Part shown: positions 1 through 64,000 of the stretch, piece by piece
Numbering within the stretch: position 1 is the stretch's first letter
How the letters are laid out: every line of letters starts with the position of its first letter
From: Drechmeria coniospora
Lineage: Eukaryota; Ascomycota; Sordariomycetes; Hypocreales; Ophiocordycipitaceae
NCBI RefSeq assembly: GCF_001625195.1
Contig: NC_054390.1
Span: forward strand, 2,876,027-2,940,026
Direction: 5' to 3'
DNA length: 64,000 nucleotides
Translations under genes and position numbers: made by a program
The notes under the pieces: model-generated
Told to the model about the DNA's origin: nothing
The model's database searches: none
The model's input: the letters and a program-made list of their open reading frames with translations, nothing else

Positions 1-1303
1 TTCAACTTTTATGCCCTCTTGTCTCGTGATGGATGAAGTGGCAGGTGATCTGGAGCAATGGTAAGTAAGATCTGGGTGTTCTCTGAGGGCGTAACGTCAG
101 GCCTCAGGTTCTGGGAGCGTATCGTGCCGTCGGTTGCTGCAAGCTACCGTAATACGCTCATCCACACAGGCCTTGTGTGAGTAACGTATCTCTATGGCCT
201 TCAAATACAGTGAGCTCTGGACACAACAGCTGGAGGGGGGTGCGTCACTTCAAGACGGACGATGCGGCGGCGTACGATGCCTCAGATATCCGAGGAACCA
301 TGGACATGTCGAGGCCTGAGGAGTCGATGCGGAGTACGGGCAGTAGAAATAGACGACGAGAGGGCCCCCTGCAGCCGGTAACCTGGTTTGCTCTGGGCCA
401 ACCAATGCTTCATCCATTCAAGGGCTGCAGTGCAGGTGTCGGTATCAATCTCTCCGCCACGGCTCGGAGTGCAGTACTCATGCTCGCGGCAGCATGATCT
501 GGTCCAGGCTCCAGGTGATCTTGGTCTGCAGGCCGGGGAGCCCCTCCCCTTGACATGTCAAGCATGCAGAGTGGCCATGGACGTTGTGCTCGGCGAGGGC
601 CACGGACACGTCGGTATTGCTGCTCAACCACTCGGGGACCGGGGACCATTACGTATACGACGTACTGGGTTCCGAGTGCATGTACAGTTGGTCGAGGGCC
701 TCGAATTTGTCGAATGACATGAGGGCGGGCTGCCACGGGCCCGGCCTTGAGGCTTACAAGCCGTGTGCGGTTACAGTCCAATCAATCCATCATGGACCGG
801 GGGCGGGGGGTCCAACTCATGAAATTCACCCGCTGCTCCACGAACTGGTGGCGACAGTTTCCTTTCCGATTTGCATCCCTGGCCCTGCAAACCTGTCAAG
901 GAAGCCGGCACAGCCATTGTCCAACCGTCATAAACAGTGACGTCTCATGGTCGTATGCAAATCGTCGTGTCCTGCCTGCTCGAGACGAGCCGCGAGCAGC
1001 TTGGGCGAGCGGTGGACTCTTGTCCCTGCGTTTTCCCCTGCGAGCTATTCGAAATCTGCATTTTTGGATGCCGGCAACATCCAGCAGGCGCCCATGAGCG
1101 AGACGGGACGGGGGTGTCTGGCTAATAGGATGTCGAGAAAAACAACTTCGGTGATGCGAGAGCCGTCGTCTCGGAGGATTGGCTGTAGACGTCACAGCTG
1201 GTGCATATCGAGCCAGTCAGCGTGCTTACGAGTCGACGGAGCGTAGTGTAGAGATTTGTTTTGCGATGTGCCGGCTGCATCGACGCTGGGTGCTGCGCTG
1301 AGG

Positions 1304-1371
1304 TCTCCCCCCTCCGCCCCTCCTCCCTCCTTCCCTCCGCCCCTCCTCCCCTCCTCCCCTCCTCCCCTCCC
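1304..1371. repeat. Pyrimidine-rich C/T tract
   Basis: About 68 bases of almost pure C and T, built from CCCCTCCT-like words and broken only by two or three G. It is a simple low-complexity tract. Such homopyrimidine runs can adopt non-B structure, but nothing nearby shows a function. Confidence 0.85.
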
Positions 1372-2846
1372 ACGAGGCCCAGACATGAACACAGGTGTGT
1401 ACCCCGAACATCTGCATTGCCTCCCCAGCAGGTGCGTACTCGGCTGCATCCCTGCCTTTGGCATAAACAGCATCCACCGGCGATGGCGACTTTGATGTTT
1501 GTTGGTAATTGCTCCTCGCCACCTACGGTCGTTTGCCCTTGCCGTCTTTTCACCTAGTCATCGGTGAGGATGCTAGGGATCCCGTCGGAAAAGGCGTCCC
1601 CTACGTTGCGGGACAAGACCCGGGTTGGGGTGCATCGTTGGCATCGCGCCGAATCACAGCCTTGGTGCCTGTCCACCGAACACCGAAAAGCCTTGGGATG
1701 AAAATGAAACCTGAGAGGATGCCGGCGTGGGGGCTGGGGAGTGTGCCGGTTTGCACTCCGTACTCTGTACGCCAAAGTCGCCTCTGCTTGTCAACGCTTG
1801 CGGCAGTCGTTGCATGCGGCCGCGAGCGTACTTTATGATGCATGATCGGTACGAGTTATTCGTAGGCACCTGTCGATGCTCTGTCTGCTCAGGGCCATCT
1901 CCGCCTGACTGCAGCAACTCAACATGCCTACGACGTACTTGCAGCAGTACCTACTGGTACTGTAGGAAAGATGCAATGATTTGAATTGGTCAAGAACGAC
2001 GCACGGGATGGCGCGTCATCGGATGCCGCCACAGAAAGCGGGCCACCACAGGTCGCCAGGAGCGATGGGGATCTTGGTAGGAGGCTGCGCGCTTGGGCAG
2101 GAGCACTCGTGACAGCCAAGGACCATGCAAGCAGGACAAGGACAGATTAGGTGCGCGGGAACTACGAGTGGTAGTTCGGAGGACAGGCATAGTTTCATGT
2201 CTGTTGCTCAACAAGAGACGCGATGTTGGGAAGCGTTGGTGCCATATCACCACCTACCGACGTTGGAAGGCCATCTTGCTCCCGATCTTTTAGAATTCCA
2301 CAGCTCTAGTCTGGTCGCCTTAGCTCGGCAATCGCGCACTGGATGCTCTGGCCCTCAACGTCTGAACAGCCAGCAGGCGCGGCCGATGTCAAGCAGGTAG
2401 CAACCTCGTATAATGTATCTCTCCTTTGTCCCCTCCCTCCTTCCGCGGCTGACGAGGTGCTGCTGCTGAGCAGGGCGCCGGGTCGGCTCCTGCCGTGTCA
2501 CCATGGCGCACCTGACAAGAAAGCACGAGGCGGCCAAACGCGCCAAATATTTGCTCGGTTGCCTCCTGGGCAGTGTTGGGTTGGGCCTCAACGCGCTGCG
2601 CGGCACTGAACTTTTGGTCCAGGCCCGAGGACGCGGAATCAAACCAACGGCAGGAATATATACACGAGGAAGTGCACACAGCACTCCGCATGTGTAACCA
2701 CCTCGCCAGCACCGTCGCCATGGGGCTCCCGTCCCGCTTGGCTCCTCTCTGCTTCGTCATCTGCACCCTATACCTTCAGCGGTTGCCATCGTCAACATGG
2801 CGGCCCCCGACAGACGCAGGGCATTGCTGTGGCAATCGGAACGGCC

Positions 2847-2898
2847 GTCGAGTCCGGTCGTCGAGCCCGGTCGTCGAGTCCCTTCGTCGAGTCCCTTC
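2847..2898. repeat. 13-bp tandem repeat, four copies
   Basis: Four consecutive 13-bp units of the form GTCGAGTCCSKTC, the last two identical. The array lies in gene-free sequence and looks like a small minisatellite. Confidence 0.85.
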
Positions 2899-3554
2899 GT
2901 CGCACATGCGCCTCGGCAGCCTACCATGCCTCTCGGACAGTGTCTGGGCTGATTGCCTTGCGAATAAAGGCCATGTCACCATGTCGGTCTTGGTCGTTGA
3001 AGATACCAACCCGGGACGCTAAGGAACCATGCCTTGCCAAGCCCAAGATCCCGCATTGGCCCGCAGCAGTCGGCACTGGACGTGCTGTGACGATGATGGA
3101 GGCAAGGTAAGTAAGCCATCAGGGAGACCTCGGGGCTCCTCCACGTGACTACATACCTCCGTTGACATCTGCCATCCCCGCTTCTTGAAGGTTGAGCCGC
3201 ATTCTTGAGGCGGCTCTCAGTGGTCAACTGTCGGCAATACGACGAATACGACGCGGCACTGGGAGCTAAAGACTGCCCGAAACTGGACCCCCTCATCACC
3301 ACATGCCGTGCCATGTTTCCGACCAGCCAGTCAGCCACTGACGGTCGAGCGTTGGTGTGCCTGCACATCCATCACCACCCACACCTCGGGACATGGTCCA
3401 TCTAGCCATGAACGGCCCTGGCGTCTTGCGCGTACATGGTTTGGCCATCGAGTCACCAGGCACGGAGTAGCGTGCCTTGGTACTGGTGCAATGGGGTACA
3501 GGTGAGAGATGGCCAGCCGTGATGCCGATCAAGTCCGGCTGCAAGTTGGCAGGA

Positions 3555-3562
3555 TATAAATA
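3555..3562 (+). promoter_or_regulatory. TATA box of the UPF0145 gene
   Basis: TATAAATA sits about 129 bases upstream of the ATG at 3684, a plausible distance for a fungal core promoter. This is inferred from motif and position only. Confidence 0.5.
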
Positions 3563-3683
3563 AGCATCTCGAAGCCATCGTAGGCGTCGGGGGAGCCAAT
3601 GCTACCGCTTGTTCCCCAGCATTGCCAGCACCTCGACCCCTTCCGTATTGCATCTCCATTCGGCCAGCCTGTCGTCTTCCACC

Positions 3684-4364
3684 ATGGGCTTCGTCAAGGA
3701 AAAGGGAAAGGAAAAGTCGCCTCCGTACGAGGAGGTCGCGCCCGTCCTTCCTGAGCTCTCCGACCAGCTGTGCTTCACAGAGACGGACGGCGTCATCACC
3801 ACCAGTCCGTCCACCCCAGCGACCCAGCCTCTGCCTATTCAGCACCAGCACTACCCTACTGTGCATCATGAAAACCCGAACCAGCGGCTAACTACTCTTC
3901 CTTGCAGCCATGATGGATCTTCCCGGCTATCGGGTCGTCAAAGTCCTAGGAACCGGTATGCTCCCTTGTTCCCATGCGACACCCACCCCAAGCTGCCTCC
4001 TTTGCGCCTTCCATCTGGCCAATCTACCAGTCACTAGTCGTTAATGCATAGTCGATGGTAACTAGTCTTTGGAATCTCCGTCCGCAGCCGCAACATCGCC
4101 GCCAGTTTGGGTATGGTGCTCAAGAGCTTCGCCGGCGGCGAGCTTGGCTGGTTCACCAACATGCTCTACTCCTGCCGCAACGACTCCATGACCCGCGTCG
4201 TCGAGGAGTGCAAGCGACGTGGCGGCAATGCCATCATCACTCTGCGCTTCGATGCCGGCGATATGGGCGGCTTTGCCCAGACGGCCGCCTATGGAACGGC
4301 GTGCATCGTGGAGAAGGTGGATGACGCAGTCGCGACACCGACGCAGCTGGAGAAGGCAACGTAG
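3684..4364 (+). CDS. UPF0145 / YbjQ-family protein
   Basis: Small protein of 155 residues from three exons: 3684-3804, 3908-3955 and 4066-4364. Joined across both introns the frame reads VITT, then MDLPGYRVVKVLGTVFGISVRS, then NIAASLGMVLKSFAGGE, then CRNDSMTRVVEEC and RRGGNAIITLRFD. This is the YbjQ/UPF0145 core (often labelled putative heavy-metal binding), made of a short beta strand, a VRSRN turn and the GGEL and GGNA motifs. The first 35 or so residues are a charged, probably disordered leader. The biochemical role of the family is unknown, so no function is assigned. Exon 2 is only 48 nt and would be missed by a simple frame search. A TATA box lies 129 bases upstream. The gene converges on ALG6. 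Confidence 0.85.
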
Positions 4365-4740
4365 GATGCTGGACGGGAGCTGTGCTCTTTGCCTGGTTAT
4401 GTTTGTTACAGGCATAAGGTATATTCATGACAACAAGTAAACGAAGCTTGCCATCCGTGCCAATCCTTCCGAGTTCTCGCATATCCTATCGAGCACGAGT
4501 TCCTGCTCCCACGCCGGAAATCATATTTTCTGCCTGGTTCCTGGACAAGCTCGGCCAGCTCCGGCGGCTCATGTGTCACGCTCTGGGCAGCACATGCTTC
4601 AACGGGCAGCCAACAATTCTGCCAGCCCACGTGCTGTCATCACGGGCCTACTCCCTACCGCTTCTCGTGAAATACCATCGAGATAGGCCACACGCTTGTC
4701 CTTGCTGCTTTTCCGGTGCCACCTACCTCATCCTTGCCAT

Positions 4741-6570
4741 TCATTGCGTTTTTGTCTTGATGGAAAATTTGGCAGGCAGACCACTCTCAAATACGAGTCG
4801 CCACAGGCACCACAAGTAGCAGAGAATGAATCCCGCTGCCCCGATGCCCACGTTCACCACGACCCAGAGGTCCGGCTTGTTCGCGGGTGGGCTGACGAGG
4901 GCGTCGGCAACGTGCCATAGTCCCATGGCGAGATAAAAGGCCCAATGCAGCAGGGCCATCGCCCACTGAGCGCGCGCCGACGGCCCTTCCTGCACCTGGA
5001 AAGGCGCTTTCCACGAGGTCGGAGGGAGCCCGAGGAGGTATGCCCATAGCAGCGTGAGCACGGCGTAAGGAACCCTCAAATCTACCCTCTGCAGCAGGGG
5101 ATACAGGGTCCACGCCCCAAGTAGGTTCGCGAAGCCGACCCAGGACCTGACATCACCCCTCATGCCGTGCGGCCCGGCCAGCAGCAGCGTCATTGGCATC
5201 AGGGGTAAGAGGACGCTCTTCTCGTGAACCTGGTAGCTGAAGAGAAAGAACCCCCATGCCGTGGCGGCAAAGGCCAACGGCAACGTCGTCCTCCGGGGCG
5301 ACAGAAACAGGATCAAGTTGGGTGGCATGATGGACAGCAGCGTCGCTCCCAGGGAAGCCTTCTGGAGCAAGGCCGGTGGCAGCTTGCGAAACTTGACCAC
5401 GACGTTGGCCGCGCACCAAAAGTTGGCCACTTTGTCCTCGAACAAGCCCCTGGCAAAGGGAAAGACTCGGTGCACAATCTGCAGCAACTGCTCCAGGATT
5501 GCATAGGGGACGGATCGGTTGTCAACGTGCTGGCCGAGAGAGGGGAATAGAGGCAAGGGCGGAACTGGGTCGTCCTGCGGTCGAGGGTCGATGGCCACGA
5601 ATCGCTCGTACCACGTCCCGACAACGATGGGAAGGACCAAAACGGCAAAAGATAGGATTGTGATGAGGGCGATGCCGAATAGTCGCGAAAGTTGAAGCGG
5701 AAAGAGGCATCGGCCGAGGAGATAGGCGAAAACGCTGAGGGCGTAGTAGAGGGCCATCTGCTTGAAGCCCAGTGCGGCGACGAAGAAGACGGCGGCGCAC
5801 TTGTAGCGATCGGCCAGCATGCTCGACATGCTCGCGAGGACGAGCCCGAGCATGACGGTGTTGTACTGAAAGTGAACATGGTCGATGAGAATGGTCGCCG
5901 GCTGCATGAGGATGGCGACGAGCGATAGGGAGCTATTCCAGGGAGCCACGTGGTTGAGGCGGCCGAACCGTCGAACGAAGACGACGGCGGCAGGGATGTA
6001 GATGAGGTACTCCGACACGACGACCGTTGCGCGCATGAATAACTTGAGTGTCGCGCTGTCGGAGCCGCGAGAGGTGTAGAGGGCGAACCAGGCTGGGTTG
6101 ATCATCTGGCCGATCTTGCCCATGAGCCAGCTGTGGTAGGCCGTGAGAGGCGGGTAGTCGAGCCCCCACCACTGCAGATCGTGAAAGTACCACTGCGATA
6201 TCGGCAGATGCGTCGTCACCTCCATCCAGTGCCGCTGGGCTTCGTAGTCGCCGTACATGGGGGGGCGCTGGAAGCCTGTGGACAGCAAGGTCAGCTAACT
6301 GGTCCCGCTCGACACCCGGAAGCCGGCCGTCTAACCCGAATATCCCCAAAGACCGGCGGCCCATCGAAACAGAAAGGCCAGCATGAGGATGAGCGGCAGG
6401 ATCTCCCATTGGGACGAGGAGCTGCGCGTGGGCCAGAGGAAAGCGGCGAGAGGAAAGGAGGGAGCCCGGATCAAGGTTGTCGGACGTGGACGGTCGACAA
6501 GATCGCCCTCATGGTCCTTCTTCTTGGGCTTGCGTCTAGATTTGTGCGGCGAGGAGCTGGCCATGGCCAT
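4741..6570 (-). CDS. ALG6: Dolichyl-P-Glc: Man9GlcNAc2-PP-dolichol alpha-1,3-glucosyltransferase ALG6
   Basis: ER membrane enzyme of the GT57 family that adds the first glucose to the lipid-linked oligosaccharide before N-glycosylation. Two exons, 6570-6336 and 6275-4741, give 589 residues, close to the family's usual 540-600. The intron falls inside WGYSG|FQRPPMYGDYE, a conserved lumenal loop near the N-terminus. Diagnostic ALG6 stretches are HWMEVTTHLP, WGLDYPPLTAYHSW, DHVHFQYNTVMLG and QVHEKSVLLPLMP. About ten or more hydrophobic segments follow a basic cytosolic N-terminus (KSRRKPKKK). The HFQYN form and WGLDYPPLTA fit ALG6 better than its paralogue ALG8. The gene is convergent with the UPF0145 gene and shares a 579-bp divergent promoter region with palC. 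Open frames from 6288 onward look like a start but are in fact the second exon. Confidence 0.93.
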
Positions 6571-7149
6571 TGTGTCACCGCGTCGACAGTATGCGGTCAG
6601 GATTCATGGATTGCGAAGGAGGATAGGATGAAGTCGATGGCATCGACGAAGGAGTATGTGCATGTTGATGATGCAAGTCTCAAGCAGCGGCTCATTCGAA
6701 GCTGCGTGACTTAGGTAAATATCCTTACAGCGGCAGCACGCGTACTGTACGGAGCACTGTGCACTAATTTCAGGTTTTACAGTGCGTTGAGTACCTACCT
6801 AGTATGTAAGACCGATTGAACGTACAAGTATTAGTGCTGGTCGAGGCACCAAGTTTCAGGTACCGAGCGTCCCTGTCCCGTCCTTGCGGGGGGCTCCAGG
6901 AGCTTGATAGCTGCCTGTCTATAGTGGAATGACGGTATCCCCGCCTGGGAACAATAGGCAGACGCCGCCATAAAGGCGCGGGTTACAGCAAGGAAATACC
7001 GTGCGAATAAGTATTCTGATGGACCGTAGGAGAGGGGGAGGCGCCGCCGCCGCCGCCGTTGTGTGAATCATTGTCGTCAGGCATCCTCTAGGCGGGCTTG
7101 AACTAAGTATCCCATCCATAACCTTAGCTTGCTTACCGAAACTGCGAGC
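6571..7149. other. Divergent intergenic region ALG6 / palC
   Basis: 579 bp between two divergent start codons. It contains a short GTAC-word patch (about 6740-6830) and a CCGCCG triplet run (about 7040-7060). No further gene is seen. It should hold both promoters, but no clear TATA box was found. Confidence 0.6.
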
Positions 7150-8675
7150 ATGCCGTTCCCCTTCGTCCTTCCAACAACGTCAGCATTCTCCTTCTCGTCC
7201 TGCTTCAGCTGCGAGTCGCACCCCTCGCTCGCCATCAACGCGAGCACCCAGCGCGGCATCCTCCGTGATGCCCTCAAGAAGCACAAGCGACTGCCGCCGG
7301 CCGGCCGGTCAGGAAATCTTGCCACGGTGATCAACAGTCTCGATGGGTATATCCCCTACCTCTTCGCCGTCGACGCCGGTGTCAGCTCCCAGACGAGCGT
7401 CGGAGGCGAGGGCATCAGCGTCGTCCTGAAGACGGCACCGTCGATCCACTGGAGGCCAACACTGACGGGCGATCTCGTGCCGGGGCGTGAGAGGTCGCGT
7501 GTCGTGACGACTTCGCTCGAGTATGAGATATTCTTCGTCCTCTCCACCCTCGGCCTCGCCTACATCCTGACGGCCAGGTCGTTGCTTCAACCGCTGCACG
7601 TCACGACGGGCGGTTTTGTCGGGCCCAGGGAGAGAACGGCGGTGATCCAGGCGGCCAACAAATACCTTCTCGACGCCGCCTCCCTGTACGACTACCTCGC
7701 GGCCCGGAGCGAGCACATCTCGAGCGCCCCGCCATGCGTCGATGTGGCCCCTTGCACGGCACGAGCCTTGGTCTCCCTGACCCTCGCAGAGGCGACGCTG
7801 TTGGCCGTCACCAAGGACGATGCGTATCCCGCCGCCGTCGCGCAGGATAGGAACAAGAACGACAAGGAGTGGATGTTCAAGTCGCCCGAGATACCAAAGA
7901 CCAAGGCCCATCTGAACGCCCGGTTGTGTCTTGCCGCCTCGGACCATGCGGCGAAGGCGGCCTCGTTGTGCAAGTCGGCAGGCGCGGGATCCAACAGGAT
8001 CAGCCCCAGTCTCGTCAAGTACATCGAGGACCTCGGCAAGACGAGCCGGGCCAAGGCATGCCGATTCTTCGGCATCCATTCCGAGATGGACGGCAATACG
8101 GCCGAAGGCATTGGCTGGCTTCGAGCGGGCTTTCAAGCCCTCGACGTCGATGTCCGAGACAGGGATTCGCACAAGGGCCTGCGCTTCAGCCGGCTGAAGA
8201 AGGGTCTCTTGGAGAAGAGAGAGGATGGACGGGTGGAAAGGGAGACGGCGTGGGGTGCCGATGCGGGCCGGTTCGAGGAGACGAGAGTGCTTGAGCTTCT
8301 CGACGCCAAGTGGAACAAGATCAACGACACGGTTCGTCCGAGTTTGCCAGAGTTCCATTGTCGCCTACCACATTTGCTGACCCTCTCTCTTGCAAGATGA
8401 ACACTCAATCCGTCCCGCCCGTCAACTCGCTCCTCGCCAAGATGCCATCGGGCCGTGAGATTTGTACCTTGCAGCCCTATCATCCACCTGTCCTCGACAG
8501 AGACGTCCTCGAAGCGATGCGCGCCCCACCAGATGGAGATGATGGCAGGGTGGCGATGGATGATGCCAGCTCAGACGACGAGGCGAGTGGCAGTCCGCCG
8601 GGACCTGCCGGAGCGTATCCTGCAACGACGGACGACTATGGCAGCAATCCAGGTCCAAGAAGTGCCTATTACTGA
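7150..8675 (+). CDS. palC: pH-response regulator PalC (BRO1 domain)
   Basis: Component of the fungal ambient-pH (Pal/Rim) pathway. PalC is a BRO1-domain protein thought to link the ESCRT-III subunit Vps32 to the plasma-membrane signalling complex that activates PacC under alkaline conditions. Exons 7150-8331 and 8397-8675 give 486 residues. The start was set at the second ATG because MPFPFVLPTTS is the family's N-terminus; an in-frame ATG 21 bases upstream is also possible. BRO1 features include LRDALKKHKRLPP, LEYEIFFVLSTLGLAY, LLDAASLYDYLA and KAASLCKSAG. The second exon carries the conserved C-terminal stretch VPPVNSLLAKMPSGREI and ends in an acidic, Pro/Gly-rich tail. The intron (8332-8396) has CTGAC branch-like sequence and a CAAG acceptor. 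Neighbouring genes show no pathway link. Confidence 0.92.
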
Positions 8676-8938
8676 TGTAAACACGCACAATAGTTGCTTA
8701 TGGGGTTGAATATTGGATTTTGCTGCTGAGGCTACATCATTCTATGGAGGTCTATTTGCTACTATATTCTTGTGCTGGGTTGAGCCCTGTCGAAACGGAC
8801 AAGCAGCCTATCCGGTCGGATATCCCTTGTCTATTCCCAATGTCAAATGCAATCAAACTTTTGGTTCTGTCCTGTCCCATGTCTATAAGTCTCGTCTGTG
8901 TCCGAGCTGTGGTTTATCTTGTTTCTGTCGCTGGTTTT

Positions 8939-10234
8939 TTACTGCGTAGGCTGGGGTGCCCAAGCAGTCATGACGCCATCGTTGGTTTGATAGGCGGTCA
9001 TGACGGGGTCCTCTTCCTGCTGCTTGTAGGCGGTCATGATGGGGTCTTCGTCCTGCTGCTTGTAGGCGGTCATGATGGGGTCCTCCTCCCTCTTGTTGTA
9101 AGCGGTCATCAGGGGGTCCTCTTCCTGCTGCTTGTAGGCGGTCATGATGGGGTCTTCGTCCTGCTGCTTGTAGGCGGTCATGATGGGGTCCTCATCCTGC
9201 TGCTTGTAGGCGGTCATGATGGGGTCCTCTTCTCTCTTGTTGTAGGCGGTCATCAGGGGGTCCTCCTCCTGCTGCGTGTAGGCGGTCATGATGGGGTCCT
9301 CCTCCCTCTTGTTGTAGATGGTCATGAGAGGATCCTCCTCCTGCTGCGTGTAGGCGGTCATGATGGGGTCCTCCTCCCTCTTGTTGTAGATGGTCATGAG
9401 AGGATCCTCGACTTTCCATGCGGTCATCTTGTCGTCGTCCCGCTTCCAAGCAGTCATGAAGCCATCTTCACCCTTGTAAGCGGTCATGATGCCATCCTCA
9501 ACCGAACCAGCAACCGCGGTGGCAGCCACCTTCTCCCAACCAGTCGCGTGGCCGCTATCGGACTTGTAGGCAGTCATGATGCCTTCTTCGTCCTCCTTCC
9601 AAGCAGTCATGTAGCCGTCTTCCTCTCTCCAGGCGGTCATGATGCCATCATCACCCTTCCAAGCCGACATGTAGCTGTCATCGGAATGGTAGGCTGTCAT
9701 CTTGGCATCCTCTTCCCGCTTCCAAGCAGTCATAAAATCAACCGCAGCGGGAGGGGTCGTGGGGGCCGGGCAGGGAGGTGTCTTGAGGTTGTAAGGCTTG
9801 CAGTCGGGGATGCACCTACTCCATTGTGTCAGCTCAAATCCGATAACACCACGCCCTCTCATCCGGTTCGGCACTTACCCTCCATATCGAATACCGCACG
9901 AGTTGATGGCATCGATGCAGATTGTGCGTGTACGACAATCATCCTTGGGCTTTGGCGTGCGCGTCGGCTTCGGAGGCGGCGTCGTTGTGCAAGGGGGTGG
10001 TACTGGTGCCTTCTGAGAGCACGGGTTATAGCATCTGCATCGTCCGAATCAGCTTGTCGGATCTACTTTGAACGGAACTCGGTAATATGAAACATACCCT
10101 CCAAAACGCTGGCCGCACTCGTTGATTCCATCAAAGCAGAGTGTCTTGTCCACACAGGCGGTAGGGGTAGCTCGAGGGGGGGCGGCACTGGCGAGGCCGG
10201 CAACTGTGATGAGGAGACCAGTAGTAGCCCGCAT
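8939..10234 (-). CDS. Secreted protein: two six-Cys modules plus MTAW/MTAY acidic repeats
   Basis: Unknown function. Exons 10234-10098, 10034-9879 and 9815-8939 give 389 residues. Residues 1 to about 19 form a signal peptide (MRATTGLLITVAGLASA). Two cysteine modules follow with identical spacing, C-x5-C-x6-C-x6-C-x3-C-x9-C. They are separated by a Pro/Thr-rich linker, and each is interrupted by a phase-2 intron exactly at GG|C. The remaining ~290 residues hold 22 clear repeats of M-[TS]-[AI]-[WY] in an acidic context, plus one decayed copy (HATGW). Early units are about 10 residues and mostly end in Trp; later ones are 12 residues, end in Tyr and read DPIMTAYKQQDE. Lys-Arg pairs occur six times (WKREED, WKRDDD, NKREED x4), as in kexin-processed precursors. 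No membrane anchor or GPI signal is seen at the C-terminus. It could be a processed peptide precursor, a wall or matrix protein, or an effector. Confidence 0.85.
8990..9415 (-). repeat. 36-bp coding tandem repeat array
   Basis: About twelve head-to-tail 36-bp units encode the 12-residue DP[IL]MT[AI]Y repeats of the secreted protein. Copies differ at few bases, and KREE- and QQDE/QQEE-type units alternate in places, giving a 72-bp higher-order period. The near identity at synonymous sites suggests recent expansion or homogenisation. Confidence 0.88.
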
Positions 10235-10383
10235 TGTTTCTGATTTTTACTCTCTGACTGGGGAATCCTTCAATGCAATGGAATTATATGCTGGGTGTGA
10301 AGAAGAGGGAAGTTTATTGTCTAAAGTGAATGCTGCTGAGTGTGAGGAAACAACTTCAACGAAAGGGGTCGACGACAACGCCC

Positions 10384-10390
10384 TTATATA
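10384..10390 (-). promoter_or_regulatory. TATA box of the repeat-protein gene
   Basis: On the minus strand the sequence reads GGTATATAAGGG, about 150 bases upstream of the ATG at 10234. A strong TATA box would suit an inducible secreted-protein gene. Inferred from motif and position. Confidence 0.5.
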
Positions 10391-11825
10391 CCAGTTCTCT
10401 GCTACCTTCAGGCTTCTATTCGCACGTCCATCTTCGTGAAAGAAACTTCTTCTTGCAGGCACTGCCATGGTCGAAAGAACAAGCTAGAATTCGCCTCTTG
10501 GTCGAACCGATGCTGACCGATCCGCAGCACGACAACGCGCGTCGGGTACAACCTTGGCATGCCCTTCTTACGTACGCCGCTGGTCCAAAAGTTCGAGACT
10601 GAAGAGCTGTACAAGTGCCGATGATGGGTACAAGAATTATGATTCCAACCAAACATGCTGTCGTTACTTTGCATGTACGACGGAAACCTTGACAGGGCCG
10701 GTGGCAAACAACGGTCCAATGCGTGTCGATCGTATCCAGAACGGGCATCAGATGGAATTTTCGTCCCTCGCGAAATATAGCTTCAGGTACATCTGCTATA
10801 ACTTGCCGTCCCTGATGTATGCACATGCACATGCACATGTGCAAGCTCCAGCAATTCCATTCGTTGGGTCCCAGGTGCGGTTGGGCACGTCAAGGCTGAC
10901 GTTGGACCCTGCTCACCCGGCCAGCCCTAACTAGATGACAGGATGACAAGAACACAAAAAATGATATTTCAACACCTAAAAAGAATTGCAGTTCATATTT
11001 TCAAGCTTCAAGCCCGCTCGCCGGGTGCATCTGGGTTGACCGAGTTGACATGATATCGGGTATCATGAACACATGTAAATCATATCAGGGGCTCAGCGTC
11101 CGGGCCTCCACCTCCCGGGCAGGCCACATCGCATTACGTCGGCCTGTCCGAGAGGCATTCAGTGTACTCGTATTCAAAAATGCCTCTTTGGGTAGTCGTA
11201 CCCATTGCCGTCTCAAATCACGGCTTCAACTCGTTGGGAGGAGGGGGGCGGGAAAAGGTCCCCTGGCTGAGCCGCTGTGCATGCAGCATGCAGGCCATCA
11301 TGCAGGCCATCATGCACAATGAAAATCTCGAAAACTGACAGATGGCCGCAGCTTCCTGCCGGCCGTTGAATTCGCGAGGTAGATTTATTCACAACCACGT
11401 GTCCTGGCTATCCGCGGCTTGGGACGGAAACCATGGGCCAGGAGTTGAGAGATTTCAACGGGTTCGCTCGCTCATGGCCGAACGACCACCCGACTCGGAA
11501 GACAGGATCGAACCATGAGGGGATCATCCGAACGAAAGGTTCCGTGAGATGGTCAGGTAACAAAAGAAAATTGCATTCTGTATACCAGAACAGTCGACGT
11601 ACAACATCACCTTCCATGCTATACACAGGGTCTCCGGTCCCCTTTCCACCGCCGGCGCTTTCCGCCTCCTGCGCGGTGTTTTGCCCATCCAACACTCGCC
11701 ACGCGCAACACGAACACGACCGACAGGCTGATTCCCAGAGCCTAGAGGAGGCCGAAGGAGACGGTTCCATGGCACGATCCATCGCTACACCGCACCACCC
11801 GCCATCCGGCCGTAAATGATGCCGC
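10391..11825. other. Intergenic, no gene supported
   Basis: About 1.4 kb between the repeat-protein promoter and the SDHB stop codon. It contains a short CA-type repeat (ATGCACATGCACATG, near 10820) and a GCAGGCCATCAT duplication (near 11290-11310). No protein-like frame was found. The SDHB 3' UTR must occupy its right end. Confidence 0.6.
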
Positions 11826-12860
11826 CTATGAACCGAGAGCCATCTGCTTCTTGATCTCGGCGATGGCCTTGCCCGGGTTCAGGCCCTTGGGGCAGGCGCG
11901 CGTGCAGTTGAGAATGGTGTGGCATCGGTACAGGCTCATGCTGTTCTCCAGGTTGTTCTTGCGCTCCCCCTTGCGCTCGTCTCGGGAGTCGACCAACCAC
12001 CTGTACGACTGCAGCAGGATGGCGGGGCCGAGATACTCTTCCGCGTTCCACCAGTACGAGGGGCAGGACGTCGAGCAGCAGGCGCACAGGATGCACTCGT
12101 ACAGGCCATCCAGCTTCTTGCGATCCTCCTTGCTCTGGCGGTATTCCTTGCCCTGATCGTGGGTCAGCCAAGGACGGCTCGCCAGCTCGCCAGCTCGAGG
12201 GCGCGCCGGTTGGGGACACTTCACTTACGTCGGGCGAGGGGGTGTCGCGCTGGAGATAGGGCTTGATCGACTTGTACTGCTTGTAAAAGTGCGTCAAGTC
12301 GGGGACGAGGTCCTTGACAACGTAGGTGTGAGGCAGCGGGTACACCTTGACCTCGGCCGCGGACTCGGTGGGAATTCGACCTGGGCGTATGTCAGCGGCG
12401 TGCTGCGGCGCCATCGGCCAGCCAGCCAACAGCCCTCCGTCGGATGCTCGGAGGGGACGCGTGGCGAATGGCAACGAAATGCGAGGTGTCGTGACGTACA
12501 CAAGCAGGCCAGGGTGTTTTGGCCGTTGATGTTCATGGCGCATGAGCCGCAGATACCCTCGCGGCAACTCCGTCGGAAGGTAACGGTAGGGTCAAGCTCG
12601 TTCTTGATGCGGACGAGGGCATCGAGGACCATGGGTCCCGTCTTGTTGAGGTCGAGCGTGTACGATTGCATCCGCGGCTTCTCGCTGGGCGTGTCGGGGT
12701 TCCATCGGTAGAGCTGGAACGTCTTGAGCCGCGGCTGCTGCTCGACTGGCGTCTCGCCGACCGTGGCCATGGAGCGAGCGAAGACGGCGCCGGGCCGCAG
12801 GGCGGCGGTCCTGACGGCCGAGGAGCCCAAGATTCGACTCGAAGAGCGGAGTGTGGCCAT
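11826..12860 (-). CDS. SDHB: Succinate dehydrogenase iron-sulfur subunit
   Basis: Respiratory complex II subunit that passes electrons from the flavoprotein to ubiquinone at the mitochondrial inner membrane. Exons 12860-12500, 12380-12229 and 12152-11826 give 279 residues. An Arg/Ser-rich targeting leader ([11 protein letters not shown]) precedes the ferredoxin domain. The [2Fe-2S] ligands are in CREGICGSC and NTLAC, the [4Fe-4S] ligands in [16 protein letters not shown], and the remaining cluster ligands in [17 protein letters not shown]. All are intact. The Pro of CPSYWW and the His of RCHTILNC, quinone-site residues often changed in carboxamide-resistant fungi, are the usual ones. Length and intron phases (1 and 0) are consistent. 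Frame overlaps on both strands are shadows. Confidence 0.96.
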
Positions 12861-14425
12861 CGTTTTCGTCTTGATTCGTCTTGCGCGTCGTCGGACGGTC
12901 GTTGGCGGTCGGGTCGGTGAGCTGACGGAAAGGGAGCGAGAGCTGCACGTGGCAACGAACGCAGAGGCTGTCGAAGCAAGTCGGCCTATGAGAGGACGGG
13001 GCGCAGGCCGAATGGCTCGGTTCTCGTTTGCACGAAGCGCAGAGCACGAGTCACCTCTTCGATGGAAGCACGATGGCCTGGTGCGGTGGCGAGGGTTGAG
13101 AATGTGGGTGCCGTTGATCAATGGTATCAACAATCGTCATGGATTTGAGAGCGAGGCTAGAGCTCAAAGCCTAGGCGTACAAGCAAGGTAGCCATCCTCG
13201 GTTATTGGCCGATGGAATCGGTGCTGGCCAATCGACCAATCAGCGTCGGTTCATTGTCAATTCGGCTAAATGGGGAGACCTGGGAGCCGTCAGAGGGAGG
13301 GTTGCTCGTGACTTTCGGGAGAAACTCGGCTAACAATCGGCGGAACTGACCTACGATGCACCTAGTTGTACGGAGTACAGAGTACAACTACAGTACTTGC
13401 ATGTACGGAGTACAACGTGCGCACATTGTACGGAGCTCAAGTACTGTACGAAGAACTTTGCAATACTGAATACTCCGTACATACTGTAGGTACTCCGTAC
13501 ATACGTACTAAGTAGACAGGGCTCGATACATGCACAGGTCATATATCTGCACGCAAGTGTACATACTGTACAGTACCTACTTACTTCCCTGTACTGTACG
13601 GAGTACAACTACAGCAAGTTCATGTACTTAAGTAAGTACTAGGTACAGAACTTACGCCGTACGGAGTACTGTAATTAAGTACGCTTAGCCTACCGGGTAC
13701 GTACTAGTTGTACAGAGTACAGTACATGTACTTACTTACATCAGTACTCCGCAGGCGCCTACAAGTACCTACTGTAATTAGGTACCTAATACCAGATGAC
13801 AGGAACTGGGTGACAGAAACAGGGGAGACCCGAAGCTGGTCGAAAGACCATGCCCGACCAGCACGATCAAGCTTGAACAGCCATTCATTCTTGATGGCTA
13901 CTAGCTCGCATATCAGCTTCTCTTATTACGAGCAGCATAGAATCCTGTCGTGCCGCAATCAGCATTTTTTCAGTCGTTCGTGGGGTCGAGAAACGATGGC
14001 CATCCAAAGCTGTTTGCAGCGCGGCAAGCGTTGGGCCTGAGCCGGATTAGCAACGTTCTGCACCGTCTTTTTTGTCGCCCACTCGCCAGGGTGCTGTGAA
14101 CGCCGTTCCACCCGCTGTAACGGTACCTGCATCCTCGTCCCAACATTTAGCACCGACACCTACTGTAAGTACAGTACTTACACCTACCTTCCTATACATG
14201 GTACCTCAACCGCTGCATTGCTACGGATAAGGCGTGGAAACGTAGCTTCGGCGACATCAACCCCAACCTCATCCCTGCCTGGGGGACCGTCTGTCACTCG
14301 CCGGTTTGCTGTCAAGCAAAGCAGGCTCTTTGGTCGATTAGATGCGAATCAAGGGAGCCTCTTCGCTAGAGCCCCTTGCTCTGCGCGGACAACGGCGTAG
14401 CGCATCGTCGTCTCCATTGCCTTGC
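12861..14425. other. Divergent intergenic region SDHB / PTC7
   Basis: 1.56 kb without a protein-like frame. Its middle (about 13350-13795) is a dense GTAC-word island, and a smaller patch lies at 14158-14210. The sequence just upstream of each ATG is GC-rich and presumably carries the promoters. Confidence 0.6.
13350..13795. repeat. GTAC-word island 1
   Basis: About 450 bases packed with GTACGGAGTAC, its complement GTACTCCGTAC, AGTACTGTAC and TTAAGTAC words. It has no single repeat period and no reading frame. The words recur in both orientations, so the strand can fold on itself at many places. Confidence 0.8.
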
Positions 14426-15786
14426 ATGGCAGTGTCCGGCACGAGGGCCGCCTCGACGTTCTGGCGAGCACCGGCATGTACGTGCGAGTCGGCATCTGAT
14501 CCATCTTCCATCCCTGGATTTGCTAATTTCCGCCAGCATCCTCCTCGACCTGTCAGCCCATCCGCCTGGCCCCGTTCTGCCGATCCGCTTCGGTCGTTTC
14601 CATCTCCAGCAGAACCCCCCGACTGTTGTCAGCATCCTACTCGACCTCGTCCCCCTCGCCGTCTTCGTCCTCGTCCTCGTCCTCGTCCCAGTCTCGGCCC
14701 GCGTCTCCATCCCCGTCGCCGACCAATCCTTCGAAATTCTCCTACAACATCGCCGCCTCCTTCATCGCCAAAGACCGCCCCTACGACCCCCTCTCCCACG
14801 TCTTCCACTTCAGCCCCTACAGCCGCATCAACCCGCCGCGCCGCCATCGGCGCTCCTCGAGGCCCGATTCGGGCCATGATGCCTTCTTCGTCTCGCGCGT
14901 GAACGAGTCGGGCGCCGTCGCCTTTGGCGTCGCCGATGGTGTCGGCGGCTGGACCGAGTCCGGCGTCGACCCTGCCGACTTCTCGCACGGACTCTGCGAC
15001 TACATGGCCGGCGCCGCCTACGGCTACGGCCACGGCTCGGTCGACAGCCCGCCCCTGACGGCCAGAAAGCTGATGGAGAAGGGGTACGACATGGTGTGCA
15101 ACGACACGAGCTTGCATGCAGGCGGCAGCACCGCCTGCGTCGCCATCGCCTCCCCGGACGGCACCTTGGACGTGGCGAACCTCGGCGACTCGGGCTTCCT
15201 GCACCTGCGGTTGAACGGCGTCAACGCGTACTCGGAGCCTCAGACGCACGCCTTCAACACCCCCTTTCAGCTGTCCCTCATCCCGCCGATGCTGGCCGCT
15301 CGCATGTCGGCCTTTGGAGGCGCGCAGCTCTGCGACCTGCCGCGCGACGCCGACGTGTCGCAGCACCATCTCCGCCACGGCGACGTGCTCATGTTTGCCA
15401 CCGACGGCGTCCTGGACAACCTTTTCAACCAAGACATCCTCCGCATCGCGAGCCGCGTCATGGTCTCGACCGGCGCTTGGCGGATGACGGAACTCGGCGG
15501 CGTGCGCGTCGGCGAAACCATCCACGCCCTCACCCAGTCGCTCGCGCCGAGTGACTCGACCGACCGTGGAGCCGAGAGAGTGATGACGCTGCAGAGCTTG
15601 CTCGCCACGGAGCTGGTCACGTATGCCAAGAGCGCGAGCGTCAACACCAAAGTCGACGGGCCGTTTGCCAAGGAAGTCAAGAAGTACTATCCGCATGACC
15701 CGTGGCGTGGTGGCAAAGTCGACGACATTTGCGTCGTCGTCGCCGTCGTCTCCGAAGATTCCCCGGCTGCGAAGAGCAAGCTGTAA
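14426..15786 (+). CDS. PTC7: Mitochondrial PP2C-type phosphatase Ptc7
   Basis: Metal-dependent Ser/Thr phosphatase. The yeast orthologue acts in mitochondria on coenzyme Q biosynthesis (Coq7). The body frame has no upstream ATG. An ATG at 14426 followed by an intron 14478-14536 (GTACGT...GCTAAT...CAG) joins it in phase 1, giving exons 14426-14477 and 14537-15786 and 433 residues. The resulting N-terminus (MAVSGTRAASTFWRAP..., then RSASVVSISSRTPRLLSAS) is Arg/Ser-rich and lacks acids, as expected of a targeting signal. A Ser/Pro stretch follows. Catalytic motifs are GHDAFFVS, GVADGVGGW, GGSTACV, ANLGDSGFL, FATDGVLDNLF and KVDDICVVVA; the Asp metal ligands are present. In S. cerevisiae alternative splicing of PTC7 changes localisation; the same was not tested here. 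Confidence 0.88.
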
Positions 15787-18766
15787 TCGACGCTCCCTGC
15801 ATTTTTCAACCGAATCCGGCGAGAGGAATCATGGGATTCCAAGTAGAAGCATAGAGCGGGCATGACGCAAGTACGGATAGAGTCGGCGTCATCAGCACAC
15901 CCACATCCTGTATTTTCTTTCGGTTTTCCCTTGGCGGGGGAGGGGACAGGCATCGATCACGACACGGCAAGCGCGGCGAAGCAAGTTTGTCGCGTCCAAG
16001 GAGGGGGAGACTGTTCTTCTTCGTACGTACACCTACCGCCTGGGAGAAATGAGTATCATTGGGAGTCTAGTGATGGCGGACCTGACTAGACGAGGGAGGG
16101 TAAACATGCCGGGTCAAACCATGTTTACTAGTATGCAGTTGGCTACCAGTTGGCTACCATGAAAGAGCAATTGAATAATGCGCAATCGGCATCTCGTTTC
16201 TCCGGAAGTGTTGCGGTTTTTCGTTCTCCCGTCTTCGTCTACTACCCTATACAGTGTGAAGCACCAAGTTCGAACCGCCCACAATTGTCTTGGTGTCAAC
16301 AAAACACACTGAACGTTCAATATTTCTAACGGTATAATTTGCAATGTCCAGCCGACAGGTTGATACGCCAGGTAGGTAGAGCGATTTGGTGGTGCGTCAT
16401 AAATCGTTCGTCTCCTTGTCCCCCTTTTTGCCACCAAGGCGACACCAGACCCGGTGGTATTGCAGCCAACCGCAAAAACGAGTTTGAATTTTGTGCAACA
16501 TCCAGATCTCAAAGCCTCACCGAGCAGATCTGGTCGCCATACATATAAACCCTACCATGGATGTATTCGTGGCATGGGACATCCATTCAAGTGGATCGCA
16601 AGAACAGGCCCAAAGATGCCATGAGAGGGGTCACATCTGCCTTTGCGGTAGATGCACTGATTTATCCGCTAGGCACACTAAAGACGCGATGTCAAAGTCA
16701 AGACGACATGAAAACATGCAAGTCAGCATAGAGCAGGCCACTGGCGCCTCGGGACATGTATCCATGCGTTTTGTAGCCTTATCCTGGCAACACCTCTAGC
16801 CGGTGTCAGCAAGGGATCAGGCGTGAATGTAAGAGTGACAGGTTGTCGACGCGGAGAATTTCGTACGAATACTGTAGCGAGAGTCTTCTTTTCAACATGC
16901 GAAAAAAACGAAAGAAGCATTCATAAGGAGGAGGTCCCCTCTGGACGCGCCTCGCTCTCGCGTTCGCTTCTTGAGTGGCCGAAATGACCTCAAGCCTGAT
17001 CCTGACTCTGGCAGCAACGATCAAACAGAATGCGCAGATTCTGCGTGAAGGAACTAAAATGCAAGTACTTCAGTCAACCTCATCCCAGGCGCTTCGTCAG
17101 CTGCGTGGTCCTGGCGTTTTCGATCGCTTATTCGCTGATCACACGTCACGGATGGCGCGGAACCTGGCATTTCCCGCACTGCAGTTCCCCATCTTCCATC
17201 ATGTCCGATTTCGGCAGTGCGGATAAAAGCCGAGAGATGGAGGCGTCCAATCCAACGAACCGTACCGAATTAAGTCGATTATTCAATCTCATCTGTGTAG
17301 TATCTTTGGCAATTGTTCAAAGGCGTCATCGCGGCGGGAAGCTCAAGAACAGACAGCGCGGTGGCGGCCTTTGTCACAAATGCCCGCCGACGTTTGAAAA
17401 CAAGCATCATGCTGACGTTTCGAAATTAAGTGACCAGAACAGAAAATTATCCACACAGGACTTGTAGTTTGTGAGCCAGAAGAGAAGGTATTCCAGGATC
17501 GATGATGCACAGGCTCGTTTCGAGGCACGCGTTGTCGATCGGCCTGGACTGCCCTCGGCAGTTGTATTTTGTCACTATGACGTGAACAAACACTGGCGGA
17601 GGAGACGAAAGCAAAATTTAAAGGGCCCAGTGTAATGTATTTGTTTATCAACCCATCTTGTCCACGCAAGACCGAGAGTCCTTGTACTATGCCTGGCTGC
17701 GACCCGGGAATGGCACGTCTCGGCTCTTGCCGGCCGGAATAGATGGACGGCATATTTGGCACTCTATAAATCTCGGGAAAATAGAAAGGAGGAGAAAAGT
17801 GACACGATGACGGGATGGTCCAATAGCTCTTTGGTCGATTGTTCGGATATGTAGATCGGAGACGGGTATTGTGCATCCTTCGTTTCGAACCGAACCAGTG
17901 CCGTCTGTACTTGGACCGTCCGTGGACAACAAATCCAGTTGGCGAAGCAAGATCAGATGTAAACGACCCAGCTTGTAGAAAGAAACCGGCTTATCCTTCG
18001 CCTTGATACTTGTGGTTAGACTGACTGGGTAACATGTTGGCGTTGTCCGCATGAGAACAGGGTTTAGTGCGCCTTGTACCGCGACGATGAGATGGTGTCA
18101 TTCAGGGGTAGGTGACGTGTGCCGCACTAACGGACCGGACACAAACCGCCATCAATCAACGTGGATCCGGGGCAGCCCACCCTCCTTCAAATGCCGCTCG
18201 ACTCGCGTTGCTGGCTTCGGATGATTGCCCTCGTAGGGCCATCAACAAAGGTCTTCTCGGCCACCAATGAAACGTGCAAAAATCTCCAAGAATTGCTTGG
18301 GCCATTCATGTCGCCGTAATTGTTGCCTCTGGTGGCCGATGTCGATGGCAGCGGTCGCGAGCGAAACTGGTTGGTGCGGCGATATGTAGATGGATGAATG
18401 GCCGATGCCGCAATGGCGAAATTCTGCCCGCCAACTGCCTCATCGTGCTAAGAACGACGACGGCCCCGCTGACTGGTGCGCTTGGCCCAGGGGCCTAGGG
18501 TCTCCCATGCCATTCTCTGTTTCCCTTCCCTCGCCGCTGTACCTGCGACGGTGTCGCAAGCGCCGTGTGTGCCAGCGCCGACGTGCTCCTCGTGATCCGC
18601 GCTCTTAAAAACCCCCACCTGACCTGGCGAATTCTCCCTGGCCTCCCTCTCTGCTCTCGTGCCCTCGTACACGGTAGATCGGCAAGGAACCTTGGACCTT
18701 GGACACTCGCTTTTGGGCTCCTTCTCGAAATCATCTCTCGCTCGCCAACACCTCCGACCCGCAGAA
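15787..18766. other. Large gene-poor interval
   Basis: About 3 kb without a recognisable protein. The longest frame (minus strand, 17343-17876) reads like random translation and has no ATG context or splice partner that extends it. No GTAC island is present here, unlike most other gene-poor parts of the window. Non-coding RNA genes could lie here but cannot be recognised by eye. Confidence 0.55.
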
Positions 18767-19476
18767 ATGGCAGCGGCTCGGGTTGCGCAGTCGTCGCTCC
18801 GAGCGGAGGTGCCTGCCTTCACCAAGGAAAAGGAGGCCATCAGCGCCCTGCAGACGGATCGCTGGCCCGAGGAACGCTTTCTCATCCAGTCGCCATACTC
18901 CGAGAAGGAGCACCAGCTCGACCTCGAGAGCCTCGACGTCGAAAACGCGACGCTCGCCAAGGCTTTGTGCCGCCTGCGAGCGACCCGTGACGATTATGCA
19001 ACGGCGCCGTACAACGAATCCTTCAATTGGCCCGAGGTCATTGACGAATTGAAGCAACTCGTCAAGGCTTCGGGCAAGGCGTACAAGGAGACCTCGTTTT
19101 ACATCGTCGCATTTCGGTCCCAGATCAAGCCAAGCACCGAGTACAGCCACCTCGGCGAGCTGGACAAGGCTGCTCACGCCGAGGCAGTTGCCAGTGGGGG
19201 TTTCCTGAAGTGAGCCGTTCGTCTAGCATCGTCTTGCGCCGAATCGTCTGACCATCGAGCAGGTACTGGTTCGGTTCTCCGGATGCCAACCTGCACAACT
19301 TGGCCACCTGCGTCTGGAGGTCCCGCCCCGACGCCATGGAGGGTGGACGAGGTCCGGCCCATCGGAAAGCCGCAGGTTCTACGCGGGCTTTGTATGCATC
19401 CTGGCGAATCGACCAACACCGCCTCAGGATTGGTGACAATGTCGAAAGTTGGGACCTCGTGCCCTGGACTGATTGA
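18767..19476 (+). CDS. UPF0643 family protein
   Basis: Conserved fungal protein of unknown function (family named after S. pombe PB2B2.08). Exons 18767-19209 and 19263-19476 give 218 residues. The junction GGFLK|YWFGSPD restores the family's conserved SGGxLKYWFG block. Other hallmarks are RDDYATAPYNESFNW, TSFYIVAFRSQ, CVWRSRPDA, LYASWRIDQHRLRI and the C-terminal SWDLVPW. The start was placed at MAAARVAQSSLRAE; no in-frame ATG lies nearer upstream except in a less typical extension. No signal peptide or membrane segment is seen, so a soluble protein is likely. Confidence 0.88.
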
Positions 19477-20106
19477 TGCCATTAGGCCGAGACTTCATCC
19501 TTCCGAGTGGGCCTCGGAAGCCATCATCGCCGTCATGGCATCTGCTTCTTGTGATATTTGTGAACGGCGCATGGGGGGAGTCATATTAGCGATAGAAAGC
19601 GAAGGTGTAGAACCTTGATGGTATTGAAGCACGGCGGAGCTAATGACTAGTTTTTTGATTCAAGGGAGCGCGAGCTGCGAGGCCACTGGCCACGCCCGAA
19701 GATGAGCTCGATTCATGAGATACCTGTGAACACTTGCCATAGATATCATGCAGTTGAAATTGGATAATCGATTCCATTCGAATGATGACGCGGGCTTTGA
19801 TGACCAAGCGTTGGCGGCCTGCCTGTGGATGAATGAACGGAGGGAGGATGGTTGAGCTGTTTAGAGGGCGGCCGTTGTCTTGAAGCACGAGCAGAACAAG
19901 TCACCCCCACCAATTCTGCCGCCCCTCACCGCTCCGCACTGCTCTCTACCCACAACACCCACAAATCAATCGGGCACGCGAAAAGTTCGATATTCCAACA
20001 AGGAGACGAACGCCCCTCATTGCGAACCTCCCCTCCCTCCCCTCACCGCGACAGCTTCTCGATTCGCGTCCACGCCGATCCCTTGACGTCCGAACTCGAC
20101 TACAAC
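19477..20106. other. Intergenic UPF0643 / eIF3h
   Basis: 630 bp holding the UPF0643 3' end and the eIF3h promoter with a pyrimidine-rich leader (about 19900-20060). No additional gene is seen. Confidence 0.6.
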
Positions 20107-21322
20107 ATGGCCGACTCTTTGAAGGATGCGCCTTTCCAGGCCGTGCAGGTCGAGGCTCTGGTACGTTCGGACGCCCCACCTTCACCCTCCGACCCCCGTT
20201 GGTGACGATGGGAGGGATACTGACGGATGCACAGGTCATCATGAAGATTGCCAAGCATTGCTCCTCGGCCTTCCCAACGACGGCGACGGGCTCCATCGTC
20301 GGCATGGATGTGAAGACCGTGTTGGAAATCACAAACTCCTTCCCGTTCCCCACGGTCGAGACCACCAGCACCGACGGTCACCAGGCGGATGCCTCGACAA
20401 TCGCCGCCGCCGCTCCTCGGCAAAAGGCCAACACGGCCTACCAGACCGACATGATCAGGCACCTGAAGGAGGTCAACGTGGATGCCAACAATGTCGGATG
20501 GTACACGAGCGCCACCATGGGAAACTTTGTCAACATGAGCTTCATCGAGAACCAATATCACTACCAGAAGGAGAACGACAAGACGGTCGGCCTCGTCTAC
20601 GACGCCAGCAAGAGCTCGCAGGGAAACCTGACGTTCAGGGCATTCCGGCTCACGCCCAGCTTCATGGCCGCCTACAAGGAGGGCAAGTTCACGACCGAGA
20701 TGTGAGTCGAGCCGAACGGGGGGGACCTGCGCTGTTCGAGCCTGGCGCTAACCTGGCCAGCCTCAAAACCACCAAACTGACTTTCCGGGACATTCTCGTC
20801 GAGCTGCCCATCACCGTCCACAACTCGCATCTGCTCACCTCCTTCCTGCACCAACTTCCCTACCCGCCCTCGAAGGAGGAGATTGAGGAGCCGAACTCGA
20901 TCGCCGAGCTGAAACAATCCATCGTCCAACCGCCGCTGTACCCGTCCATCGACAGCCTTGACGTGTCCATCGATCCTTTCCTCGAGAAGACGTGCGACCT
21001 CCTCCTCGAGAGCATCGAGTCCCACTACACGGACCTCAACAACTTCCAGTTCTACCAGAGGCAGCTTGGCCGTGAGCAGGCCAAGATTACGCAATGGCAG
21101 ACGAAGCGAAAGGCCGAGAACGCGCTGCGCGCCGTGGCCAAGCAGCCTCTGCTGCCCGACGACGAGTGGCAGCGACTGTTCAAGCTGCCGCAGGAGCCCA
21201 GCCGGCTCGAGGGCATGCTCAACGCGAAGCAGGTGCAGCAGTACAGCAAGCAGGTCGACGGCTTCACCGCCAACGTCACGGCCAAGATGTTTGCCGTGCG
21301 GGAGAACCTCCTGCCTCAGTAG
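20107..21322 (+). CDS. eIF3h: Translation initiation factor eIF3 subunit h
   Basis: Subunit of the eIF3 complex that organises 43S pre-initiation complexes in the cytoplasm. Exons 20107-20160, 20235-20701 and 20761-21322 give 360 residues. An MPN domain spans about residues 10-150: [28 protein letters not shown] and [13 protein letters not shown]. The metal-binding His residues of the JAMM motif are absent, as expected for the non-catalytic MPN- subunits of eIF3. The C-terminal half is helical and charged ([18 protein letters not shown]) and ends near VRENLLPQ. Some yeasts such as S. cerevisiae lack this subunit, whereas most filamentous fungi keep it. Confidence 0.93.
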
Positions 21323-21477
21323 CGGCGGCGAGGAGGCGGCATTATGAACAAGCGCGCGGGAATCAGGCACCAGCTGGCAGGTTGCATTGACGGCGTTCCG
21401 GACAGGGAGGTATTTAGTGAAATACTTGTCTACATTTGGCGACAAGAGGCAGTGTATGCATATATAGTTTTTGATGA

Positions 21478-21491
21478 CCCCCCCCCCCCCC
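21478..21491. repeat. Poly-C run, 14 nt
   Basis: Fourteen consecutive C about 155 bases downstream of the eIF3h stop codon. One of several unusually long poly-C runs in this window. Confidence 0.9.
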
Positions 21492-22059
21492 ATGTTGTGC
21501 CCCTCGGCATTCCGCCTCGAGGCATGCACGCATGCATGCGCGCCGTGCTCCCCGTCCCTCACGATGCTATTTTCGTTGTCGTGTTTTCTGCCTCGGGCAC
21601 ACCACGAACAGACGAGCGGGAAGATGTCAAGCGGCCAGCAAGGGGGTTCCATTGCACGGAGCACAGTACTTATGAGAGACACGATGCGGAGAGTGCCAAT
21701 CATGGCTGGCACCACCGACTCCCTCACAGCACCCGTCAACTTCTGACTCAGAATCCAGCCTCGAGACTGCAAGGGCGGCCGCGTCATCCAATAGACGGCA
21801 AGACTTGATCCACGCGGCTTACATGATGATGATGGCATGGCGGGCCGAAGCCAATCATCCATTCTTTCATGCCGTGCTGGGCGGTGCGAGGACATGTAAT
21901 ACCGTGTACGTGGACGGGGCCGGTTGTCAAACTTTGTTTCTGGCCCCGTCTGCCTCTGTCCAGGGCAACAGAAGTGCTGAGGAACCAATTGGTGGGTTTC
22001 TCGGCAGAACCCGTTATCCCGAGTGGCCGAACGCCCTGAACACCCTGTTGGCTGTCAAG

Positions 22060-22285
22060 TACTGTAAGTACTGCACTGTAAGCACTGCACTGTAAGTACG
22101 GCACTGTAAGCACTACACTGCAAGTACGGCACTGTAAGCACTGCACTGTAAGTACGGCACTGTAAGCACTGCACTGTAAGTACTGCACTGTTAGCACTGT
22201 ACTGTAAGCACTGCACTGTAAGCACTGCACTGTAAGCACTGCACGGTAAGCACTGTACTGCAAGTACTGTACTGCACTGCAAGTA
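22060..22285. repeat. 14-bp tandem repeat array upstream of SAH hydrolase
   Basis: About 15 imperfect copies of a 14-bp unit, CTGTAAGCACTGCA or its variant CTGTAAGTACGGCA, ending about 245 bases before the ATG at 22532. Both variants embed the TGTA/GTAC words seen in the GTAC islands. Frames translated through it are repetitive artefacts. Confidence 0.88.
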
Positions 22286-22531
22286 CGTTGACCCGAGAAA
22301 AGCCTAGGCGACGAAGCCCCCGCTTTCCAACAGCAAAATTTGCCCCGCAGAAGCTTCAGCAGCTTTCACCGCCCAACCCCTCCTGGTCCAATTGCCTACT
22401 CCCCCTCCTCCCCCTTGCATTTCTTCGAACAGCTACTTCAACCCGTCCTTCCTCCCGTCCATCTTCCCAAACTCTCTCCCCTCTCACCGCATCCATCCTA
22501 AAGCCAATTTCCCCTACACACAACCCTCAAC

Positions 22532-23931
22532 ATGTCTGCCCCCGCCCAGAAGTTCAAGGTCGCCGACCTCTCTCTCGCCGCCTTTGGCCGCAAGGAGATC
22601 GAGCTCGCCGAGAACGAGATGCCCGGCCTCATGGCTACCCGCAAGAAGTACGCCGCCGACCAGCCTCTCAAGGGTGCCCGCATCGCCGGTTGCCTGCACA
22701 TGACGATCCAGACGGCCGTCCTCATCGAGACCCTCACGGCCCTCGGTGCCGAGGTGACGTGGACCAGCTGCAACATCTTCAGCACCCAGGACCACGCCGC
22801 CGCCGCCATCGCCGCCGCCGGCGTGCCCGTCTTCGCCTGGAAGGGCGAGACGGAGGAGGAGTACAACTGGTGCTTGGAGCAGCAGCTCCTCGCCTTCAAG
22901 GACAACAAGAAGCTGAACCTGATCCTCGACGACGGCGGTGACCTGACGCAGCTCGTCCACTCCAAGTACCCCGACATGCTCAAGGACTGCTTCGGCGTCT
23001 CCGAGGAGACCACGACGGGCGTCCACCACCTGTACCGCATGCTCAAGGACAAGAAGCTCCTCGTGCCCGCCATCAACGTCAACGACTCGGTCACCAAGTC
23101 CAAGTTCGACAACCTCTACGGCTGCCGCGAGTCGCTCATCGACGGCATCAAGCGTGCCACGGACGTGATGATTGCCGGCAAGGTCGCCGTCGTCGCCGGC
23201 TTCGGTGACGTCGGCAAGGGCTGCGCCATGGCTCTGCACGGCATGGGTGCCCGCGTCATCGTGACCGAGATCGACCCCATCAACGCCCTGCAGGCCGCCA
23301 TGGCCGGCTACCAGGTCATCCCGATGGAGAAGGCGGCCAAGATTGGCCAGATCTTCGTCACCACCACGGGCTGCCGTGACATCCTGACGGGCGTTCACTT
23401 CGAGGCCATGCCCAACGACGCCATCGTCTGCAGTAAGGAGCTCGTCCCCTGCGCTTCCCTCGTCGGCCGCTAACCTCGATAGACATTGGTCACTTTGACA
23501 TTGAGATTGACGTTGCCTGGCTGAAGAAGAATGCCAAGTCCGTCCAGAACATCAAGCCTCAGGTGGACCGCTTCCTGATGCCCTCTGGCCGTCACATCAT
23601 CCTCCTCGCCGAGGGCCGCCTGGTCAACCTCGGCTGCGCCACCGGCCACTCTTCCTTTGTCATGTCCTGCTCCTTCACCAACCAGGTCCTGGCCCAGATC
23701 ATGCTGTTCAAGGCCAACGACCAGGCTTGGGGTAAGAAGTACGTCGAGTTCGCCAAGACGGAGAAGCTCCAGGTTGGCGTCTACGTCCTGCCCAAGATCC
23801 TCGACGAGGAGGTCGCCCGCCTGCACCTGGATCACTGCCAGGCCGAGCTGAGCACCCTCACACCCGTCCAGGCCGAGTACCTCGGTCTCACCAAGGAGGG
23901 TCCCTACAAGGCTGAGATCTACCGCTACTAA
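22532..23931 (+). CDS. SAH1: S-adenosyl-L-homocysteine hydrolase
   Basis: Cytosolic NAD-dependent enzyme that splits S-adenosylhomocysteine into adenosine and homocysteine, removing the product inhibitor of methyltransferases. Exons 22532-23432 and 23483-23931 give 449 residues, the usual eukaryotic length. Landmarks are [19 protein letters not shown] at the N-terminus, [43 protein letters not shown], the NAD-binding [21 protein letters not shown] and [10 protein letters not shown] across the intron. The C-terminus is [10 protein letters not shown], where most orthologues have a KPDHYRY-like end; the Lys and Tyr that reach into the neighbouring subunit's NAD site are kept. The coding sequence is strongly C-ending, consistent with high expression. 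Confidence 0.97.
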
Positions 23932-24398
23932 TCTTGCCCCTCACGCATCGGCCCTTTGACGGGGCCTGGGGCGACGTCCTGCGGCCAAGGGCGAACGAGC
24001 GATGCAACGGGTGGGAAATTGAGTAGCATCCGGGCTCGTCAATGTAGGCAACTGGGTTTTTATATTGCTTGATTTTCGTCTTTCACGCAGCGCTGTCGAA
24101 ACGGACGGGGACTTCTCTCGCTGGGCAAGGAAAGCGAAAAAAACACTGCTTTTTCAACAAAATGGCGTTGGTTTTTGCTCAACATGATCTCATTCAACGA
24201 GATATGAAAATGACATGACGGATGAAGACGGACGGGGCAGTCTCGAGGCGCTTGCCATGCACGGGCACGCGTCAACCGCGGCCCGGGAAGTGTGCGGCCG
24301 ACTATAGTATAATAGATATGTTCTGACTCAAGAACCGTTGACGTTCTTCGGCCGACTTGCTCCTTCATCGCTGCCTCGTGACCGGCCACCCGCTTCCC

Positions 24399-25696
24399 TC
24401 AGGGCATATCTTTTTGCTCGGGCACGATGCTTCTTAGCCTCGCCTCCGTGACAGCCAAGCGCACGTTGCTGATGGCCCACTCCTCCATCTTTGTCTGCGT
24501 CTCGACGGTCCAAGTTCCCATGTGAGGGACGAGGAGGACGTTCTCGTTGGACATGAGCCCTGGGTGGATGTCGGGCTCTTCTTCGTAGACATCGAGGCCG
24601 ACGGTGGCGACGCGGCCCGAGGCCAGAGCGTCGACGAGGGCAGCCTCGTCCATGACGGCACCGCGAGCCGTGTTGACGATGACGATGCCGGGCTTCATGA
24701 GGGCAAACTGGGGCGCGGATATCGTATGGCGGGTTTGTGGCTGTACATGGAGAAAAAGTCACTTCTGCATCGCACGTACTTGGGCCACGAGGTGAGGCCC
24801 AAGGTGATGGGGACGATTGCTGGGACGGAAACTCACGTTCAGGGGCAGGTTGAGGCTGAGAACATCGCTCTCCGAGAGGAGAGTCTCGAAGCTGACGTAC
24901 TCGGCGTCGCCCTCGAGGTCTGGACAAAGGCGTGAACGATTGTGATAACGAATTTTCATGCCGAAAGCACGGGCCTTGGCGGCAAGGTTGCGGCCGATGC
25001 CGCCCATGCCGAGGATGCCGAGAACCTTGCCCTGGGGGTCGTGGCCGAGGCTGGGGAGGGTCTTGCCGCGCCAGTCGCCTGCTCGGAGCGCGTTCATGGA
25101 GATTGGCAGGTTGCGCATGGCGCCGATGAGGAGCCAGATGTTTATGTCGGCGGTGGCGTCATCGACAGCCGTGGGGGTGTTGGAGACGCGCACATTGCGT
25201 TTGGTGCAGGCTGGGATGTCAACCTGATCGTAGCCAGCACCTGGACAGCGAGCTCCTCGTCAGCACGACCTCTGCGCTTTACCTTGTGCTCATCGCCCGC
25301 CCTGCAGCATGAGGGTGCTACGGATCAGGTGGAGGCTCACCGTTGTGGCAGAGAAAGCGGAGGCTCTTGGGGAGGACGTCGAGAAGCTCGTCGTCGATCC
25401 TACCCGTCACGCTGACCGAGCCAAAGGTGCGGTAGGCGACGGTGACGCCGTCAAAAATGCCGGATCTGCATTCGGCAAGGAATTGCTGGCGGTCGGTGGC
25501 CTTGGGCTCGAGAACGTGGGCGATGTCGGCAATGGTCGCCCAGGCTTCCTGTGCACTGCATGGCAATGTTGGCCCAACGGCTGCTACAGCGGATCAGGCC
25601 GTGGGCCATGGCAGCCATGACAACACTCCGACTTGCCGAGGAGGACACGTACTGTTCGATCTTGCCAAGCAGCAGGACCTTGGGTTTGTCGGCCAT
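24399..25696 (-). CDS. D-isomer-specific 2-hydroxyacid dehydrogenase (glyoxylate/hydroxypyruvate reductase type)
   Basis: NAD(P)H-dependent reductase of 2-oxoacids, most like fungal glyoxylate/hydroxypyruvate reductases; the exact substrate cannot be read from sequence. Four exons, 25696-25653, 25555-25341, 25240-24837 and 24740-24399, give 334 residues. The joins read KIEHAQEAWATIADIA, CHNGAGYDQVD and LPLNPQTRHTISAP, all typical of the family. The Rossmann motif is LGMGGIGRNLA. Catalytic residues are the Arg in NTARGAVMDE, the Glu in LDVYEEEP and the His in LLVPHMGTWT. There is no peroxisomal targeting tripeptide (ends KDMP). The gene converges on SAH hydrolase. Confidence 0.92.
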
Positions 25697-26332
25697 CCTC
25701 GTGGCCGTCGGAGTGGCTCTGTTTTGTGCCGGCTTGTGGTGTAGGAATCCAATCTCGCAGATCAGAGGCCGAGGTGAGCGACTTCGATGGATGAAGCAGT
25801 TGGGTGAGGCAAACTATCTTTTCAGAAGCCTCCAGAGGTCGAATGATTCTTCTGCGACTCAAAGGCTTGCTTGCGTTGGAAACACAGCCTCGCCGACGCA
25901 AGTACTCGTGGAGCTCGACACGATGGTGGGGTTGCTGGTCGAGTCAGAGTGGGGGTGGAAGAAGGGGGGATTTCATGGATGCATCATGCATGTCCCGATC
26001 ACGGCTTCGCTCGCCCAACGATGGTCCCTTTTCGGCACAGGCATAAATAATTGTGAAATATCCACCACCTTGCAGCGTACTTTGTATTCTGTATTGCATC
26101 AGCCGGCACACGAGTTCTTGTGAAGAGCTGTCCTGTATTGGTAAATATGCCGCTGCAGAGCCATCTGACCTGCAACGTCGTCAATTGTGATGCTCGTCCA
26201 AATACCAAACGTGCACAGCACACGGGCACCGCAGACTGCGGCTAGAACAAGTCCAGTATATTCGGATGAAACGGCAAGTGCCTAGATGCAGTAGAAATCT
26301 CCGTCTTCCCCCCTAGCATCCTTCCCGGGCAA
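25697..26332. other. Intergenic, tandem minus-strand genes
   Basis: 636 bp between the hydroxyacid dehydrogenase start and the stop of the DUF1640 gene. It serves as promoter of the former and 3' region of the latter. No gene or repeat is seen. Confidence 0.6.
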
Positions 26333-27148
26333 CTACATGAGCAGCCTCCAGGCACCGAGCATGAGGGCGGCAAAACCGGTGCACACGCCCATCAACCACT
26401 GAAGCGTCTGGAACTTGACCTGCTCGAGCTTCTCCCGCAGAGCCGCCACCTCCTGCTCAATCTTGGTCTCCGTCTCCTTGATCATGAGCTCTTGGCCGAC
26501 GGCCTCCTCACGGATCCGGCCCTTTTCGAGGTTGAGGTCGAGCCGGACGCTGGCCTGGGTGCGACTGATCTCGTCACGCAACCGGCTGCTCAGCTTGGCG
26601 ATGTCGTTGGTCAGGCGTTCGTGGGCGCTGCGCGTCGTGTTGGACTCGGTGCTGTCGGCCGAGAGCAGCTCGGAGCGGAGCTTGGCGAAGTCGACCTTTT
26701 GCGTGTACGTGGCCTTGGCCGCGTCCTCGCGCAGGACCATGGTGCGCGTGAGGTTCTGGATGCTACGGCCCAACCGCCGTGAGCGCTCCCGATTTTTGAC
26801 CGGCACGAGGCAAGGGGTGCTGCCGTCTTACCTCTCTTCGATGACGTCGTTCAGAACGACCATCATGGCGACGGACTGGTCCTCGGTGAAGCCCTCACTC
26901 TGCAGTCGCTTGACAAACTTGAGCGTGTCAAAGTGGTGATCGCGCTGCCGCAGAGCCGTCACGTGAAACGCTCGACGGATAATCGGACTCTGGCCGGCGG
27001 CTTGTCGCATCATGAGAGCCGTGCCGCGGTAGAAGGGATGCGGCTTGGCTCGCAGGGCGGCCAGCGGTGGCGAGGGAGCACTCCAGCTCAGTCGAGGCAA
27101 CAAGAATCGCGGCACCGACTCGGCGGCTGCGAGGGCCAAAGATGCCAT
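26333..27148 (-). CDS. Mitochondrial coiled-coil protein, DUF1640 / FMP32-MCUR1 family
   Basis: Mitochondrial inner-membrane protein of the CCDC90/FMP32 family, which has been linked to cytochrome oxidase assembly and, in animals, to the calcium uniporter. Exons 27148-26832 and 26762-26333 give 248 residues; the junction reads NDVIEER|SIQNLTRTMV. The leader is rich in Arg/Ala/Leu and contains RRAFHVTALRQRDHHFDTL, a typical processing region. The family signature is DTLKFVKRLQSEGFTEDQS. A long coiled coil (about residues 120-220, TRSAHERLTNDIAKLSSRLRD) ends in one C-terminal transmembrane helix (WLMGVCTGFAALMLGAW). Family assignment is firm; the molecular role is uncertain. Confidence 0.88.
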
Positions 27149-29594
27149 GATGAGGGAGCGAAGAGCTGGTGCGATGGAATTTTTCGACCTTGGTTTGCTC
27201 TGCTGTGTTGAAGGGGCCAAAGAGAGACGCCGCAGCTTCAACGAATTGCCCGTCTGTCGTTGCTTTGGTGTTGGAGCGTGTAAGTACTGCAATGAAGCAT
27301 ACACGTGGGAGGGGCAATGGAGGGTCAGGCAAGGGTCGGGCAATTATTATTGCAGTACGGAGCACTCCGTCCTGGTACTCCGTCCTGGTACTCCGTACTG
27401 TACTCCGTACTGTAACGTGATCCGGAAATATTCCTCTGTATTAATTACTGCAGCTATCCTGGCTCATGTCGATAACGTAAGCAAGGCGTGGCCACCACGG
27501 CTCCAGGTTCTTAACCTTTCCCCTCCATTGATGGATAGTTTCAAGAATATCTACAAATAGATGCTACCAGGAGCGTCCACTGCGAGCAGTATTGTTGCCA
27601 GGTTACAAGTAGGGGCCGCAATAGTAAACCTACAAGTCACCGCCATTTCACAGTTTCTATATCCAGGGGTCCTACACACCCCTCTGCATCTCGCCACGTT
27701 TTCGCCAGTTCGCAATGCTGCGAAATCGATTCTGCCACAGATGCTCCGTAGCGAGCCACCTTGTTGAAGTTGATGCTACACGTGAAAAGTACACTTGCAA
27801 AGTAATGTACCTACTGAGCGTACTGATGTAATGTGCATGTAATACAGGTATGTATGTCCTGTAAGTACAGTACTTTGTAGGGAGTCCTTCATTACAGGTA
27901 CGTACCTAGTAGGTACACTTATGTGATGTCGACACCAACTTGTAGTTGCATACTCCGTAATACTCCGTCCAAACATACCAAGTACAAGAACACCTAGGTA
28001 CTAGAGGTACTGGAAAGTAAGCACAGAGGTACATACTGTAGTTGTAAGCATCTGGTATTACAAGTACTTTAGTACTGTACAGTGTTTTACTTGGAAACAC
28101 AGCAGTACTGGCAAGGTTACAATTACAATACTGTACTGTATGGTGTAAGTACTCCGTACAGAGTGAGTACTGCACTTACATGTACAGTAGATGTACAGTA
28201 CTGTACTCCGTACTGGCCGTTGACAGCCTTGGTGGAGCTTGCGAGTCAGAAATGCGCTGAACCCCCTACCGCCTGAAACGCAGCCGGGCTAGTATTACTG
28301 TAAGAGTACACCTACAGTACACCTAAGTACAGTACTAGGTACTTACATACGGAGTACAACTACTGTACTCCGTACTGTACTCCGTCCAGTAGTCTGTAGA
28401 TGCAGGCAGGCGGGTCTGGGAACGCCGTTGTAGCAGAACGGGTCCACCCCGCTATGCCCGTACCAAGGAAAGCTACCTACCTATACGGATAGTACAAGTA
28501 GTATTTGTAAGTACTTGTACTCCGCACTCCGTACAACGAACAGAGTACATCGAACTTAATTCACAAGTACAAGAGCTTAACAAGTGCAGGATGCTGTCCT
28601 GGTACTACGGTATACAAGTAAGCATACTGCAAATCATACAGCGTACTGGGAATCGGATGGAGAAGTGCAAGGATTGAAAGTGGCTCAGTGTCAGAAGGAT
28701 TTCTGTAAAGTAAGTAGGCCATGGAACGCGCGATGCGCACTCGTACTCGGATACGACGACGTTAAACCCACCGACGTACTTGCATGTACTTCTACTTACT
28801 GTAATTATGTACTCCGCAAACTAAGTACAGTAATACTTATTCCCGACACACTGTTGGCTGCGTCTCATGAGGACCAGAATGGGACTCAAACTCTTCATGT
28901 ACCAAGCTTCCAAGGCCTGCTGTACAATCTGCCCTTGAATTTGAATCCTTTTCGTTTCCTCGGTGACTTTACTTCTCTCTTACTCCCGTGCTCGTGCCAA
29001 ATTCCGAATCCAGTTCACCAACGCCTGCCGGATTCTCCATCCATGGGCAGAGCTCAGTGCGAGTAAAAGAATGCTCGTGTACTGTATTTCGCAAGTTGGC
29101 CTGGCTTGGACGCTCCAAGGGTCGCGTTCGTAGCCGTAGAGCGTACAGCACATCAACGTGCCTGCCTTACGCCCTGTCCATTGCAGCCTGTATGAATGAA
29201 TCATGACCTGAATGTACATTGAGTGACCGTTCGTGTCAAGCAAGGATAGGACGTTCCAACGCGAACCCATAGCCCCTCTAACCACTTGTATTCCTAGTTC
29301 ATGAACCAACAGACTGCAAGCAAGTACAACCACTCCTACTTACAAGCTCCGCATTCAATGCCCCGCCGGATCATTTGCCGGCCCACCTTCTGTACTCCAA
29401 GGCCAGCCAAGAAACGGCCATCGCAGAAAAGTTTTCGACGTTAATAGGCCACTGCAGGCTTCAAACTATTTTCAATCCGAGTCTTCCGCGTGCCATCACG
29501 CAAAGGCATCGCATCTTTGGCAAGAAACCCCAGCTGAGACGCTGAACTGCTCGGTCAATTTTTCCGACCAACCCCCACGTCCTCGTCGCACAAG
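27149..29594. other. Gene-poor divergent interval with GTAC island
   Basis: 2.4 kb between divergent starts. GTAC words are dense at 27340-27420 and from 27780 to about 28620, with more at 28785-28835. No frame resembles a protein. The right 500 bases are ordinary sequence and presumably carry the ADE4 promoter. Confidence 0.6.
27780..28620. repeat. GTAC-word island 2
   Basis: About 840 bases rich in GTACTCCGTAC, AAGTACAGTAC and TACTGTACAGT words in both orientations, with no fixed period. It is the longest such island in the window. Local AT content is higher than in the flanks. Confidence 0.78.
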
Positions 29595-32239
29595 ATGTGT
29601 GGTGTCTCGGCCATATTGGTATGTTCGCGCTGTCCGCTGCCATGCCCCTCCCCCGCCCTGACCCATGTCCCGGAGGACGCCATGTGCCGATGGACGCAAG
29701 TGCCGACAGACGGCAACGCGGATGCAATGGTAGCATGCTAACTGCCCTGGCAGCTCGGCGATTCCAAAGCCACCTCGGCAGCCGTCGACCTGCACGAGTC
29801 CCTATATTATCTTCAACATGTATGTCACCGGACCCTCCAACCAACCCGCACCGCCAACTCGACGCACGAAGCCAGCTCGCATCCATCCTCGGCTGCATGG
29901 GACGAAAGCTGACGCTCGGAACAGCGCGGACAGGATGCGGCGGGCATCGCCGTTTGCCAGGGCGGCCGCGTGCACATGTGCAAAGGCAATGGCATGGCCA
30001 GCAAGGTGTTTGACGAGGGCAGACGCGTGACGACGGCGACGATGCCCGGCTTCATGGGGTATGGCGACCTTGGTTGGCGGCCAGCAAGAATATCCTCGTC
30101 GGAAGCATGAGGAATGAGGAATGAGGCTGATCATGTGCTGCAGCATCTCTCACGTGAGATATCCGACGGCAGGCACATCATCGGCGTAGGTCGTGCCCCG
30201 ACCACTCGAGGCTCCCGCCGGCGACGACCCCTACTAACGGCACCTTGATGCTGCAGGTCGGAGGCGCAGCCGTTTTACGTCAATTCCCCGTATGGCCTGT
30301 CCATGAGTGTCAACGGAAATCTCGTCAATACGCCGAATCTTGTCCGATTCCTCGATCACGAGGCTCGACGCCACGTAAACACCGACTCGGACTCGGAACT
30401 ACTGTGGGCCGATCCGTCTTCGAGATTTCGCCTCGGTGCTCTCCCTAACGTCTACTCTCCAGACTCAATGTTTTCGCCCATGCTCTCAGCGAACTCGGCA
30501 AATCCCGAGCCAACGTGGAGGATGTCTTCACCGCACTGCGCGAGGTGTATGCAAGATGCCATGGTGCCTTTGCCTGCGTGGGAATGCTTGCCGGCTTTGG
30601 CATCTTAGGTTTCCGGTATACCTTGGCTCCGGCCCCCTGCAAAACGTCTCGAGTTACCTATACTTATCCATCGGCAGCGACGAGAACGGCATCCGGCCCC
30701 TCTGCCTCGGCTCACGTCCGTCCGAAACGGTCGAGGGCGCCATGGACTACTGTCTTGCGTCGGAATCCATTGCCCTTTCCCAGCTTGGCTTCAAAGACAT
30801 TGTCGACATCCTGCCCGGTCAAGCCGTCTTTTTGAAGAAAGACGGGACGCCCCAGTTCTCCCAGATTGTCGAGATGAAATCCTACAGCCCCGACCTCTTC
30901 GAGTATCTGTACCTGGCGAGGCCCGACTGCTGGATTGACGGAATATCCGTCCACCGCAGCCGGCAGAACATGGGCATCAAGCTGGCCCACAGGATGAGGC
31001 AGGTCTTGGGAGAGGAAGGCATTCGTGAGATTGACGTCGGTACGTCACCAGTCACCCAATTCCCGCCCTCGAGCATTTCGTCCGCCGTCTGCGCTTCATT
31101 GTGTCGTCGGTCGATGTCGCTGACCCAACTTTTCAAGTCATTCCCATACCAGAGGTCAGTCATCTCCACCAACCCTCAACATCTCGTCACGGTTATGGCT
31201 AACAACCGTCTCGCGACCAGACAAGCGATACGGCCGCTGGCACCTTGGCCAAGGAGCTCGCGAAACCGCTCTCCAACGCGTTTGTGAAGAATCGATACAT
31301 ACACCGCACATTCATCGTATGTCTCGGCCGTCGTGGAATGCTCCAGGCGAATGCATCGGCTGATTATTGGACGAATCTAGCTTCCCGGCCAGAAGGCACG
31401 ACAAAAAAGCGTTCGCCGCAAGCTCTCGGCCATCGCGGTGGAGTTCAAAGGCAAGGTCGTCTGCCTCGTGGACGACAGCATTGTGCGAGGCACCACTTCA
31501 CGAGAGATTGTACGTATCTCGTTGCCAAATTCACAAGCAGCGGCGAGGGCTAATCCGCTTTGTGCATCCAGGTGCAAATGGTCAAGGAATGCGAGGCAAA
31601 GAAGATTATCATTGTGTCTTGCAGTCCCGAGATCACGCATCCGCATATCGTAAGTGTTGGGCCATGGCTCCAGGCTGGCACGACCAGCAGCTAATCGAGT
31701 CGTCGTAGCACGGCATTGACCTTGCCGATCCGGCCCGTACGTTTGACCCTCGGATGCATGGTGGAGTGGAATAAGCTAACCAAGGGCCGTCCAGAACTCC
31801 TCGCTCACCGCAGGACGTTGCAACAGATGACCGACGTACTTCAGTGCGATGCTTTGGTCTTCCAAACACTCGAGGATCTGGAAGCGGCTTGCATCGAAGC
31901 AGGAAACAAAAAATGCAAGGTCACTTCTTTCGAGATTGGCGTCTTCTGCGGTCAATACAAGACACCCGTTCCCACCGATTATTTCGAGCGTTCGGGCCGC
32001 GAAGCCGGGAAGCCATCGGCGAAGCACGTGGGGGCGAGGGATGAAGCGAGAGATGCCACCGCCGTCCTTGTCGCGAGCAGCGGCCCTACCATGGTGCCGC
32101 AGGAGGCCTCGAGCGAGGAGCGCTCCAAGGCCTTGGAGAATCGAGAAGACATCAGGTGCGTGCGAGGACAAAGCGACGTTTGCATGTGATTGCTAATGGT
32201 CACCATGACAGTCTCTACAACCTTGCAAGCAGGACATAG
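29595..32239 (+). CDS. ADE4: Amidophosphoribosyltransferase (first step of de novo purine synthesis)
   Basis: Transfers the amide nitrogen of glutamine to PRPP. Fourteen exons: 29595-29618, 29754-29819, 29925-30058, 30144-30185, 30257-30403, 30463-30615, 30678-31039, 31138-31154, 31221-31316, 31381-31509, 31572-31649, 31709-31736, 31795-32155 and 32212-32239, giving 554 residues with every phase consistent. MCGVSAIL supplies the N-terminal catalytic Cys exposed after Met removal. The glutaminase domain continues with [28 protein letters not shown]-like [11 protein letters not shown] and PFYVNSPYG. The PRPP-binding loop is [16 protein letters not shown]. The end reads [10 protein letters not shown]. 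With 13 introns, including a 17-nt internal exon, it is far more intron-rich than its neighbours. Open frames in the region are misleading fragments. Confidence 0.94.
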
Positions 32240-32966
32240 TCGTCTCCGATCGATCACGGAGAGTGGGCAGTCCCAAATCCACAGGGGAGACTCTGCAGAC
32301 GAGTGAAAGATGGGGATTCCTCGTGTACAAAGTATCATGGCGAAGTGATGGTGCCGACAACTGCTGCGGCTTCTTCGGTGGAATTGCTCGTGCTCGAGGC
32401 AGCTAGCTTCTCTACAGTACAGCCGCATAGACGTCGGCCAGGCGAAAGCGTACCATGAACGTCTCTGTCGATCATTGCTTCGAGAGTATACGCTCCGCAT
32501 CGCGCCTGCGTAGGGCCTCGGGAGTCGTGGGTGCACGATTGGCCAAAGGCTGGGATGATGTCTCAGATGATGAGCCTGTAATTGGCATTCCATTAATACG
32601 GAGTACGGAGCAATAATACTCCGTGCTGCGTCTGTGGATACATTGGTATTACTTTGTGACGACACCCACCCAAGTTGACCTCCTGCAAGGATTCGGCCAA
32701 TGACATCAGCGATGGAGAAGCCCAACGGCTCGGGGTTCGGATTCGGCCGGAACCCCGATCAATGCCAGAACCCCATGGTTCGAGCGAAGCCGTTGGCATT
32801 CAAGCCACGTCGAGTGCGAACCCCGAGCCGACATGCTGCCAACACTTACAAGTCGATGGCTGGACGACGCCGGCCATGACAGTTTCCCTCCCTGTTTCAA
32901 CTCCGTTCCTCCCGCTACGACGTCTGGCCAGATCGGCGCGGTAACGAATCCCGGATTGAAACGACG
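32240..32966. other. Intergenic ADE4 / Zn2Cys6 regulator
   Basis: 727 bp without a gene. A small inverted pair, ATACGGAGTACGGAGCAATAATACTCCGT, lies at about 32597-32625 and can form a hairpin. It lies 340 bases before the regulator's ATG. Confidence 0.6.
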
Positions 32967-35134
32967 ATGCAGCCGCAGACGGCAGGCGTTGCAACGACTG
33001 GCAAGTCCAAGACGGGCCGGCCGGCAGGCTACGGCCAGTCCTGCACCAACTGCTCCAAGGCGAAATGCAGATGCATGCTGCGGGCGGACGGCGAGGCCGA
33101 TGGTGGCTGTGAGCGCTGCTACCGGCTGGACAAGTCTTGCGAAAGAATCGTGGCAAATCGAAAACGCACGCAGAAGCGGTCGGCGAGTTCGAGGACGGCT
33201 CAGCTCGAGGAGAAGCTCCAAGATCTCGTATCGATATTGCGAGCCAGCCAACACCCCGGCCAGCAGGGCGTCGATGCCGCTTCCCTGGCGCAGTCGTCCT
33301 CTTCGTCTTCGCCCTCGCAGTCGCTGCTGCACCAGCTGCCGCCCAGCCGACTAGACTCCCTCGTGGAAGCGGCAACGGCCAACACGGCCAGTACCAAGAC
33401 GCGGCAGAAGGCACCGCCGCCACCGCCGTTGTTTTGCATGGATCAACCAGCATGTGCAGATAATACCGCCGTCCCTTCGGCCGTGAACGCGTACACGCGT
33501 GCCGAGCCGACGCTTGAAGAGGCAGAAGTCTACCTCGCCAAGTTTCGCGACTGGCTGAAGAATTTCCCCTTCATGCACCTGCCTGCCGACCTTACGGCCT
33601 CTGCCCTGCGTCAGAGTCGGCCGATTCTGTGGCTCTCCATCATGAACATGACGAGCATGTCGTTGCCGCAGCAGCACCTTTTGAGGAGCAAGTTTCGCCA
33701 AGAGATTGCCGAAAGGATGATCTTCAACCACGAGCGCAGCATGGACCTCCTGCTGGGCTTGATCGCCTATCTCGTCTGGTGCGTTTCCCTCCTGCCCTTC
33801 ATCTCCATGGCGGAACCGGCACACGCTTACACCCATCCTGTTTCACGTGTGCAGGGCCACCATGAACACCGGCCCCAGCACCAAGCCGTTCCTCATCCTC
33901 TACGCCCAGCTGGCCGCCGCCGTCCTCTTCGACATGGGCTTGACGCGATCCCCCAACGAGGAGCAGCAGTCGGGCCTGTACCTGAAGGTTTGGAACCTGC
34001 GGCCGACGCCGGCGCCCAAGACGCGAACGCTGGAGGAATGCAGGGCCGTGCTCGCCTTCTGGTTCTGCACCTCGACGTAAGTGCACCGTACGCCGGGACG
34101 AGGAGAAGGTGCCGGCATGTCATGTCATCTCACGGGCCCTGACTGACGGATCCCCCGCTTCGCCTGCAGCTGCACCTCCTTCATCGGCAAGATGGAGACG
34201 CTCAACTGGACCTCGCACATGGACGAGTGCTTGGCCCTTCTCGAGCACGAGCGCGAGCAGCCGCTGGATGAGGTCCTCGTGGCCATCATCAAGAGCCAGC
34301 TCGTAGGGGAGGAGGCGCAGAAGCTGCTGCGGCTCCAGGGAGCGACCGATGCCGGCCAAGGGCCAAGCTTCATCTACAAGACCGGTCTCATCAACCGGCT
34401 GGACCGGCTGAAGCAAAGTCTCCCCGCCGCACTTCACTTTCACTGTACGCTCGACGGACGCGAGTGCAACGGGACGGACGGACACTGGCTGATTTGCCGC
34501 TGCAGATCTGGTCCGCTCGCAGCTGTACGCCATCGAGGCGAGCGTCCATTCCATCGGCCTCTTCACCGATCAGCCCATCCCGGAGGCGGCGAGGACGAGC
34601 AGCATGTACGCCTGCACCAAAGCCGCGAGCTCCTGGTACAGCGCCTTCTTCAGCGTGCCGCTCATCGACGTCCCCGGCCTCCCTTTCGCCGTGTACGTGA
34701 GCATGTCGCACATGCAGGCCATCCTGTACCGGCTCACCACCTCCACCGACGCCAACTGGGACAAGGAGATTCTCCGGAGCGGCGCGGACCTGCTTGTTCT
34801 GCTGGACAAGACCATCGACGTGTTCGGCAACATTGCCCAGGTCTACCAGCTGCGCACCGACGACAGCGACGGTACGCTCTTCACCAAGGGAGCGCGCATC
34901 CTCCGCAACGTCCGCAGCTTTTGGGAGCCCGAGCTGTCCCAGCACCTGCGCGGAGCCAACCTGCCGACGCCGAACAGCCAGACGGGCCTGGCCATGAGCA
35001 GCAACCTGGCCGTGCTGGAGCCGAAGCTCGTCGCCGCCAACGACAGTTCCGTTCAGGCCGATGCGGCGGCTGTGGCCTATGAACTCAACGACCTAACCTG
35101 GATGACGGACATTTTCGGGCCCTGGGAGCTGTAG
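32967..35134 (+). CDS. Zn2Cys6 (fungal-type) transcription factor
   Basis: Nuclear regulator of unknown target. Exons 32967-33778, 33855-34076, 34170-34444 and 34506-35134 give 645 residues. The binuclear zinc cluster is C26-x2-C29-x6-C36-x11-C48-x2-C51-x6-C58, with an extra Cys at 34. A basic linker (NRKRTQKRS) and a short leucine-rich coiled segment (QLEEKLQDLVSILRA) for dimerisation follow, then a Ser/Gln/Pro-rich region. The long helical middle and C-terminal part (FRDWLKNFPFMHLP, LECRAVLAFWFCTS-type, MDECLALLEHERE) resembles the regulatory region of many C6 proteins but not a specific one I can name. No metabolic cluster surrounds it, so its target cannot be inferred from context. Confidence 0.9.
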
Positions 35135-36086
35135 CCACGGGAGGACCGAGCCCGGAACCACGCAGGCGGGTCGACGAGCTAGGAGAGAAGAAAGACAGAG
35201 ACGAGATCTACGTATCTGTCATCTAATGAAATGCACTCAACAAACCAGGGCAAAAAACCAAGCCGATCGATCAACCAGCCGTTGGTTGGGCCCATGGCCC
35301 CTGGATATAACACGGTGCTCCTGCACACGAAATGTCATCGCCTTGCCACACCGTGTGATTGAACCACGATGCCAGTACTCGCAGATGGTCGAAGTAAGCG
35401 GGATGGTATCACAACCGTCGTCCGAATCGTGGTTGACACATGGCTGCCTCAGCTAGAATCTCCCCTACCCGGTATCATAATATACCAAGATTGCGCATGA
35501 GGGCGACCACAGGACCAGGCGTAAACTAGATGACCGACGTCTCAACCGAATAAGCCTCAATATTCTAGCTCTCGCATTATCGAGACCGATATTATTTAGT
35601 TGATTCCGCCACGACCCAGCAGGGCCTTGCAAGCACAGAGACAACAAGCTTTGACTGTCTCCATGGCACGTCAAAAGAGGATTGCTCGTCGCCTTTTGGG
35701 CGGCGATGGATTATTGAAAGAAAAAAAAAAGAAAGAAAAAAGGTCATCATAGATTATCGCTGCGTGTGAATATCCTGAAGATCGTGAATAATTGTTTGCT
35801 GGCAGTGATCGCAGTTTGTGTCTGGACATTTTTTCGCATGGGCATCCGGATGGTGCTAATGGTGCTAATGGTGTTTGTTGCAGCTGCGCATACCAGACAT
35901 AACAGGTATAGCATTGAGGTCAAGTTTGGTACAGCATTACATTACACGTGGGTACGTACCGTTCTCGCCCTCACTTACTTAGTAACCCGCCTGAGGGCCT
36001 GACACCTCGTCAAGGTGCCAACTCGAGGTGACGAACTGAATTCTCATCAGCCTCTGGTCTCTACGTCATCTACCCCCGAGTTCGTC
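35135..36086. other. Intergenic, no gene supported
   Basis: 952 bp after the regulator. It is more AT-rich than the genes and has an A/G-rich stretch (about 35716-35743, GAAAGAAAAA-like). No protein-like frame was found. Confidence 0.6.
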
Positions 36087-36656
36087 ATGAACCGGCCGCG
36101 CAATCGACAACCTCGTTCAGGCAAAAGATCCGCACCCAATTCCCAAAATGCAAACAGCACGCCCCAACAAACGTCTGGCAGCGTTCCCACAGTTCATCAA
36201 GTCATACCCGGCGCATCCGTCTTCATCATCCTCAAGGAGGACCAGCCGACAGGTTCCGAGACTTTGGGGGTCGTGCAGGACGTGCTAACCAAGGGGAACC
36301 ATCCTCGCGGCATCAAGGTGCGCCTGCGGGAGGGGCAGGTCGGCCGAGTCCAGCGCATGAACAAGGATGCTGCGCCGTCGACAAGCAACGGCGCAGAAGC
36401 GCAGACGATACATTTCACCCCAGGCAGTGGAAGGTGGACTCACCGGTACGCGGATGTGAGGACCGAGCTGGACGAGTATCCAGAGGCACCATCCGAGAGG
36501 AGCCTGGCCGACTTCATGCCCGCACTACCGGCGAACGTCCCCGCCCTCGCGGCAGACGGTCTTGGGGCACCGTCGATTCATTGCCCGGTTTGTGACGTGT
36601 TTGAGGGAGACGAGGCAGCCGTAACCCATCACATTGAACAGGATCATTTCAAATAA
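36087..36656 (+). CDS. YwbE-domain (DUF2196) protein with C-terminal zinc finger
   Basis: Single-exon protein of 189 residues, unknown function. An Arg/Asn/Gln-rich disordered leader precedes a YwbE/DUF2196 domain at about residues 38-92: VIPGASVFIILKEDQPTG, LGVVQDVLTKGNHPRGIKV and RLREGQVGRVQ. That small SH3-like fold is known mostly as a short stand-alone bacterial protein. Here a linker and a C2H2/UBZ-like finger follow (CPVCDVFEGDEAAVTHH...DHF, about residues 163-186). A ubiquitin-binding or nucleic-acid-binding role for the finger is only an inference. The first in-frame ATG was used; frames extending upstream would need a non-ATG start. Confidence 0.78.
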   Translation: MNRPRNRQPRSGKRSAPNSQNANSTPQQTSGSVPTVHQVIPGASVFIILKEDQPTGSETLGVVQDVLTKGNHPRGIKVRLREGQVGRVQRMNKDAAPSTSNGAEAQTIHFTPGSGRWTHRYADVRTELDEYPEAPSERSLADFMPALPANVPALAADGLGAPSIHCPVCDVFEGDEAAVTHHIEQDHFK

Positions 36657-38053
36657 GGCATTCGGAGCGTGAAGAGGCTGCTGCTCGCCCACTGGCCATG
36701 CTTGATGGAAGCGTGCGGAATCCATTCGGCCCGGGAGCTTATTCTTGGACACTTCCCTTGGTACTAATCATCCACCATTACCTGGTATTCAGCAGGTGAG
36801 TCCTCCGTACATGCACCTTCACATACGACTCCATACCAATACTACTGCAGAAAAGTATATGCATGAACACTTGCAATTACATGCAGCATTGACATTTTAT
36901 GGTGTGCCCTTATAGCACTTACAGTATCATCACGAAAGTACGAACAAGGCATTTTGCTTTTTCTTCGCCCACAGTCCAGATATGAACGAATTGAGCTAGC
37001 GTTGTCTCAAGCTGCGAAGTGAAACATATCCTTTCTCCTTCAGGGTCGGTGGCAGCGAAGCGGGATCATGTCAACTCAACTATTACGGAGTACGGAACAG
37101 ACTACAGACATATACTCCGTACGGAGTGCGAATACCGCCCACACACGACTGCTATCGTTACTCGCTTGTGGGATTTGTACAGGATGGGCTCGAATAGACA
37201 ATATTGAATCAAATGAAAGGATGATGATGGTCCATTTGCAAAAAAAATGTTCCTGGTTGCGAGGCGAGCACCAGTTGCAAGGCACAAGATAGAAGGCCAC
37301 CTTTCGGCTGCTCGTGCCCCTCTTCCCGTGGCAGAGTGTTCAATGTCGCATCTGAACAGGAGAGGCCTCTCTACACATGCACATTCTACCTCGTGCAAGC
37401 ATCGATCTGGAACAGCGGCTGGAAAAGGGGCGAGTGTTTGTTGTGGTTGTGCTGGATGCATTCGTTGCGTTCCTCTTCCGTTCGGTTGATGACGCGCACG
37501 TGCCATGATTGGTGCGACCCGAGGAAGAAGCTTGGTACGTACCTTGTGGGGCGGAACTTCGTTGATCCCTTCCCCCCTCCAGCTAATAGTGCTCGACGCA
37601 ATCGGATTGGGCGGGCACCGACCCAACTCCAAAGCTGTGAGCAAGCTGCCTGTGGCTACTCCAGTAGGAACAGACAGGTTGCCTGAAACAACAGTGCTCC
37701 TTACACCTCCAAACCTTGACGACCGACAACGCTGCCTGCTTGCCATCCATCAGCAGCTCTCATACTCATTCTCCGCGCACATCTTCTCCGTCCTCGATCC
37801 GTTATTTTCCTCGCACTTGTTTTTGGGTTCCTCGTGTCAGCTTTACTCGCCTTCGTGCGTGACGCGAGAAGCTTCCATCAAATTCCTGACCTCGCGTGGC
37901 CTCCCGCCATCCTCGCCGTCCACATCATTAGGCGTCTCCCATCATCACCCACCACTGGCCAATTCGTGCCGGCCTTCCCTTTTCCCTAGAACATCCCGCC
38001 TCTCGGACATCTTGGCGGCCTGCACCTTCTGAATTCGCAGCTGAACCGGCGCC
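36657..38053. other. Intergenic, no gene supported
   Basis: 1.4 kb between the YwbE gene and clathrin heavy chain. A short GTACGGAGT patch lies near 37083-37130. The right 300 bases are the C/T-rich clathrin promoter and leader. No gene seen. Confidence 0.6.
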
Positions 38054-41000
38054 ATGGCGCCTCTGCCCATCAAGTTCCAGGAGCTCGTGCAGCTCGCCAA
38101 CGTGGGAGTGGACACGCAAGCGATCGGCTTCAACTCATGCGTACGTGCTCTGTCCTCGGTTGCCGTCGATTGAATTGACTAACCACCCCCGGCATCTCCA
38201 GACGCTCGAGTCCGATTCATACATTTGCATCCGAGAAAAGAAGAGCGAGGCGGCCCAGCCCGAGGTGGTCATCGTCGAGCTCAAGAACGGTAACAATGTC
38301 ACGCGCCGACCCATCAAGGCCGACAGTGCCGTGATGCACTGGAACCGACAGATAATCGCCTTGAAGGCCCAGTCTCGGACGCTGCAGATCTTCGATCTCG
38401 AGGAAAAGAAGAAGCTCAAGTCGTGCACCATGAACGAGGACGTCCAGTTCTGGCGGTGGATCAGCGAGACCACCCTCGGCCTCGTCACCACCAGCAGCGT
38501 CTATCACTGGGATGTCTTCGACTCGACCCAGGAAGCACCCTCCAAGGTCTTTGACCGCAACGCCAACCTCAATGTACGTCGTCTCCCATGATTCCGCCCC
38601 GCCCCCGCCCCGCGACGCGTCTGACCCCCCGTTTCTGCGCAGGGATGCCAAATCATCAATTACCGCGCTAATGCCGAAGGCAAATGGATGGTCGTCGTCG
38701 GCATCTCGTCCCAGCAGGGCCGTGTCGTCGGAGCGATGCAGCTGTACTCCAAGGACCGTGGCATTAGTCAAGCCATCGAGGGCCATGCCGCCGCCTTTGG
38801 CTCCCTACGGCTCGAGGGTGCCCCCCAGGACACCAAGCTCTTCAGCTTCGCCGTCCGAACCGCCACCGGCGCCAAGCTGCACGTCGTCGAGGTGGACCAC
38901 GCAGAGTCGAATCCCGTCTTCCAGAAAAAGGCCGTCGACATCTTCTTCCCCCCCGAGGCGACCAACGACTTCCCCGTGGCGCTGCAGATTTCCCAAAAGT
39001 ACGGCGTCATCTTCATGGTCACCAAGTATGGCTTCATCCACCTCTACGATCTCGAGACGGGCGGCCTCATCTACATGAACCGCATTTCGAGCGAGACCAT
39101 CTTCACGAGCTGCGCCGACGGCGAGTCCTCGGGCCTCGTGGGTATCAACCGCAAGGGCCAGGTTCTCTTCGTCACCATCGACGACTCCACCATCATCCCC
39201 TACCTTCTCGAGAATCCGGCAAACACGGAGATTGCCATCAAGCTGGCGTCGAGGGCTGGATTGCCTGGTGCAGACAACCTCTACGCGAAGCAGTTTGACC
39301 AGCTCTTCAACTCGGGCAGCTACATGGACGCGGCCAAGATCGCCGCCAACTCTCCCCGAGGCTTCCTCCGCACCGCCGAGACCATCGAAAAGTTCAAGCG
39401 GCTCCCCACCGAACCCGGCCAGATGGCCTACACGCTGCAGTACTTCGGCATGCTCCTCGACAAGGGCGTCCTGAACCAGCAGGAGACGCTCGAGCTCGCC
39501 CAGCCGGTGCTGCAGCAGAACCGGAAGCACCTGCTCGAGAAGTGGCTCAAGGAGGGCAAGCTCGACTGTTCCGAGCAGCTCGGTGACCTCGTCCGCCCCT
39601 ACGACGTGAACATGGCCTTGTCCATCTACCTCAAGGCCAACGTGCCCCAGAAGGTGGTCGCCGGCTTTGCCGAGACGGGCCAGTTCGACAAGATCCTGCC
39701 CTACGCCGCCCAGACGGGCTATCAGCCCGACTACATCCAGCTTCTGCAGCACATCATTCGCGTCAACCCGGAAAAGGGCGCCGAGTTCGCCACGGCTCTC
39801 GCCAACAGCGAGCAGGGCCCGTTGGTCGATTTCGAGCGTGTCTGCGACATCTTCCAGTCCCAGGGCATGATCCAGCAGGCCACGGCCTTCCTCCTCGACG
39901 CCCTCAAGGAGAACCTGCCCGAGCACGCTCGCCTGCAGACCCGCCTGCTCGAGATGAACCTGATGCACGCCCCGCAGGTGGCCGAGGCCATCCTGGGCAA
40001 CGACATGTTCACCCACTTCGACAGGCCGCGCATCGCCCACCTTTGCGAGCAGGCCGGCTTGCCTCAGAAGGCTCTCGAGCTGTACGAGGATCCCGAGGCC
40101 ATCAAGCGAGTCGTCATCAACATCCCCGGCGGCGCCAACTTCAACGCCGAGTGGCTGACCGAGTTCTTCGGCAAGCTCTCGGTCGAGCAGTCGCTCGACT
40201 GCTTGGATGCCATGATGAAGCACAACATGCGCCAGAACCTGCAGGCCGTCGTCAACATCGCGACCAAGTACTCCGAGCTCCTCGGCCCCGTCCGCCTGAT
40301 CGACCTGTTTGAAAAGTACAAGACGGCCGAGGGCCTCTTCTACTACCTCGGCAGCATCGTGAACCTGTCCGAGGACCCCGACGTGCACTTCAAGTACATC
40401 GAGGCCGCGACCAAGTCGAACCAGCTGAACGAGGTCGAGCGCATCTGCCGGGACAGCAACAGCTACAACCCCGAAAAGGTGAAGAACTTTCTCAAGGAGT
40501 CCAAGCTTCCGGAGCAGCTACCGCTCATCATCGTCTGCGACCGCTTCAACTTTGTTCATGACTTGATCCTCTACCTGTACCAGAACCAGCAGTTCAAGGC
40601 CATCGAGGCCTACGTTCAGCGTGTCAACCCGGGCCGGACGCCCGCCGTCGTCGGTGGCTTGCTCGACGTCGACTGCGACGAGGCCGTCATCAAGCAGCTT
40701 CTGAGCACCGTCGATGCGCAGCAGATCAACATCGACGAGTTGGTCTCGGAGGTGGAGACCCGCAACCGCCTCAAGCTTCTGCTGCCCTTCTTGGAGGCCA
40801 CCCTGCAATCCGGCAACCAGCAGCAGGCTCTCTACAACGCCCTCGCCAAGATCTACATTGACTCGAACAACAACCCGGAGAAGTTCCTCAAGGAGAACGA
40901 CCAGTACGACACGCTCACCGTCGGCAAGTACTGCGAGAAGCGCGATCCGAACCTGGCCTACATTGCCTACTCCAAGGGCCAGAACGACTTGGAGCTGGTG

Positions 41001-43296
41001 AACATCACCAACGAGAACGCCATGTACCGCGCTCAGGCTCGATATCTGTTGGAGCGATCCGACGCCGAGCTCTGGCGATTCGTCCTCAGCGAGAACAACA
41101 TTCACCGTCGCTCCGTCGTTGACCAGGTCACGGCCACGGCCATTCCCGAGTCCACCGACCCGGCCAAGGTCTCCGTCGCCGTCTCATCCTTCCTCGAGAA
41201 CGACCTGCCTCTGGAGCTCATCGAGCTCCTCGAGAAGATCGTGCTCGAGCCGTCTCCCTTCAGCGACAACCAGAACCTGCAGAACCTGCTCATGTTCACG
41301 GCCGCCAAGGCGGACAAGGCCCGTGTCATGGATTACATCCACAAGCTGGATGCGTACAACGCCGACGACATTGCCTCCTCGTGCGTCGAGGTGGGCCTCT
41401 TCGAGGAGGCGTTCGAGATCTACAAGAAGGCCGGCGACAAGGAAGCTGCCGTCAACGTCCTCGTCGAGCATGTCGTCAGCATCGACCGCTCCCAGGCGTA
41501 CGCGGAGGAGGTCGACATTCCCGAGGTCTGGAGTAAGGTTGCCAAGGCTCAGCTCGATGGCCTCCGCGTGCCCGACGCCATTGATTCCTACATCAGAGCC
41601 GATGACCCCAAGAACTACCCCGAGGTCATCGAGATTGCCACCCACGCCGGGAAGAACGAGGAGCTCGTCAAGTACCTGCGCATGGCCCGCAAGACGCTGC
41701 GGGAGCCTGCCATCGACACCGCCCTGGCCTTCTGTTACGCTCGCCTGGACCAGCTTGCCGAGCTCGAGGACTTCCTGCGGGCCACCAACGTGGCCAACAT
41801 CGAGGAATCCGGCGACAAGGCCTACGACGAGGGTCTGTTCGAGGCGTCAAAGATATTCTTCAGCAGCATCTCGAACTGGGCCAAGCTCGCCACGACGCTC
41901 GTGCACCTCAGCGACTACCAGGCCGCCGTCGAATGTGCCCGAAAGGCCAACAACATCAAGGTCTGGAAGCAAGTGCACGAAGCCTGCGTCGGCAAGAAGG
42001 AGTTCCGGCTGGCGCAGATCTGCGGCCTGAACTTGATTGTCGATGCCGAGCAGCTGCAGGCTCTCGTCAAGGAGTACGAGCGCAACGGTTACTTCGATGA
42101 GCTGATCGGACTGCTCGAGCAGGGCCTTGGCCTCGAGCGCGCTCACATGGGCATGTTCACCGAGTTGGGCATCGCCCTCTCTAGGTACCACCCCGATCGC
42201 CTGATGGAGCACATCAAGCTCTTCTGGTCCAGGATGAACCTGCCGAAGATGATCAAGGCCTGCGAGGAAGCAAACCTGTGGCCGGAGCTCGTGTTCTGCT
42301 ACTGCCACTACGACGAGTTCGACAATGCCGCCCTCGCTGTCATCGATCGTCCGGAGAACTCATGGGAGCACCAGCAGTTTAAGGAAATCTTGGTCAAGGT
42401 GGCCAACCTGGAGATCTACTACCGTGGCATCAAGTTCTACGTCGAGCAGCACCCGTCTCTTCTGACGGATCTTCTCGCGGCGTTGACGGCTCGCATTGAC
42501 GTGAATCGCGTCGTTAAGATGTTCCAGAAGAATGACAGCTTGCCGCTGATCAAGCCTTTCCTCCTCAACGTGCAGTCGCAGAACAAGCGCATTGTCAACG
42601 AGGCTGTCAACGATTTGCTCATCGAAGAGGAGGACCACAAGACCCTCCACGATTCGGTGCAAAACTACGACAACTACGATGCCGTCGAGCTGGCTGCCCG
42701 TCTGGAGAAGCATGACCTCATTTTCTTCCGCCAGATAGCCGCGAGCATTTACCGCAAGAACAAGCGGTGGGACAAGTCCATCGCCTTGTCCAAGCAGGAC
42801 AAGCTCTTCAAGGATGCCATCGAGACTGCCGCCACGTCAGGCAAGACTGATATCGTCGAAGATCTTGTTCGATACGTACGTTTCATTCCGCTCCCCCCCA
42901 CTTGTGTCCTGACGTTAAGCTAATCAATCTTGCGTCAAGTTTGTCGACATTGGACACAGGGAGTGCTATGCCGGCATGTTGTACGCCTGCAACGAGCTCA
43001 TCCGACCGGATCTGGTGCTAGAGCTGTCTTGGCGGCACGGCCTCACCGACTTTAGCATGCCTTACATGATCAACATGTTGTCGCAGCAGACCAAGGAGAT
43101 TGCCCTGCTCAAGGCAGACAATGAGGTTCGCAAGGCCAAGGAGAAGGAGCAGGAGAAGACCGATGACAACACGCCTATTCTAGGCGCCGGTCGGCTCATG
43201 ATCACTGCCGGCCCCGGTGGTGCTGGAACGGCCTCGCCATCCCTGTACGGCCAGACCAACGGGTTCGCGCCGCAACCCACGGGCTACGGTTACTAG
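38054..43296 (+). CDS. CHC1: Clathrin heavy chain
   Basis: Structural triskelion subunit of clathrin coats on Golgi, endosomal and endocytic vesicles. Exons 38054-38140, 38202-38573, 38643-42875 and 42940-43296 give 1,682 residues, the standard length. The N-terminal beta-propeller begins MAPLPIKFQELVQLANVGVD and contains TLESDSYICIREK, HWNRQIIALKAQ and DVQFWRWISE. The linker and seven heavy-chain alpha-solenoid repeats follow, then the light-chain-binding and trimerisation region (LSWRHGLTDFSMPYMINM). The Gly/Pro-rich tail ends in QPTGYGY. The third exon of 4.2 kb is the longest open frame in the window. Strong codon bias (C-ending) fits high expression. The 3' end converges on the DPAP gene, 531 bp away. 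Confidence 0.97.
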
Positions 43297-43827
43297 ATGC
43301 ATGTGCCCGTGTGGGCCTGGCTACCTGCGTATCATATGCCGGTTCAGACACTTCACCAGTGCCCATTTTATGGGATGCGGGAGACGGCGCAATGGGCTCA
43401 TTCCCTCTCTCCTCGAAGCACGGGTGATTCAGGAATTTCACTATAGTACATGGCTGCAGACGGGAGATGATCGTGTGGATGCAATGCGGATGAGGGCCCT
43501 AGTTAGCTATTTTTCAGCTTTGCCTTCCCTTTGCCGATGGAAAGAAGCTATTTTTTAGACTTGCTGAGACAAATTCTTAGTTTCCTTCGACGAGCAGACG
43601 GAGATTTGGCAAGTTGCGACGGACAAGGTGTGCACTTTCCGATCCATGTTGTATTATAATACATAATCAATTTGTTATTTGGTACACACGGTTCCTCGGC
43701 GAGAATGTTCAATGCAAGAAACATGAGTTGCCTACACTGCATTCGCGAGAAAGGACGTCATTCTCGCGTGCGGCAGTGTGGTGCTGCATGCGTCTCTTCG
43801 CATAACTCTCGTCACCATTGTACACAG
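43297..43827. other. Convergent 3' intergenic region
   Basis: 531 bp between the stop codons of clathrin heavy chain and the dipeptidyl aminopeptidase. It is AT-rich in the middle (about 43545-43700), suitable for the two polyadenylation regions. No gene seen. Confidence 0.6.
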
Positions 43828-46635
43828 TCAGCCACGCTTTTCCGAGCGTTTTCGCTTGTCGTCTATCGGTTTAGGGTTTTGAATCTTGAGCCATTCGCCG
43901 TTGAAAGCGTTGATGAGCCAGTTGTTAAGTTCTAGGTTCAATCATCAGCAATGAAGTCCATGCTTTGGGGAAAAAGGTGACAAGGGGCTGCCGAGCGTAC
44001 TGTCATATACGATGCGGTTTGCATGGTGGAGGGAGATGCTGTGGTCGCTGTCGGGAAACACGTGGACGTCATAGTTCTCCACGGAGGCGAGGTCAAGGGC
44101 GTCGAGGAGATTGAGCGAGTTTTGGAAGTGGACGTTGTCGTCAGCAGTGCCGTGCATGAGCAGGAATCGCTTGTTCAGGCCGAGGGCAGACGCGTTGCTG
44201 ACGCGGGAACCATCGTAGCCGGCCGCGTTGTCCTTGGGCAGACGCATGTAGCGCTCGGTGTAGATGCTGTCGTAGAAGCGCCAATCTGTGACGGGGGCGA
44301 CGGCCATGCCGTACGAAAACGTCCGTCCGGCGTCCTGCTCGAGGGTCTTTAGGGTTGTAAACCCACCGTAGGACCAGCCCCAGATGGCGAGACGCTCGGG
44401 ATCAACATAGTCGAGCGAGGCGTAGTGGCGGGCAGCAGCGATGTGATCTTGCGCCTCGAGGAGGCCGAGCTGGGAGCGGACGCAGACGCGATGCTTGCGA
44501 CCGAGAAATCCCGTGCCTCGGGGATCGACGGTGACGACGACGTAGCCCAAGGCAGAGGCGACGTAGCTTTGGAAGTCGACAGAAAATCTCATGGCCACGC
44601 TTTGAGAGCCCGGGCCCGAGTATTGCTGAAAGAGCACCGGGTACTTCTTTTCAGGGCTGAAGTGAACCGGGCGACGCTCCAGGTAGTTGACCTTGACTCC
44701 GTTGTCCAGCTCAAGCACACCGTACTTGAGCGTGGGAAGGTCATGGCTTTGAACACGATCTGCCAGCAACGTGTTTGATTCAATGAGTCGATCGTACATG
44801 GCGCCTGTGGCAGGTGTGGATATGACCTTTTGGTAAGGAACCTCGGGCCCTTTGTAGGACAGAAGGGCGAAGCCGGCTCCGGACGAAAAGGAAGCAGTGT
44901 AATAGCCGTCGGCGGAGGTGTTTGTGAGGGGTTGGAGGTTGGCACCATCGAGCTGGACAGAATAAATGTGGCGCTGCATGGAGGACTCTTTGGTGCCGGT
45001 AAAATAGACGAGGTTGTTGGCCAGGTCAACGGCCAATGGTCCGCCATCGACGTCCCAGTCGCCCGAAGTGAGCAGTATGGGCTCAGGGTTATCGATGGGG
45101 GTAAAGTAGGCCAAATGCTCAAAGTTATCGTGAATAATGGTGTCAATATATCCGTCCAGCTTTCGACCCTGGTCAACATCGGCCGGGATGAAGGCCGTCT
45201 CGTGGGATATCTCGAACCAGCCTCCATCCACCTTGGTGACGTCTATGTCCTTGACCGTTTTGGCCTCTCGGGCGGCAATGTCAACGAGGATGACTTTGAG
45301 GTGGTCGCCGACACGGTTCGTTTCCTTGACGAGGACCTTGTCGTTTGCCCACAGCACGTTGTTGATGATGCGGTCGTCGGGGGGGAAATCGGCCTGGATG
45401 TGCGCGGAGAAGACATCACCCTTGGCAACGTCGTAGAACTGAAGGTCGACGACGGGATTGTGAGAACCCGGTTTGGGGTATCGGATTTGGCGAACCTCGG
45501 GATAAGCCTCTTCCCCTTTGGGCGGCTGCTTGCCGCTGGGGCGGGAAACGTAGTATTGGACGGCAAAGTCCTTGACGCCCGTCTCGTTTGTGCGCAGAAA
45601 TGCGAGGTACTTGCCGTCGGCCGACCACCAGGTAGCCTCGCGGCCGCTGAAGACCTCTTCCTCGTAAACCCAGTCCGGTATGCCGTAAAAGTATTCCGGA
45701 CCACCGTCGCTCGTGATCTGAACGACGGGCGTGCTGTGATTGACGCGTCGAACGTAGAGATTGTTCTCCATGGTGAAGGCGACGGCGTCGCTTTGGGGAC
45801 TCCAGCTGGCGAGCTGAACCTTGGCCTTGTCGTTGTCGGGATAGAGGGGTTCCACGGCGCCGGAGGCGACGTCGAGGATGAAGTAGGTGGCGGTAAAGGA
45901 ATGACGCCAGTTCTTCTCCTCGTCGACGCCGATGAGGACCTTGGTCAGATCCGGGCTCGGCTCAAGCCATTCCGGCCAGTAGGGCTTGTTTCCGTACTTG
46001 AAGTGGCCCGTCTTCATCAGCGTGCGCGACTTGGCGATCGTCAGGTCCGAGCTTCGAACGGCGGGATCCTTGTTCGAGCGAACGTCCTCGACGACGAGGT
46101 AGTCCTTGCCGGAGGCGTTTTGCTCGAGCAGCAGGCCATCCTGGCCGTCGGGGGAAGCAATCCAGCTGATGGAATGCGACGTCGGCGACCAGAAGCCGTT
46201 GAAAACGTGATCCAGCGTGACGGGATTGCCCGAAGGGGCGGAGTCGAGGTCGGCATCGGGGCTACGATTCGAGTCGGTGACGTGCTTGTGCGAGGCCGTG
46301 GAGACGAAGACGACGAGGGCGAGGAACCAGACGCCGACGACGACGCCGACGAAAATCCAGAGGGTCCGTCGGAAGCCTCGATCCATGGGCTTTCGCTGCA
46401 GAGGGACGGCGGGCGGATGATGGAGGAAGGGACCGGCCTCGCCGTTGCTAGGGTCGTCGTAGTCGGCTTCCTCCCGGAAGGGGGGCCGGCTGGACTTTCG
46501 GAAGGCAGGATCCTTTTCCATTTCCTCCTGCAGCCGGTCGAAGACGAGGCTCGTGGTCGACACGGAGGAGAGCGAACCTTGGGAAAGGCGAGGTTGCCGG
46601 GCAGCGGGCTCCTGAGCGGACGAGGAGGGTTCCAT
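43828..46635 (-). CDS. dapB: Type II membrane dipeptidyl aminopeptidase (DPP IV family, DapB/STE13-like)
   Basis: Serine exopeptidase of family S9B that removes X-Pro or X-Ala dipeptides, acting in the vacuole or late Golgi. Two exons, 46635-44001 and 43931-43828, give 912 residues, close to fungal DapB. A cytosolic N-terminus of about 90 residues precedes one transmembrane anchor (residues 91-113, [20 protein letters not shown]). A beta-propeller carries the WVYEEEVF double-Glu motif. The hydrolase domain has the nucleophile in GWSYGG (Ser near 755), Asp in GTADDNVHF and His in DSDHS. The first-exon frame runs on into a false C-terminus; splicing at AC A|GTACGC restores the family ending [16 protein letters not shown], followed by a basic tail ([11 protein letters not shown]). 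Vacuolar DapB is favoured over Golgi Ste13 by overall similarity, but this is not certain. Confidence 0.93.
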
Positions 46636-46917
46636 CCTGACGGCCGAAAGAGGAAGGCCGAGGTGGAGAGGCTGTGGGCGAGACGCACACGGGGAGGGGA
46701 GGGGTGCGGGATCAAATCAGACGGCAATGGACGAAGCGAGAGGGTGGCATAGTGTCGGGAGAGAGGGAAGCTCCAGCAGCAGGCAGTGCAAAGGGAAGCA
46801 CTGGGAGGCCGAGTGGCCGAGGTGAGGACAAGGAGAGAAGAAGATGGTGGGAGGAAAGCTCAGGAGGATGGTGTTGGAATGGTGCAGGCGCAACTACATG
46901 AAGGTACGGCGGCCGAG

Positions 46918-47180
46918 ATTACATGTACACTTCAAGTACAAGTAAGTACTGTACAGTACGTACTCGGTACAATGTCCCTGCGAGTACAAAGTAGAGCTAG
47001 TACCTACTCACCAGTACAGCCATGTACTGGGTAAGTGCGTCGATGTAGTTTGTCACCCATTGCCGCCGTCCTCGGCACCTAGTTCAGTGGTAGGTGTACA
47101 CCGACGTCGATGTGTTGTACTTTGTCGCGAGTACTGTCAATAGATGTAGATGTACATGCATGTACGGAGTACTTGGGTGT
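46918..47180. repeat. GTAC-word island 3
   Basis: About 260 bases with repeated AAGTACTGTACAGTACGTACT-like and TGTACGGAGTACTT words, same character as the other islands. Confidence 0.72.
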
Positions 47181-48769
47181 ACTTGCTGCACATGATTTAC
47201 GTGCAGCAATTGGCCGTTGTCACCGTTGTCAAAGTACTTGCCTGGTTGGCCTGATGAACGATGGCGATAAGACAGACGGTGCTTTACAGCGCTCTGACCC
47301 CGCCGTAAACGGTGCGTAAGTGCTAGTATTAAGAAGTAATACCTAGTACTGATGGCGGGTTCTTTTGTCGGTGCTCATTGATGCCGTAAACGGCAAGGTT
47401 AGTAGAGCGGTAGCTCACGCTGGTCCGGGCCTGGACATGATCTCTTGCCCCTATTTCATCGTGCAAGGTGGGCGTTCCAAGCGAGCAATTCCATGCAATT
47501 CCATGTGCTGTACGGAGTAGGTGTACAACCACCCACTGTACTTGCAGGGAGGTGGAGGCGGGTTGCAGGCTGGTTGATGACCCAGTCCGTAGTAGCCACG
47601 ACATGGAGGCGACTCGACTCATGTACGGCGTACGGCGTACAAGTATGTGCTGTACTTACAGGGCTGCTACTCGGCGGAGCAGCATTGTAGGGGAACGGAC
47701 CACCAGCTGTTGAGCACCAACAGCATTTCGATCCTTTTGGAATGCCATGACCTCGTTCTCGATTCCGCATTGATGGAAGACACGAACCAAGCACATTCTG
47801 TTTCGTCCATTTTAATCGCCGCTCTCGCATGGCCACTCCCCCGACTTGATTCTCAATCCCTAGCGGCTTTGGCGGTACTCGCCCCCAATTCTGCGCCACA
47901 CGATCACGGTAGCTGTACTCCGTACTTGCGTGGTCTATTCGCCGGTAGAATGGGAACCATGTTGGCTGGTGCACATGGCCGAACTTGGACCAACGCCATT
48001 TGTGTAAAGCTGCGTATTTTCATGGAATCGACTGTATGCATGTGTAACTATTTGCAGATGTACATGTACGGTAAGTACTAGAGTCACCAGCGCAAATAGA
48101 TGTATTACTCTGTACAAACTTTGTATCAGTCATTATGTCGCATCATATAGCACCTACCAAGTCCACCTTGACTGTGGCGCCCATTTTTTGTGGCTGGTTT
48201 GGTGCAACGCATTATTTTCAAGCCAGCTTCAGTACAACTACACCTACAGTACAAGCACTCTTTGATCATGGCACATATCATTGCATGTGCGGAGTGCATG
48301 TAGGTGCGCGGAGTACATGTACATGCACATGTGCAAGTCTCCCTTTCAAGGCTGTTACGCGTTGTGTCCGACCCCTAGTATTCACAGGACGCACATCTGC
48401 TTCCGCGCTCTGCCGAGCTGCACCGTTGCCGGCAAGGTTCGCACGTATCCCAATAGCATCGCAGAGCGTTTCCTGCAACGTTCGGAATAAACCTGCCTAC
48501 CCATCCTCGGCACATGTGCACGCGTGCTCGCTGCATACTTATGTGACACTGCATCATGTAGCCAGCTTCGCTGCTGGGCTCTGGGGGCCAAGGGCAATTG
48601 CACAATTACATGCAAGTACATGTACTTGCTGTACGGCGTGGTGCACCCAAACTCCCTTGTACACAGTGGTGCAAATACCGTAGAGGCGAACAGTACTCTG
48701 TAGAATAGTACTCTGTAGAGTGAAGCTCCATGCAGCGAGGGTACGACACATGTCCATAGGTACGGAGTA

Positions 48770-49100
48770 CCTAGGAATTAATTGTCAGTTCCTACTTACA
48801 GTACTAGTAGCACCTACAGTACCTAGTACTTACTTACAGTACAAGTAGTACCTACAGTACTTACTTACAGTACAAGTGGTACTTACAGTAGGAGGTATTA
48901 CAGGTAGAGTCAAACGGCACAACACCTACTGTATGAACAAGCACAGTACTTGACACATACAAACTAATACTGTGCTTGTGCCATCCACAAGTACCTAGTA
49001 CACACGCGCCCGCACACCGTAAGTACGTACAACACTGGCAACGTATTTCTCGTAAAAGTAAGTACATACGCAGTACGACATTCGGATTCATGGAATTCGA
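48770..49100. repeat. GTAC-word island 4
   Basis: About 330 bases in which a unit close to CTTACTTACAGTACAAGTAGTACCTACAGTA recurs three times (48800-48890), followed by looser GTAC words. This island has the clearest local tandem order of the set. Confidence 0.75.
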
Positions 49101-49821
49101 CAACCATGTACATGAAGCAAAAGGCAATCTGGAAACTATGCGTACTCCTCAAGTCGTTGTGGTCCGCACGAGTACGGAGTACGTGCAGGGATCATTCCTG
49201 TCAATAGCTGCCTCCGTATCCAGGCATCGCCATGCAGACACCGCTATTTGCAAAAGACATCGTTGCCTGCATCAAGCCATGTGCTCAAGTAGCCCTCCGA
49301 AAGGTCTCGCGCTTCGTACATGGTGACGACGGAAATCAAGCACACATGGAGTCTCCTGTGCATAGCCGGAAACAATTCTGCTGGGTGCGCGCTGGCCGGT
49401 CGGCTGTTTCGTATGTACGAGCACTCGAGAGCCGCTGACGCTGTCGCTGACGATCGATGGGAACCGATGGCGGAGATTAGATCATCTTCGCCGTCACTCG
49501 TCCGAATCTCGCACTGTGTGGGCGCGGCCATCCGCAGCTGTCGAGGACAGTGCAGGGACGCTCGCATCGCGGCGGCTGAATCTCCGAACACCGGTTCTCA
49601 CTGATTTGCCACGTCACGTGCACGCGCTTCTCGGGCCCGGTCGTTATCAATCGCCGGTGGGGACGAAAAGTAATAGCGACCAGACTCCAAGCACCGGTAC
49701 GTCGCCCGCTTTTGCCAACCATAGTCGCCACCCGCTTCGCTCCTTCGCCCATCGACGAAACTCATCCCCATCGGCGAAAAAAACATCAAATCGATCCTCC
49801 TCTGCACGGCTCCTAGTGAAG

Positions 49822-50527
49822 ATGCTTCCTCTGCGGGCGCCCTCTCGCGCCTTCCGGGCCATGCCGTCGCCCGTCGCCGCCATCATGGCGTCGAGGGCCC
49901 CTGCCCGACGATTCTACCACGATAAAGATAGGCCCCCCCCCCCCCCCCCCCGAAGCCGCCACGGATGCCTCAGCTGACAGACCAGCACTCATCGACCACT
50001 ACAGTCGACCGAGGAACCCCGGCTCCATGGACAAGAGCGATCCCTCCGTCGGCACCGGCCTGGTCGGCGCCCCGGCCTGCGGCGATGTCATGAAGCTCCA
50101 GATCAAAGTCGACGAGAGCGGCACCATCACCGACGCAAAGTTCAAGACCTTTGGCTGCGGTTCGGCCATTGCCAGCTCCAGCTACCTGACTACGCTGGTC
50201 AAGGGCATGCGTCGTCAGTCCCCCCCCCGGGTGAATGGTCGCAAGCGAGGGCCAGGATGCTGATCTGCATGGTAGTGGACGACGCCGCCAAGATCCGCAA
50301 CGTTGACATTTCCAAAGAACTCTGCCTGCCCCCCGTGAAGCGTACGTGTATCCTTGCGCCCGCCCATCGGCGCGGCCTGCTGACGACACGGCACAGTGCA
50401 TTGCTCCATGCTGGCCGAAGACGCCATCAAGGCTGCCATCGCCGATTACCATGGCAAGAACCCCCAGGCTAGCATCTCCGACCTCGCCGGAACGAGCCGG
50501 AAACTGGAGAAGGAGATGGCGGCCTGA
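49822..50527 (+). CDS. ISU1: Iron-sulfur cluster scaffold IscU/Isu1, 5' junction unresolved
   Basis: Mitochondrial scaffold on which [2Fe-2S] clusters are built. The targeting leader is MLPLRAPSRAFRAMPSP..., ending RRFYHDK. The mature domain starts about IDHYSRPRNPGSMDK and contains GAPACGDVMKLQ, TFGCGSAIASSSYL, the Hsp70-binding LPPVK and LHCSMLAEDA. All three ligand Cys are present. Later exons are clear: up to 50213, then 50276-50341 and 50397-50527, joined as VKGM-R-LDDAAKIRN and LPPVK|LHCSM. Between HDK (49926) and IDHY (about 49994) there is a 19-C run and no GT donor. In the leader frame the run shifts reading to a stop at 49977. With 18 or 21 C the frame would pass through as one exon. 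Whether this is an intron with a lost donor, a real insertion or an assembly slip cannot be told. Confidence 0.8.
49933..49951. repeat. Poly-C run, 19 nt, inside ISU1
   Basis: Nineteen C between the targeting leader and the mature domain of ISU1. Its exact length decides whether the gene has an intron here or reads straight through. Homopolymer length is error-prone in sequencing and in replication. Confidence 0.9.
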
Positions 50528-51918
50528 GCAGATGGAGTGGGGCCGAGATTGTTACGATATCGCCGTCAGCATGTTGACCGAGAAGGCGGCGTGGGAGGAG
50601 TTCAAGGTATGACAATGGACGCACAACAGTGGTACTGCCGTCGAGGAGACTGGTGGCAACTTCATCGACCTCGCTTGCACTTGGGGGGTGAATGACCCCT
50701 TTCGACGACCTAGGAATGGAACACGGGCTGAAAAGGAACGCCAAAGGATTATGGAGATTCGCGGGAGAGTAAACATTGTCTCCGAGGATAGCCGAGTCGA
50801 GATCAGTGCGAATGACTTGTCTGTAAACTCGAATGAAAAAAAATAGCCTGTTTTGAACGATTGTCCAACGTTATAGTTGGTCGCAGAATGATTTTGCTGA
50901 GAGGCCATGTCATGGATGAAAGCGGTTTGATGGCAATCAAGATTGCTAAATGGGATGAGGAGCCACACATTTGACATTCATCACCGCCAGAGAAGGCAAT
51001 GCATATTGTGACATGACGGACGGACATGCTGCATATCCAATTTCACGATTCCTGTCAGCATTCCTTGACATGCCTGAATTGCGAGCCCGTGAAACTCACG
51101 CGTAACCATACCGACATGCATAAATGCTGTGCCTAAATGCTGTGCCTAAATGCTGTGCCTAAATGCTGTGCCTATGGCTCCCTTTCCAAGGCATTGCTGG
51201 AATAGCCGACTGGACCGGAAACGGACCGGAGAGCTTTGGAGACTTGGCATATGAATGCTTCCTCGGACGGAACTGAACTGGAAGAATCGTATCATTGTGT
51301 CCTACGTCTGATGTTGAGCCCCCTTTCTTGCCTTTTTTTAACATCTCGGATTTGACCACCGGAAGAATCGCCAACCCAAGGCACGACATCTCTCACCCGT
51401 TCTCTTAGCCATGTTCCACGCTTGTCGTAGGTGTAACGAGACTGTTGCTGTGGCACGGCTTGTCGGCAAAATTTGTTCATGCCTTGAGCATACGCTGGAC
51501 TGGCCAATGTTCACTAGTTACACCCAGATGGAACATAAGTCATGATACTCCCCGTCCTGTTCGTCGCTAGGACAAGACGCCCATCATGCTCACATGGACT
51601 ACGCGCATCGAAACGGCACGCCCTTGCACATCAACTTTTGCTGCTTCAGACGAGGAAGAGTCGCCAAAGCGAAACATTGCGGCGACGATTCGATCCAACC
51701 AGTTGGGTATAAAGGGCCGAATTCGAAAAACGAGCAGTCATCATTTTCATGATCAAAAGTCTATGCCGCTAGCTGGAATATCCGCCAGGAAACCGACCCC
51801 TGTGCAGCCAATCCAGCGATGCCGGAGCAAGGCAAGAATCGCCGCACAGCCTGCGTATAGCGTTTCCGAAAATTTTGGTTGAGCATCGTAGCCTCGCGAG
51901 TTTCCCGAGAGAAATCGC
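50528..51918. other. Convergent intergenic region ISU1 / P2
   Basis: 1.4 kb without a gene between the stop codons of ISU1 and ribosomal P2. Contains a 13-bp tandem repeat at about 51120-51172. Short frames on either strand do not resemble proteins. Confidence 0.6.
51120..51172. repeat. 13-bp tandem repeat, four copies
   Basis: Four exact copies of TAAATGCTGTGCC in a row. Perfect identity between copies indicates a young or actively slipping array. Confidence 0.9.
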
Positions 51919-52312
51919 TTAGTCGAACAGACCGAAACCCATATCCTCATCGGACTCCTCCTTCTCCTCCTCCTTCTCGGCGGCGGGGGCATCGGCAGCG
52001 CCACCAGCAGCAGCGGCACCGCCGGCAGCGGGAGCAGCGCCGGCACCTCCAGAAGGAACGGAAGCCAGCTTGGAGGAACCCTCAGCAATCAGCTGGTAGA
52101 AAAATTAGTTACAGGCCTTGGTTGTATGCTTCGGAGCGCAAGAGATCACGAACCTCGTTGATGTCCTTGCCCTTGAGCTCAGAGATCAGAGTCGACAGAC
52201 GGTCGGCATCAGCCTCAATGCCGACGGCAGAGAGAACCTTCTTGATGTCGGCGGCGGAGGGCTCGGCCTTGCCGGCGAGGCCGAGGAGGAGGTAAGCTGC
52301 GAGGTGCTTCAT
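51919..52312 (-). CDS. RPP2: 60S acidic ribosomal protein P2
   Basis: Ribosomal stalk protein that recruits elongation factors. Exons 52312-52154 and 52092-51919 give 110 residues, the usual size. The N-terminal dimerisation domain is [30 protein letters not shown] and [12 protein letters not shown]. After the intron come [15 protein letters not shown], an Ala/Gly hinge and the acidic tail [16 protein letters not shown] shared by P-proteins. The N-terminus [10 protein letters not shown] separates P2 from P1. A 5' UTR intron is likely: a GTGCGT donor near 52410 and a CTACAG acceptor just upstream of the ATG are visible on the minus strand. Confidence 0.96.
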
Positions 52313-52609
52313 TTTGTTGGAGACTGTAGGGTTCGTATTAGTTGAATTGTAACGGTAACCATGGGCAGATGGTGAAGTGCCTGTTGAGGATGAGGCTCGG
52401 AATGCACGCACAGTTCGAGTGATGAGGAACACGAGAAATCAATCAATTTAACCGCGAGTTGGGCGGAGACTGAAACCTTCGAGTTCTGGTTGACTTGGTG
52501 ATGGATAGGCAAGGCGAAGTTGAAAAGAAGCCGGGCGCGGCAGACAATTTTGACATCTGTGGGCTCCAAAAAATGTGCTTAGGCGAGCAACAATTTAGGG
52601 CGGGGCTGA

Positions 52610-52735
52610 GGTGCGTAAGTACCTATCTTGACACGGCTCCGCGCAGAGCAAGTACATGTACAAGTTCTCCGTACAAAAAACAAGTACTCCGTACAAGTAC
52701 AAGTACTTAATTGCTGTACTTAAGTACTTACTTAC
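52610..52735. repeat. GTAC-word island 5 (small)
   Basis: About 125 bases with CCGTACAAAAAACAAGTACTCCGTACAAGTAC-type words, sitting between two divergent promoters. Confidence 0.7.
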
Positions 52736-52893
52736 AGGGCCCTGGTTTCCTACCAATGCCCTTACCAGATGCAGCGCACCGCCACATCCACACCTTGAAT
52801 TCGTCACGTGGTTCAGAGCCTTGCCAACTGTGGCGCATCGTAACTTTGGATTAATCACTGCCTGGGCCATGACCATGACCCCTGGGCCGTGAA

Positions 52894-52910
52894 CCCCCCC
52901 CCCCCCCCCC
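52894..52910. repeat. Poly-C run, 17 nt
   Basis: Seventeen consecutive C in the intergenic region upstream of SPT2. Confidence 0.9.
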
Positions 52911-53177
52911 GTCCATGAGTGCATCCGTCCTTTTCACACTCCAACTGCTCGCTTTTTTTATTTCGCATCGCATCGGAGACTAAAGACAGCATCCTCGTAC
53001 GAGAAAAAAAGAAAATCTTGTGAAGCTTGGCTATATGAGGGTGCCTGCATCGCGGGCCACGCCTGTCGGCTGCGTTGATGTGGTGCTGGAGCTTTGGTGA
53101 CACCAATATCTGTTGCTATCCCACCTGATTATCGTCGGGCATAAAGGCGGCGCCTTGTTGAGGGCAGGGCAGTCACG

Positions 53178-54344
53178 ATGACGGTATGTACCATGTTGAA
53201 AGTTTTGTACCACAAGTCGATTGCTGACCAGCGTCAAATGCGATAGATCGGAGATCTCCTGGCCCAGATCACTGGCGGCAAACCGACTGACAGCTCGACG
53301 ACTCCGTCCCCTGCGCCGCGATCCAACCCTTCACTGGCAAAGCGGAAGCCCGAGGATGACTTGCGGAAAGATGTCTCCAAGACGCTGCGCCATGTCTCGC
53401 CTCCCTCAAAGGTAATCCAGCCAGAGCGCAAAACCGGCGAGAAGGCCCAGTTTGCGCACCGACCAGCATCCGGCAACAACGCTGTCAAGCCTAGCCCGAT
53501 GCCTTCTCGAAAGGCTTTCGGTGACGCCCAAATATCATCAAGGCCTGCGGTGAGCGGCCGACTGCCTTCTACCTCGGCCAGGCCATCAGTCGCGCCGAAG
53601 TCGACACCCAAGAAGGGATCATTTGCCGAAATTCTAGCACGGGGACAGCGAGCGCAGGCTGTAATGGGTCAAGTTGGCAAGATTCAACATAAGAAAGTCG
53701 AAAAGGGAAGCAGGTCGATGGACGCCACCAAGACTGCCGCAGGAACCAAGAAGTCGTCTGCACAAACCTCTGGCAGTGCGGCAAGGGGACCTTCGGGAGC
53801 AAGAAAGCCGGCTGTGGGTGGTGGAGTCAACAACGGCGGATCGGCAAGAAAGGCAGCCTCCAAACAACCGACGAGTCCAGCAAAACCTGCAACAGCCAAG
53901 CGTCATGGCGCGGAAGAAGCGACCGTCAAGAAGGTAAAAAAGGCAGCGCTTGTCGACACGGGCTATTCTGGCACGGCGCGGCCAACGCCCGATAACGCGG
54001 CCAGAAAGAAGGATGTACCTCGTGGTGGTGCCCTTCTGAAGGCGCCTCCCACACGTTCGAGTTCCAAGCGGCCACGCTACGAGGACGACTTTGACGAGGA
54101 GCTGGACGATTTCATCGAGTACGACGATGAGGAGGAGGACGCGCCTCCCCGTTACCGTTACGACTCGGAGGGATCCTCGGATATGGAGGCTGGCTTGGAC
54201 GAGTTGGACGTTGAAGAGCACCGCGCCGAGCTGCTCGCTCGCAAGGAAGATATAGAACAGGAGCGCATCGAGAGGAATCTCAAGGCGGCCAAGGAGGAGC
54301 GGAAGATGCAGGCTCTCGCGGCCCTGCGCGAAAAGCGCCGCTAA
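53178..54344 (+). CDS. SPT2: SPT2 chromatin protein
   Basis: HMG-like histone chaperone that binds H3-H4 and DNA during transcription elongation. The first coding exon is only ATG ACG (53178-53183); after an intron ending GATAG, exon 53247-54344 continues IGDLLAQITGGKP, which matches the family's N-terminus. Total 367 residues. Most of the chain is Lys/Ser/Pro/Ala-rich and disordered. The conserved SPT2 region is C-terminal: a strongly acidic stretch (YEDDFDEELDDFIEYDDEEEDA), YDSEGSSDMEAG and a basic/acidic helix ending KEERKMQALAALREKRR. Convergent with the NUFIP1/CCCH gene. Confidence 0.9.
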
Positions 54345-54884
54345 CCGGAACCAGTACGTGTCAAGTGTCGGGCAGCCTTCATCTTCGTCAACTCGCTGCT
54401 CGGGTCGAAATGTTCTCCTGGGCAACGGCCCTCGGGCATTGTCTCATCTTAGTTGTGGTTGGTCATTAGCGACGGCGTTTATACTTTTGTATTTCGGACG
54501 TTTGTCACCCTATCCATCCACCGACATGTGCAATAGAGGGGGGGGGCAGCAGATGGGCGCAGCGCTCGTGGAGGCGGCACGGAATGCCCAACTATTGATT
54601 TGGAGCCGAGCGTGTGATTAAATTAGATTGATATTTTGCCGCCGCAGCCTGGCTCGCATGTACCCAGGCCTACGTTGGGATACTCTATTCTGATGTTCAT
54701 TGTGCGACCCAAGCTTCGAATCATCATACAGTCTTGCAGTCGGGCCGCGGACCGGACTGCCCACATGTAGGTACGGCGTGCGACTCCAACGCCATCACTT
54801 GAGACGCTTGAAAGCGTCGGGTATGGTCGTTACTCATTGGAATACCCCTCGCCGCATCACTGATGCAGTCCCGCCGCGGCAGGC
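54345..54884. other. Convergent 3' intergenic region
   Basis: 540 bp between two stop codons. A G-run (GAGGGGGGGG, near 54536) is present; no gene seen. Confidence 0.6.
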
Positions 54885-56814
54885 CTAAGGCAAGTCATCG
54901 CTCTTAGACTGCTTGCCGTTGGCGCTGCCATACGGCTCCAACAACCAGCCTTGGTAGTTATCCGACCCCTGGCTGCCGACACTGTTGGCAACGGGGACGA
55001 CTGGAGACGGAAGGCTGCGTCGCGCCGTCCCGGCCTCTCGCTTCGCCGGCGGATCTGGGAGGGAGGCGGGGGCGGCAGGCAGCAGGCTGGTGGCTGCAGG
55101 CTTGACGTGCTTCTCCTTGACTTGGTTGACGTCCACATCCATGGCATCCGTCGTCGGGGGCTTCGGCACCGACTTCATCAAGCCCTTGTCCCGCAGGTAC
55201 TGGATCGACTGCAAAATGCTCAGATCTTCCTGTTCCTTGTCGTTCAGAATGAGCCGCTGCTGGATGGTAATGCGGCCGTCATTGGCCTCGCGCTCCTTCA
55301 TCGCCGCCTCTCTGACCTCGGGATCGTGCACGAAGCGGCACTTGCCCTTCTTGCCACAGGTGCCACCGGTGGCGTAGTACTTGCAATGCCTTGACACGTC
55401 GGCCTTCCTGGCCGTCGGCGCGAGGGAAGGGGCGGACTCGGTCCGAGAAGACATGACTTCTGGCTTCTCGTCGTCGTCGGATTCCTGAGAGTGGTTCCTC
55501 ATCTCGTCCCCTTCGTCCGCCTGCTCACGCTTCCGCTTGATGGATGACTCGACCTTGCGGAGCTGCTTCCGAAGCTTGTCCGCCTGCTTCTCCAGCTCGG
55601 AGGCCTTGTCCTCGTCCTTGCGCGCCAGCTCGGCCGCCTTCTTGGACTCGACGCGTGCCTTTGTGGGGTAATTTTTGCGACGCTCCGCCAGGAAGGCGGC
55701 CACGTCGGAGACTCTGCGGGAATATTAGCGAGAAATTGCAGGCGTGAGAGGGTACGGAAGAAAGAGCGTACTGAAGCGTTTCTGTCCCAATAAGATCCAC
55801 GAGCGCCTTCTCCTCCCCTTCGTCGTCTTCCGATTCCGAGTCCATGCCAGGCGTCAGACCAAGCGTATTGGTCTTTCGCTTCTTCTTCTTGCCCGCAGAC
55901 TGGGCTTGCGACTCGGCCTTGGCTGCTTTCTTGTTCCCATTCGCGTGCGCCTGCTGCTTCTGGTGCTGATGACGAGCTCTGTCTCCACCGCCACCTCCGT
56001 GATGGAAGCCTCCCCGGCCACGGCCCCCGTCCCTGGGCCCGCCACCCCGGCCACGACGATGGTACTGACCATGGTGGCCGTCTTGGTGATGATGAAGGGG
56101 CGCCGGCGGAGGGGGCGGCCCGAGGTATGGATACTGAGAAGGGGCATAGTGGGGGTCATGGGCATATGGCTGACCAAAGGCACCGCCCATGGACCCTGCC
56201 GAGGGGTTCTGCTCGTAGGCCTGACGAGGCGGCGCTCCCATCGGAGAGTGCTTGGAAGCCCGGTCGGCGTAGCCTCCTCGGCCGCGACCGTTTGCATAGT
56301 GCCCCTGCTGAGGCGAGCCTTGGTGACCCCAGTGGGTGGCGGCCGGCTGCGGAGGGCCCTGGTAAGGGTTCGCGTACTGCTGCGGCGCACCGTACGACTG
56401 GGAGTACTGAGGGGGGGGGTAGGGTTGGGGAGGGGCGTAGTTTGGATGATAGTTGGCGGCCGAGATGGGCGCCGGAGCATGAGGGTGCGCGCCTTGGGAC
56501 GAGGGCCCGTGGCCATGCTCGGGAGCCCACTGCTGCGGGTGCGGATGAGGCTGATAGCCGACATTCGACGAATGCGATGCGCCATAGGGGGCCGCGTTTT
56601 GGGCCGCGTAGGCCTGGGGAGGGTATTCGTAAGGGGTAGGACGATAGTCACCTCTGCCACGGGGATACTGACCCCCGCGAGCGCGACCTCCAGGAGCTCC
56701 TCCGCCACGACCGGGCACGCCATGACTGTAGGAAACCGTCGGCTGGCCGTATGGAGGAAGACCAGCCGACGCCGAAGGAGGCGGGGGGGGCGGACCGTAG
56801 CCGTACCCAGACAT
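54885..56814 (-). CDS. NUFIP1-domain protein with CCCH zinc finger
   Basis: Probable RNA-binding factor; proteins with the NUFIP1/Rsa1 domain help assemble box C/D snoRNPs. Exons 56814-55772 and 55713-54885 give 623 residues. Roughly the first 300 residues are a low-complexity Gly/Pro/Tyr/His/Gln region with RGG and RGRGG boxes (e.g. RGRGGGPRDGGRGRGG). A basic segment (GKKKKRKTNTLGLTPGMDSESEDDEG) precedes the NUFIP1 domain, which spans the intron (LQ|VSDVAAFLAERRKNYPTK). A charged coiled stretch follows, then a C-x8-C-x5-C-x3-H finger (CKYYATGGTC, CRFVH) and a helical QQRLILNDKEQEDLSILQSI region. The domain order matches filamentous-fungal orthologues. Divergent from RPC25. Confidence 0.87.
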
Positions 56815-57660
56815 GATTCCGATCGTCTCAGCAGGCAGAACACTTGTCTGCAATCTAGGCCGGCGGGGATTGCTCGCCGGGAGACGGTCGATGCGAGGAT
56901 CTGACGGGTGAAAAGGAATCGAGAGGGAAAGCGAAACGAATCGTGATCATGAACCGAGCCCAGTATCCTGCCCCTTGGATCTTGACGCTCGCATGGGATG
57001 CCGAGACGCCGTCGACGCCCGACGAGTTGAAGGAAAAAGGAAGCGGAACGGGGGTGCCAAAAGAGAACGGATCGGACGGTCAGGATCTGCTGGAGGCGAG
57101 CCGAGCGAGGCGAGATCGATGGACGCGGTAGAGGAATGATGATGCGGGAAGAAAAGCAGGTAGGACACGATTCAAGACCCGATGATGTTGGAAGGAGGGG
57201 CCACGATAATAATCTGCACGTATAATAACGGGGTTTTGCTCCCGCCTTGTCCGAGCGCGGCGTGACGAGAGGACAGTAGGCGCGCTAAGCTTTGCCCATA
57301 TTACGTAAGTACTTACTTAGGTACGATGTGCTTAAGTAATCTCTCAGCACGCAGATGCGTAGGCGCCAGAAGGACGCCGCTACGCCGAGGATGGAAGGCG
57401 GTGACACAGCCGCTCGCCAGCGAACTCCGGCATAATACTTGGGCAAGCAACCCGACTTTAACATTTTGTTTGCAGGCCTCTGACGGTTGGTGACGACGAC
57501 GACGAGTCGTCCGTTAGTTCTCTCCTTGAACCATTTTTCATTTTTTACCTTCTTCCTTTCCACAACCAGGAGCTTGTGGTTGGAAATACGGCTCTGTTTT
57601 TCTGCATTTACCGGGGAATTTATTGGCACATTTGCCTGCTTCCTCCCGGTTCCCCTCACA
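56815..57660. other. Divergent intergenic region NUFIP1-CCCH / RPC25
   Basis: 846 bp with both promoters. A small ACGTAAGTACTTACTTAGGTACG patch (about 57302-57325) repeats the GTAC-word theme. No gene seen. Confidence 0.6.
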
Positions 57661-58516
57661 ATGTTTATACTGGTATGTTGCGCCTCGGGCCTTGACGACC
57701 CATGGCGTGCGAGCTGTGATGGGTGGTTGACAATGTGCGATTCGTAAAGACCAAGATATCGGATCTGGTGCAGATTGAGCCAGAAGACTTCTCGAAGCAC
57801 AGCATCGTCGCACTAGAGGATAACATCAACGCCAAGTTCTCCAACAAGGTTCGTCGAAATCACGTCAGTCGAGGCTCAGGCCAGATCCGATGGCTCAACG
57901 GAAAATCTTGTCGATAGGTCATCCAGAAGATTGGGCTCTGCATATGTCTCTATGACATTCTATGGTCCTCCGAGGGTCTCATAGGTCATCAAACCGGCCT
58001 CGTCAACGTCAACGGTAAGACCACCGACCTGACCCTGCCGCCGACGCACCGCTCCTTTGGCTCACGAACCCCCGCAGTCGAGTTTCGAATGGTCGTCTTT
58101 CGGCCTTTCAAAGGCGAGGTCATGTTGGGCCGAATACGAAGCTCCACCCCGGCAGGTATACATTTGCGAACCGACTTTTTCGACGACATATTCGTCCCGT
58201 ACGAGGAGCTGCCGCAGGGTGCCGAGTAGTGAGTCCTTCTCTCCGACGTCGGCGTCGCCCCTGCGATGGCGAGGCGCTAACCCCCCCCTGCAGCAGTCAT
58301 AGCGAGCAGCTTTGGATCTGGAACATTGACGACTCGAGACTGTTCTACGACATCCACGAAATGGTGCGCTTCCAGGTCGTCGACGAGGAGTGGCACGACC
58401 AAACGCCTGCCGGTCCGACTCAAGCCGACGACACGCCGCCGAAGACGCCGTACAAGATCAAGGGAAGCATGGCCCGCGAGGGTTTGGGTGTGTGCCTGTG
58501 GTGGGACAGCGTGTGA
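57661..58516 (+). CDS. RPC25: RNA polymerase III subunit Rpc25 (RPC8)
   Basis: Stalk subunit of RNA polymerase III, homologous to Rpb7, needed for initiation at tRNA and 5S genes. Five exons, 57661-57672, 57750-57848, 57918-58014, 58078-58228 and 58294-58516, give 193 residues. The first coding exon has only four codons (MFIL). The Rpb7-type N-terminal domain reads TKISDLVQIEPEDF, ALEDNINAKFSNKVIQKIGLCICL and LVNVNVEFRMVVFRPFKGEV. The S1-like RNA-binding domain follows with RSSTPAGIHLRTDFFDDIFVP and WIWNID, ending VCLWWDSV. The 3' end lies 70 bp from the EMC3 stop codon on the other strand, so the two transcripts probably overlap. Confidence 0.93.
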
Positions 58517-58586
58517 TGGAACCATTTGCAAGCGTTCATGCCATTTTGTACCTACATCCGTCATCTGTGTTTTGCCATGTATGAAT

Positions 58587-59578
58587 CTACGACTTGATAC
58601 CCTCGAGGAGGCGGAGCTCGACATCATCCAGCACGGAGTAGTGCTCGACAACGGCAAGGTTTTCGGCCTCTGCCTTGAACTGCTTGTCGGGGTCCTGTCC
58701 GGGGCCACCCATGGGGCCCATGGGCATTTGCTGCGCGGCCATCTGCTGAGCCATTTGGCTGGCAGCTGCGACGAAATCAGCGACGAGGCTCTCTTGAGAA
58801 AACTCGTCCACAACGACGAGCAGACAAAACAAGACGTACCGTTGTCACTGCCTAGCAGGAAGACGTAGACAAACTGCAAACCAAAGATGCAGAGAAAGTA
58901 CCAGCTGATGCTTGACATCCAGCGCGGGTCCATGTCCTTGGTCTGCACACCGGCCTGCAGCATGCTCTTGAACTTGATGGTAATCGGGAAGGGAAGTTTC
59001 ACTACGGGCAGTCAGTCATTGTGAGCAACCGAAAACCAAACCATGCCTAGGTGCAAATGGAAGGGACGCACTGATGACATATCCGCTGAAGAAGGCATTG
59101 ATCCAGCTCATGATGAGCGTGTTGGGGATGATCATGGCCATGTTGTTCTTCATCATGCCCATCATACCCTCCATGGCACCGGGATCGGTGAGCGGGTTGG
59201 CAGGCGGCTGACCCTGTCGGTCGGGCTCCTTGAGGTATGCGCCCGACTCGTATCCGGCAATGAGGGTCTCTCGCCGGGCTTCGAAGCTGCTTCGGGAGAG
59301 GACGTGGTAGTTGGAGCGAAGGGCCATGCCGCGGGCGAGGGCTCGCTGCTCGCGCATGGCCTTGACGTCGAGCTTCTTGGGTGCCGCGGCCATGAGGACG
59401 GTAGCATAGTGGCGGAGTACGCCCGTGAGGACCATGACGATGGTGATGGGGACGAGGATCCAGTAGCTATCGTCGTTGCCGTTAGCTGGGCCGACGTAGA
59501 AGGGTCTTCGCCCACCTGGGGAGAAACGCACAATAGCTGGGGGTCCCGATGAAGGGTCTGGACGGGAGGATGCGCCAT
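58587..59578 (-). CDS. EMC3: ER membrane protein complex subunit 3
   Basis: Core insertase subunit of the EMC, of the Oxa1/YidC superfamily, which places moderately hydrophobic and tail-anchored segments into the ER membrane. Exons 59578-59532, 59466-59072, 59001-58840 and 58765-58587 give 260 residues, the typical length. The start MAHPPVQTLHRDPQL joins FYWILVPITIVMVL across the first intron; a longer in-frame upstream extension of exon 2 is a false N-terminus. Three transmembrane segments are visible (WILVPITIVMVLTGVL; MIIPNTLIMSWINAFFSGYVI; ISWYFLCIFGLQFVYVFLLG), with the conserved LPFPIT and DPRWMSS. A Met/Gln-rich tail ends in LRLLEGIKS. It shares a 330-bp divergent promoter region with SPC2. 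Confidence 0.95.
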
Positions 59579-59908
59579 GACGAGACGGGCTATGGGCGGC
59601 AGGATGCACGCTCTTGATGGACGTCACGGCTGTGATCGAAGCTTATGTTGGGTGAACGAAAGAGTTGACGTTTGGGACGCAGCAGATTGATGCTGTGCCA
59701 TGCTAGCACGGGGAGCGGAGCTTGATTCTGCCGCGCCGTGGCTGTGGACCTCAACCCCCCCCCCCAAAAGCCACCTAACATTCGATTGCCCACCTCCACA
59801 CACCAGCTGTGTCCGTCCAGTTTGTTCTCTCACCAACCTTACCAACACTTGCATCGGGCTTCAGGACATCGAACTGTACTCCAGCAGCCGGCTCGCGACA
59901 GTCTAACC
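59579..59908. promoter_or_regulatory. Shared divergent promoter EMC3 / SPC2
   Basis: 330 bp separate the two start codons, so both core promoters and 5' UTRs must fit in it. It contains an 11-C run (59755-59765) near its middle. No TATA box is obvious. Shared control is an inference from spacing. Confidence 0.55.
59755..59765. repeat. Poly-C run, 11 nt
   Basis: Eleven consecutive C between the EMC3 and SPC2 start codons. Confidence 0.9.
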
Positions 59909-60736
59909 ATGGCTACCGAAAAGATCAGCGTCTACAATCTCGCCGGTATGATGAAATCACACCCTCCCCCGGTCCCCCCCCCCCCCCCCCCATGTATGTT
60001 AACCTTTGTTGTGCAGACCTCAAAAACACGTCCGACGACGCCATCCCCAACTACCTCAACTCGCTCAAGTTCAAACAGTCGCACTTCCTCGCCGATGTGC
60101 GGCTCGCCCTAGGCTACTCGGCCGTCGTCGTCGCTGGCGCTTGCTTTGCTTGGGATTACAAGTTCGGCTTCGAGAGCACCAAGATTTACACAGTCATTGC
60201 CGTCGTGCTCTATATGCTCCTCAATGGCGCCCTGACCCTGTGGATGTCAATGGTGGAGAAGGGGACTGTATACCAGGGTTTGGCCCCGTCTGGCGAAAAG
60301 GTATGTTCCTGTCTTGCCCTTTCTCTTGGTGTCGCATCCATCGGCAGACCAACGTCCGATCTCGACCCTGTACTCACATTGGTTCGTGCAGATTACCATC
60401 TCTACCAAAGCAAATAAAAACGACCCAACATATCTTGTCACCATCACCGTAGAGCCCAAGAAGGGCGGCGTACAAGTTATTGAGCTTGCGAAGCCGTTTG
60501 CCGCCTTCTTCGACGAGACCGGCCGCTTCGTTGCCGCGCCTTTCCAGGAGATTCTCGCATCGGCCATTCCGGCGATCGGTAAACAGGACCCGAAGCGTGT
60601 GAAGATCGTCTCGCAGGACAAGCTGGATGCGAACCCGGAGCTTCTCGAAGCCGTGCTGGCAGCGAGTGCCGCGGACGGAAGCGCATCGGGTGCAGAGCCG
60701 ACAGAGAAGAAGGCCGGAAAGAGGCGGAAAGCGTAA
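59909..60736 (+). CDS. SPC2: Signal peptidase complex subunit 2
   Basis: Non-catalytic ER membrane subunit (SPC25 in animals) that helps signal peptidase engage the translocon. Exons 59909-59945, 60017-60300 and 60392-60736 give 221 residues. It begins MATEKISVYNLADLKNTSDDAIPNYL. Two transmembrane segments follow (LALGYSAVVVAGACFAWDY and YTVIAVVLYMLLNGALTLWM) separated by KFGFESTK, the usual hairpin. A cytosolic domain reads KNDPTYLVTITVEPKKGG and FAAFFDETGRFVAAPF. The lysine-rich end is EKKAGKRRKA. The first intron (59946-60016) carries an 18-C run. Confidence 0.93.
59974..59991. repeat. Poly-C run, 18 nt, in SPC2 intron 1
   Basis: Eighteen C inside the first intron of SPC2, between the GTATGA donor and the GTGCAG acceptor. 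It shows that such runs do occur in introns here. Confidence 0.9.
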
Positions 60737-61137
60737 CTGGTGCGAGTTTGGTAGTAGATATAGATACATATATGTCTACGTATGTTATGGGTTACGGCGT
60801 GGCCGCTTTGGCATCGTCCGTTGCTGTTCCTTGTACGCATGGCTGGGTAGGGCTTTTGGGGTCTTTGATGTGATATCACTCGGCAGTTGTAATTCTCAAA
60901 CGACTGCATCTGGCAAAAAATTCTCAATTCAGCTGAAGCCCTATTAAATGGGGCATATTCGACTCGTATTGCATTGATTGCATTTGCCGAATCTTGTCAT
61001 CATCTCGTCTATCTGGGGCTGCCAGTCTGTCAATGCCGATATATGCCATGATGAGAACTCTCACATCTATCAAGTACGCATTGATCCAAACCCCCAGCGT
61101 GATCAAGGAGTACGTACGTATGTCTCGCGCATCTTCG
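60737..61137. other. Convergent 3' intergenic region
   Basis: 401 bp between the stop codons of SPC2 and MMS19. AT-rich in places (TATAGATACATATATG near 60755). No gene seen. Confidence 0.6.
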
Positions 61138-64000
61138 TTACAAGCCATCCCATCTTGACTTTGCTAATCTCGCGTGCTTCCTCACATCCCTGAACAAATG
61201 CCCGCAAGCGACAGACAGTTCTCTCTTCACCATGCGGGAAAATGGAACGAGATGTCGTGGCTCAAATCTTTGCGGCAGCTCCTCAAGAATGTTCACCGCA
61301 AGCTGCCCACACTCGACTTTCGTCTGGCCGTCGGTGTTTGCAGGGCCATAACTCTCAGGCATCCAGGCCGGTAGTTGTCGATTTGTAACCCTCCCATCCG
61401 ACACGAGGCTGATGCAGACGTTGATCAGGCTGCGAAGATGTCCTTGCATCAATTCTGGAGCCTTTTCGAGTATTTGATTCAAGACGTTTATCGCGGCCAA
61501 GGCGTCGGCGCCAACGTCCATGTCCGCAGCGACGGATAAAGCAACTCGGACGAGCTTGTCTGCGTCATCCTCGTAGATTGAAAACGGAATGCTGCGGGCC
61601 ATATGGAGGGCAGCAATCCCGTAGTTTGACTTCAGCAGAGGGGTTTGAATGTCTTGCGACATACCGATGGCGGCGTTCACCATCGGCTCCACGAGATCGT
61701 ACCAAAGTTTCTGCTTCCAGAGCGCCTTTTTCATGCTGCCAAGGCCTCCGTACACCTGGTCATAAGCAATGACGTGTTCCATGCCGCGCGCCAGTTGGTC
61801 GCCAACCGACAAGTCGTTTGGCGCCTTGAACAGCAGCTTGAGAAGCCCCTGGGTCTGCTCCCCAGTGCACCTCTGTACCAAAGCACCAATCACCACATAT
61901 ATGGTCACGGCGCGTTCAGAGGCGTATTCTGCTCGTGGTGCGAGTCCAGTGGTTGCTTGATCGAGAGAATCCTTCAGATGCCGCTCAAGAGCGGCCATCA
62001 AGTCATCGTTGGCCTCCAATCCGTGTTTGTTTGCCAAGTTGGCCAGGATGGACCTCGTGGAAGAGAGCATTATCGGGTCACTTGGTGCCGACACTGATGA
62101 AGTTCCATCTAGCAGGATACTCTGAGCAACACCCATGTCATACTATTGCCTGCAGGTCAGAAATTGGCCTCTGAAGCAAACACGATGCCACTTACGAGTC
62201 TGGTGATGCAAGGTTGTTGCAGATTTTGCAACACTGCTGCCGAGAGGATGCCCAGCGGTCCGGATACCAGCCAATTCCAGTTCATGCCACATGAAGCCGA
62301 TCCATTGGAAGTGCATGGGGGCAGAGGCACCGTCTCGTCGCGAAAAAGGGTCAGGAACCAGGTTTCCATGTTTGGGCATGACAGATTCGCATTGCCCATC
62401 AGGAGAATGACAAGCCTGGCAAGGCGAGACAGCTGGTGCAGGTACTGGTTCTCCGAGTCCTTGTCGACTCCAGAAAAGTCGTCGCTAAGACCAAGGGCCG
62501 GGAAAGGTGATTCCACTGCTTTTGTTGCTCTGCGGTAGATCAAACGGCAAACGTGCATGGCCACTAGCAAACCGTCATTTTGGAGCTCGACCATCTTCTC
62601 CTTGTCAATCGTGGCGTCATTCCGAAACTCGGGAGTCTGGTAGGGTTCGTCGACCAATACTTGCTCGCTACCGGCAACGCCGATCCGCTCCAGCGCCTGG
62701 TACCTGTTCATGAATCTGGAGAGCCATGGATATGCTACCTCGGTGGGCGACTGCTTCACTCCTGCCAGCAGGTCGCCACAGGCGTCGTGAAAATATTGCA
62801 TCATCGCCATTATTCCGCTGACGAGTCCAAAACACGTACTGAAAGGTGATCCAACATCCATGGCAACAAAAAGATCGGTACTCATTGTACTGATAAGATT
62901 GACAAAATGTCTCGCGCCATTCGTCGGAGACGGACGCAAGTTTGAGAAGCCGACGACGGCTAGAATCGAGCACAGTCGTTGGGTTGCAGCGCCGACGGCT
63001 TCAGGATCGGGCGAGATGTTGTTCTTTCGGATCAAAGCCGACGACTGCTTTACCAGCTGGTTGTACATCCTGGGGTAGGCGAGCACTGCACGTTGAAGCG
63101 CGCTGATGGTCTCGTTTACGAGCTCATCAAAAGCAACTCTGTGGCAGCGCAGTGACTGACGTTGCAAGATGATAAACAACGCATCGCAGACTTCTGTGCA
63201 GGTGGCTTCTGGTAGCAACAGATATACATCCGACTGCACTCGGCCGTCTTGAACGTCTACCTTGTCGGTCACCCACTGGCGGATCAACGCACTGGCACCC
63301 TGCACGGCCACCGTTGACAGCTTGATATCGTCATGCGTCGGATCGTCCTTGATGGCCAGTTCCAGTGGGGCTTTGTACACTTCCGCATACAGCGACTTAA
63401 ATATCGGGTCGACGGCTGAAAAATCCGACCTCTCTTGGTCTGTCATGTCGACATGCCTGAGAAGCAGGCGAGTTTCGAGAATGATGTGCAGGATCTTTTG
63501 CAAGTCTTGGCCGTGTCTAGGTGATTTTGGATGCCGCAAATTCTCCTTGATATGGGTAATAGTCGGCGCTACAACAAGGACAAAGGCGGTCGTACTCGCG
63601 CTCAAAACGCTGACAAGCAACCGGCCAGCGGCGGCGGTGTAGACAGGATTCGACAGGTCGTTGAGGCAATCGCGTGTGACCGTCAAAGTAAAGTCTCGCA
63701 GCAGGTCGGCCTCTAGTCGCGTGGTGAGGGTCCTCATCACCTGCAGTGTGACGGCGATGGTATCCTCGACGTCACCGTTTCGCACTTCGTACTTGAGGCT
63801 TCCCCACACGCTGTTGACGTAGGGAGCGATAGACTGCTCGGTATGTGCGAATTTCTCGAGACACATGTCGATGGTGTGGAGAATGTCAAGCTGGGTCCGG
63901 TGAGCGTGGTCCTGTCGGTGGCGACTTGTGTCCGAATGATGCATACCTTGACGTTGACGGTGACGCCGTCACCCTGATCCAGCTTTCCGATCAAAAACGG
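61138..64000 (-). CDS. MMS19: MMS19 / Met18, cytosolic Fe-S targeting adaptor (5' end outside window)
   Basis: HEAT-repeat protein of the CIA targeting complex, which hands iron-sulfur clusters to DNA polymerases, primase and helicases such as XPD. Three exons are visible: 64000-63947 (partial), 63890-62196 and 62142-61138, about 917 residues with consistent phase 0 introns. Joins read VNVK|LDILHTIDMCLEKF and CITRL|YDMGVAQSILL. The chain is helical throughout with repeated Leu-rich HEAT-like hairpins. The C-terminal block LVPFSRMVKRELSVA and DVRKHARLAKSRW matches the conserved last repeats of the family. About 100-150 N-terminal residues should lie beyond position 64000. Assignment rests on recognised fungal Met18-like sequence and not on a single catalytic motif. 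Confidence 0.85.

What the first reader, a model, noticed from the sequence alone, without database searches (positions are those of the whole stretch)
8939..9815. Secreted acidic repeat protein built on an M-T-A-W/Y motif
The exon encodes 22 clear copies of M-[TS]-[AI]-[WY] in an Asp/Glu-rich setting plus one decayed copy. Units change from about 10 residues (mostly Trp) to 12 residues (Tyr) along the chain. The core four residues are strictly kept while the rest drifts, so selection seems to act on the core. I know of no named domain with this repeat. This is the strongest candidate for an undescribed system in the window.
Basis: partly seen in the sequence, partly recalled or inferred. Interest (0 to 1): 0.85.

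Follow-up and report, generated by a model that had tools for sequence, protein, structure and literature searches.

The report
Fungal secreted protein with MTAW/MTAY repeats
A fungus carries a single gene for an apparently secreted protein made of two small cysteine-rich modules followed by a tail of 22 short similar repeats; the front part has relatives in many fungi, the repeat tail was found in only three other proteins, and its function is untested.

Summary
Exon 3 of a minus-strand gene (9815..8939) encodes 22 copies of M-[TS]-[AI]-[WY] plus one decayed ATGW copy; shuffling the same residues gives 0.03 on average. The gene model has three exons and 389 residues: signal-like N-terminus, two six-cysteine modules, Pro/Thr linker, repeat tail ending MTAWAPQPTQ. 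It is not an orphan: searches returned 41 relatives, most sharing the cysteine modules. Three of the 41 share the tail: Purpureocillium lavendulum, Ophiocordyceps sinensis and an unnamed contig. Among the older units, codon comparison shows more constraint on the core than on its flanks; the 12-residue Tyr block looks recently duplicated and adds little. Acidity is not conserved: one relative's tail is basic. Best reading: a secreted, probably surface-associated protein whose folded front anchors a multivalent tail, laid out like Ustilago maydis Rsp3. The rival is a Kex2-processed repeat precursor; the window protein appears to meet published sequence criteria for that, but its sites are irregular. 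No UstYa match lies within 2 Mb, which disfavours a clustered dikaritin. New variant of a known kind; moderate interest.

The parts
10098..10234 (-). exon 1: start codon, signal-like N-terminus, first part of cysteine module 1
   Evidence: sequence, splice model (GT-AG); relatives align with it
10035..10097 (-). intron 1 (GT...AG), after G-G and before the fourth Cys of module 1
   Evidence: apparent intron read-through (GGYV or GAYV) at the same place at 4 sites in 3 of 41 relatives, P0031, P0036, P0037; inferred from protein, no DNA seen
9879..10034 (-). exon 2: end of module 1, Pro/Thr linker, first part of module 2
9816..9878 (-). intron 2 (GT...AG), same place in module 2
8939..9815 (-). 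exon 3: end of module 2, linker, repeat tail, stop codon
10181..10234 (-). signal-peptide-like N-terminus (hydrophobic stretch then A-x-A; about residues 1-18)
   Evidence: inspection, alignments of N-termini; SignalP not available
9989..10156 (-). six-cysteine module 1 (C27-C61), interrupted by intron 1
   Evidence: relatives; the same module of P0001 is predicted with block-mean pLDDT 77-95
9770..9937 (-). six-cysteine module 2 (C79-C113), interrupted by intron 2
   Evidence: tree groups it with last modules of Hypocreales; in P0001 block-mean pLDDT 89-92
9398..9733 (-). older repeat block, units of 10-11 residues, W or Y
9536..9547 (-). decayed core ATGW, followed by a 20-residue gap
9002..9397 (-). 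12-residue Tyr units (11 copies), 36/72-bp period
8942..8971 (-). C-terminus MTAWAPQPTQ, also the last ten residues of P0001, P0006 and P0007
9716..9721 (-). Lys-Arg after the first core, a possible Kex2 site; P0001 and P0006 also have KR after their first core, P0007 has KK
9089..9445 (-). stretch holding the other five Lys-Arg sites (starting at 9445, 9382, 9310, 9238, 9094)
   Evidence: residue numbers turned into coordinates

Best explanation
It is a secreted, non-enzymatic protein of a Sordariomycete set of six-cysteine-module proteins. The folded modules most likely hold the protein at the fungal wall or another extracellular surface, and the C-terminal tail displays many copies of a short aromatic motif, [DE]-D-[GP]-x-M-T-A-[WY]-K, as a multivalent binding or coating arm, the layout described for the smut effector Rsp3. 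Copy number changes by tandem duplication, while selection keeps the core. Shown: gene structure in sequence, relatives, single copy as far as searched, the repeat, lower non-synonymous change in the core. Inferred: secretion, surface attachment, binding by the tail, any partner. Some trimming by Kex2 at Lys-Arg sites is compatible with this.
For: Signal-like N-terminus and shared cysteine modules; modules of the relative P0001 predicted as small two-strand units with block-mean pLDDT mostly near 90; no Pfam family over cut-off in the window protein; Thr/Ser/Pro-rich linkers in many relatives (inspection); tail with the same last ten residues but different copy number in the 4 tail-bearing proteins (window 22, P0001 15, P0006 8, P0007 1 strict copies); lower pN in the core; no hydrophobic GPI-type C-terminus by inspection. 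Passages of PMC5923269: Rsp3 has a signal peptide, cysteine-rich region, long variable C-terminal repeats, no predicted GPI anchor, pI 3.8, hyphal attachment ascribed to its N-terminal part and host-protein binding largely to its repeats. The window protein's mature pI is 4.44.
Against: No expression, localisation or binding data. The tail's predicted structure is of low confidence (P0001 tail blocks 43-61; window exon 3 mean 38.2). Tail charge differs among relatives, one being basic, so a purely electrostatic trap is unlikely for all of them. Lys-Arg pairs are more frequent than in shuffles, which an intact tail does not need. O. sinensis keeps only one strict core. Rsp3 is only an analogue, and its own cysteine-rich region was not needed for hyphal attachment in that paper.
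Confidence: 0.45

Rival explanations
1. Kex2-processed repeat protein: the tail is cut after Lys-Arg in the secretory pathway and releases peptides of about 20-24 residues with two MTA[WY] cores, acting as signals, toxins or, like U. maydis Rep1 peptides, as a surface coat.
For: Six KR in the window tail; cutting the mature protein gives 113, 92, 21, 24, 24, 48 and 49 residues; against the 21-mer the 24, 24 and 48 score 71, 67 and 71% identity. By my approximation this meets the sequence criteria of two published surveys (methods sections; their programs were not run). KR after the first core in 3 of 4 tail-bearing proteins (KK in the fourth); P0001 and P0006 both have dibasic pairs after core 1, core 3 and the next core. 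Arg lies in a dibasic pair for 6 of 7, 3 of 5 and 4 of 5 Arg in the three KR-bearing tails.
Against: KR follows 6 of 23 units in the window; fragments are irregular, and the 92, 49 and 113 match the 21-mer at 43, 52 and 29% only; P0007 has no KR or RR. The KR excess over shuffles in the window is inflated by duplication. A folded conserved front is, from my own knowledge, unusual for such precursors.
Confidence: 0.3
2. The tail has no specific function beyond length or stickiness: a slippage-prone low-complexity appendage tolerated at the end of a functional cysteine-module protein.
For: 38 of 41 relatives have no core at all, though at least 6 of those 38 models stop or go out of frame in or near a module and could not show a tail; the O. 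sinensis copy has one strict core; the 12-residue block looks recent.
Against: Core pN below flank pN at similar pS in the older block; identical last ten residues in the four tail-bearing proteins.
Confidence: 0.15
3. Ustiloxin-type (dikaritin) peptide precursor with UstYa-cyclised Tyr/Trp cores.
For: Repeated aromatic core, Lys-Arg sites; UstYa matches exist in the genome.
Against: 17 UstYa matches among 20 scored candidates, the nearest about 2.05 Mb from the gene; a cited survey puts such genes on average 3.09 genes from the precursor, although only 22% of its precursors had one (abstract). The neighbours identified are of housekeeping type.
Confidence: 0.04

Closest known systems
Uncurated Sordariomycete proteins with six-cysteine modules (Trichoderma, Cladobotryum, Sordariales, Gaeumannomyces, Plectosphaerella and others; P0002-P0005, P0008-P0041)
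   Same: Modules C-x(3-6)-C-x6-C-x6-C-x3-C-x(9-12)-C (67 of 68 found fit this), signal-like start in many, P/T-rich linkers, apparent intron at the same place in some
   Different: No MTAW/MTAY core in any of these 38 models, of which several are truncated; 5 of 7 Trichoderma models have a Pro-rich tail with PW within the last 12 residues or so; two-module Sordariales models have short ends
Purpureocillium lavendulum protein P0001 (source name 'PQ loop repeat family protein')
   Same: Same two modules, 15 MTAW cores, same last ten residues
   Different: All cores Trp, mostly 10-residue units plus an irregular ISPAYKSGF stretch; no 12-residue Tyr block
Ustilago maydis Rsp3 (passages)
   Same: Signal peptide, cysteine-rich region, acidic protein with long variable C-terminal repeats, no GPI anchor
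   Different: A smut (basidiomycete) protein with other repeats; homology not shown; analogue only
Kex2-processed repeat proteins (KEPs), e.g. U. maydis Rep1, Hum3, Rsp1 (passages)
   Same: Repeats, Lys-Arg between some repeats, signal-like start
   Different: Sites irregular and after a minority of units; conserved cysteine-module front

Membership tests
Six-cysteine-module set | Module with the six-Cys spacing | tested here: met
   2 modules in the window protein; 68 modules in 38 of 42 proteins scanned, window included; none matched in P0006, P0007, P0036, P0037. Two or more modules by this regex in 22 of 41 relatives, one in 15, none in 4
Six-cysteine-module set | Intron between G-G and the fourth Cys | tested here: met
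   Both window modules; apparent read-through at 4 sites in 3 of 41 relatives; for the other relatives no DNA was available
KEP | Signal peptide | tested here: inconclusive
   Hydrophobic start and A-x-A by inspection; SignalP not available
KEP | At least 3 similar repeats between Kex2-type sites, repeat at least 15% of the protein | tested here: met
   4 internal similar fragments (21, 24, 24, 48 residues); 4 x 21 / 389 = 22% (criteria; approximated, original programs not run). Relatives: P0001 two internal fragments (20, 79), P0006 two (20, 19), P0007 none
KEP | Cleavage in the secretory pathway | not testable with these tools
   needs peptidomics
Dikaritin / ustiloxin-type RiPP | UstYa gene clustered with the precursor | tested here: not met
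   17 matches among 20 scored candidates in the genome, nearest about 2.05 Mb away
Rsp3-like | Sequence homology to Rsp3 | tested here: inconclusive
   No smut protein among the named hits, but Rsp3's length (at least 869 aa) lies outside the candidate limits and its sequence was not compared
Rsp3-like | Attachment to hyphal surface | not testable with these tools
   needs localisation
CBM1 (label given to P0022 and P0027 in UniRef) | Pfam CBM1 match | tested here: not met
   No CBM1 match in the window protein (E up to 1) nor in P0022, P0027, P0008, P0002 (E up to 10)

The most novel reading that the evidence does not exclude
A new extracellular repeat-peptide system of nematode- and insect-associated fungi: the MTA[WY] units, intact or released by Kex2 as two-core peptides, recognise a specific partner (host defence protein, cuticle or wall component) or assemble into a fibrous coat, with unit number and the Trp-to-Tyr switch tuning the interaction.
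Probability: 0.25. Interest if true: 0.65.

Novelty: new variant of a known kind. Interest (0 to 1): 0.4.

Why it matters
It points to a secreted-type cysteine-module family that no Pfam model described in my scans, and to a repeat tail, so far seen in few fungi, added to it. If the tail binds a host or wall partner it would be an ascomycete parallel to Rsp3 in fungi that live on nematodes and insects, where repeat number could be compared between strains.

Tried and rejected

A genome hit for my composite MTAW query at C1:240546 (E 0.001) lies in a 277-codon frame with TTAWTRSEGR repeats among several overlapping open frames: judged chance. Three weak hits at C1:7573 kb (E 0.002-0.30, 18-22% identity) were not followed.

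Viral contigs and prokaryote genomes: 7 and 58 pattern matches, none confirmed as a relative.

Literature: 'MTAW'/'MTAY' as strings gave 1,529 papers, 20 listed, none of the 20 relevant; MTAWK, MTAWKR, NECGMMYGG, MMYGGC and DAINACG gave 2 unrelated papers. By these two searches neither motif is in print in this library; supplements were not searchable.

A long open frame on the plus strand (8681..10090, 469 codons) is antisense to the gene; repeat units of 30 and 36 bases keep it open. Rejected as the gene because relatives, introns and synonymous changes support the minus strand. Mimicry of invertebrate W-x6-W peptides (recalled) was considered and dropped: the spacing here is larger and no Gly for amidation precedes the Lys-Arg sites.

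Full report
What is there. The finding's interval is exon 3 of a three-exon minus-strand gene model: exons 10234..10098, 10034..9879 and 9815..8939, introns 10097..10035 and 9878..9816, both GT-AG (one search printed this before a script error). The 389-residue product begins with a hydrophobic signal-like stretch, has two six-cysteine modules (C27-C61, C79-C113), a Pro/Thr linker, and a 264-residue tail with 22 M[TS][AI][WY] cores plus one decayed ATGW. 2000 shuffles of the exon's residues give 0.03 cores on average and 2 at most. The gene looks single copy: whole-protein, module and repeat queries of its genome return this locus, three weak hits at C1:7573 kb (E 0.002 to 0.30) and one hit judged chance; these searches score only the best candidates.

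Where it comes from. The window lies in an unnamed 32.83-Mb assembly of 28 contigs; contigs C1 and C2 are 12.5 and 10.2 Mb, and the window is 57% GC. The closest full-length relative is from Purpureocillium lavendulum. Drechmeria coniospora has a 32.5-Mb genome in three chromosomes, 55.0% GC (passages of PMC4792172; also PMC7500977), so that species or a near relative is my guess; it was not tested. No public copy of the window protein was returned.

The front half belongs to an unnamed but widely found set. Searches returned 41 relatives in all (in 7 and 27 only the about 8,000 candidates sharing most words were scored, and length limits apply, so this is a lower bound). A six-cysteine regex found 68 modules in 38 of 42 proteins, window included, and none in P0006, P0007, P0036 and P0037; 67 of the 68 fit C-x(3-6)-C-x6-C-x6-C-x3-C-x(9-12)-C. 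Among the 41 relatives 22 have two or more, 15 one and 4 none. Named sources are Hypocreales, Sordariales and other Sordariomycetes (orders recalled). I gave a tree the modules of 23 proteins of which 20 had two by the regex, 40 rows; first modules of Hypocreales (9 rows, support 90/70) and last modules of Hypocreales (9 rows, 94/92) fall apart, with the window's two among them. Only 36 columns exist and 2 of 37 inner branches are strongly supported; in Plectosphaerella and Cercophora first and last module group together instead. I infer an old two-module protein in Hypocreales. Apparent intron read-through in P0031, P0036 and P0037 (4 sites) puts an intron at the same G-G place. No Pfam family reaches its cut-off in the window protein. 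For the 38 rows of the wider alignment, the families listed point to no common function (25 of 26 families shown, NCBIfam); one row, P0002, has a Toxin_30/Ptu match of 25.3 bits against a cut-off of 24.5. AlphaFold gives the modules of the P. lavendulum relative block-mean pLDDT of 77-95 and 89-92, each with two strands.

The tail is rare. Of the 41 relatives, P0001 (15 strict cores, all Trp), P0006 (8; 7 Trp, 1 Tyr; unnamed short contig) and P0007 (Ophiocordyceps sinensis, 125 residues; 1 strict core, others degenerate) have it; the other 38 have none, though at least P0031, P0032, P0036, P0037, P0040 and P0041 stop or go out of frame in or near a module. The four tail-bearing proteins, window included, end in MTAWAPQPTQ. 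Of the four, the window alone has the 12-residue Tyr block. Five of 7 Trichoderma models have a different Pro-rich tail with PW close to the end.

Selection on the core. Among the first nine clear copies, pS is 0.66 and pN 0.12 in the core against 0.62 and 0.38 in six flanking positions; in the 11 copies of the 12-residue block pS is 0.08 and pN 0.07 in the core, 0.38 and 0.13 in the flanks. So the 12-residue block gives no clear sign of core-specific constraint. Copies are related by descent, and these are descriptive ratios, not a formal test. Asp at -3 (20 of 22) and Gly or Pro at -2 (18 of 22) are kept nearly as well as the core.

How it may work. Two readings lead. (a) Display: the front holds the protein outside the cell and the tail is a multivalent arm. 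Rsp3 of Ustilago maydis has that layout: signal peptide, cysteine-rich region, long variable repeats, no predicted GPI anchor, pI 3.8; its N-terminal part is held to attach it to hyphae, though its cysteines were not needed for that, and its repeats bind host antifungal proteins (passages of PMC5923269). (b) Kex2 processing: six Lys-Arg sites, fragments of 113, 92, 21, 24, 24, 48 and 49 residues; published criteria met by my approximation (methods sections of PMC6339444 and PMC7329392); Rep1, Hum3 and Rsp1 are precedents (passages of PMC4617103). Sites follow only 6 of 23 units, and O. sinensis has no KR or RR. KR/RR counts exceed shuffles (window 6 against 0.66, 0 of 5000 as high; P0001 3 against 0.73, p 0.02; P0006 3 against 0.81, p 0.02), but duplication inflates the first figure. 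I weigh (a) 0.45 and (b) 0.30. A clustered dikaritin is unlikely: the nearest of 17 UstYa matches is about 2.05 Mb away.

Neighbours. Of 36 stop-to-stop frames of 250 or more codons I scanned 20, and 10 matched Pfam at E 0.001: near the gene an ALG6/ALG8 glycosyltransferase, a BRO1-like protein (under its cut-off) and a 2Fe-2S protein of succinate-dehydrogenase type (my reading); further off eIF3h, S-adenosylhomocysteine hydrolase, clathrin heavy chain, a dipeptidyl peptidase IV, SPT2 and MMS19-type proteins and a weak PP2C match under its cut-off. Smaller genes were not looked for.

Charge. The window tail is about -33 at pH 7, P0001 -10.5, P0006 +2.5 and P0007 -1.5: a polyanion model fits this copy, not all relatives.

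Verdict. A real repeat tail with constraint on the core of its older copies, on a secreted-type cysteine-module protein with relatives in many fungi; ordinary in class, new in detail, function untested.

Noticed in passing
8681..10090 (+): 469-codon open frame antisense to the gene, repetitive; a by-product of repeat units that are multiples of three.
   Followed up: partly
22061..22274: Tandem array of 14-bp units, about 15 copies, ACTGTAAGCACTGC.
   Followed up: no
48793..48890 and 51117..51174: Short tandem arrays (18/31-bp and 13-bp units).
   Followed up: no
P0001 (Purpureocillium lavendulum): Source name 'PQ loop repeat family protein' and an N-terminal extension not aligned in relatives suggest a misnamed and possibly mis-started gene model.
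   Followed up: no
P0031, P0032, P0036, P0037, P0040, P0041: Gene models that seem to read through an intron or stop at or soon after the G-G before it; P0041 (Ophiocordyceps polyrhachis-furcata) also has unrelated sequence before its first module. The gene may be hard for annotation pipelines.
   Followed up: partly
P0003, P0019, P0021, P0026, P0030 (Trichoderma): Two modules followed by a different Pro-rich tail with PW close to the C-terminus, so tails on this family seem to change quickly.
   Followed up: no
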